DNA of 34,195 nt from a virus. Shown here piece by piece: positions 1 through 34,195 of this stretch. The notes beneath the pieces were generated by a model. It was not told the DNA's origin. It ran no database searches and worked only from the letters and a program-made list of their open reading frames with translations. A program made the translations under genes and the position numbers. The number at the start of each line of letters is the position of its first letter. Position 1 is the first letter of the stretch. The stretch covers positions 1 through 34,195 of IMG/VR virus record IMGVR_UViG_3300032236_000501; one strand, 5' to 3'.

Positions 1-95
1 CCAGCGTTATATTCATTAGGCCCTAGTGCCGCTGAAGGCACATCAGGCGTATATGTCATTTTGGCTAGGGGTAGTTTTACTACGGATATAGTCAT
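1..95 (-). CDS. 5' end of the nozzle gene (duplicate by circular overlap)
   Basis: This is the first 31 codons plus part of codon 32 of the 665-residue nozzle-like protein encoded at 32170-34167, present again only because the window ends overlap. The ATG lies at 95-93 on the minus strand, preceded by an AAGGA ribosome-binding site. The fiber gene stop lies 10 bases upstream, so on the circle the fiber gene is followed directly by the nozzle gene in one operon. It should not be counted as a separate gene. Confidence 0.9.
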   Translation of the reverse strand, partial: MTISVVKLPLAKMTYTPDVPSAALGPNEYNA

Positions 96-123
96 TTAAT
101 ATTCCTTAAACTGCACTGTTATC
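1..123. repeat. Terminal direct repeat, left copy
   Basis: Bases 1-123 are identical to 34073-34195. The repeat covers the start of the nozzle gene and the stop codon of the fiber gene, so it sits inside an operon and not at a natural gene boundary. The simplest reading is a circular assembly whose ends overlap, with a unit of about 34,072 bp. A physical terminal repeat is possible but less likely at this position. Confidence 0.95.
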
Positions 124-3100
124 GCTGATATAACTCCAACGGCTATTGGTAGTATCCCAAAACGCCATGCGTCCACCTGATGTTGGACTATTGCTAATAC
201 AGATAATTTGTCCAACTGATCCACTTGCTGGTTTGCCTGCTGAAGTATATGTAGGCATTACAGGTATAGCAGTAAACACCGCTGTGCTGGTAGTCATAGT
301 CAGTGCTGGGAATGAACCTGTTCTGTCACTGAAATTATGACTGTTGTTGTTGTAGGTATTTGTAGTAGCACCTAACTGCAACATGGTCACAGTGCCAGCA
401 TTGTTTTGGAAAGTCTGTTGATCAATACTGCTATTCCATGTGCTGGTGGTAAAACTTAATGGAATTGAAGTAAAGTTGCCGTTGTTAAACTGATATTGAT
501 CAGCACTTAACTGCATCAATCTATCACTTAATAACAAACGGTTTCTTAATGTTGTGGTTCCAGTGTTTACCGTTTGTAATGCTAAGTTAGAACCATACTG
601 TGTAGTTGTAAAAGTTTCCAGCGTTGTAGCCACAATGGCTGCACCAGTTACACCTGACGATGTAGCGTTGTTAGTGTTTTGTCCACGGAAGTTAATGCTG
701 TATAGTGTATCACCACTTAGGACCTGATTACGACGACCACTTACAGCATTACGGCGACCAGCGGCTAAGTTAATAATATTAGTGCCAGTTAAACCAGCAT
801 TGTCTGGGGCACTATCTTGTGCAGGAACTGCTAAAAAGTTTGTTTGAGCATTGACAAAACTTAGGTTAGTTTTTCCAGGACCAACATAAGTTGTTCCATC
901 AACCATAACTACTGAACTTGTAGTAGCATCAACACCTGACCCCATAACAATGTTCAATTGGCTTGGTGCAGTTGAACTTGTAGTCCAGTTAGTAAACAAG
1001 AAACGCTGACGACTTTGGTTAATACCAGGGCGTGTCCACTGTGGTTGAACATAGATGTTGAATCCACTACCTGCTTGATAAGTGCTGGTACCACTGTTGG
1101 TCATTGCTTCTGTTGAGAACCAACCCATAAAGTTATATGACTGACTATAATCAGCAGGCCAATTAGCACCGTCATAGCCCATGGCTGTTACGCCACCCAA
1201 ACTTTGACTTGCCAAAAAGGCAGTTGGTGCTGCCTGTGTGCCATAGGCGCTTTCAATACTGATTGCTGGGTTTGGTGCCGTAGCACTAGTTCCATTTGGA
1301 CGATTCTGTCCATACCCACGAAGTGTAATGTTTGGAACTAGACCACCACTGTAGTTTGAAGCAACTAGGGCAGGACTTGCTCCACCACTGGTAAAGATTG
1401 AAGCAGTACCTGCTGAGTTTAGAGGAAAGCCGCCAGCAGTTAAAGTCTTTGTAGCCACTGTGCCTGTGGTAACAGTTAAACTTTGAACAATGGTTGCTCC
1501 AGCAGTTAAGTTGGCAACAACTGATAAATTGTTGGTCACTGTGGCTGCTGAAATAGTAGCACCACCATTTAGTGATGTGTATCCACTAACAACCACTGTG
1601 TTAGTTACTGTAGCGGCACTGATTGTAGCACCACCTTGTAATGTTGTATAACCAGTTGCTGATAAATTGCCGTTGGCAGTGATGTTACCTGTTGAAGTAA
1701 CACCAGCAAATATAACCGCACTACTTGTATTCAATGATTGGTTAGGTCCACCAGTTAGATCACTGTATTTGCCAGTCCATGCCACAGTGGCTAAACCTGT
1801 GACGCTACTGGTGCTTACTGATCCAGTCCATGCTGTAGTTTGACTTGTGCTATCTGTAAAGTTTAATGTGCTTAATCTTGCTGTGTTACCATAGATATTA
1901 GCCCAAGGACTGCCAGAACTACCTAAGTTTACAGTTCCAGAAGGAACTAATGGGTTATGAACACCAATTGTGCCTGGAACAACTGACTTACTATAGATAT
2001 CATTAAACTTAGCACTATCTAGAATAGCCTGTGTAGCAGTAATGGCACCGCCATTGTTAACAGTTAATCCGCCACTGTTGACCTGTAATCCATTAGCCGC
2101 ATCCATTGTGGCAACTATGACCTGTGTTGCTGTAGTGGCACCACCAATAGCCTGCACATCAAAGGCAATCTGTCCACCTGCCGCAGAATCAGTGGCATTT
2201 TCTAATGTATAGACAGTCATGCCACCACTGGCTGTGCCTAAGAATCCAGTGGTACCATAAGCATATCCACTGAAACGCACAATTGCATCGCCTGCTTGCA
2301 AGGCTGTGGGACTTGCACTAGATCCACGAGCACGACGGCCTGTAAAATAACTTTTATCTACGGCATACCCACCAGCACCTGGATTGGCATAGGTATCCAT
2401 GGTAATACGGGCTTCTTGATTTGGTTTACTAATACCCCAAACCAATGTGCCTGTGCTTTGACTTCCTTGATATGTGCCTTGATCGCCAGGACCAGCAATG
2501 GTCAATGCACTGCCAACCGTGCCTGCCACTGTGCCTGTAGAATAGATATTAATTCCACTAGGACGGAATGTGGTTATTAAATTAGCATTACCTGCTACAC
2601 CAAGAGGGTTAGCCCAAAATTGTATTTTAGAACCATTGGCTGTGTCAGTGAAGTTTTCATCAGCCACCATGGTCATATAGGCCGCACTTGTGGTATTAAA
2701 TTTAGTAGTACCATAACCAACACCGCGGAATGATGCTAGGTAATCACCTGATTGAACTGCACTAGGCGTTGCCGCTGTACCACGACCTCCACGACCAGTA
2801 AAATAACTGCTTGGTGAAGAAGAAAAATTATCTATCAATATGCGAGTAAGATTACTGTCATTGGTCACAGCCCAAAGAGCATTGGTTCCATTTGGTGGTA
2901 CTGGATATGATGTACCACCAGTGCCATTGACAAATATACCTGCCCCTGTTGCAGGAATAGAGGCATTGGTCACAGTCAACTGTGCAAAAGTTACAGAACT
3001 TGTGGTAAACAGGGCCTGATTTGTAACTGTGCTGATATTGAAAGGAGTATAATCTCTATAGGTTACAACTCCTGTTGAAGTGTTAACACTTAAAATATAA

Positions 3101-4638
3101 CCAGTGGCAGCATTGGCCAAACTGGTTAGCGTTAGATGAGTGCCTTGTAGTGTGCCACCTGATGTAATATTACCAATGGCAATAATGGTGCCTGTGGCAG
3201 TAAAGTCATTACCTGTGATATCACCAGCGGCAGTGATATTATTGCCTGCTGTAATGTTGGTTGAGGCTGCTATGGTTGAATTGCTGACTAGGCTACCAAC
3301 AGTGGCCTGTCCACCAACAAGGGCTGTGCCATTGATATAGGCATTGTCACCTGCGTATAAGTTTTTGCCTGCTGTGACATTATTGCTGGCAAACATATTG
3401 TTTTGGCTGGTAATGTCGCCTATGGCATCAATATCCACAGTGGCATTAACGCTTTCTGTTGTAATACCACCTTGATCAATGACAGTATTGATAAAAGTAT
3501 TAGTTGTGCCTGTTTTTAATACACCAAATTCAATGTAACCACCGTTGGCATTGGCAGTAAAATCTTCAGCGGCTCTAATGCTCATGTAACCGCTGGCGCT
3601 GTTAGTAAACTTAGTACCATCATAACCAAAGCCATTATAACGGCTTAGTGTATCGCCATTTTTAACTGCTGTTGGCACACTGCTACTACCACGGGCACGA
3701 CGACCAGTAAAAATAGGACTCATGTTATCAATGCTGTCAGTGGTGCCAGTATTGCTGTATGTTTCAGCAACTATGCGTGTTTTAGTATTATTTTTACCTA
3801 CAGCATTAATCACAGCATCACTTAGGGCAGATCCAGCGGCTGTGTTACCACTGGCATTGACAAATAATGCACCTTTGGCTGGATTACCAGGAGTCTGTAT
3901 GGTAACGCCAGCACTTGAAATACTCATGCTGGTATTGGCCACTAGTGTACCAGAATTTACAGTAACAATATTGACAGCACCACCTCTGGCAGCATCTGTT
4001 AGGCGTTCTGCGGCAACAAAATCAATGTTGGCGCTGTGTATGTTACCAAATCCTGTTGATCCATAACCATAGCCACCAACACGCAACATAACGCTGCCAG
4101 TGGTTTCAGCCGTAGGAGCACTAGGTGTGCCATTAGCACTACGACCTGTAATAATGTTGGTATTGGCACCATAGTTGTCTAATATGGCTCTGGTGTTTTG
4201 TCCATCCTTGCCCAAGGCCCAAAGACTGATAGGTGCTCCAGGACTTGGAACACTAGAGGCTGTGCTACCATTAATGAATACAGTGGCGTGACTGCTGTCA
4301 GTTTGTGTGTTGGCAATATAAACACCATTAGTATTAAACTGTTGAACAGTGCCCACTGCACTGATATTGAATGTCTGTGTTGAATATAATGTATTGCCTA
4401 AAGGAAAACTTAGGCTACCATCAACATTAATGGTTAACTTATTTCCAGCCGCTGAAATACTGCTAGTAGAAATATATCCACCGCTGGTTCCAGTGCCGCC
4501 CGTGATCAATATACCACCAGGAGTAGTTCCATCACCAATCCATAGTTGATGTAAATCTGTGGTCCAGACTGGTTCAGCCTGACTGAATGTTACTGCGGCT
4601 CTTTGTGCATCTGTACCTTTTCTAAACTGTAATGGCAT
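106..4638 (-). CDS. Large tail fiber protein with repeated modules
   Basis: The 1510-residue product is probably the main receptor-contacting fiber or appendage of the virion. Residues 1-45 carry the N-terminal module common in phage fibers (FRKGT, then LWIGDGTTPGG). The body is Gly/Ser/Thr/Asn-rich beta-structure. Four modules of about 65 residues with the core TGRRARG...PTA...GD...GYGT...F recur near residues 163-228, 310-378, 612-678 and 763-829, each preceded by a stretch containing R-x-x-x-D. A degenerate fifth copy may lie near 1150-1230. Short ITAGNNITAAGDI-like repeats link the modules. The C-terminus ends in a W-containing segment (AFWDTTNSRW) with no recognisable chaperone domain. 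The gene sits downstream of a second appendage gene and, across the circle, upstream of the nozzle gene. The fiber role is strong; enzymatic activity is unproven. Confidence 0.85.
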   Translation of the reverse strand: MPLQFRKGTDAQRAAVTFSQAEPVWTTDLHQLWIGDGTTPGGILITGGTGTSGGYISTSSISAAGNKLTINVDGSLSFPLGNTLYSTQTFNISAVGTVQQFNTNGVYIANTQTDSSHATVFINGSTASSVPSPGAPISLWALGKDGQNTRAILDNYGANTNIITGRSANGTPSAPTAETTGSVMLRVGGYGYGSTGFGNIHSANIDFVAAERLTDAARGGAVNIVTVNSGTLVANTSMSISSAGVTIQTPGNPAKGALFVNASGNTAAGSALSDAVINAVGKNNTKTRIVAETYSNTGTTDSIDNMSPIFTGRRARGSSSVPTAVKNGDTLSRYNGFGYDGTKFTNSASGYMSIRAAEDFTANANGGYIEFGVLKTGTTNTFINTVIDQGGITTESVNATVDIDAIGDITSQNNMFASNNVTAGKNLYAGDNAYINGTALVGGQATVGSLVSNSTIAASTNITAGNNITAAGDITGNDFTATGTIIAIGNITSGGTLQGTHLTLTSLANAATGYILSVNTSTGVVTYRDYTPFNISTVTNQALFTTSSVTFAQLTVTNASIPATGAGIFVNGTGGTSYPVPPNGTNALWAVTNDSNLTRILIDNFSSSPSSYFTGRGGRGTAATPSAVQSGDYLASFRGVGYGTTKFNTTSAAYMTMVADENFTDTANGSKIQFWANPLGVAGNANLITTFRPSGINIYSTGTVAGTVGSALTIAGPGDQGTYQGSQSTGTLVWGISKPNQEARITMDTYANPGAGGYAVDKSYFTGRRARGSSASPTALQAGDAIVRFSGYAYGTTGFLGTASGGMTVYTLENATDSAAGGQIAFDVQAIGGATTATQVIVATMDAANGLQVNSGGLTVNNGGAITATQAILDSAKFNDIYSKSVVPGTIGVHNPLVPSGTVNLGSSGSPWANIYGNTARLSTLNFTDSTSQTTAWTGSVSTSSVTGLATVAWTGKYSDLTGGPNQSLNTSSAVIFAGVTSTGNITANGNLSATGYTTLQGGATISAATVTNTVVVSGYTSLNGGATISAATVTNNLSVVANLTAGATIVQSLTVTTGTVATKTLTAGGFPLNSAGTASIFTSGGASPALVASNYSGGLVPNITLRGYGQNRPNGTSATAPNPAISIESAYGTQAAPTAFLASQSLGGVTAMGYDGANWPADYSQSYNFMGWFSTEAMTNSGTSTYQAGSGFNIYVQPQWTRPGINQSRQRFLFTNWTTSSTAPSQLNIVMGSGVDATTSSVVMVDGTTYVGPGKTNLSFVNAQTNFLAVPAQDSAPDNAGLTGTNIINLAAGRRNAVSGRRNQVLSGDTLYSINFRGQNTNNATSSGVTGAAIVATTLETFTTTQYGSNLALQTVNTGTTTLRNRLLLSDRLMQLSADQYQFNNGNFTSIPLSFTTSTWNSSIDQQTFQNNAGTVTMLQLGATTNTYNNNSHNFSDRTGSFPALTMTTSTAVFTAIPVMPTYTSAGKPASGSVGQIICISNSPTSGGRMAFWDTTNSRWSYISDNSAV

Positions 4639-4648
4639 GTTCTAATCC

Positions 4649-5398
4649 TTAAACTAATATTGGACCCATGTCCAATGTGAAACTAACTGGCGCTAAAATA
4701 GTGCCAAAATCAAATACTTGGTTGGCGGCGGTGCCTGTGGCTGTTGTCCAATACAACACACCACTACCATTGTCTGCTAACACCTCACCAAATGTTCCAT
4801 GCTGTGCAGGAAATTTATAGTTTGGAAAGTTGGTTGATCCATCTAAATTAAAACTCCAGGTGCTGACTGTTGACCCTTGTGTGCTGGTAATGTGTGTACC
4901 AGTATTGTCCACAACCAAGGTATTGGTGCTGGTATTGTTACTTAGACTGACTTGGTTACCTGGTGCCGCTATCCAATAGGCATCATTAAATTCTGCACCA
5001 TATGGTAGTGTTATAACACCATCATTACCAAATTGCCAAAAATAATTGTTGGTATCAATGGTAAATGGTTGATTAACAGCATTGGTTGCAGTATTACCTG
5101 AAAATACCCAATTGCCTAACTGTGCTGAAGTGGCTGTAGTAAACTGAAATACTGATGCCGCAATGGTTGAACTATTTGTGGCTGGATCTAAAAAGAACTG
5201 CACATTGCCATTGTTGTCAAACAGTTGAATTAACTGTGCCGCATTGGTAGGCAGTGCTGAATAATTTCCACCATAAAGTCCAGGTAGGTTGGTGTTATAT
5301 GTGGTCGCAGTGAATGTGGTAGTACTGCCAAGATACAATGTGGTTACATTGGTACTTGTAACTGTATATGATGATGTTGACCCATATAATGATGGCAT
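4649..5398 (-). CDS. Second tail appendage / structural protein
   Basis: The 249-residue protein is Thr/Ser/Asn-rich and beta-predicted, with no signal peptide or membrane segment. Around residues 200-220 it has a GTFGEVLADNGSGVLYWT segment, a pattern frequent in fibers of marine phages (GTxGQVLxTNGxGxLxW). The C-terminus has paired DFGTI...P...DMGPI blocks, resembling the repeated FDFGS...DLGS motif of structural proteins in T4-like cyanophages. The ATG at 5398 has an AAGGA site nine bases upstream. It lies between the adaptor gene and the large fiber gene with gaps of about 10 bp. A fiber or fiber-attachment role is inferred from composition, motif and position. Confidence 0.65.
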   Translation of the reverse strand: MPSLYGSTSSYTVTSTNVTTLYLGSTTTFTATTYNTNLPGLYGGNYSALPTNAAQLIQLFDNNGNVQFFLDPATNSSTIAASVFQFTTATSAQLGNWVFSGNTATNAVNQPFTIDTNNYFWQFGNDGVITLPYGAEFNDAYWIAAPGNQVSLSNNTSTNTLVVDNTGTHITSTQGSTVSTWSFNLDGSTNFPNYKFPAQHGTFGEVLADNGSGVLYWTTATGTAANQVFDFGTILAPVSFTLDMGPILV

Positions 5399-5408
5399 TT
5401 TTTATTCC

Positions 5409-6146
5409 TTACTTGGCAGTATATCTGCGATCCTTGCGTGGTTGGAAGATACTAGTTAATCTTGTGTGTCCACCACTCCATTTACCTTTTGAGTTTTGAT
5501 CTTCAATGATGTTCATTGATTCTTCAAACTTGGCCTTATAAACTTGTGCGTCTTCTGAACTCTTGCGTTTGATATAATAGCAATGCAAGGTACTGTATAC
5601 ATAACCTTCAGGAAAACTTTGTAGAACACCATTGGTTTGAACTTGATTACCATTAGTGTCAATTGAAAATAGATACGGCCATGCACGATAGTAGTACATG
5701 TTGACTAAGTCGCCTTGGCTCAGACCTGGTAGGAATTTATAACTTTGTCCTACTTCTGAAAACTTACCGCGATATACTGAAGGTATGTTGATTGGCTTGA
5801 GATACAGTGCTTCAACCAAACTTTCTGTTATGATATCGCGATCACCAATACGATCATAGACAATCCAGGGACCTAATTGATTGGAACCACTGGAGCCTTG
5901 AACGCCTCCCATCTTGAAAAACAAGATAGGCTTTAACATGTCACCTGGAATAGGTATCATGCCATATTGATCAGCAACAGCAATGAACGCAGGATCCATT
6001 GGGTTACTGCGTTGAATAGGTAACTCTAGGTTACGCATCATCATTTCGCCCATAAAAATACATTCTTTGATTTCTTGGTCGTTGCTACTGCCTGTAAATT
6101 GTTTTACAAATGCTACTAGATCATCTGCTGTGGCTATTTGGCTCAT
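5409..6146 (-). CDS. Probable head-tail adaptor (connector) protein
   Basis: The 245-residue protein begins with a helical segment that fits the N-terminal pattern of phage adaptor proteins: MGEMMMRNLELP near residues 32-43, then an IPIPGDML block near residues 63-70 followed by beta-structure (the usual pattern is a helix ending in R-x-L-x-x-P, then lPxDxL). Such adaptors form a ring under the portal and begin the tail. The position fits: it follows capsid and one unknown gene and precedes the fibers. The C-terminus is basic. The family match is from memory of the pattern, so adaptor is likely but not certain. The start has a good AAGGA site, and the upstream gene stops 3 bp before it. Confidence 0.55.
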   Translation of the reverse strand: MSQIATADDLVAFVKQFTGSSNDQEIKECIFMGEMMMRNLELPIQRSNPMDPAFIAVADQYGMIPIPGDMLKPILFFKMGGVQGSSGSNQLGPWIVYDRIGDRDIITESLVEALYLKPINIPSVYRGKFSEVGQSYKFLPGLSQGDLVNMYYYRAWPYLFSIDTNGNQVQTNGVLQSFPEGYVYSTLHCYYIKRKSSEDAQVYKAKFEESMNIIEDQNSKGKWSGGHTRLTSIFQPRKDRRYTAK

Positions 6147-6149
6147 TGT

Positions 6150-6755
6150 TTAATGTCCTTGGAAGAATTTCTGTTGTCCCACTTTGGCTGGATATGGTAC
6201 TTCAATAGGAATTGGAAGTTTGCCACCTGGGTAGCAGACAAACTGTGGATATTCTTGTTGCACTACACGATAAAACTGTGCCTTGAGTGTGCGATCTCTT
6301 TTGATAGTGCTCCAACGCATGCCGCCAAAATAATCATCTGATATTTTTTGTTCTACAACTGAGGGTAAGTCCATCCAACGGTGTGCCAGTTTACCATCAT
6401 CTGTTAAGGGTGCTAGAGGATCTGGAACTCCTTCTTCAGCCATCTTACGATAACGAGCACAACGATCTACTACTGCTTGATAATTTAACTGTTCACGCTG
6501 GATATAAAACTTGCCATCTTCACGACCTGTGGTGGTTATGATATTACCGCTTTTGTTTGTGGCTGTACGCTTCCAATCACCCTTCATGGCGCGGTATAAT
6601 TTGTCATTTCTTAACAGAGCATCAGCAATACCATTATTGCCGTCAATCATACCGCCATAATCTCTGCGTGTAAAATCCAAATTGGTTTCTGGATCTTGAC
6701 CATCTAACATTGAAGCATTGGGATTATTAAGGCTGTATTCTTCTTCTGGAGTCAT
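6150..6755 (-). CDS. Unknown virion-block protein following capsid
   Basis: I do not recognise this 201-residue protein. It is hydrophilic with an acidic N-terminus (TPEEEYSLNNP) and a basic middle (MKGDWKRTATNKSG). Its C-terminal segment is rich in Pro and aromatic residues (YPQFVCYPGGKLPIPIEVPYP). A longer reading would use a TTG at 6764, but that leaves no room for the AAAGGAA site, so the ATG at 6755 is chosen. It is separated from the capsid gene by a strong terminator and has a TATAAATAA box about 20 bases before its ATG, so it may start a separate transcript for adaptor and fibers. A structural or head-completion role is suggested by position only. Confidence 0.6.
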   Translation of the reverse strand: MTPEEEYSLNNPNASMLDGQDPETNLDFTRRDYGGMIDGNNGIADALLRNDKLYRAMKGDWKRTATNKSGNIITTTGREDGKFYIQREQLNYQAVVDRCARYRKMAEEGVPDPLAPLTDDGKLAHRWMDLPSVVEQKISDDYFGGMRWSTIKRDRTLKAQFYRVVQQEYPQFVCYPGGKLPIPIEVPYPAKVGQQKFFQGH

Positions 6756-6774
6756 TTCTATCAATTCCTTTGAT

Positions 6775-6783
6775 TTATTTATA
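6775..6783 (-). promoter_or_regulatory. TATAAATAA box before the adaptor/fiber genes
   Basis: The minus strand reads TATAAATAA, followed within 10 bases by the AAAGGAA ribosome-binding site of the gene starting at 6755. The hexamer 17 bases upstream reads CCTACC, which is not a sigma70 -35. The box lies just past the capsid terminator, where a new start is expected. It resembles the T4-type late promoter octamer, but function is unproven. Confidence 0.4.
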
Positions 6784-6819
6784 TTATTTCCTGAATAGGT
6801 GGTAGGTAACGCCTATAAG

Positions 6820-6845
6820 ACAAAAGGCCCCTGAGGGCCTTTTGT
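6820..6845 (-). terminator. Strong terminator after the capsid gene
   Basis: A perfect 11-bp inverted repeat (ACAAAAGGCCC / GGGCCTTTTGT) with a 4-base loop lies 27 bases beyond the capsid stop codon. On the minus strand it ends in TTTTGTCTTATAG, a usable U-rich tail. The symmetric ends give U-runs on both strands, but all genes around it run on the minus strand. It probably sets high capsid expression apart from the downstream adaptor and fiber genes. Confidence 0.85.
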
Positions 6846-6871
6846 TGGTTGCGTTGTTCTAATGGTTAAGA

Positions 6872-8083
6872 TTAGAATGCGGCGCCGCCAAATGCGCTTA
6901 AACGAACAACCAATGTTGCTGGGCGTAAAGGACCAGCACCGTAAGCGTTCAATGAAGGAGCACTTGCACTAGCACTGATATCGTGTAGAACAGCAACACC
7001 TGCAGGGTTACGCACAATTAGCGTACCTTCCATGATGAACTGATCTAAACTTGCGTCAGCGTTAGAGAAGATTTCATTGTTAGGACCTAGGTCACGCAAT
7101 GAACCCCATTGTAACACTTCTTCATTCAAGAAATAAATGTTGTTAGGAACATACTGATCCATTATCCACGAGTCAAAAATCTCGTATGTGTAGTTGAAGT
7201 CGCCTTCGTAAGTCTGAATTGTGTCACCACGCTCAGAATTTACACGGTTGATACCACGGCTTGTAGGCATGTTATCACTTAGGTGTGTGCGTAGGCTTGT
7301 TGGGCAAACTACTGTGCGAATCTTAGCGTTGAAACGCTTCTCAGCGGCTGTTACCAACTGCTTGTAGATTGCTGGGTAGAATTGTGTGTTGGCTTCATCG
7401 CTACCAATGTAGTATGTGCTACCTAGGTAAGAACCTTGTGTTGCACCAGTACCACCACCAACGATAATACCTGATTGTGTTGTGGCCACATCAGTTGTTT
7501 CGCCGTTTGTGTATGTGATGAATGTGCTTGTGCTGTTACCAGTTGCGTTGAAACTGTGTGTAGCCGCGAATGAGTTCAAAGAACCAAAGCGACGACCAGT
7601 TTGGCTTGCGCCTGTTACGCCACCAGCAGTACCGCTTTGTCCGCCGTACTTGGTACCAATTTGGTCTGCACGAACGATCTGTGCTTCCACATCAAACATC
7701 AATTCAATCAATTGCTTGACTTCTTGGTATGCTTGTGGATCACCACCACTTTGTTCAACTGCACGAGCAGAACCTGTAGCACTGATAACAGTACTGAAGA
7801 TCTGTGTGTAGTTACCTAAGTTGGCACGCTGGTTGCTTTCAGCCATAGAACTGGAAACAGCCATACCTTCTTGGTTTGCTTGTGTTGCTGGCAAACGGTA
7901 TACATCGTTTGTCCATAGTGGCAATGTAGAAACGACTTTACGCTTCTTAGCCATACACATGTTTAGAACAGGTGTATCATCTTTAACGCGGTTGCTGACA
8001 TCTAAGTCTAAGTCCTTGACAACGATATCTGAAGCGTATGCTGTAGTACCGTTACCAATAGCGGATGTAGTAATTTGTGACAT
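6872..8083 (-). CDS. Major capsid protein (SU10-type, HK97 fold family)
   Basis: The 403-residue protein is the likely major head subunit. Its pattern fits the SU10-type capsid family: an early VSNRVKDDTPVLNM segment (about 30-43), NYTQIF...SATGSARAVEQSG (about 91-114), then a long helix with E-x-x-x-D-x-E (LIELMFDVEAQIV), and a late EGTLIVRNPAGVAVLHDI block. The middle (about 145-225) is Gly/Thr-rich, possibly a flexible loop or surface insertion. It lies directly after the scaffold gene and is followed by its own strong terminator, as expected for the most abundant virion protein. The ATG at 8083 has an AAAGGAA site. There is no sign of a separate head protease gene next to it. Confidence 0.85.
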   Translation of the reverse strand: MSQITTSAIGNGTTAYASDIVVKDLDLDVSNRVKDDTPVLNMCMAKKRKVVSTLPLWTNDVYRLPATQANQEGMAVSSSMAESNQRANLGNYTQIFSTVISATGSARAVEQSGGDPQAYQEVKQLIELMFDVEAQIVRADQIGTKYGGQSGTAGGVTGASQTGRRFGSLNSFAATHSFNATGNSTSTFITYTNGETTDVATTQSGIIVGGGTGATQGSYLGSTYYIGSDEANTQFYPAIYKQLVTAAEKRFNAKIRTVVCPTSLRTHLSDNMPTSRGINRVNSERGDTIQTYEGDFNYTYEIFDSWIMDQYVPNNIYFLNEEVLQWGSLRDLGPNNEIFSNADASLDQFIMEGTLIVRNPAGVAVLHDISASASAPSLNAYGAGPLRPATLVVRLSAFGGAAF

Positions 8084-8113
8084 GTTATATTCCTTTAAAA
8101 AATGTCTTTAATA

Positions 8114-9286
8114 TTATCTGCGGCCTCGCATAGCATTTAACTTTGCGACTAACAGATTATCCTGGGCTTTACGATCGCCCTTATTGGCTCTTTCTTGAAG
8201 ATCCTGGAGATTAGCCTGTCCCTGTGTTTTAGCATTGGCCACTGCATTTGACTTTTTGGTTGTTAATGCGGCTATGCTACTACCAGCAGATTTGGCTGAA
8301 GGTTTCTCACGATATTTCAATCCATCTCTGATTAGACTTAGGATGTGTTCATCGCTACTAATCAGATCAATGTTTGGAATACCTGGCACTAGTTGATTAT
8401 TCGCTGACTGCCAATTCTTAGAAATCTTATCACGAAGTTCATTGTAGACATATTCATTACGCAACTCCTTGTCTGTAAAGGCCTTGCGATTCTGTTGTAG
8501 GGCTTCATCAACTTGTTGTTTACGAATACTATAAAACTGATCCAAATTAGGTTTCAGTTGTTGTATCGTACTAACTTGTTGTTGTATCCAGCGTTCATTC
8601 TGTTGCATGTTAGCCTGAATGCGTGTCATTGCTTCCACATCATTAGAGGCCTGAGCCTGTGCCAACTGCTGTTGGAATGTAGTCTGGTAACCCTGTGTCT
8701 TTAGAATCTCATCATAGGCTTTCTGAATCTGCGGGCGAACTGTAAATTCTAGTGCAAGAGTAAGTCCTTCTGCTTCAGCCCTCTTGGTCTGAAGATATTC
8801 ATCAAACTCTGCCTTTTGGATTTTTAATTCCCTGGCTTCTTCATGTATTGCTCCACCTTGTCCTAAGATAGCGGCTGCTCGTTTAGCATCAATAACCATT
8901 TCCTTACCATTACGCATGAACTTAAACTTGGCGTCTGGGTTCTCTTGTGCGAATTCTAAGAAATCAATTACTTCCTGCTTGGTAGAATCTGGAGCACTTA
9001 CCTCTTCAGGGGTGTTTCCTTCTTCTATGGCTGCTAGACTATCTTCAGATCCTTGCGGATCAACTTCTGGTTCTACGCTTGAGGGATCGCTTTCGCTACC
9101 TTCTGGCACCACAGGGGCTTCAGCGTTTGCCTTTGCTGGAGAACCTGTCTCAGTTTCACTGGTTGCTTGAGCCTGGTTACGCATTGCGGCCATTTTCTGA
9201 GCAATTGAATCCAATGACGGAACTGCATTTTGAGCAGGGGCCGTGTCTGCGACATTAGGCGTGCTCACTACTGTTTCTGTAGTCAT
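8114..9286 (-). CDS. Scaffolding protein
   Basis: The 390-residue protein is charged and helical. It has a disordered acidic N-terminal third (many Glu, Ser, Pro between about 40 and 105), then long predicted coiled coil rich in Gln and Lys (about 130-290) and a basic C-terminus (KLNAMRGRR). A basic C-terminal tail that docks on the capsid shell is typical of P22-type scaffolds. It sits immediately before the capsid gene (30-bp gap), the standard scaffold position between portal and capsid. No protease motif is seen, so it probably exits or is reused, as in P22, and is not cleaved; this last point is inference. Confidence 0.8.
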   Translation of the reverse strand: MTTETVVSTPNVADTAPAQNAVPSLDSIAQKMAAMRNQAQATSETETGSPAKANAEAPVVPEGSESDPSSVEPEVDPQGSEDSLAAIEEGNTPEEVSAPDSTKQEVIDFLEFAQENPDAKFKFMRNGKEMVIDAKRAAAILGQGGAIHEEARELKIQKAEFDEYLQTKRAEAEGLTLALEFTVRPQIQKAYDEILKTQGYQTTFQQQLAQAQASNDVEAMTRIQANMQQNERWIQQQVSTIQQLKPNLDQFYSIRKQQVDEALQQNRKAFTDKELRNEYVYNELRDKISKNWQSANNQLVPGIPNIDLISSDEHILSLIRDGLKYREKPSAKSAGSSIAALTTKKSNAVANAKTQGQANLQDLQERANKGDRKAQDNLLVAKLNAMRGRR

Positions 9287-9297
9287 TTAAATTTTCC

Positions 9298-9645
9298 TTA
9301 ATTTTCTGTGGGGGCGTTTTGAATGCTTACCGCACGATTTTTATAATAGACAGCCCTTTGGAGACTGGCTACAAACTTGTCAACTCCAGCGATCATATGG
9401 GCGAGTGCTACTCGCTTACAATTGTCATCTGGTGAGTGTCCGTTAATGCCGCTAAGTTCGTCTGCTATGTCAAACTTAAAGTGGTGTACAAAAAGTGCAA
9501 AGTCTTTATTGGCTAATAAATTCTCTGCTCCACTACCATAAGTCTTAATGGCATCCAGTTGTCCTGGCGACATTGTCTTAATTCTATTTATATCAATTCT
9601 TGGTTTGGCGTTAAAAGCCGCCGTCAATTCCTCATCAATAATCAT
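9298..9645 (-). CDS. Small unknown protein between portal and scaffold
   Basis: I do not recognise this 115-residue helical protein. Its N-terminus has an IDEELTAAFNAKP segment, and the middle contains FALFVHHFKFDIADELSGING. The ATG at 9645 follows the portal stop by 18 bp with an AGGAA site, and the stop is 11 bp before the scaffold ATG, so it is co-translated with head-assembly genes. Genes in this slot are often head accessory or assembly factors. No transmembrane segment is evident. A TATAAATAG-like stretch lies inside its early coding sequence, near 9587-9595, and is probably coincidental. Confidence 0.6.
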   Translation of the reverse strand: MIIDEELTAAFNAKPRIDINRIKTMSPGQLDAIKTYGSGAENLLANKDFALFVHHFKFDIADELSGINGHSPDDNCKRVALAHMIAGVDKFVASLQRAVYYKNRAVSIQNAPTEN

Positions 9646-9663
9646 TTCAATTCCTAAAAAAGT

Positions 9664-12009
9664 TTAATAGTTTGTTGCTTTATGTTGCTTGATTAGAGCA
9701 ATGGCATCTAACTGTTTGCCAGCACTAGTTCCACTAACATCAGCATTGTCTTTATTAGCCTGTGCCATGGCACGAGCCGCATCAGGATGTTGTCCTTGTA
9801 TCTTGGCCATGATCTCTTGTGTACGAGCATTGTCAAGATCAGCGGCTGCTTTGGCTTTGACTTCATCTGGGCCAGGTTGTTTCTGACTTGCTGCCTGCTG
9901 TGCCTGCTGTACCATCTTCATTACTTCATCTTCAGTTAACAAATAGGTATTGGCATCTTTGACGCCCAAGACATACATCATATCTTCATAGGGGCGGCGC
10001 ATCTTCTTGAAACTTTCTGGTGTAATGGCATTCATTTGCACACCTTGAGCAACTTCTTGTGTCAATCCTGTTTGTGCCTGTTTGATAGCCTGGATACGCT
10101 GTAGGCTGTTTTCTTCTGAAGCCATACCTACTGCTAGATCAATGTGTATGATCTTGCGTTCGCAGAAGTTCATGTCATCAAAGTTTTTAGCATCTAAGAA
10201 CACAGGCTCTTTGTTGGGATTGAACTGCTGTGCTAGTTTCTTAACACCATAATCATCACCATATTGAACTAGTGTACGCCATACTAACCATAGAGCATCT
10301 TCTAGGCCTTGAGCACAATTCTTAACAATGTTGTCTTGTATCAATTGGTTTGGTCCCATGGCTAACTGTAGTTTAGCACCACTGTTACCTGGGCTCATAA
10401 CTTCTGGAGTAAATGTGTCTGTAGGTGTAGTCATACCTACCAAGGCCATGATGTCTTGTTGTAAGCGGCTCATGGCAGTTTCAACAAATGACAAATTACC
10501 ACTTGGTGCTGGCATTGGATATACATCCGTTGCTGGGTCAAACTTGCTGTCTAGAATAAAGATAGCGGCTTCACCATCCTGTAGCATTTCAAAGTCTACG
10601 CGATCTGGTTTAACACCTAGGCGTGGTGTGGCTGTTAGCAGGCCTAATTGAATCTCCGCTCTATGAGCCGCAGTCATATATTCCTGTGCAGGAACTAGCG
10701 ATTCAGCCAAACTCATTCCGTAGAAGTTTTGTGGTAAGGGGCGTGGACACATGTTGGCCACTGGGATAAACTCAACCTCACGGGCTGAAATAATATATTG
10801 ACCACTGTAGATAATTTCAACACATTCCAACTCACCATCATTGTCAATGTCATAACGGTTCCATGTGGTTAGAACTGTGACTTGACGGGCTGTGGGATCC
10901 TGAGCCGCATAACCTGTGCTGGGTAAGCCATTGATTGGCACTGAATCACGAGCGTGAATAGCAAGGTTATTGAGAAGGGATCCAGCCTGATATGCGCCAA
11001 CATTACTGTATTCTGCGAACTCCATGAACTTCTCAAGATTAATGTCAGGATAGCGTTCATAGGCTTCTTGTATGCTCATAGGATCATAGAAACCGCAGAA
11101 GTCTTGTTCCTGAATGTTAATGATAGTTGGGTTGCACATCCAATAGTGCTGTGCTATTGGACGGAACTTGATGTTTAGGTTGTAGCCAGTTAGTTTGTAT
11201 TCTGCTTCAAATATGGTGTTGCGTGCCACTGATTCATTTAGTGCGGCTTCACCTTCTTCAATGGGTGTGTTTTGATCTGCTGGCAGTGCTGGTGCTTGTA
11301 GTGCTTCTTCATCGCCATCAGCATGTGCTTTGAGTTTGTCAAACACATTGTTTAAAAGATTTTCTTGGCGTTGTTGGTCAGCACCTTGATTCCACTGTGC
11401 AGTTTCTTTCATGACCTGATCAACATCTACCTTGACTTTACGCTTCTTGGTGCGTAGGGCTGTTAGTCCAGCGTTGGCTGCTTGTGCTTCAAAGGCCTGT
11501 AATTGGCTTTCTGTACCTGTGGTTTTGACATAGCGTGTGATTAGTTCACGATCAGGGCTGATCATCATTTCGCCATTCTTGTGTAGTAGGGCGTCCATGA
11601 TCCAATGCTGTAGAATAAAGTGTGGATCATTGTTTTGGTTTACCAACTTGTGTACCATTTCAGTGGCCTGACGAGCAGCCGCTGTGTCATCTTCGTTATC
11701 AGGCACAAACTCAAAGTTGATCTCACCGTTCTGCATTAGGCCCTTAGAGATCACTGCTGTTGAATAATCCACTGAGGGCTTTACCACAGGGTGAATATAG
11801 TCAATACCATTAACAGGCTCTGTTGATTGTGTGACAGCAAGATTCAGATAGTGATAGTCGCTGGCCCTGTTAATATTATTCTTGGTGGCCAACAAGCGTA
11901 AATTGGCAGCACATTTCTGATCCATAATACGCTTTAGATGTAGGAAACGCTCCATGCGTCCTGTTGGGTTATAAACTTCTGATACTACGAAATGGCTCTT
12001 ATCAAACAT
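9664..12009 (-). CDS. Portal protein (P22-type)
   Basis: The 781-residue protein is the likely dodecameric portal through which DNA enters and leaves the head. Length is close to P22 gp1 (725 residues). The central block PLPQNFYGMSLAESLVP followed by AAHRAEIQLGLLTATPR is typical of P22-type portals, and a TPTDTFTPEVMSPGNSG segment precedes a long helical stretch. The C-terminal region (about 690-781) is Gln/Ala-rich and helical, fitting the P22 barrel. It sits directly after large terminase and before scaffold, the expected order. The ATG at 12009 follows a TAGGAAA site, with a TATAAATAA box 25 bases upstream of the start. Confidence 0.88.
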   Translation of the reverse strand: MFDKSHFVVSEVYNPTGRMERFLHLKRIMDQKCAANLRLLATKNNINRASDYHYLNLAVTQSTEPVNGIDYIHPVVKPSVDYSTAVISKGLMQNGEINFEFVPDNEDDTAAARQATEMVHKLVNQNNDPHFILQHWIMDALLHKNGEMMISPDRELITRYVKTTGTESQLQAFEAQAANAGLTALRTKKRKVKVDVDQVMKETAQWNQGADQQRQENLLNNVFDKLKAHADGDEEALQAPALPADQNTPIEEGEAALNESVARNTIFEAEYKLTGYNLNIKFRPIAQHYWMCNPTIINIQEQDFCGFYDPMSIQEAYERYPDINLEKFMEFAEYSNVGAYQAGSLLNNLAIHARDSVPINGLPSTGYAAQDPTARQVTVLTTWNRYDIDNDGELECVEIIYSGQYIISAREVEFIPVANMCPRPLPQNFYGMSLAESLVPAQEYMTAAHRAEIQLGLLTATPRLGVKPDRVDFEMLQDGEAAIFILDSKFDPATDVYPMPAPSGNLSFVETAMSRLQQDIMALVGMTTPTDTFTPEVMSPGNSGAKLQLAMGPNQLIQDNIVKNCAQGLEDALWLVWRTLVQYGDDYGVKKLAQQFNPNKEPVFLDAKNFDDMNFCERKIIHIDLAVGMASEENSLQRIQAIKQAQTGLTQEVAQGVQMNAITPESFKKMRRPYEDMMYVLGVKDANTYLLTEDEVMKMVQQAQQAASQKQPGPDEVKAKAAADLDNARTQEIMAKIQGQHPDAARAMAQANKDNADVSGTSAGKQLDAIALIKQHKATNY

Positions 12010-12033
12010 TGTGGATTTCCTAAATGGTTGCAG

Positions 12034-12042
12034 TTATTTATA
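12034..12042 (-). promoter_or_regulatory. TATAAATAA box before the portal gene
   Basis: In the 64-bp gap between terminase and portal the minus strand reads TATAAATAA, 25 bases before the portal ATG. The hexamer where a -35 would lie reads ATCTGT, so it is not a normal sigma70 promoter. The same nonamer precedes the gene at 6755, and an octamer version precedes 31252. A small AGATAA/TTATCT hairpin overlaps the terminase stop codon just upstream. Confidence 0.4.
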
Positions 12043-12073
12043 TATTTTTCTGTTTAGGCACAGATAACGCTGA

Positions 12074-13693
12074 TTATCTCATTTCCAAGGGTCGCTTCCA
12101 TTGCGGAATATTTTCTTGTTTGCGTGCCTTGATGGCATATATGGCTTCACGGGCTTCTGCCATTCTCATCTGAGGATTCTTGTGATCGTAAGGCTCACTC
12201 CAGCGATTAAGGCAAGCCAACAGAGCATACCTGGCTGAGTCCAAGCAGTCGTCTGGATCACTGAAACGACCTTTCTCATCCACAAAATAATTCTTGGCTT
12301 CACGCAAAAATTCCACACAGTTTTCATTGACATGTAGGGTTCCTAGTTCTAACATTTGGCGCATGACATTGACGCCAAAACTTTTATGATTTGATACTTT
12401 GCCTTCACTGTCAGGTGGATTCATTATGGGCTGTTGAACCACATTGAGATTGTATTCTTCAAACAGTTGCCTTAGTGATAACGCTGACATTGTATAACGG
12501 CCTGCTGTGTTGGCATCACTGGGTAAGGCTATGGGACAGCCAAATACTTCTGGGCGCATTAGATGCTGTATCCAATTCACAGGTGCGGCTTCTTCTGTGC
12601 CTTTGACCACGATCTGACTGTGTAACCAGGCTTCTTGTTCTCGTGGATTCCAATACATCAATGAGATAACTGTTTTATCTCTAACCAAGCCTAGGTCTAG
12701 TGCAATCACACGCTCAATGTCATTCATTTCACGGAAGTTGAATTCACCAGTCTTGTAAGTAGGCCAATTGCGTATTTGGAACACAGCACCTTGACCCATA
12801 ACAGGCACACCTGCAATACGGGCTTCACGCTCATGTGGTAAGTAATCACGCTCTAATTGACGGCGTGTTTCATAGAGTAGGAATGGTTCACCCCAAGGGT
12901 CATATTCTGGGACATCATCCCAACTTACACGAATGTGTTCATAGCCTTCTTCTTCATACCAAAACTTTGACACTAGGCCGTTAAGACCTTTCAAAGGCGT
13001 AAATGAACATAGGACCTGTCCTTGTGTTGTGGCAGTACGAGTTACCAATTCACTAAACACATCATCTGGTGGCTGTTCATCAAAGACCACAAAGTCTAAT
13101 TTGAAACCCTGTAAGTTTCTAACTTCCTGCGTGTAGTTACCAAATAGCAAATAACTATTGGCACCTGAGGTATGTTTAATTTCTACACCAAGCACATTGG
13201 CGCCATCACAGCGCATGGTATCCTGAACAATGCAGTCACGGGGTATGGCACCTGTGCCCACCTGATCACGGATCTTGATGTCCTTGGTGCCTATGAGTTC
13301 ATCCTGTAGAACGCGGGCTACCTGTTCCCATCCCTCTCCCGCTACAAAGGCTGTAACAGGTTTATTGAAGCGGCGACCCTGCCACCAGTCAGGATAGAAC
13401 CCTGTGAGATGCATGGCAGTTTCATAACAGGTTGACACAGTTTTACCAATACGGTTGGCAGCCAGTATGCCTCTGCGTGGACTAAGACCTGTGGCAAAGA
13501 ATTCTTTTTGATGTTCAAATGGGCGGAAATATTTGAGTTGATTGAACCGCATGTCATCCGCTACACTTATAGCAAAGTCTTCAAACTTAGTTTTAGTATA
13601 AGTGTCAAACAACTGTAGGCTTTCTGGCTTTAGATTATGTTCATCGCATACCCAGCGCACAGCCCTACGCATGATAACATTTGAGTCAATCAT
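12074..13693 (-). CDS. terL: Terminase large subunit
   Basis: The 539-residue motor protein pumps DNA into the prohead and cuts it. The ATPase has Walker A AANRIGKTV (78-86) and Walker B FVVFDE (201-206). The nuclease half has three acidic clusters: ALDLG (Asp333), PSDAN (Asp393) and DPDDCLDSARYAL (about 479-491), the last two fitting RNase-H-like metal-binding sites. It belongs to the group with an NR-x-GKT Walker A seen in P22-like short-tailed phages, which usually package by headful cutting. The ATG overlaps the stop of the Ntn-hydrolase-like gene by 4 bases (ATGA), implying coupled translation. All catalytic residues appear intact. Confidence 0.95.
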   Translation of the reverse strand: MIDSNVIMRRAVRWVCDEHNLKPESLQLFDTYTKTKFEDFAISVADDMRFNQLKYFRPFEHQKEFFATGLSPRRGILAANRIGKTVSTCYETAMHLTGFYPDWWQGRRFNKPVTAFVAGEGWEQVARVLQDELIGTKDIKIRDQVGTGAIPRDCIVQDTMRCDGANVLGVEIKHTSGANSYLLFGNYTQEVRNLQGFKLDFVVFDEQPPDDVFSELVTRTATTQGQVLCSFTPLKGLNGLVSKFWYEEEGYEHIRVSWDDVPEYDPWGEPFLLYETRRQLERDYLPHEREARIAGVPVMGQGAVFQIRNWPTYKTGEFNFREMNDIERVIALDLGLVRDKTVISLMYWNPREQEAWLHSQIVVKGTEEAAPVNWIQHLMRPEVFGCPIALPSDANTAGRYTMSALSLRQLFEEYNLNVVQQPIMNPPDSEGKVSNHKSFGVNVMRQMLELGTLHVNENCVEFLREAKNYFVDEKGRFSDPDDCLDSARYALLACLNRWSEPYDHKNPQMRMAEAREAIYAIKARKQENIPQWKRPLEMR

Positions 13694-14646
13694 CGTGCCA
13701 GGTTACCGTATTTGCTGTAGGTGTCTTGCAGGATGTTGGCTTGTTTAGGCTGCGTCAATCCACTGTATTTTTTGCCAATGTCTGCCAAGGGATTGATCTG
13801 TTCTTCAATCTCAGGATCCTGCGTGTTAGGAAACATAAGTTCTCTGTTGCTTAGGATTTCAACCCATAGGTCATCCTTGTTTTGATTGATCTTCCAAAAG
13901 TCAATGTCTAACTTGCTTTGTATAGGGCGTAGATAAAATGTTTGATCCATGGGTATGATCATTTCTTGTGCAGTGGTACGCATCATCTTACGATCTGTTG
14001 TGGTGCGTAAAGGATTCATCTGCTTGTTTTTTTCTGGAGTTTGTGCTAGTTCATTAAGCAGTTCATTAGGTGTCTGTGCTTTGGCCAATGCTTGATATGC
14101 ATAACGCAAGCGGCTTTCACTGCTTTTACGACTTAGATCCTGTGCGGCGTTGACACCCATTTGATAACCAGCCCAAGGCAATAAGACGCCATGGTTGGTA
14201 CGGGCCACAACCTGTCCTGCAGGTATTTCTACAACCTTACTGTGATAGACATCATCACGATTACAGCCTTCAATCAACACACAGCGATCACGGTTGAACA
14301 CTATGGTGCTGCCAGTCATGCCTTCCTTGACCAATTTTTGGACAATGCTGTCAAAGTCCCGTAACTTCAAGGCTTCTTCAATGCGTAGGCCATCTGGACT
14401 GTCTTCTGTGGTACGCTTTTTAATTTCTTTTTCATCATCCATGACCATGAGGCTGGCTGACAACACACAAACGCCTGAGAGATTCAGTCCTTCCATATAA
14501 CCAGTCATGTCATCCTTCATTAGGAGACGATGTGGCTCTGTGTTGGTTAACAATAAAAAACTTAGTTCTGGAACATAGTTGCGATCGCGATTCTTGACGC
14601 CAACCCAACCTATGTCATGAAAATATTTGGCTGCAATTATACACAT
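13690..14646 (-). CDS. Ntn-hydrolase-like protein (C45/acyltransferase-type)
   Basis: The 318-residue protein starts Met-Cys, so removal of Met exposes Cys2 as the N-terminal nucleophile of the Ntn-hydrolase fold. The motif order fits penicillin acylase / acyl-CoA:6-APA acyltransferase (C45) relatives: Cys2, KNRDR at 18-22 (the usual RNxD arginine and aspartate), GLNLSGVCVLSA at 53-64, an IVFNRDRCVLIEG strand near 114-126, and TNH at 150-152. About 150 C-terminal residues beyond this core have no recognised match. These enzymes hydrolyse or transfer amide-linked acyl groups; the substrate here is unknown. It lies just before terL with ATGA overlap, so it is expressed with packaging genes. It has an AAAGGA site. 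Fold assignment is fairly strong; activity is inferred. Confidence 0.72.
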   Translation of the reverse strand: MCIIAAKYFHDIGWVGVKNRDRNYVPELSFLLLTNTEPHRLLMKDDMTGYMEGLNLSGVCVLSASLMVMDDEKEIKKRTTEDSPDGLRIEEALKLRDFDSIVQKLVKEGMTGSTIVFNRDRCVLIEGCNRDDVYHSKVVEIPAGQVVARTNHGVLLPWAGYQMGVNAAQDLSRKSSESRLRYAYQALAKAQTPNELLNELAQTPEKNKQMNPLRTTTDRKMMRTTAQEMIIPMDQTFYLRPIQSKLDIDFWKINQNKDDLWVEILSNRELMFPNTQDPEIEEQINPLADIGKKYSGLTQPKQANILQDTYSKYGNLAR

Positions 14647-14657
14647 AGTAGTTTCCT

Positions 14658-14891
14658 TTAATCTGGTTCTTTGAATTCTAAGCGTGTGAGACGGTCATGT
14701 AGGATCTTATTCATCTGCTGTAGGCCTATGATGGCGTTGGTTAGATGCTGTATCTGTGCTGCCATCTGTTCTAGCACACTGCTTAGATTCTTAACCTGTT
14801 CATGTACTGTGTCTAGATTATGTTCATGCACAGCATCACGCACAGTGAGTTCTTCTAGTTTCTGATAGGGATCCCAATCATTGTTGAACAT
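14658..14891 (-). CDS. Small coiled-coil protein upstream of the Ntn-hydrolase gene
   Basis: The 77-residue protein is almost entirely predicted coiled coil, with heptad hydrophobics from about residue 10 to 72 (LEELTVRDAVHEHNLD, then NLSSVLEQMAAQIQHLT), and no membrane segment or signal. Its ATG overlaps the end of the preceding gene by 14 bases. Small coiled-coil proteins in this slot could be assembly factors or terminase partners, but sequence alone does not decide. I do not recognise a family. Confidence 0.6.
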   Translation of the reverse strand: MFNNDWDPYQKLEELTVRDAVHEHNLDTVHEQVKNLSSVLEQMAAQIQHLTNAIIGLQQMNKILHDRLTRLEFKEPD

Positions 14892-15162
14892 CTTTGAGGC
14901 TAGCCCTTATTTGATTGATTTGATTCATGGCAGCGGCTAGACTACAGATTTCATCTGCTGATAAGATCCATGTGTCAGGGTCATTAGCGCGAACACCATC
15001 ACGCTTGTCCAAACCTAGGTGTAAGCGTTCTGTGATCAAGCGCAGTATGTGTTCGCACTGTCCAGGAAACTTCTCCAAGAAGGCTTCACGGTGAGCACCG
15101 TTGACCTTCTGGAGTATGCGTGTGTCCAGAACTTGCTTTTCAAAGTTCTTGGTTGAGTCCAT
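14878..15162 (-). CDS. Small unknown helical protein
   Basis: I do not recognise this 94-residue protein. It is helical and charged (HREAFLEKFPGQCEHILRLI, then LSADEICSLAAAMNQINQI). An upstream TTG at 15174 would lengthen it by four residues, but the ATG at 15162 overlaps the preceding TAA by one base (TAATG), a common coupling arrangement, so that start is chosen. No clear ribosome-binding site precedes it, which also favours translational coupling. It belongs to the packaging/assembly gene row. Confidence 0.6.
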   Translation of the reverse strand: MDSTKNFEKQVLDTRILQKVNGAHREAFLEKFPGQCEHILRLITERLHLGLDKRDGVRANDPDTWILSADEICSLAAAMNQINQIRASLKDVQQ

Positions 15163-15983
15163 TATGTTAACCAAGGATTCTCAATGGCGCCCTGATTGAA
15201 CTGTGTGAATGAACGATCAATCCACACTGACCAGAAACTTTGTGTGCGGTTAACACGCTTGCTTTCCATAAGCGTTCTCAAGCGTTGTCCCATCTTGGTG
15301 TAGGAGCCATCTGCATAGCGAACTGCCTGCTCACCTGTGCGAGGATCAATCCAAACATATTTCTCTGGGCGTGGGCGTCCATACTTGTCAACCTTCTCAC
15401 CAAAACTTTGTTTCTCTAAAGGGCCCATGATTTCATATGATATTGATCCATCACGATATGTTTTAAACTGGCAAACAACTTTGCCATCTAGGGCTCGCAT
15501 GTTGGCATCAGGATGTGGCACACTCATGTCGTGAAACACACTCATGACTTCACTGTTCTGTGGTAGTCGTGGATCACGCTTGGGTATTGGACGGATTGGA
15601 TCTTCTGGGATTAGATCATTGTTGTCTAGGTATGGATTGGCGCCTGTGATGTAGCGTGGATCAATGTCTTGATTCTTTAAGACTGCTAGAGCAATCTCAT
15701 ACTTCTTCTCAGGTGCTAGACCTTTTAGTTTAAGACTGACGCGAGTCTCATCAAACACAAACTTTTCCAACTCAGTGGCAGTGGGAAAGTCTGCTTTAAG
15801 GCCTTCTAGTGAGTATTCAATGGGTTCTGGTTTCAATGCGGCAACTGAAGTGATCTCTTCAATGGCGTCATCAAATTCTAGAACCTCTGGCTCTACTGCA
15901 AATGGTGCGGCTGCGGTGTCTTCTGGTGTTAGTGTTGGATCATCATTCCAAACATCTTGGGCTTTGCCTGTGGGCTTTTTCAT
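15162..15983 (-). CDS. Unknown protein of the packaging block, 273 residues
   Basis: I do not recognise this protein. The first ~70 residues are acidic and low-complexity (PTLTPEDTAAAPFAVEPEVL). The middle has a KKYEIALAVLKNQDIDPRYI helix and a Pro-rich linker (PEDPIRPIPKRDPRLPQ). The C-terminal half is mixed and basic, with WIDPRTGEQAVRYADGSYTK. Two ATGs are close together (15989 and 15983); the second has better spacing from AAAGGA and is chosen. It lies between a small basic protein gene and helical small genes leading to terminase. A role in packaging or virion maturation is a guess from position only. Confidence 0.6.
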   Translation of the reverse strand: MKKPTGKAQDVWNDDPTLTPEDTAAAPFAVEPEVLEFDDAIEEITSVAALKPEPIEYSLEGLKADFPTATELEKFVFDETRVSLKLKGLAPEKKYEIALAVLKNQDIDPRYITGANPYLDNNDLIPEDPIRPIPKRDPRLPQNSEVMSVFHDMSVPHPDANMRALDGKVVCQFKTYRDGSISYEIMGPLEKQSFGEKVDKYGRPRPEKYVWIDPRTGEQAVRYADGSYTKMGQRLRTLMESKRVNRTQSFWSVWIDRSFTQFNQGAIENPWLT

Positions 15984-16062
15984 AATCATTTCCTTTCAAT
16001 ATGAACAGGAGTTGCGGACACACTACCCTGGGAGTGCTATTCTTGGCGGAGAAGCCTAGTCC

Positions 16063-16308
16063 TTATTTTTTAAATTTCTTAACTGGCTTGACTTCATCAT
16101 GCACTGGTTCCAACATGGGATCATGCTTGGTATTAACACCTTCCCAGTTACGCATACCATAGGCACGCTTGACTTCATCTGCCAAATCTGCTCTTTCTAA
16201 TTTGGCTTCATGGAATGTGGCACGCTTGCCTGGACGGGCTGAAGCATTACCTACTGTGGGTCCACGACCATAATTGGTTTTCATTTCTCTTAGTTTTTCG
16301 TAATCCAT
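16063..16308 (-). CDS. Small basic protein
   Basis: The 81-residue protein is strongly basic (ends VKPVKKFKK) and carries GPTVGNASARPGKRATFHEA near residues 17-36. It has no membrane segment. The ATG at 16308 has an AAGGA site. Together with the basic small proteins at 16807, 16989, 17565 and 18049 it forms a cluster of small nucleic-acid-binding-like products upstream of the packaging genes. No family is recognised and the function is unknown. Confidence 0.6.
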   Translation of the reverse strand: MDYEKLREMKTNYGRGPTVGNASARPGKRATFHEAKLERADLADEVKRAYGMRNWEGVNTKHDPMLEPVHDEVKPVKKFKK

Positions 16309-16358
16309 TTTAGTATCCTTAGTTCTTTGGGTGCTTGTGACCGCAGATGGGGCATTCG

Positions 16359-16805
16359 TTATCCATTGATAGACTGAATGATAAAGTCAGTGCTGGCGAT
16401 CTGACTTGGTGGTTGCCAGTTGGTGCCATCCAGGGTATAGGCTGTTAGTTTGACTGTTGTGGTTGTGGCAGGTGTTATGGCACCACTTAGCGTTTGGCCA
16501 AATGGGTTTGGTCCTACCAATACTGCTCCAGTTGCCGCATTGACGATCTGATATACACTAGGTGTTGAACCTGTATACTGTGCATAGGCTGTCAACAAGA
16601 ATGTGATGCCAGGTTGTAGTGTGACAATTTCAGTGGCTAGGTTAACTGAAGCCGCTGTGCCTGTTGATACTGTGGCAGTGTCTAATTGTACTGTGCATGA
16701 ACTACCTGTTGACACAATGCGTGGAACACCTGTCTGTGGGAAGTCAATGATATACAAATTTTGATTCACAGAATTTGTTAGTGATAGTAGTGTGGTTACG
16801 GCCAT
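16359..16805 (-). CDS. Small beta-rich structural-type protein
   Basis: The 148-residue protein is Thr/Ala/Val-rich and beta-predicted with almost no charge in its middle (TAYAQYTGSTPSVYQIVNAA). This resembles small virion decoration or head/tail accessory proteins, but no family is recognised. A TTG-type start 30 bases upstream is possible; the ATG at 16805 overlaps nothing, lies one base after the upstream stop and has AAGGAAAAAAA before it, so it is chosen. It is interleaved with small basic genes, an odd position for a structural gene, which makes a decoration role tentative. Confidence 0.6.
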   Translation of the reverse strand: MAVTTLLSLTNSVNQNLYIIDFPQTGVPRIVSTGSSCTVQLDTATVSTGTAASVNLATEIVTLQPGITFLLTAYAQYTGSTPSVYQIVNAATGAVLVGPNPFGQTLSGAITPATTTTVKLTAYTLDGTNWQPPSQIASTDFIIQSING

Positions 16806-16806
16806 A

Positions 16807-16992
16807 TTATTTTTTTCCTTTACGAGCGATGGCAATCATCATTGGTTCTTTGTGCTTCAATGCTGACTTAACTTCATTTAGCACATGGTGGGCATTGGTC
16901 TTCTTGGCTTTGACCTTGGCCTTCATGTCCTTCTTGACAATGTCGCCACGATATGGACCAGTGCCTGTGCCTATGTTGCCAGTTGAAATCAT
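16807..16992 (-). CDS. Small lysine-rich protein
   Basis: The 61-residue protein is very basic (KKDMKAKVKAKK, and ends ARKGKK) with a short helical middle (NEVKSALKHKEPMMIAI). It starts 4 bases inside the preceding gene (ATGA-type overlap) and stops one base before the next ATG. Such lysine-rich short proteins are common hypothetical genes in environmental phages and may bind nucleic acid. No function can be given. Confidence 0.6.
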   Translation of the reverse strand: MISTGNIGTGTGPYRGDIVKKDMKAKVKAKKTNAHHVLNEVKSALKHKEPMMIAIARKGKK

Positions 16993-17171
16993 TTCTTGAA
17001 TCCTTTTAGGGTTTCTGCTAGACGGGCTCTCTTGCCTAGAACGCCAGGAGCCTTGGCAGCCTTGGCCAACTTCTTAGCAGGGATAGTCTTGCCCATTGGC
17101 ACACCCATTTCACGGTGTAGTGCGCCTGGATGTTTGACAGCATCCTTGATCCACATGTGTTTCTTTTCCAT
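16989..17171 (-). CDS. Small basic phage protein of the common HPGALHR type
   Basis: The 60-residue protein begins MEKKHMWIKDAVKHPGALHR and continues with GKTIPAKKLAKAAKAPG, a pattern I recognise as a widespread short phage protein of unknown role. It is basic and helical. An upstream start would extend it by 22 residues, but the ATG at 17171 has an AAGGAAGC site and lies just after the previous stop, so it is preferred. It sits in the cluster of small basic genes before the packaging block. Confidence 0.7.
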   Translation of the reverse strand: MEKKHMWIKDAVKHPGALHREMGVPMGKTIPAKKLAKAAKAPGVLGKRARLAETLKGFKK

Positions 17172-17172
17172 G

Positions 17173-17559
17173 TTAGTTGCTTCCTTGGTTTGGTTGAACT
17201 GGAGTGATGAACAAACCTTGTGTTCCACTTTCAGCAATAGCGGCTATGACTATGGTGCTGGTGAAGCCACCAAAATCAGCGCAGTCATCAACTAGTCTAT
17301 TTGGTAGGTAAATGGTAGGATTTGGCAATGCACCGTGTTGAATAGCGGCATCATAAACGCCAGCGCCACCCAATGCTGGGAAACTGACAAAGCATGATGC
17401 TGTTGAATTGCCTGTAAAGAATTTGATCTGTATTGGTTGTGCGCCATCATTTAAAAATTCCCAAGCGTTCACAGGAACATCACTTGAGACCACAATTGCT
17501 GTGCTGGTGGTACTGCCTGCTGAAAATCTATATGTTGGGCCTGCTGGAGTGTTTGCCAT
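17173..17559 (-). CDS. Small beta-rich protein, possible virion accessory protein
   Basis: The 128-residue protein is beta-predicted, low in charge and rich in Gly, Thr and Ala (YRFSAGSTTSTAIVVSSDVP, then SFPALGGAGVYDA). It contains the two-cysteine stretch C...DDCADFGG but no metal motif. It resembles the 148-residue neighbour at 16359 in composition. Head decoration or tail accessory function is possible; no family is recognised. The ATG at 17559 follows an AAGGAC site and the upstream stop by 5 bases. Confidence 0.6.
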   Translation of the reverse strand: MANTPAGPTYRFSAGSTTSTAIVVSSDVPVNAWEFLNDGAQPIQIKFFTGNSTASCFVSFPALGGAGVYDAAIQHGALPNPTIYLPNRLVDDCADFGGFTSTIVIAAIAESGTQGLFITPVQPNQGSN

Positions 17560-17564
17560 AATGT

Positions 17565-18047
17565 TTAGTCCTTGTTACCACGGTTATTATACAACTGGCG
17601 ATCTTGAATCTTGTCTGGATTGCCCTTGTAGTTTTGTCCTGCCTTAGGATCCCATGAACGAGTGCTGCCAGCATTGCGTGGACCTGCTCCCATGTTGATC
17701 ATGTCTGGATTACGGAAGCCTGACATTGGATTGCCTGCTGTGGCTGGAGCACGACGACGACCATCAGCATCACTGATATTGCCTTTACGGTTTGGCATTT
17801 GTGTGAACTGTACATCACGGCCATCATTCATGTGTCCAGTGTGTTGATTAACTTGAATGCTACTGCGTGTGGCACGCTGACTAGATCCATTGTCCTGACC
17901 ATTGAAACCAAGGTCCTTGTCTCTGGTTTGCCAACTTGCTGGGCTGTCACCCATCTTAGGTAGACCAGCGTTCTTCTTCATGTCGTTGCCTGCTTTGCGG
18001 GCACCTGCGACTGTATCATTGGGGATACGATATTTTACATCACTCAT
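17565..18047 (-). CDS. Disordered basic protein, 160 residues
   Basis: The protein is rich in Gly, Asn, Arg, Asp and Lys with few large hydrophobics, so it is probably disordered (ASWQTRDKDLGFNGQDNG, then MNMGAGPRN-type segments). Frequent R/G/N stretches would suit nucleic-acid or capsid binding. A longer reading from 18107 exists, but it overlaps the 50-residue gene at 18049; the ATG at 18047 has a GGAAAATAAA site and lies right after that gene's stop (one base between), so it is chosen. No family is recognised. Confidence 0.6.
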   Translation of the reverse strand: MSDVKYRIPNDTVAGARKAGNDMKKNAGLPKMGDSPASWQTRDKDLGFNGQDNGSSQRATRSSIQVNQHTGHMNDGRDVQFTQMPNRKGNISDADGRRRAPATAGNPMSGFRNPDMINMGAGPRNAGSTRSWDPKAGQNYKGNPDKIQDRQLYNNRGNKD

Positions 18048-18048
18048 T

Positions 18049-18201
18049 TTATTTTCCTTTTGTCTTTGGTGCCTTTTTCTTGGCAGCGTTTTTTTCAGCG
18101 TAGGCAATGGCCACTGCTTGCTTGACTGGCTTACCAGCCTTGACCTCTGTAGAGATATTCTTTTTAAATGCTTTAGGGCTTGTTGACTTAATCAGTGGCA
18201 T
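18049..18201 (-). CDS. 50-residue Lys/Ala-rich small phage protein
   Basis: The minus strand from 18201 encodes 50 residues starting MPLIKSTSPKAFKKNI and continuing EVKAGKPVKQAVAIAYAEK, with a Lys/Ala tail ending KTKGK. I recognise this as a very common short phage protein of unknown function (pattern PLIKSxSxxAFxxNixxEvxAGKPxKQAvAIAY). The ATG overlaps the end of the terminase-small-like gene by 14 bases and has an AAAGGA site about 15 bases upstream. The TAA ends one base before the next ATG. Confidence 0.8.
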   Translation of the reverse strand: MPLIKSTSPKAFKKNISTEVKAGKPVKQAVAIAYAEKNAAKKKAPKTKGK

Positions 18202-18568
18202 CTTCATTGTCCTTTGATTTATTTATGTTTATGATAGAATTCACCGCTTCTAAGAACGCTGTACGCTTGCCTTCTACTGCTGAAGTATTGTCTTCAACTT
18301 CAATGTCCATCATTGTGGTAGCAACCTTGTCTACAATGATCTTTTCATATGTCACACGAGTCTTGGTGTCGCCATCAAGGATACTATCACGGTAGCCTTC
18401 CATAAGACTAACTGCGAAAGGTTTACCCACAATGGCCTGGCATTGATCCAATAAGTCTTTGGCCGTGATACGATTGCCAGTGCCCTTGGGACGACCAGCG
18501 CCTTCTCTAGCGCCACCATGCTGTTTGGTTTCAGTGTTTTCCATATCAGTAACTTGATTCCTATTCAT
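18188..18568 (-). CDS. Terminase small-subunit-like protein
   Basis: The 126-residue protein has the N-terminal signature GGAREGAGRPKGTGN (about 18-32), common in small terminase subunits and other phage DNA-binding proteins, followed by helices (TAKDLLDQCQAIVG, VTYEKIIVDKVATTMMDI). A packaging DNA-recognition role fits its place at the head of the row leading to terL, although about 4.5 kb separates the two. Starts at TTG 18580, ATG 18568 or ATG 18544 are all in frame; only the last has an AGGAA site upstream (about 12 bases away), so the exact start is uncertain. The C-terminus is acidic. Confidence 0.6.
   Translation of the reverse strand: MNRNQVTDMENTETKQHGGAREGAGRPKGTGNRITAKDLLDQCQAIVGKPFAVSLMEGYRDSILDGDTKTRVTYEKIIVDKVATTMMDIEVEDNTSAVEGKRTAFLEAVNSIININKSKDNEDATD
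18219..18227 (-). promoter_or_regulatory. CATAAATAA box before the 50-residue gene
   Basis: The minus strand reads CATAAATAA within the last codons of the terminase-small-like gene, about 20 bases before the ATG at 18201 and followed by AAAGGA. It belongs to the same box family seen at 6775, 12034 and 31260. Because it lies in coding sequence (Ile-Asn-Ile-Asn-Lys), it may be chance. Confidence 0.2.
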
Positions 18569-18569
18569 G

Positions 18570-18578
18570 TTATTTAGC
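18570..18578 (-). promoter_or_regulatory. TTGCTAAATAA motif upstream of the terminase-small-like gene
   Basis: The minus strand reads TTGCTAAATAAC directly before the ATG at 18568. The same core, TTGCTAAATA, lies inside the sigma70-like promoters at 20205-20233 and 21689-21717. No good -35/-10 pair surrounds it here, so it may be an operator or a box of the TATAAATA family. Confidence 0.3.
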
Positions 18579-18595
18579 AATCATCATTCAAAGGA

Positions 18596-18985
18596 TTAAG
18601 AAACATAGTAAAACTCTGTGGGATTTTGTTTCATCCAGTAGACCATGGTTGAAGGATTCTTACCATAGTGTGCGCTCATTGCGGTAAGGCTGGGAAATAT
18701 GCCCGCTGGTGTTTGCACTGCCTTGGTCTTACGGCGTCCTGGTGTAGTTTTAAGTTCTTTTAAACTTTCTACTGCTGTGGGTCGCTTTCTTGGTTCTTTA
18801 TTGCTACCATCATATAGGACAAATCCACAGGTCTTGCAGGTATGACGGAAGTGTTGCCAGGGTGTGCCATATCTGTGTGCTGTACATTCAATGCGTTGAT
18901 TTGTCACAGTGCGTGGGCAGTATTCACAAGCATGGGCCTGTGGCTCAATGCCCTTGATCTTTAGTTCTAATAGTTTCTTATCCAT
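18596..18985 (-). CDS. Zinc-finger protein with a C-terminal FYYV module
   Basis: The 129-residue protein has CEYC (about 20-23), a C...H pair and CKTC (about 49-52), so it is likely a zinc-binding DNA- or RNA-binding protein. The last ~35 residues (TPAGIFPSLTAMSAHYG, then YWMKQNPTEFYYVS) form a module also found in the protein at 24385-24798 and, by memory, in T4-like cyanophage proteins. A basic linker (GRRKTKAV) joins the parts. A TTG start 60 bases upstream has no ribosome-binding site, so the ATG at 18985 is used, also with a weak site. It is the first gene of the virion-side minus block; a weak TATAAA lies at 19019-19024. A regulatory role is a guess. Confidence 0.6.
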   Translation of the reverse strand: MDKKLLELKIKGIEPQAHACEYCPRTVTNQRIECTAHRYGTPWQHFRHTCKTCGFVLYDGSNKEPRKRPTAVESLKELKTTPGRRKTKAVQTPAGIFPSLTAMSAHYGKNPSTMVYWMKQNPTEFYYVS

Positions 18986-19104
18986 GGTTGGATATTTAAG
19001 GTGCTGGTGGCATTTGGCTTTATAGGTGTGAGAGGAAACTACCAAAACTCATTCACTGGCATCCTGCACTTAGATAGTTAATACCAGCACTGAGTATTTA
19101 CAGC

Positions 19105-19132
19105 CAAAAAAAAGCACCCTGGCGTGGGTGCT
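19105..19132 (-). terminator. Terminator of the early minus-strand operon
   Basis: The minus strand has AGCACCC / GGGTGCT (7 bp, 6-base loop) followed by eight T residues, a textbook rho-independent terminator. It lies about 45 bases beyond the stop of the gene at 19179 and closes the four-gene operon. The rest of the 18986-19178 gap shows only a weak promoter-like TATAAA at 19019-19024 for the next gene. Confidence 0.88.
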
Positions 19133-19178
19133 GAAGTTAGCCCAGTTCTTTAATGTTGATACTTCTGCTGGGACAGGA

Positions 19179-19616
19179 TTATTCTGCGTCTCCAAAATAT
19201 TGTTCAAAAGCACTACCACTAAAACTTAAACCAGTAGTTTTTCCATCTCTGACAATTTCTACACCTTCTGGTAGATTTAGTGTGTAAGGTGCGGAACCTA
19301 CAAACACACGAGGATGTGTAATGTCTATGCGGTCCGCATAACAATAAGTTTTACCATGTATGTTCATGGCTGTATGACTGCTACCATTTGTAATCAATTT
19401 ACGGCGTAGTGCATCGCGATGGATTTTATAAACCACAATGGTTTCGCCTTGCGTTTTGGCATGCTTGATAAAAGCCACAAGGCGTGCATCTCTGTCGTTG
19501 TCTGACAAAAACACCTTGTCAGCATAGGTATTGCCAGTGCTGGGTTTGATATAACCATCTTGTTGGATTTGTTGATGTCGCTCCATTGTGGTAGCGTGAT
19601 AGTACCATTTGGTCAT
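19179..19616 (-). CDS. Possible ADP-ribosyltransferase-fold protein
   Basis: The 145-residue protein begins with YYHATTMERHQQIQQDGYI (5-23), then KVFLSDNDRDARLVAFI (34-50) and a GETIVVYKIHRDAL strand (57-70). This H-x-T ... G ... V-F-L-S ... D-A layout matches small ART/Tpt1-type folds, which move ADP-ribose from NAD to protein or nucleic acid, and related phage proteins of unknown activity. No full R-S-E or H-Y-E triad can be confirmed by eye; YADRID near 93-98 may be a later motif. It is the last gene of a four-gene operon and overlaps gene three by 4 bases. The position in an early-type operon would suit a host-modifying protein. Fold and activity are tentative. Confidence 0.6.
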   Translation of the reverse strand: MTKWYYHATTMERHQQIQQDGYIKPSTGNTYADKVFLSDNDRDARLVAFIKHAKTQGETIVVYKIHRDALRRKLITNGSSHTAMNIHGKTYCYADRIDITHPRVFVGSAPYTLNLPEGVEIVRDGKTTGLSFSGSAFEQYFGDAE

Positions 19617-19783
19617 TCTGCGGCCTCCTCAACAATTTGATATGTAAGTCCGTCATTGTTTATAACCTTAAGATAGCGTAAGACATTACGCATTGTCAAA
19701 TATTCTCTACCAAATAGATGAACAAAACTTGTAGGATCATTTTTGTGTAGAAATCCATAAACTTCTAAGCGGTATGTTTTCAT
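19613..19783 (-). CDS. Small unknown early-operon protein, 56 residues
   Basis: The minus strand from 19783 encodes 56 residues starting MKTYRLEVYGFLHKNDPTSF and ending VEEAAE. I do not recognise a family. The ATG overlaps the previous TGA (ATGA), and its own stop overlaps the next ATG in the same way, so it is the third cistron of a coupled operon. The region just before each start contains GGAGG embedded in the upstream gene's Glu-Ala-Ala codons, which explains the shared EAAE tail. Confidence 0.65.
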   Translation of the reverse strand: MKTYRLEVYGFLHKNDPTSFVHLFGREYLTMRNVLRYLKVINNDGLTYQIVEEAAE

Positions 19784-20004
19784 TCTGCGGCCTCCAATTC
19801 TTTAACAAGAGTAAAATTTGCTTCGTAAATTTGAATATCAAAAACATCACGCAAATGGGTTTTGATATAATCCTCAGCATCATCCAAAGTTTTATATGGC
19901 GAGGAATATTCAAACAAATACTTGCCAATTTCAAACTTTGGCTTCTTACGACCATCAGTTTCTGCGTTATATTTTTGTGAATATTGAATATAAAAGCGTT
20001 TCAT
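19780..20004 (-). CDS. Small unknown early-operon protein, 74 residues
   Basis: The protein starts MKRFYIQYSQKYNAETDGRK and contains YLFEYSSPYKTLDDAEDYIK, ending ELEAAE. It is Tyr/Lys/Glu-rich and mixed alpha/beta, with no membrane segment and no recognised family. Its ATG overlaps the previous gene's TGA and its stop overlaps the next ATG. It is the second cistron of the operon driven from 20205-20233. The junctions at both ends share the sequence encoding EAAE. Confidence 0.7.
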   Translation of the reverse strand: MKRFYIQYSQKYNAETDGRKKPKFEIGKYLFEYSSPYKTLDDAEDYIKTHLRDVFDIQIYEANFTLVKELEAAE

Positions 20005-20025
20005 TCTGCGGCCTCCAATTCTTGT
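19780..20025 (-). repeat. Repeated gene-junction cassette (two 25-bp copies, third partial)
   Basis: The junctions near 19779-19803 and 20000-20024 share 25 identical bases (plus strand TTTCATTCTGCGGCCTCC followed by AATTCTT), and the junction at 19613-19628 shares the 16 central bases. Each copy encodes GAG GCC GCA GAA TGA and so provides GGAGG, the stop codon and the overlapping ATG of the next gene. The coordinates given span the two best copies. Confidence 0.85.
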
Positions 20026-20165
20026 TTAAGCAATTCAATTTTGGTTTCATAACGCAACAAAATTTTAAAAGTCTTAATATCGTTTTCATTATGTTCTATA
20101 AAAACTCTTGCCTTGACAAAGGCATCCAAAAGTTCTTGTAGGGCTGTTTTAGTTTCAGTTTTCAT
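20001..20165 (-). CDS. First early-operon protein, 54 residues, helical
   Basis: The minus strand from 20165 encodes 54 residues beginning MKTETKTALQELLDAFVKAR and ending LLKQELEAAE. It is predicted helical and coiled-coil-like, with no family recognised. It has an AAAGGACG ribosome-binding site and is the first cistron after the sigma70-like promoter at 20205-20233, with a leader of roughly 35 bases. Its TGA overlaps the ATG of the next gene. Small helical early proteins often modify host functions, but nothing here shows that directly. Confidence 0.65.
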   Translation of the reverse strand: MKTETKTALQELLDAFVKARVFIEHNENDIKTFKILLRYETKIELLKQELEAAE

Positions 20166-20204
20166 TTGTGCGTCCTTTCATATAACGCTGTTGAACATGT
20201 TATT

Positions 20205-20233
20205 ATTGTAACACTCTATTTAGCAAAAGTCAA
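20205..20233 (-). promoter_or_regulatory. Sigma70-like promoter of the early minus-strand operon
   Basis: On the minus strand TTGACT (20233-20228), a 17-base spacer and TACAAT (20210-20205) form a near-consensus sigma70 promoter. The spacer contains TTGCTAAATA, shared with the plus-strand promoter at 21689-21717. An overlapping TTGACA lies just upstream. It points to the gene starting at 20165. Confidence 0.8.
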
Positions 20234-20270
20234 CTGTCAAGATTACCAAAAAGTTTTATAACCAAACCAT

Positions 20271-20300
20271 TTGACAAGCCTCTGGATAATATTGTATAAA
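20271..20300 (+). promoter_or_regulatory. Sigma70-like promoter of the small structured RNA
   Basis: TTGACA at 20271-20276 is followed 18 bases later by TATAAA at 20295-20300 (within TATAAATAA). A start about 7 bases beyond the -10 falls at 20306-20308, which is the first base of a 12-bp perfect stem. The promoter faces away from the early operon promoter at 20205-20233. Confidence 0.75.
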
Positions 20301-20305
20301 TAACA

Positions 20306-20512
20306 TGTAGGACAAACAATCGCAATATGTTAGTCATTGTTTGTTGCCATGCAAACTCCTCAGTTTGTCCTACACGCTTAATGTTATTAGGGGCAGGGCT
20401 AGCGGCAAACTTCTCCGCCCATTTAAACTAATACTTTAGGTTTATTAGTCATATAAGTCTAGGCATGCAATGTGCCACTGAAAAGCCCATTTCACAGTGG
20501 GCTTTTCTTTTT
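20306..20512 (+). ncRNA. Candidate structured small RNA, about 207 nt
   Basis: No open frame of note lies here. The predicted transcript opens with a 12-bp perfect stem (20306-20317 with 20363-20374, core GTAGGACAAAC / GTTTGTCCTAC). Inside it a GTTTG/CAAAC hairpin (20339-20343, 20352-20356) and a CAAT/ATTG helix would make a three-way junction. A G/C-rich segment follows (GGGC at 20391, GCCC at 20417), then an ACTAATA/TATTAGT hairpin (20427-20433, 20443-20449), then a strong terminator. Own promoter, own terminator and dense pairing support an independent RNA. It matches no RNA family I know; it could regulate host or phage genes, or mark a replication origin. Confidence 0.7.
20481..20512 (+). 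terminator. Terminator of the small structured RNA
   Basis: AAAAGCCCA (20481-20489) pairs with TGGGCTTTT (20498-20506) around an 8-base loop, followed by CTTTTT. A competing CACTG/CAGTG pairing overlaps the loop. It ends the plus-strand transcript from 20306 and isolates it from the gene at 20591. Confidence 0.88.
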
Positions 20513-20522
20513 GCCAAAAAGA

Positions 20523-20562
20523 TTGACATAATTTGCTGACATGCGTTAATATGTATAAATAA
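20523..20562 (+). promoter_or_regulatory. Promoter region of the plus-strand operon
   Basis: TTGACA at 20523-20528 has TTAATA 17 bases downstream (20546-20551), and a TATAAATAA box follows at 20554-20562 without a matching -35. Either could start the transcript of the gene at 20591. The first bases, TTGACATAATTTGCT, nearly match the start of the promoter at 21689 (TTGACATAATTGCT). Confidence 0.6.
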
Positions 20563-20570
20563 ATTGTGAG

Positions 20571-20588
20571 ACGATGTTGCCGCATCGT
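20571..20588 (+). promoter_or_regulatory. Hairpin just before a start codon
   Basis: ACGATG (20571-20576) and CATCGT (20583-20588) form a 6-bp hairpin that ends two bases before the ATG at 20591. No clear ribosome-binding site precedes this ATG, so the hairpin could hold back or guide translation, or the true start may be the ATG at 20603. Confidence 0.5.
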
Positions 20589-20590
20589 AA

Positions 20591-20983
20591 ATGAAAGACA
20601 ATATGACAAATTTAAAATTATCAAAATCAGAACTTATTGCTTATACAACACTATGGTGTTTGGAACAAGGCATCAAACCTCGCGACTTAGGTTGCGGTTC
20701 GCGTGTTAGTGATGATGGTAAAATTATTAGATTTCAAAACGCACATCCCGCAATTGATGATGTACTCATTTTAATAAAGTTGAGAGATGAATTTTGGGAA
20801 TATTGGAACCACAATGAAAAGTGCGTTTGGGCGGCTCATTGGAGTAGTGTATATCACAAAGGACATCCATTCAAAGCAAAGGCATTAAAAAACATTGAAC
20901 TATTGGCAAACTCAGGCATTTTTAGGCAACAAACAAGATTAGAACTAAGAGAAAAAATAAGGCAACTTCGCGACAGCAACTAA
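20591..20983 (+). CDS. Unknown plus-strand protein, 130 residues
   Basis: I do not recognise this protein. It has a helical N-terminus (LSKSELIAYTTLWCLEQG), a middle with two Cys (GCGSRVSDDG and EKCVWAAHW) and a Trp/His-rich part (EFWEYWNHNEK, SSVYHKGHPF), and a basic helical C-terminus (RLELREKIRQLRD). It starts the plus-strand direction after the promoter region at 20523-20562. A start at Met5 (20603) is also possible because neither ATG has a strong ribosome-binding site. The gene is flanked on both sides by structured non-coding blocks, so it may be regulated post-transcriptionally. Confidence 0.6.
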   Translation: MKDNMTNLKLSKSELIAYTTLWCLEQGIKPRDLGCGSRVSDDGKIIRFQNAHPAIDDVLILIKLRDEFWEYWNHNEKCVWAAHWSSVYHKGHPFKAKALKNIELLANSGIFRQQTRLELREKIRQLRDSN

Positions 20984-21351
20984 TAAAATAGGGATGTAAT
21001 ATGATGGCTAACGGATCCCTCGCTACAAACTGTCTCATTAGAGTTTGAGTAATAGCGGCAAGCCCCACAGCAACGCCAGCACACCGTAGGCGTTGTCCAG
21101 TTGAACATAGTCAAGCATCTGGTTAAATGTGTAATGAGTCTCCGCCCGTGAGGGACTAGTCAAAAATGATTTGATTGGTTAAGGAAGATGGCTTAGGACC
21201 AGTGGAAGCAATTTTTTTTGTTTTTGCGAATCCTATAGCCATCCCCTTGACCACATCATCAAATCATTTCTTACTACTTCTTCAGTTATAAAAAAAGAAG
21301 TAATTGCTATGTAAATGAAATACGAAACGAAGTGAGTGTTTCATTTATGTA
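20984..21351 (+). ncRNA. Candidate structured RNA or replication region, about 370 nt
   Basis: This gap has no plausible gene but is full of inverted repeats. In order: AGGGAT/ATCCCT (20990, 21015); CGCTA+CAAACT with AGTTTG+TAGCG (21021-21057); CAACGCC/GGCGTTG (21071, 21089); CCAG-TTGA/TCAA-CTGG (21097-21122); a hairpin of about 100 nt (21166-21267); TACTTCTT/AAGAAGTA (21275, 21295); and a 14-bp hairpin at 21307-21352. The loop bases CTCATTA (21034-21040) are complementary to TAATGAG (21132-21138), a possible pseudoknot. It does not show tmRNA, RNase P or group I intron signatures that I can see. The strand is assumed from the flanking genes; an origin of replication is the main alternative. 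Confidence 0.6.
21166..21267. repeat. Long imperfect inverted repeat (hairpin of about 100 nt)
   Basis: Outer arms ATGATTTGAT/ATCAAATCAT (21166-21175, 21258-21267) pair perfectly over 10 bp. Next, TGGTTAAGG pairs with CCTTGACCA (21176-21184, 21245-21253) with one G-U, then GATGGC/GCCATC (21187, 21238) and TAGGA/TCCTA (21194, 21231), giving about 30 pairs with small bulges. The loop holds a run of eight T. Confidence 0.85.
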
Positions 21352-21352
21352 G
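21307..21352 (+). promoter_or_regulatory. 14-bp hairpin upstream of the gene at 21400
   Basis: CTATGTAAATGAAA (21307-21320) pairs with TTTCATTTATGTAG (21339-21352), with two wobble pairs. An inner GAAAC/GTTTC can pair as an alternative. It lies about 48 bases before the ATG at 21400 and could be a leader element or RNA-processing site. Confidence 0.55.
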
Positions 21353-21399
21353 TGATTAGATCTTATAAAGATCTTACAATATATAAACAAGGAATTGAA

Positions 21400-21681
21400 A
21401 TGAATTTGTTATATGAAATTGAATCTCTTAGATATCTCAATGAAGAGCAAGAGATATGGGATAAGATTGATCAAATAGAAATGAATCTAAATCCCAAAGA
21501 TCTAATGAAAGCAATTGATTATTTTATTTCACATCTATCACCTGAACATAATCTATCAGGTAAGACCTATGAAACTCTATGTGGTATAGGTAATTGGGAT
21601 AGAGAAAATAATCACCTAACCCATAAGCAAATTATTTTTGCTGTTATGTCTATGGCAGACAATTGGAATCAATTAATCTAA
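21400..21681 (+). CDS. Unknown small acidic protein, 93 residues
   Basis: The protein is helical and acidic (MNLLYEIESLRYLNEEQEIW, then KIDQIEMNLNPKDLMKAIDY). I do not recognise a family. A GTG at 21352 is in frame but sits in a hairpin and lacks a ribosome-binding site; the ATG at 21400 has AAGGA at the right distance and is chosen. It follows the large structured block and ends just before the promoter at 21689-21717, so it may be a single-gene unit between two control regions. Confidence 0.6.
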   Translation: MNLLYEIESLRYLNEEQEIWDKIDQIEMNLNPKDLMKAIDYFISHLSPEHNLSGKTYETLCGIGNWDRENNHLTHKQIIFAVMSMADNWNQLI

Positions 21682-21688
21682 ATAGATC

Positions 21689-21717
21689 TTGACATAATTG
21701 CTAAATAACTGTAACAT
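21689..21717 (+). promoter_or_regulatory. Sigma70-like promoter of the main plus-strand operon
   Basis: TTGACA (21689-21694), a 17-base spacer and TAACAT (21712-21717) precede an operon of eight tightly packed genes starting at 21737. The spacer contains TTGCTAAATA, the same 10-mer found in the minus-strand early promoter. The leader carries a GAAAGGAAA ribosome-binding site. Confidence 0.75.
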
Positions 21718-21736
21718 CATATTGAAAGGAAATGTA

Positions 21737-22189
21737 ATGACAAAGAAATCATACGCAGATAAAGAAGCCCTGGTGTATGAATGGTATGACATACAAATGG
21801 CTTACTGGCACAAATACATGGGCGATATGTATAATCACCCAGATCATTGGGAAGATGCTTTCCATAGTCCTAATACAGACAATTGGTGGGACCTATTTGA
21901 TGTAGCAGATGTAATGAAACGCAAATATCCAGATGAGTGGCGTCATTATGGTTATCTAAGTTCAGACTTAGATGAATTAGAGCGTAGGCTTAAAAACAGC
22001 AAAGATGTAATTAAACCTAAGGTCACCAATTATAATCACGCTATGTTTCGTTTTTGGATGGCATTTAAAGATTTCCTAAATGATGTTGCTGGCACACCCA
22101 CACGCCAATATACAGATGCAGAAAGACGCAGGGCGCATGAAGCAGCCAACCCAACCCCCTTTGAAACACTATTTGAAAGAAAACAATGA
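21737..22189 (+). CDS. Unknown aromatic-rich protein, 150 residues
   Basis: I do not recognise this protein. It is unusually rich in Trp, Tyr and His (YEWYDIQMAYWHKYMGDMYN, then HPDHWEDAF and DNWWDLF), acidic and probably helical, with a basic C-terminal part (DAERRRAHEAANPTPFE). A start 39 bases upstream is possible but lies within the promoter; the ATG at 21737 has GAAAGGAAA before it and is used. It is the first gene of the long plus-strand operon, and its TGA overlaps the next ATG. Confidence 0.6.
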   Translation: MTKKSYADKEALVYEWYDIQMAYWHKYMGDMYNHPDHWEDAFHSPNTDNWWDLFDVADVMKRKYPDEWRHYGYLSSDLDELERRLKNSKDVIKPKVTNYNHAMFRFWMAFKDFLNDVAGTPTRQYTDAERRRAHEAANPTPFETLFERKQ

Positions 22190-22548
22190 ACCCAGATAAG
22201 AAATGGAAACGCTATACTCGTGTTGGTGATGTATGGGTCAACATGACCAAATATCGCCAAATGATCAAACCCACTGGCACAGGATGCCTAGAATGGACGG
22301 GCCCAAAACATCGCCAAGGTTATGGATTTGTGGGCGTGTTAGATCAAAATGGTAATCGCAAAATGACTGTGGCACACCGTGTGGCAATGCGTATCAAATT
22401 AGGACAAGCACTGTCAACAGGTGATGATGTTAAACATGCCTGTGGCAATAACCTATGTGTAAATCCAGCACACCTATATCTACGAACCAAAGAGGAGACT
22501 GCAATTGAACTCACAGTTGATGCAAAAATACCAGCACTCGCAAAATGA
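22186..22548 (+). CDS. HNH endonuclease
   Basis: The 120-residue protein shows the phage HNH layout: GCLEWTGPKHRQGYGFVGV (33-51), VAHR (63-66) and HACGNNLCVNPAHLYL (84-99), giving His64 and His84, two Cys (86, 91), Asn93 and His96 for zinc and catalytic metal. Such proteins cut or nick DNA and are often free-standing homing endonucleases or packaging helpers. Here it lies in a plus-strand operon away from the terminase, which favours a mobile or early role over packaging. The ATG overlaps the previous TGA, and the gene overlaps the next by 44 bases. Active-site residues look intact. Confidence 0.8.
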   Translation: MNPDKKWKRYTRVGDVWVNMTKYRQMIKPTGTGCLEWTGPKHRQGYGFVGVLDQNGNRKMTVAHRVAMRIKLGQALSTGDDVKHACGNNLCVNPAHLYLRTKEETAIELTVDAKIPALAK

Positions 22549-23041
22549 CGCTTGGGTCTGGCAGTATGCCACCTGGGCAGATGTAGAGGACATGTATGCT
22601 TTAGCCAAGCGTCATTTTGAGCGTGAGATGGACAGTATTCTCACAATCAATGATGAAGGCTACAAATACGCTCTTGATATATCAACTAGTCACCAAAGAC
22701 ATAATTTGGCCTTGGAACAGTTGTTGGTTTGTCGCGATAAAACCACAGGCGATCTACTGGCTTATTCATGGATTGGGCGCGGACATCGCACTCCATATTC
22801 AAATGATGAAATGGCAGAAGCCAGGATGTTACATTTGGATTTAGATCTCAGCCCACGCACACGCATACAACTAATTGTGCAGGCCATAAGTTATTGGATC
22901 ACATGGTGTGAAGCCTGCCAAATACCCGTGTTAGTATCAACCAGCATCCGTGAAGATCAGGCTTCATTTTTACGCCTGCATGAACGATTAGGATTCATTG
23001 TGCGTGGCGGAATATGCTATAAAAGGATTATACCAAAATGA
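22505..23041 (+). CDS. GNAT-like acetyltransferase
   Basis: The 178-residue protein fits the GNAT fold: strand LLVCRDKTTGDLLAYSWIG (about 73-91), EARMLHLDLDLSPRTRIQL as the acetyl-CoA-site strand and loop region, and the closing pattern ASFLRLHERLGFIVRG typical of GNAT C-termini (N-x-x-x-x-x-y-x-k-x-G-F). The substrate is unknown. TTG at 22505 is taken as start because AGGAG (22493-22497) lies 7 bases upstream; the ATG at 22520 has no such site. It overlaps the HNH gene, and its TGA overlaps the next ATG, so the operon is tightly coupled. Confidence 0.65.
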   Translation: MNSQLMQKYQHSQNDAWVWQYATWADVEDMYALAKRHFEREMDSILTINDEGYKYALDISTSHQRHNLALEQLLVCRDKTTGDLLAYSWIGRGHRTPYSNDEMAEARMLHLDLDLSPRTRIQLIVQAISYWITWCEACQIPVLVSTSIREDQASFLRLHERLGFIVRGGICYKRIIPK

Positions 23042-23337
23042 GTCATAGTACAGGTTTAAGTTCTGTAATGGGATCAAACATTAGTGGTGCTTTAGGTAGC
23101 AGTATGAACAATGCCCTACAAAATTCAATGAATTTTAATCAACAGGCCGCACAACAATATAATGCCATAATGGCACAAAAGGCACAATATAATGCCAACA
23201 GACAGACATATGAATGGGTATGGAATGGCCATCCCGTGACTATTACAGAATTCGCTGAACTAGCCTACGGTGACTCACCACAGAGGACCATGTTCCTCTT
23301 AAAATATTCAGATAAAAAGGAAAACAAAAATGCTTAA
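23038..23337 (+). CDS. Unknown protein with a low-complexity N-terminus, 99 residues
   Basis: The N-terminal half is Ser/Asn/Gln-rich (GLSSVMGSNISGALGSSMNN, then NFNQQAAQQYNAIMAQKAQY). The C-terminal half (EWVWNGHPVTITEFAELAYG, then FLLKYSDKKENK) looks folded. I do not recognise a family. Its start overlaps the previous stop and its end overlaps the co-chaperonin start by 8 bases. The N-terminal composition resembles virion proteins, but it lies in the early-side operon. Function unknown. Confidence 0.6.
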   Translation: MSHSTGLSSVMGSNISGALGSSMNNALQNSMNFNQQAAQQYNAIMAQKAQYNANRQTYEWVWNGHPVTITEFAELAYGDSPQRTMFLLKYSDKKENKNA

Positions 23338-23596
23338 GGCAGTAGGAACAAAATTAGTTATAGAGCGTGTGGAACGCGAACAAAAGTCAGCAGGTGGTAT
23401 TTTTATCACTAATCAAGCAGACCCAAATCCCCTAGCAAAGATCATCAGCATTGGCAGTCAGGTCAAGATTGATGTCTGCATTGGTGATCAAGCATCTATT
23501 AGTTGGACCAACACAGCACCACAACCATATCAAGGCAAGACCTATTATATCGTGGACGAAACTGGCGTGTTTGCTGTGGAGAAAGATAATGAGTGA
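23330..23596 (+). CDS. GroES-like co-chaperonin (Cpn10)
   Basis: The 88-residue protein fits Cpn10: an opening strand (GTKLVIERVE), the mobile-loop pattern EQKSAGGIFITNQ (17-29) whose GGI-F-I hydrophobic tripeptide should dock on GroEL, a KIISIG turn (38-42), VGD-like IGDQASISW, and a closing YYIVDETGVFAVEK. It is slightly shorter than GroES (97) because the roof loop region is reduced. No GroEL is encoded, so it would pair with host GroEL, as T4 gp31 does for capsid folding. The neighbours are unrelated small genes with overlapping ends. Activity is inferred from the family. Confidence 0.82.
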   Translation: MLKAVGTKLVIERVEREQKSAGGIFITNQADPNPLAKIISIGSQVKIDVCIGDQASISWTNTAPQPYQGKTYYIVDETGVFAVEKDNE

Positions 23597-23906
23597 AAAA
23601 ATTATAACATCAGCACCCACAGAAGATGAAGTTCTAACTGCTTCATTGAAATTAATTGTAGATCGTTTTGTGGACATGGGCTATGAAGAAAACATTATTT
23701 TTGGCAAAGTAAATCTTATACTGAATAATTTTATTACTCCTGAAGGTGGATTTACACCAGAATATATTGAACTGGCCACCAACGCACTTAAGATGCGAGC
23801 CAGCAAAGAATTTGAACAAGCCTTAATGGAACCAGAACGCCCCACAAATGATGGATCAGGTATCAGTCTTATTGTGCCAGGTGGAGGTATTGGAGGAAAA
23901 TTGTAA
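23589..23906 (+). CDS. Unknown acidic protein, 105 residues
   Basis: I do not recognise this protein. It is acidic and helical (SAPTEDEVLTASLKLIVDRF, then YIELATNALKMRASKEFEQA), with a Gly-rich tail (LIVPGGGIGGKL). The ATG at 23589 overlaps the end of the co-chaperonin gene by 8 bases; a longer upstream frame exists but runs through that gene and is not used. The stop overlaps the ATG of the next gene by one base. Co-expression with the co-chaperonin is clear; a shared function is not. Confidence 0.6.
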   Translation: MSEKIITSAPTEDEVLTASLKLIVDRFVDMGYEENIIFGKVNLILNNFITPEGGFTPEYIELATNALKMRASKEFEQALMEPERPTNDGSGISLIVPGGGIGGKL

Positions 23907-24388
23907 TGTATGGACAACCTCTAAAAGGACCAATGAAGGTCCGTGACCATCCACTATACCGTCGTTGGAGTTGTATGCGCCAGGTTTGCCTTAACCCCAA
24001 CCACGCAGACTACGCCAAATACGGAGGCAAGGGCATAAAGATATCATCTGAATTTGATGAATTTTGGGACTTTGTGGATTTGGTTGAAAGGCGTTTGGGC
24101 TATCCACAAGACTTTGACTATCGTTGGAAACTAAGCCGCAAGGATCAACATGGCGATTACACTATTCGTAATCTTCGTTGGGACAAAGCCGCTGAAGTGG
24201 GACGCCGCTGTGATAGGGCTTTTAAATTAACCTATAAAGGCAAGACTAAAAGCCTGCGTTCTTGGGCAGAAGAATTAGGTATAAACTTTCATACCTTATT
24301 GAGTAGACGAGAACGCAATTGGACACCAGCACAGATACTAGGTTACAGGCCAGGTCCTCGTGCCAAAGAAAGAATGAAAAAGAAATGA
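23906..24388 (+). CDS. Homing-endonuclease-like DNA-binding protein (YGGKGI type)
   Basis: The 160-residue protein has the phage pattern HPLYRRWSCMRQVC (15-28), DYAKYGGKGIKIS (35-47), then a KLSRKDQHGDYTIRNLRW block (75-92), found in small nuclease or DNA-binding proteins related to HNH homing endonucleases. The C-terminal part (SLRSWAEELGINFHTLLSRR, then a W-x-P-x-x-IL turn, about 117-145) is a helix-turn-helix module often fused to such nucleases. A GGAGGA ribosome-binding site precedes the ATG, which overlaps the prior stop by one base. No classic HNH triad is seen, so catalytic activity is uncertain; DNA binding is likely. Confidence 0.7.
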   Translation: MYGQPLKGPMKVRDHPLYRRWSCMRQVCLNPNHADYAKYGGKGIKISSEFDEFWDFVDLVERRLGYPQDFDYRWKLSRKDQHGDYTIRNLRWDKAAEVGRRCDRAFKLTYKGKTKSLRSWAEELGINFHTLLSRRERNWTPAQILGYRPGPRAKERMKKK

Positions 24389-24798
24389 CAACATTAACTG
24401 AAGAACAAATCTCTGTGTTAAATTACAAAGAATGTAAAGATGCACTTAAAACTTTGAATAAGACCTATCCACTGGATGTGCCTATCAAAGAATTAACGGC
24501 AGAACAATGGGCATTCTGTGATGATATTACTAATACACTATTATGGCTTGAAGATAGGATCAAATCCTTTGAAGATCAACGAATTTTAAGCATGAATCCC
24601 AATGATACACAGTCATTACCAGTGAAAAACAAGCCAGAAATTAAACTTGAAGACACACGCCGTCCTAGCAAGCGATTTAGTATGCAGGGCGTGATTTATG
24701 AAAATGTAAAGGTAGCCGCACTAAAGACAGGCATTAAGATAGGCACACTGAGGACCTATGTCACACGCAAGCCAGATCAATATTTTTATGTAGATTGA
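24385..24798 (+). CDS. Protein with the shared C-terminal FYV module, 137 residues
   Basis: The N-terminal ~90 residues are helical and acidic (LTEEQISVLNYKECKDALKT, then LTAEQWAFCDDITNTLLWLE) and not recognised. The last ~40 residues (SKRFSMQGVIYENVKVAALK, then TLRTYVTRKPDQYFYVD) match in layout the C-terminus of the minus-strand zinc-finger protein at 18596-18985, a G-[IV]-[FY]...A...[TS]-[LM]...P-x-x-[FY]-[FY]-Y-V pattern. This is probably a small DNA-binding module. The ATG overlaps the preceding TGA. It is the last gene of the plus-strand operon and meets the convergent holin-like gene with no gap. Confidence 0.6.
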   Translation: MTTLTEEQISVLNYKECKDALKTLNKTYPLDVPIKELTAEQWAFCDDITNTLLWLEDRIKSFEDQRILSMNPNDTQSLPVKNKPEIKLEDTRRPSKRFSMQGVIYENVKVAALKTGIKIGTLRTYVTRKPDQYFYVD

Positions 24799-25041
24799 TT
24801 ATTTGATATGATTGATAATCATACCAGCACAGCCTATCAATGCGACCACAATGGTTCCGCCTGTGGCTATTAGTGTTTTGGTTAATTCACTTTTGCTGTT
24901 TTTAACCATAGCATAGATATCGTCAATTTTCTTTTCCACTTTGTCCAAGCGTTCATCTAGACCCTTGTAGCGTTCAGCACAAATGTCCACATGTGTGGCA
25001 AGGTCTTCGCGCTCTTTGCTCAGTAAGGGAAAGATATTCAT
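24799..25041 (-). CDS. Holin-like membrane protein
   Basis: The 80-residue protein has a charged N-terminal half with coiled-coil heptads (YKGLDERLDKVEKKIDDIYA) and one C-terminal membrane segment (TLIATGGTIVVALIGCAGMI) with a short tail ending NHIK. This layout resembles XhlA-type holins and related phage lysis membrane proteins. It is the last gene of the late minus-strand block, after the ejection proteins and the Dps-like gene, a usual lysis position. No separate endolysin lies next to it. AGGAA precedes the ATG. A membrane anchor with another role is the main alternative. Confidence 0.6.
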   Translation of the reverse strand: MNIFPLLSKEREDLATHVDICAERYKGLDERLDKVEKKIDDIYAMVKNSKSELTKTLIATGGTIVVALIGCAGMIINHIK

Positions 25042-25042
25042 C

Positions 25043-25492
25043 TTAGTATTCCTGGCGACTGTCTAAAGTACTACGCAACATCCAACAGAACTTTTGTAGG
25101 GTGCGTACACGATCCTGTGCATAGTTGTTGATGTGGCTGTATTCTACTGTGTCTGTGACAGATTCCAAATTATGAAAAACATCAATTAAGATTTCAATGT
25201 CATCATAAACTGCTTGTAGGAATTCATCTCCATCACCATCATCATAGATTGGTTGATCTGATACCTGACTATCTGCGATCACATCACTTAGCACACATGG
25301 AACTTCTAATTTTAAGGTACGCATGATTTCTGCTAGATCATCTACTGAGGCAAAAATATCATCATAAATTTTATTCAATAACTTGTGGTCACTGTAAAAG
25401 TTACGACCTGTGGTGTTCCAATGTGCCGCATGACTTTTGTAATAGGCTACAAAACTTGTGGCAAATGTCTTAATTAATTCTTGTTCAATCAT
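25043..25492 (-). CDS. Dps-like ferritin-family protein
   Basis: The 149-residue protein fits the Dps family: AYYKSHAAHWNTTGRNFYSD (16-35) followed by HKLLNKIYDDIFASVDDLAE (36-55). The inter-subunit ferroxidase residues read His24, His36, Asn40, Asp51 and Glu55, so only the second-position Asp is replaced by Asn. Dps proteins oxidise iron with peroxide and can shield DNA. It sits between ejection proteins and the holin-like gene with very short gaps (9 bp and 1 bp), so it is made late. It could protect DNA, limit oxidative damage during lysis, or travel in the virion; none is shown. No lysine-rich DNA-binding tail is seen. Confidence 0.82.
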   Translation of the reverse strand: MIEQELIKTFATSFVAYYKSHAAHWNTTGRNFYSDHKLLNKIYDDIFASVDDLAEIMRTLKLEVPCVLSDVIADSQVSDQPIYDDGDGDEFLQAVYDDIEILIDVFHNLESVTDTVEYSHINNYAQDRVRTLQKFCWMLRSTLDSRQEY

Positions 25493-25501
25493 TTCTATTC
25501 C

Positions 25502-26446
25502 TTATCTAGATAGTTGTTGTAGTTGTTGTGAATAACCACTGGTCAATGCATTTGTTTGTCCAAGAATACTGCTTGGATTTTGTCCATTCATAAGCATGGC
25601 ATGAACTTGTATTTGTTTATCACGAGGTAAGTTATAATAGGCTGATTGCTGAGCAGGTGGCAGTTTGGCAAAGTTATTTTGAAACTGATGTATTTGTGCC
25701 ATCTGTTGTGCTTCACCTGTGTTCAATTCACCACTGTGCAAGGCCAGCATAGCACCTTGTCCCAATGGTCCAGTAGCAACACGCAACACAGGAGCAACTG
25801 CACGACCCACTGTTGATGCGGCTTCAGTAAGCGTTGGAGCAACACTACTGGCTGCTCTTCCAACTGAACTGGCAGCATCACCTAATACATTTCCTACGCG
25901 ACTTGCGGCATCGCCTATTGCTCCACCAATACGACTGGTTAGACTTGGTTTGTATCCAGGTAATTTACTTTGTGCTACTTCAATTTGCTGTCCTAATTTT
26001 GCTTGGCTTTCTAATAAATTTTGAGGAACAGCCCCAGAGGCTCTTGCTTCTGCGGCAGTTCCACCATTTTGTTTAATCCAATTATTTTCGTATTGACGAA
26101 TATCGTGATTATTTTTTTGATAAACAGCATTCAAATCAGCATATAATTTAGTTGCGGCTCCTTGTCTGTAAGCATTAACTGCTTGGCCTGTTTTATATAA
26201 ACCTGCGGCACCCGCAACAACTCCTGGATTTTCTAATGCCATTTGAACAGGCACTTGTAGCCCGCCTACAATTTTTCCAATTACATCTGGTTGTTGTTCT
26301 GGATTTACAGCACCTTCTCCTGGTTGATTATTATTGGTAGATGCTTCTGCTAGAGCCCGTGTTTGTGCTTCTTGTTCAGCACGAGCACGAAATTCAAATT
26401 CTTCTTTTTCTTGTTGTTTAACTTGATCTTCTGTTAAATCAGCCAT
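25502..26446 (-). CDS. Probable ejection (internal virion) protein, 314 residues
   Basis: The protein begins with a charged Gln/Glu helix (LTEDQVKQQEKEEFEFRARA). It has a hydrophobic Gly/Ala stretch near residues 65-80 (NPGVVAGAAGLYKTGQAVNA). A run of Ala/Gly/Ser amphipathic helices then repeats GDAASRVGNVLGDAASSVGR-like units (about 185-245). The C-terminus is Gln-rich. Amphipathic repeats of this kind suit proteins ejected to make a channel across the envelope, as in P22 gp7/gp20/gp16 systems. The ATG at 26446 overlaps the transglycosylase gene's TAA (TAATG) with an AAGGA site, whereas an upstream frame from 26485 has none. Role by composition and position. Confidence 0.6.
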   Translation of the reverse strand: MADLTEDQVKQQEKEEFEFRARAEQEAQTRALAEASTNNNQPGEGAVNPEQQPDVIGKIVGGLQVPVQMALENPGVVAGAAGLYKTGQAVNAYRQGAATKLYADLNAVYQKNNHDIRQYENNWIKQNGGTAAEARASGAVPQNLLESQAKLGQQIEVAQSKLPGYKPSLTSRIGGAIGDAASRVGNVLGDAASSVGRAASSVAPTLTEAASTVGRAVAPVLRVATGPLGQGAMLALHSGELNTGEAQQMAQIHQFQNNFAKLPPAQQSAYYNLPRDKQIQVHAMLMNGQNPSSILGQTNALTSGYSQQLQQLSR

Positions 26447-28959
26447 TACTTTCTTCCTTGAAATTCTGGATGTTTTTTCAACCATTCTTGATATCGTTGT
26501 TCTTTACTAGTATCTTGATATGGAGCAGGCAATCCTGGAACAGCATTTGCACCTCCTGCCTGTTGATGGATCTTATCCATAACTTCTTGTGTGCGTGGAT
26601 TAATTTTGGCTTCCCAATGCTTACCGCCGCCACTTTCATATTGCGTTTTAAGACCACTCATCTGACCAGCAAGCAATCTTTGATACTTGTCAATAACACC
26701 TGCCAATTGTTGCGGACTTCTTGCATTATTAATTTCAGCACGGATTTCTTCACGATCTCCTAACGCTGTAGCACCTCCAGCAACAGCCTTGGCAACTTCA
26801 CTACCAACAATAGATTTAAGTGCGTTAAAATCTGTTGGAGCCTGCTGTCCAGTATTTTTAGCAAACTTATTAGCAATATCATTAAACAATGGAATTTGTC
26901 CATTCTTCAATGCCTTGCCTGCTTCATTCAATGTATCTAAGTGATCAATAGCCACATTCATTGAGCGAACAGTATCACCTTGTTTGCCAGTTGTAAAACT
27001 GGCTTCTGTTTTCTTACGATTGGCAAAAATGTTTGGATCAAAAGTCTTACCTTCTTGCTGTGCAATTTCTTGCACACGAGCACTTAGCCACTGGTTACGA
27101 GCATTGTTAGCACCCATGCCTGTTGGCATTTGTTGATCACCTTCAAAGATAGCACGAGCCTGTGCTTCTAATGCAGGTGTACCACGACGCTCAACTTCGC
27201 CAACTTCTCGCTTGCCTTCAGTAGTAACTGGAGTTGTAGTAGTTTCACCTTCAATTTTAACAGTGGGCTTACCACCATTAATAATGCGTTCTTTTTCTGC
27301 CAGTATTTGTTCTTGACTATATGTTGGTTGTAATCCAGCATTTTTATCTTTATTATTTTGGGTCATCATCATGCGTTCTGCACTGGTTGCCAAACTAATA
27401 TTTGCACGAGTTACAGGATTAATTTGTCCAAACGGTGTTAAGCCAGTTGGAGCAGTTGTTTGTGCTTTGCCTGTTGATTGATTGGTCCAAATAACTTGAT
27501 TAGTGCCTGGTGTAGTTGTATGACTCCAAATATTACCTTCAGCATCTTTCATCATAGTTTGACCAGTAGTAGCACCTTTGGTAGCAAATGCATTGGCGGC
27601 AATCTTGGCTTTGGTAGCATCATCAACTAACTTGCCAGTCTCATCACGAGCATATAGTAATTCACCATCTTTGCTGTAGGTAGCATTATAATGTTGATCA
27701 CCAACCATAACAGGTCTATGTTGTTTGCTTGGACTAATCTTTTCTTGTTCTTGCTGTGCTAGATCATTTAATCCCAAACGAGCAAATAAGTAGGCTTTGA
27801 TATAACTGCCTTCCTCACCTTTGGCTCTTTTAATATCAGGAATTTTACCGTCATTAAGATCTTTATTAACTCTAGCCTCTGCCATTTCTTTCATTTTATT
27901 ATTTCTAAACATTTCTTCCAAATTGGAAGCAGCCTGATTGGCAATGGCTTTGTCTGGATTTTCTAAAAGTGCTAGAGTACCTTTCCAGTCATTACTGTTT
28001 AATGTATCATAATTTTTTTGGCGTTCAATTTCACGCTCCATGGCAGCATTTTGTTCTGCTTCTGTGGGCTGTGGTTGTCCTGCGTTCATAGCCGCTTGTT
28101 GTGCTACTGCTTGATCAACGCCTGCCATTTCGCCCATATCAGCGGGATTGACAGCACCACTAGGTATTTGTGTAGGACCATTACCAGTTTCTAATTTAGG
28201 TGCATTTAGTCCTGTGGTGTTTAATTGTGCGGCACCACTGGCTGGAGCCATTTGTCCACCTAGACGAGCATTAACAATCTTGCGTAAATTTTCTTCACCA
28301 CCATTGGCCTTGATAGCCGCTGGACTTAGATAACCTGTGTCTTGATAATCTTTCAATCCCTTGGCACCCAATAGGTGTGCGGCTGCTAAGGTATTTTGAT
28401 TAACATCAATACCATAATTTCTTAGATAACCTGCGTTTTGTTGTGTAAACGCATTCATTGCCTCTGTTTGTTGTTCTGGCGAAGCCTGTGTTATATCTGT
28501 AGGTAGGCTAGGATTTAATTTACGAGCATCTTGATAAGCACCAGCAGTTATACCAAAAGGACCATAGGCTGTACTTTTACTACGGTCGTGATAACCAATG
28601 TTGGGATTGCCACCGCTTTCTTGTTGTGCAATGTTGGCATTATATGCTGTCATGTTTGACTGTGCTGGTGTAGCCAACGGCGTTGCGGTAACTGAAGGTG
28701 TGGCCACTGGTGCAGTTTCAACCGCAGGTGCTGCCGCGGCATTTTGTGCTAATAGTCTTTGTGTTTCTGCTGAAGTTTGGTCAGGCATTACTGGCGCAGA
28801 AACTGGCGCAGCCACAGTAGAGGTAGTTAAACCTAGACCAGTTCTTATTCTGTTGGTTGCCGCAGCCTGGGGATCAGTAAACCATTGACCTAATTCATTG
28901 GCTCTGTTGGTTGCATATTGTCCCAGTGCGTCACCTATGTCGCTAAAAAGAGATGCCAT
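26446..28959 (-). CDS. Internal virion protein with lytic transglycosylase domain
   Basis: The 837-residue protein has an Ala/Pro/Thr-rich N-terminus, then a Slt-type lytic transglycosylase domain at about 100-235. It contains IAQQESGGNPNIGYHDRSKS, whose Glu (114 from this start) is the likely catalytic acid, then STAYGPFGITAGAYQDARKL. The remaining ~600 residues are helical and Gln/Lys-rich, typical of ejected internal proteins that open the peptidoglycan for DNA entry (compare T7 gp16). The ATG at 28959 is preferred over 28965 because AAGGA lies 6 bases before it. It is flanked by two other helical virion proteins, making an ejection-protein trio. The domain is clear; virion location is inferred. 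Confidence 0.8.
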   Translation of the reverse strand: MASLFSDIGDALGQYATNRANELGQWFTDPQAAATNRIRTGLGLTTSTVAAPVSAPVMPDQTSAETQRLLAQNAAAAPAVETAPVATPSVTATPLATPAQSNMTAYNANIAQQESGGNPNIGYHDRSKSTAYGPFGITAGAYQDARKLNPSLPTDITQASPEQQTEAMNAFTQQNAGYLRNYGIDVNQNTLAAAHLLGAKGLKDYQDTGYLSPAAIKANGGEENLRKIVNARLGGQMAPASGAAQLNTTGLNAPKLETGNGPTQIPSGAVNPADMGEMAGVDQAVAQQAAMNAGQPQPTEAEQNAAMEREIERQKNYDTLNSNDWKGTLALLENPDKAIANQAASNLEEMFRNNKMKEMAEARVNKDLNDGKIPDIKRAKGEEGSYIKAYLFARLGLNDLAQQEQEKISPSKQHRPVMVGDQHYNATYSKDGELLYARDETGKLVDDATKAKIAANAFATKGATTGQTMMKDAEGNIWSHTTTPGTNQVIWTNQSTGKAQTTAPTGLTPFGQINPVTRANISLATSAERMMMTQNNKDKNAGLQPTYSQEQILAEKERIINGGKPTVKIEGETTTTPVTTEGKREVGEVERRGTPALEAQARAIFEGDQQMPTGMGANNARNQWLSARVQEIAQQEGKTFDPNIFANRKKTEASFTTGKQGDTVRSMNVAIDHLDTLNEAGKALKNGQIPLFNDIANKFAKNTGQQAPTDFNALKSIVGSEVAKAVAGGATALGDREEIRAEINNARSPQQLAGVIDKYQRLLAGQMSGLKTQYESGGGKHWEAKINPRTQEVMDKIHQQAGGANAVPGLPAPYQDTSKEQRYQEWLKKHPEFQGRK

Positions 28960-28968
28960 CGTCATTCC

Positions 28969-29691
28969 TTAAAATTTTAAACCAAAGTTCATTGAACTTT
29001 GATTTGTAGTTGATCCTTGTGTGCCAGCAAAGTTTGGATTATATGTAGTAGGATTAACTAGACCCAACGCTGAGCCATATTGTTGCATAAACTGCAATGG
29101 TAGTTGACTTGCAGTAACGCCCTGTGTTGCGGCACCTAGAGCCTGTCCTAAACCACCCTGACCTAGTTGTGCTAGTTGTGCGCCAACTCCTGCTCGCTGT
29201 TGAGCAATTTGTTGTTCTACATTGGCAGCGGCCTGCATCTGTGCGGCCTGTGTGGCACCTGCTGTTTGCTGTTGTGCCAATGCTTGACGGGCTGAGCCTA
29301 ACTGTCCTGCACCACCAAACTGTGCTCCTTGGTTGGCAATGTTTTGAGCATACTGTGCCTGTGCTGGCATCAATGCGGCCTGTACCTGTTGGTTTTCATA
29401 GTCTTTGCCAAAGAGATTTTCTAAACCACTGACGCCAGTGCGTAGTGCTGATTCACCTGTTGAGCCCAATGTGTTTTGCGCTTGTGCGGCTGTACCTGCT
29501 AGGTTTTGTGCGGCTGTGTTGACGCCACCAGCACTTTGATTGTATTGCTTGCTTAATGCATCAGCATATTGCTTGTATTGTGGGCCCATTACATCAGTAT
29601 AAAACTGAGTCTGTGCCTTGATCATTGCATTTTGCTCAGGACTTAATGTTGGGATTGTTGTAGAACTTCCGCTACCTTTTCCAAATGACAT
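28969..29691 (-). CDS. Probable ejection/internal virion protein, Ala/Gln-rich
   Basis: The 240-residue protein starts MSFGKGSGSSTTIPTLSPEQ and is mostly Ala/Gln/Gly helix (AGGVNTAAQNLAGTAAQAQN, then QARQALAQQQTAGATQAAQM-like runs). Short Ala/Gln-rich helical proteins beside a transglycosylase-bearing giant are usual partners in P22-like and marine podovirus ejection complexes. The ATG at 29691 has an AAAGGAAA site and an AATAAATAG box about 20 bases upstream. It lies 9 bp before the transglycosylase gene. No family is assigned with confidence; role by composition and order. Confidence 0.6.
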   Translation of the reverse strand: MSFGKGSGSSTTIPTLSPEQNAMIKAQTQFYTDVMGPQYKQYADALSKQYNQSAGGVNTAAQNLAGTAAQAQNTLGSTGESALRTGVSGLENLFGKDYENQQVQAALMPAQAQYAQNIANQGAQFGGAGQLGSARQALAQQQTAGATQAAQMQAAANVEQQIAQQRAGVGAQLAQLGQGGLGQALGAATQGVTASQLPLQFMQQYGSALGLVNPTTYNPNFAGTQGSTTNQSSMNFGLKF

Positions 29692-29707
29692 ATTCGTTTC
29701 CTTTTAT

Positions 29708-29716
29708 CTATTTATT
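29708..29716 (-). promoter_or_regulatory. AATAAATAG box before the ejection protein gene
   Basis: The minus strand reads AATAAATAG in the 52-bp gap, 17 bases before the ATG at 29691 and next to the ribosome-binding site. It lacks a -35 and belongs to the TATAAATA-like family. Weak evidence on its own. Confidence 0.25.
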
Positions 29717-29743
29717 CGTTTTAGGATTTAACCTTGTATTACC

Positions 29744-30334
29744 TTACATCTTACTGCCTGGAGCAGGTGGTGGTGTTGAACTTGGTCCTAACACTGGATT
29801 TGCCATAGCATGTTGTGCGCCAAATTGAGGTTGGAATTGTCCACCACCTTTGCCACCAAGACCAAATGCGTGTGAAAACATACTTAAAAAATCTGGTGGC
29901 ATTTGAGGTGATTGCATATGGCTTGGTCCTGGACCCTGCATTGGAGGAGTTGCAGGAACATCGCCCATTGGATGTGGCACAACGCCTGCTCCACCTGGAT
30001 TAGCATGTCCTGGTCCTCTTGGTGTAAATGGAGCCGCTGGTACAGGACGACCTGGTGTGCCAGATTGTGGTGCCATTGCTGTAGGAGGTTGCGGTAAGTT
30101 GCTTGTAGGATTAAATCCTAATCCTGATAGGCCTTTACCACTCGCACCTGGAGTGCTGGTTCCTGGAGGTTGTGAAGGATTATAAGCCAAATGATTTTCA
30201 ACACCTGGCATCCTAAATTCGTCTGTTTGTGGCATTAACATTCCACTGGTGCCATAAAAATTTTGTCCACCTGTATTGACAACACCGCCCATCTGGCGTC
30301 CTTGTCCTGTTGTTGGATCTAACATTATTGCCAT
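29744..30334 (-). CDS. Pro/Gly-rich low-complexity protein, 196 residues
   Basis: The protein is dominated by Pro, Gly, Met, Gln and Ala (YNPSQPPGTSTPGASGKGLS, then a TPPMQGPGPSHMQSPQMPPD stretch), with little predicted structure and a short FLSMFSHAFGLGGKGGG helix near residue 150. Such disordered proteins occur among tail and ejection genes of environmental phages; they may be packaged in the virion or act as linkers. The ATG at 30334 follows an AAAGGA site. Function unknown; the reading frame looks genuine because it is closed off by its neighbours with 4-bp and ~50-bp gaps. Confidence 0.6.
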   Translation of the reverse strand: MAIMLDPTTGQGRQMGGVVNTGGQNFYGTSGMLMPQTDEFRMPGVENHLAYNPSQPPGTSTPGASGKGLSGLGFNPTSNLPQPPTAMAPQSGTPGRPVPAAPFTPRGPGHANPGGAGVVPHPMGDVPATPPMQGPGPSHMQSPQMPPDFLSMFSHAFGLGGKGGGQFQPQFGAQHAMANPVLGPSSTPPPAPGSKM

Positions 30335-30338
30335 ATCT

Positions 30339-30848
30339 TTATCCTTTTACTGTGGGCACTGCTGGGCCTGTGTATCCAGGACTTGTGGCATTGTTAACAC
30401 CTGCATAGGCTGGATTTAAAATATATTGATTGACAAACTCTTGAGGATCAAATTGATCTTGTCCACCAACTGCGTGAGGGCCAGCACCAAATGGTACTGC
30501 GGGAGCACCTGCTGGCAATTGATTATAATTTTTCAAATCTGTGGCTGTGAGTACTGGAGCATGAACACTCCAATTATATTGTGCATCTGTGGGATTTGCA
30601 CTGTGATATTCTGGTGCCATTGCGGCCTTTTGAATATCTCCTGGATTTATTCCACCACTGACCAAAGGAGTTCCTTTGCCCCAAATGGTATCAGGAACAG
30701 GAGCAAATGTCACTGGAGCACTGGATCCACCACCACCTCCGCCACCTGTGATAGCATTAACTGCACCGCCAACAACATCGCCAACGGTACCAAGGACGCC
30801 ACCAATGGCATCACCAACACCACCAACCACTTTACTTACAAATCCCAT
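30339..30848 (-). CDS. Gly-rich helix protein, possible ejection/tail protein, 169 residues
   Basis: The N-terminus is a Gly/Val/Ala amphipathic or membrane-active stretch (GFVSKVVGGVGDAIGGVLGT, then VGDVVGGAVNAITGG and seven Gly), followed by a Pro-rich, likely disordered body. A longer frame from TTG 30866 exists; the ATG at 30848 has AAGGAG 6 bases upstream and overlaps the previous TAA by one base, so it is used. Such glycine-zipper starts are typical of phage proteins that touch membranes during DNA ejection. No family is recognised. Confidence 0.6.
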   Translation of the reverse strand: MGFVSKVVGGVGDAIGGVLGTVGDVVGGAVNAITGGGGGGGSSAPVTFAPVPDTIWGKGTPLVSGGINPGDIQKAAMAPEYHSANPTDAQYNWSVHAPVLTATDLKNYNQLPAGAPAVPFGAGPHAVGGQDQFDPQEFVNQYILNPAYAGVNNATSPGYTGPAVPTVKG

Positions 30849-31252
30849 TATACGCTCCTTAGCCAAAACTTGGCTTCATATGTTTCATCAATACCACGGT
30901 CAACTCTAGTAAATTCACTAGGACAAAGGCTTTGCTGTAATAATTCATTTATTTTTGGATTGTCATAAAATGTTATACTATAGGTATAACTAACACTCAT
31001 TTCCTTATTGAATTCATTAACAGCACAAACTAGATCTAGAGCAGTGCCACTATTGGTACAATGAAACTCAACTGTGTCTTCGTTGTATGGCTTATGCACA
31101 ATGGCCACTGCACCATACCTACGAGCACGATAATCTACACTCTCTAAATTCTGCCAAACTTTTAACACAGTATCAACTGTATATTCTCTACCTTGATGAT
31201 TCTTTTGGTAGTCTTTACAAATAATCTGTTCTAATTCTGTGTCAATATTCAT
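30848..31252 (-). CDS. Small protein with possible degenerate GNAT fold
   Basis: The 134-residue protein contains GAVAIVHKPYNEDTVEFHCT (47-66), a helix (ALDLVCAVNEFNKEMSV), then ITFYDNPKINELLQQSLCPS and a last strand ending EAKFWLRSV. This order of strand, strand, helix, strand, D-N-P helix, strand resembles shortened GNAT-type proteins seen between tail genes of marine podoviruses. The acetyl-CoA loop (Q/R-x-x-G-x-G/A) is not evident, so it may be inactive or a different fold. It sits between two virion genes and has a TATAAATAG box before it. Function unknown. Confidence 0.55.
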   Translation of the reverse strand: MNIDTELEQIICKDYQKNHQGREYTVDTVLKVWQNLESVDYRARRYGAVAIVHKPYNEDTVEFHCTNSGTALDLVCAVNEFNKEMSVSYTYSITFYDNPKINELLQQSLCPSEFTRVDRGIDETYEAKFWLRSV

Positions 31253-31259
31253 TTTAGTC

Positions 31260-31267
31260 TATTTATA
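31260..31267 (-). promoter_or_regulatory. TATAAATA box before the 134-residue gene
   Basis: In the 15-bp gap the minus strand reads TATAAATAG. The hexamer at the -35 distance reads CAGCCC, which is not sigma70-like. The box would start a transcript of only a few leader bases before the ATG at 31252, so it either works with a short leader or is chance. Confidence 0.35.
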
Positions 31268-32170
31268 TTATTGCTTGACAACCTGGGCTGATAAACTTCT
31301 TAGCCCCACTGTTTGGAGTTTAGGTGTTGCGTTGCCTGTTAAAGGCGCCCATACTACTTCACAAAGATACCAATAGTAACCAAAATTAGGTTGATCAATG
31401 GCTGTTGTAAAAACATTAGGTCCTGTGTCTACTGTGCCTGTGCCTGCTGACACTGAATAAGTTTTACCTTGTTCAGCGATTGTGGTTCTATTGTTAAAAC
31501 TATATTGCACAGCACCGTTAATAGTTTCAGCAGTGGCATCATAACGATTAATCTGCACAGTGACACTGAAAGTACTGGCTGTGGTGCAACTGTATCCTGA
31601 AGTCAATGCTAGTTGACTTGATATAAACACACGCTCAGTGGGACCTGTTACAGTAACGCGAGCATTACAATCTGTAGATACAGCAAGAGGATTTCCGTTG
31701 CCATCTAAGTATGCTTCATATTCTAATGTACCATAAGCAGTAATAGGCGTAGGCCAAGGATAAACATCACCTAAATCAAGAGTAACACTGGCTGTAGTGC
31801 AGGCTATAACTGTACCATCACTACCATTATATCCATCTGGAGTCCATCCAGCACCTGTCAAAATCATACCCTGTGAAAAAGGTGGAGGTGAATGTGGTGT
31901 GGCAAAAGTCCATAATGTAGTTTGACTGGCTGTAGATCCTGGATTGTCTAGATAAGATACACTGCTAATTTGAATAGGAGCCACATACCAGTTAGGTGGT
32001 GCTGTAGTGGTAGTGTTAACAGTCCACGGCTGTCTAAAATTACCAGTTAGGTAAGCAGGTGTGTATGAACTAAATCCATCAAAGTTTTGTCCAAGGCCGC
32101 TAGGGCCTGAAGCCAAATAGTTTACGGCTTCATAAAGTCCTTCTTTACTAACTACTGGAAACTGTGCCAT
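31268..32170 (-). CDS. Tail structural protein, 300 residues
   Basis: The protein opens with GLYEAVNYLASGPSGLGQNF (11-30), followed by GFSSYTPAYLTGNFRQPW. I recognise this pattern from virion proteins of aquatic podoviruses. The rest is beta-rich, with WTPDGYNGSDGTV and a fibronectin-like C-terminal part (QINRYDA...VQYSFNNRTTI). It starts in TAATG overlap with the nozzle gene, so the two are coupled, and it probably forms part of the distal tail, hub or fiber-attachment region. No enzyme motif is seen. The exact position in the tail is uncertain. Confidence 0.6.
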   Translation of the reverse strand: MAQFPVVSKEGLYEAVNYLASGPSGLGQNFDGFSSYTPAYLTGNFRQPWTVNTTTTAPPNWYVAPIQISSVSYLDNPGSTASQTTLWTFATPHSPPPFSQGMILTGAGWTPDGYNGSDGTVIACTTASVTLDLGDVYPWPTPITAYGTLEYEAYLDGNGNPLAVSTDCNARVTVTGPTERVFISSQLALTSGYSCTTASTFSVTVQINRYDATAETINGAVQYSFNNRTTIAEQGKTYSVSAGTGTVDTGPNVFTTAIDQPNFGYYWYLCEVVWAPLTGNATPKLQTVGLRSLSAQVVKQ

Positions 32171-34167
32171 TAACGATCTTCCTCAACAGGTGCAATCTGC
32201 CATGTCATAGATGAACAATGCCAAATATTTGTGGTTGTTGAATTACTTAAAACCACAGAGTTTACGCGAAATGCATTTTGATCAATTTGTGCCCAAGGAT
32301 CATGTCCTGGATTACCATTAGCATCCACTGACAGTGTAACTGTGGTAGATGTTGTAGGCAGACTGCCAACTGAGTTTGCTCCCTCAATTGTCACTGTGAT
32401 TTTGGCCTCAGGGTCAATGATCTGTATGTCATTGTTTTGATTTTGTATGGCACCTAGATTTACTGCTTCTGGTAATACACGATGCACCATAACTTTACTG
32501 GTATATTTTTCTAATATTTTAATATTGTCTCTGCGGAATTTACTGTTGATGGGTTGTGGCGTGCTGGTGCCAGGACTACCATCAACACAGGCTAAAAAGT
32601 TATAACCTTGATCTTTTTGTAACAATGATTGATCTTGACATCCGCGAGCATAGACCACAGTTCTTGTGCCTGTGTTAACTGTTGTGCCACTGAATATTGG
32701 TGCTTCTGTGGCAAAGGTTGCTGAATCAACTTCGCGTGGTGCATTCCAACAATCAATGTCATAACGATAACTCAACATCTTGTTAGGCACACCATTTACT
32801 GCACCACTATCAGGATAATAAATTTCAACTTGACTTTTTTGTGTATTGGTCTGCATGTAGACACGATCATAGTATTGTGGGTCCAATTGATCATAAAACC
32901 AATTTTTTACACGCTGATTGCCCAATCCTTGAAAGTCATTGCCATCAAATACCCAAATATCACGAGCATCAATACCATAGACTAACTTGTCTGTATTGGC
33001 CCATGTATTAGAACTTAGTAGTCCACGGCCTTGGTTAATTAAACGCACAGACAGAATAGGTGTTTGTGTGGTAGCATAGTTCAATGGTGAAAATACCACT
33101 GTGTCCCAATATGAACACAAGAAGAACAATCCATTACAAGGAAACGCATCAACAGCGCCTCCACGAAGAGGAACTTCTAACTGGTTAGCCACATTGACTA
33201 CGGTTGGTGTCCATGTTTGTGGTGCTTGGTTAAGTCCAAAGGCCTGGCTCCATTGTACAGTTACTGGATAGACTATAGTAGATGTTGAACCCGTTGGAGT
33301 AGCAGTTAAATTACCTGCTACTAATATTGAACCCACATTCTGCGTGTTGTATTGGCGCATAAACTTTGCATAAACTTGATCCCAATTAGGATTATAGTTC
33401 CATGTGTATTGTGGTGCCACTGTACCTTTGCCATCATTTACAAATGGATCAACCACACTACTGACAATACTGATACTGGCTGTGGTTGAACTGGTAATGT
33501 AATAAGTGCCATTATAGTAACGAGGACTAACGCCTGCAATAATTGCATAACCACCAACTTGAAGAGGAGGTGTTGTATAATTTGTGCCTGTGTAAACTAT
33601 GGTGCGCCATGTTGAACTAGTAATTTGAATATCTCCAATTGATATTGGTGCCTGATTACTATACATTACCAATGGTTGGGGATTGCCACCTGAATATGTT
33701 TGATCATCAGGCCAAAACATTGGTGGATTAGTTTCATCATTTACAAACAGCACAGTACCATTCCATGATTCTGTAATGTTGGTATTTTGTCTGTAGTTAC
33801 TAAAATCACCTACTGACGGAGTAATGTCACTCCATCCACCATCCATTAATGATCCACTGTTGATACCATTGCTGGCTAACCATTTACCTGGTGTAATTAG
33901 GATAGTTGGATCTACAGGATCATAAACAGCATCAACGGCTACAATAAACCACCAATTATTATCTGCGCGGAATCCACCTGTAACAAAAGTTGGCTTACCT
34001 GGAATATACTGTAGGATTTCTTGATCACCTGCCACTGAACGGATGCCGCGAACATCTGTTTCAACATTCAAGCCAGCGTTATATTCATTAGGCCCTAGTG
34101 CCGCTGAAGGCACATCAGGCGTATATGTCATTTTGGCTAGGGGTAGTTTTACTACGGATATAGTCAT
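32170..34167 (-). CDS. Tail nozzle / packaged-DNA stabilisation-like protein
   Basis: The 665-residue beta-rich protein has an N-terminal block SAALGPNEYNAGLNVETDVR (20-39) and GIRSVAGDQEIL. Later comes a propeller-like part with DIWVFDGNDFQGLGNQRVKN followed by WFYDQLDPQYYDRVYMQTN and YRYDIDCWNAPREV. The F-x-G...LG...RV...F...L...YDRV...YPD...L-x-Y-x-Y...W layout is typical of podovirus nozzle proteins that close the tail and hold DNA in the head (P22 gp10 role). On the circle it follows the large fiber gene by 10 bases and overlaps the next gene by one base. The 5' end is duplicated at 1-95. Confidence 0.75.
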   Translation of the reverse strand: MTISVVKLPLAKMTYTPDVPSAALGPNEYNAGLNVETDVRGIRSVAGDQEILQYIPGKPTFVTGGFRADNNWWFIVAVDAVYDPVDPTILITPGKWLASNGINSGSLMDGGWSDITPSVGDFSNYRQNTNITESWNGTVLFVNDETNPPMFWPDDQTYSGGNPQPLVMYSNQAPISIGDIQITSSTWRTIVYTGTNYTTPPLQVGGYAIIAGVSPRYYNGTYYITSSTTASISIVSSVVDPFVNDGKGTVAPQYTWNYNPNWDQVYAKFMRQYNTQNVGSILVAGNLTATPTGSTSTIVYPVTVQWSQAFGLNQAPQTWTPTVVNVANQLEVPLRGGAVDAFPCNGLFFLCSYWDTVVFSPLNYATTQTPILSVRLINQGRGLLSSNTWANTDKLVYGIDARDIWVFDGNDFQGLGNQRVKNWFYDQLDPQYYDRVYMQTNTQKSQVEIYYPDSGAVNGVPNKMLSYRYDIDCWNAPREVDSATFATEAPIFSGTTVNTGTRTVVYARGCQDQSLLQKDQGYNFLACVDGSPGTSTPQPINSKFRRDNIKILEKYTSKVMVHRVLPEAVNLGAIQNQNNDIQIIDPEAKITVTIEGANSVGSLPTTSTTVTLSVDANGNPGHDPWAQIDQNAFRVNSVVLSNSTTTNIWHCSSMTWQIAPVEEDR

Positions 34168-34195
34168 TTAATATTCCTTAAACTGCACTGTTATC
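34073..34195. repeat. Terminal direct repeat, right copy
   Basis: Identical to bases 1-123. It contains the start of the nozzle gene and the last bases of the fiber gene, proving the join of window end to window start. Confidence 0.95.
34178..34195 (-). CDS. 3' end of the large fiber gene (duplicate by circular overlap)
   Basis: The last five codons and stop of the fiber gene reappear here because of the terminal overlap. The TAA at 34178-34180 lies 10 bases before the nozzle ATG. Confidence 0.9.
   Translation of the reverse strand, partial: DNSAV

Follow-up and report, generated by a model that had tools for sequence, protein, structure and literature searches.

The C4 RNA lies upstream of its target on the same strand and is cut from a transcript shared with it, sar RNA is transcribed from the strand opposite to its target, OOP RNA is antisense to cII and also comes from the opposite strand, and the pRNA of phi29 is a part of the packaging motor with a conserved three-way junction and a domain closed by a long helix. 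The C4 antisense RNA of phages P1 and P7 carries its complementary sequences in loops and has its target near a ribosome-binding site, the sar RNA of phage P22 (68/69 nt) blocks the initiation of translation by pairing with an mRNA of the phage, and the OOP RNA of lambdoid phages is a short, free-standing RNA expressed from a promoter of its own within the early region (PMC12197685). We analysed the window, the whole 34,195-nt stretch of IMG/VR virus record IMGVR_UViG_3300032236_000501 (positions 1–34,195), which belongs to an uncultivated bacterial virus. Positions 20306–20512 form a free-standing transcription unit with its own promoter, no gene, a strong terminator and a fold better than that of shuffled sequences. 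We consider it fairly probable that this unit specifies a phage antisense small RNA which pairs with the leader of the neighbouring early operon, most likely repressing its first gene.

Among the described systems, C4 would be the one that works most like this RNA unit. Both have the marks of a phage antisense RNA with loop-borne complementarity and a target near the ribosome-binding site, and the RNA unit also resembles C4 in its same-strand location upstream of the proposed target. Complementarity of this C4 type between loop and target leader is strong in three relatives of the unit (L007, L050 and L087, listed below), moderate in L051, and weak in the window and L090. However, C4 is about 77 nt long and cut from the transcript of its target, whereas the RNA unit is about 200 nt long, with two abutting helices and a different target gene. 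Since the Rfam C4 covariance model gave no match to the unit, which has its own predicted promoter and terminator and a different fold, we do not place it in the C4 family. Like sar, it is proposed to be a small phage RNA pairing with a phage mRNA, but it lies on the same strand as its target and the pairing is imperfect. As with OOP, the unit is short, stands alone in the early region of a phage and has a promoter to itself, and no sequence relation to OOP was found. The likeness to phi29 pRNA lies in a phage RNA domain closed by a long helix; the tests for pRNA gave neither a match to its Rfam model nor a conserved three-way junction.

The transcription unit and its phage

The portal, the major head protein and the terminase can be identified in the window. 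Among the deposited phages of the collection searched, none has a terminase more than 51% identical to that of the window; the nearest is MW202484.1, a podovirus genome from Manatee Spring in which a motif search found no comparable RNA unit. Beside this terminase comparison, IMG/VR holds relatives at 71–89% identity in 38 loci. The window also encodes a GroES-like co-chaperonin (Cpn10) and a ferritin-like protein (23330–23596 and 25043–25492), and at 19600–20020 on the minus strand adjoining small genes have an almost identical GGAGGCCGCAGAATG start region, which through gene overlap also yields a repeated EAAE-like protein C-terminus.

The RNA unit lies between a minus-strand operon (promoter TTGACT-17-TACAAT, 20233–20205) and the plus-strand early operon (TTGACA at 20523). 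The features of the region are as follows.

20271–20300, plus strand: sigma-70-type promoter of the RNA (TTGACA 20271–20276, 18-nt spacer, TATAAA 20295–20300), followed by AATAACATG
20306–20512, plus strand: small structured RNA, free-standing, about 207 nt (limits predicted), with same-architecture homologues and helix covariation
20306–20374, plus strand: domain 1, helix P1 (20306–20317 with 20363–20374) closing a variable internal part; covariation
20376–20441, plus strand: domain 2, helix P2 (20376–20390 with 20428–20441), abutting P1, its apical part exposing the seed; covariation
20402–20408, plus strand: seed GCGGCAA in the P2 loop, complement of TTGCCGC in the downstream leader
20462–20476, plus strand: hairpin with the conserved UGCAAUG loop, a motif also present in relatives
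20480–20512, plus strand: intrinsic terminator (stem 20480–20507, 12 pairs, T5 tail)
20523–20559, plus strand: promoter region of the downstream early mRNA (TTGACA 20523–20528; TATAAA 20554–20559), similarly positioned in L007, L051 and L090
20571–20588, plus strand: leader hairpin ACGATG-TTGCCG-CATCGT, whose loop presents the target TTGCCGC (20577–20583), just ahead of the ATG of the first early gene
20574–20594, plus strand: possible leader peptide ORF, MLPHRK, read from the sequence and variably conserved among members, its stop overlapping the ATG of the first early gene
20591–20983, plus strand: first early-operon gene, 130 aa, of no known family, the proposed regulated gene

A sequence-only reading of this DNA had described a TTGACA-18-TATAAA promoter with a predicted start at 20306–20308, a 12-bp perfect stem beginning at the first transcribed base, and a gene-free transcript of about 207 nt ending at a strong terminator, and all of these are present. 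The unit folds at −60.5 kcal/mol (z −3.55) and beats 199 of 200 dinucleotide shuffles, one being as good. Inside it we found no plus-strand ORF of at least 50 aa, and ARAGORN returned neither a tRNA nor a tmRNA. Rfam gave chance matches only, at gathering and at permissive thresholds, in agreement with the earlier statement that the RNA resembles no known family, and a DNA search of deposited phages returned only 35-base chance matches.

The same promoter arrangement occurs in L007, L026, L051, L087 and L090, and from it the RNA would be transcribed in vivo. The AATAACATG after the −10 element is a start-site motif general in the promoters of this phage group (window 20233, minus; L026 307, plus; L090 3791, minus); therefore, conservation at the start of the RNA is due in part to the promoter, and we did not count it as evidence for the RNA. 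A longer promoter motif, consisting of TTGACA, often TGCTAAATA in the spacer, TATAAT and then AATAACATG at the start site, is found in the window at 20233–20205 (minus) and 20271–20305 (plus) and also in L007, L026, L050 and L090.

Relatives and their common architecture

Using exact promoter-plus-start patterns and early-gene proteins, we traced five further full-length relatives and one truncated relative in phages of the same terminase clade.

L007, 196–386, plus strand: RNA homologue (L043, L044 and L047–L049 have the same sequence)
L051, 3576–3762, plus strand: RNA homologue
L090, 3865–4060, plus strand: RNA homologue
L087, about 5876–5710, minus strand: RNA homologue
L050, about 5591–5424, minus strand: RNA homologue
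L026, contig end: truncated copy

The terminases of the L007, L051 and L090 phages are 82–89% identical to that of the window; the L087 contig covers only the first 21 terminase residues, and L050 is linked through its early genes. Relatives sought through the 130-aa gene and in bacterial genomes were not found. When 1.08 Mb of sequence, counting both strands, was scanned with a structure descriptor, L090, L051 and L007 came out on top and no further convincing member emerged; the leader pattern GTGAGACRATG..TGCCGC recovered L090 as the one true member, beside five chance loci, and in IMG/VR the loci newly returned by the pattern TGTTTCTCCAA..TTACTTTTAA were coding chance matches. A rod-like RNA candidate at L030 4088–4282 (minus), identical in L054 and L068, has 5' and 3' ends that form a long helix (z −5.1) and sits directly before an early gene in these more distant relatives; we judged it a different element.

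The six full-length RNAs barely align, yet each folds on its own into P1, an abutting P2 and a terminator, with z between −3.6 and −5.8. Their common architecture consists of the promoter, the closing helix P1, the directly abutting P2, a hairpin with a UGCAAYG loop, and the terminator. This loop is common to all six (GCAAUG in L050) and stands just before the terminator or caps it. Compensatory change, the property on which the earlier description staked its RNA, is evident in these homologues: 63 of 66 cells are paired in P1 and 9 of its 11 columns have changed on both sides; for P2 the figures are 56 of 58 cells and 9 of 10 columns. The helices were aligned by hand from individual predicted folds and one bulged base of the window's P2 was omitted, which leans toward pairing. 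Permuting the strands among members, a control that answers this bias only in part, matched the observed pairing in 1 of 720 arrangements for P1 (the true pairing only) and 2 of 720 for P2 (the true pairing and one equivalent swap). The three-way junction once proposed for the 5' part is only weakly present in the minimum-energy fold of the window's RNA, inside P1, and is not common to the relatives. A covariance model built from L090 alone recovered L007 (E 0.00018) and, weakly, L051 (E 0.11); it missed the window, L050 and L087, which are therefore counted as members by their promoter, their helices, their loop motifs and where they lie.

Such a strongly conserved fold, together with the UGCAAYG loop, would also suit a structured small RNA that acts in trans on host RNAs or binds a protein, for example a chaperone or, as 6S RNA does, RNA polymerase, the likeness of seed and leader being incidental or secondary. 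A motif resembling a protein-binding site points the same way: TTTTGTTTCTCC lies inside P1 in L007, L051, L087 and L026, followed in the first three by TTACTTTTAAC, while P1 of the window and L090 has neither. For 6S RNA in particular, the tests of the unit gave no Rfam match and no single long rod with a central bubble, which argues against that form of the explanation. The lineage-specific complementarity described below also counts against a trans or protein-binding role, as does a distance to the leader that stays constant while the next gene differs, and we regard such a role as unlikely.

Complementarity between the P2 loop and the downstream leader

What is new here is a seed in the P2 loop that is complementary to the leader of the next mRNA. 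The target TTGCCGC lies 59–65 nt past the RNA end in five of the six members (window, L007, L051, L087 and L090), whatever gene comes next, and 333 nt past it in L050, before the second gene. The seed reads GCGGCAA in the window, L090, L050 and L087, CGGCAGG in L007 and GGCAAGG in L051. Extended pairing of about 17–20 bp, with bulges and specific to each lineage, is found in L007 (GATCTTTCTCCA plus CGGC-AGGCTG), L050 (GAGTC-CTTTTGTTAGCGGCAA) and L087 (CTCTTTC-TTATAGCGGCAA), and L051 pairs less strongly.

We compared each cognate leader with all other 57-nt windows of its own contig. In L007, L050 and L087 no other was as good, and L051 gave p 0.03. The 7-bp match of L090 gave p 0.11, and that of the window, with a weak extension, is not unusual alone (p 0.21), which would also be expected of an RNA acting in trans. 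Over the six members, the Fisher combined p for P2 loop and leader is about 1e-7, a value that is optimistic and partly circular because TTGCCGC was noticed before testing and the leader was anchored on the motif. Cognate loop and leader pairs also beat swaps among phages, an equal or better sum being reached in 5 of 720 permutations. The P1 loops, except in L090, have no comparable complementarity to the leader, and full-length duplex energies were uninformative on pairing. From these comparisons we infer that RNA and leader pair in the phage. The leader of L090, like that of the window, is able to fold at the target, its fold being no better than shuffles; a short contact between two loops in the window and L090, with the other members pairing over a long linear stretch, would be consistent with their unequal match lengths.

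Segments that complement each other across an intrinsic terminator, adjacent and on the same strand, are also what a cis-acting attenuator would have. The RNA would then be the 5' part of a read-through early transcript, with a conditional terminator and a P2 loop pairing within the same molecule. However, in most members TTGACA or TTTACA with a −10 gives the leader a promoter-like sequence to itself, and the terminator is strong in every member. In the window the exact −10 is uncertain because TATAAA at 20554–20559 is too far from TTGACA for a standard pair. We judge an attenuator improbable.

The divergent intergenic location and the few recognisable replication genes of the phage might instead indicate that the inverted pair TTGCCGC/GCGGCAA is a DNA operator or an origin element, with the RNA as a replication primer or by-product. 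Among 18 window proteins compared with PHROGs there was neither a DNA polymerase nor a helicase, and for those 18 the earlier remark that the phage lacks visible replication genes holds. Against this DNA-level explanation, the helices covary as RNA, the complementary stretches are long, bulged and different between lineages, and the GC-skew profile has no clear turn at this place. In addition, comparison of the window (18596–24798) with L007 (187–5816) reveals an inversion, relative to the flanking genes, of the early block that the RNA heads, and the RNA still stands at the point of divergent transcription. We therefore consider an operator or origin role very improbable.

Proposed control of the early operon

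Computation bears out the unit, its conserved fold and the complementarity of seed and leader with covariation; the target and the repressing direction are what we deduce from them. In the antisense model, the RNA would be made from its own promoter, end at its own terminator and fold into the constrained, abutting P1 and P2, the UGCAAYG hairpin and the terminator. The P2 loop would offer its seed to TTGCCGC near the 5' end of the early-operon mRNA, pairing at or near the ribosome-binding site or the start of the leader ORF, at least in the window, L090 and L050. Such pairing would lower translation of the first early gene, or alter its stability, and the outcome would be a timed or copy-number-dependent brake on the early operon. 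The likelier sign would be repression, since the pairing reaches the region of ribosome binding in L050 and the possible leader-ORF start in the window and L090. This sign is tentative, as the paired site overlaps the Shine-Dalgarno sequence only in some members, and stabilisation of the mRNA 5' end would be the less likely effect. Antisense control of the early operon would explain the same-strand adjacency, the placement of the seed in a loop and the co-variation, and it leaves unexplained the TTTTGTTTCTCC motif in P1 of four members, which the window lacks.

The gene behind the leader encodes a 130-aa protein in the window, a 332-aa protein in L090, a 232-aa protein in L007 and L051, and a GIY-YIG-like protein in L087 and L050. 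Since this gene varies, the RNA and leader appear to be kept as a module independent of it, and may serve as an exchangeable control cassette. The RNA is thus probably a built-in switch for the early genes of the virus, and the results suggest that an RNA brake controls the early genes of these phages. Of the functions suggested from the sequence, a regulatory one is probable through base pairing with the leader, and no evidence was found for an anti-host or an origin or primer role. If true, phages known only from metagenomes have an RNA family that is supported by covariation, has a concrete target and is missing from Rfam. More tentatively, and with some doubt on our part, the compact module, made up of promoter, two-helix fold, terminator and, about 60 nt further on, the target leader, may stand for a class of regulatory RNA new among phages. 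Seed and target would evolve together at a fixed position while one early gene replaces another behind them, so that the pairing code would be private to each phage lineage and could in addition provide immunity at the RNA level among related phages.

A second non-coding stretch with a stronger fold (z −5.4) lies in the window at 21004–21275 on the plus strand, between the genes at 20591–20983 and 21352–21681. It was unmatched in Rfam, the deposited phages and the fetched loci. This stretch contains a long hairpin of about 45 bp and a further GCGGCAA at 21055; it may have arisen by insertion, or may act as a decoy for the target of the RNA unit.
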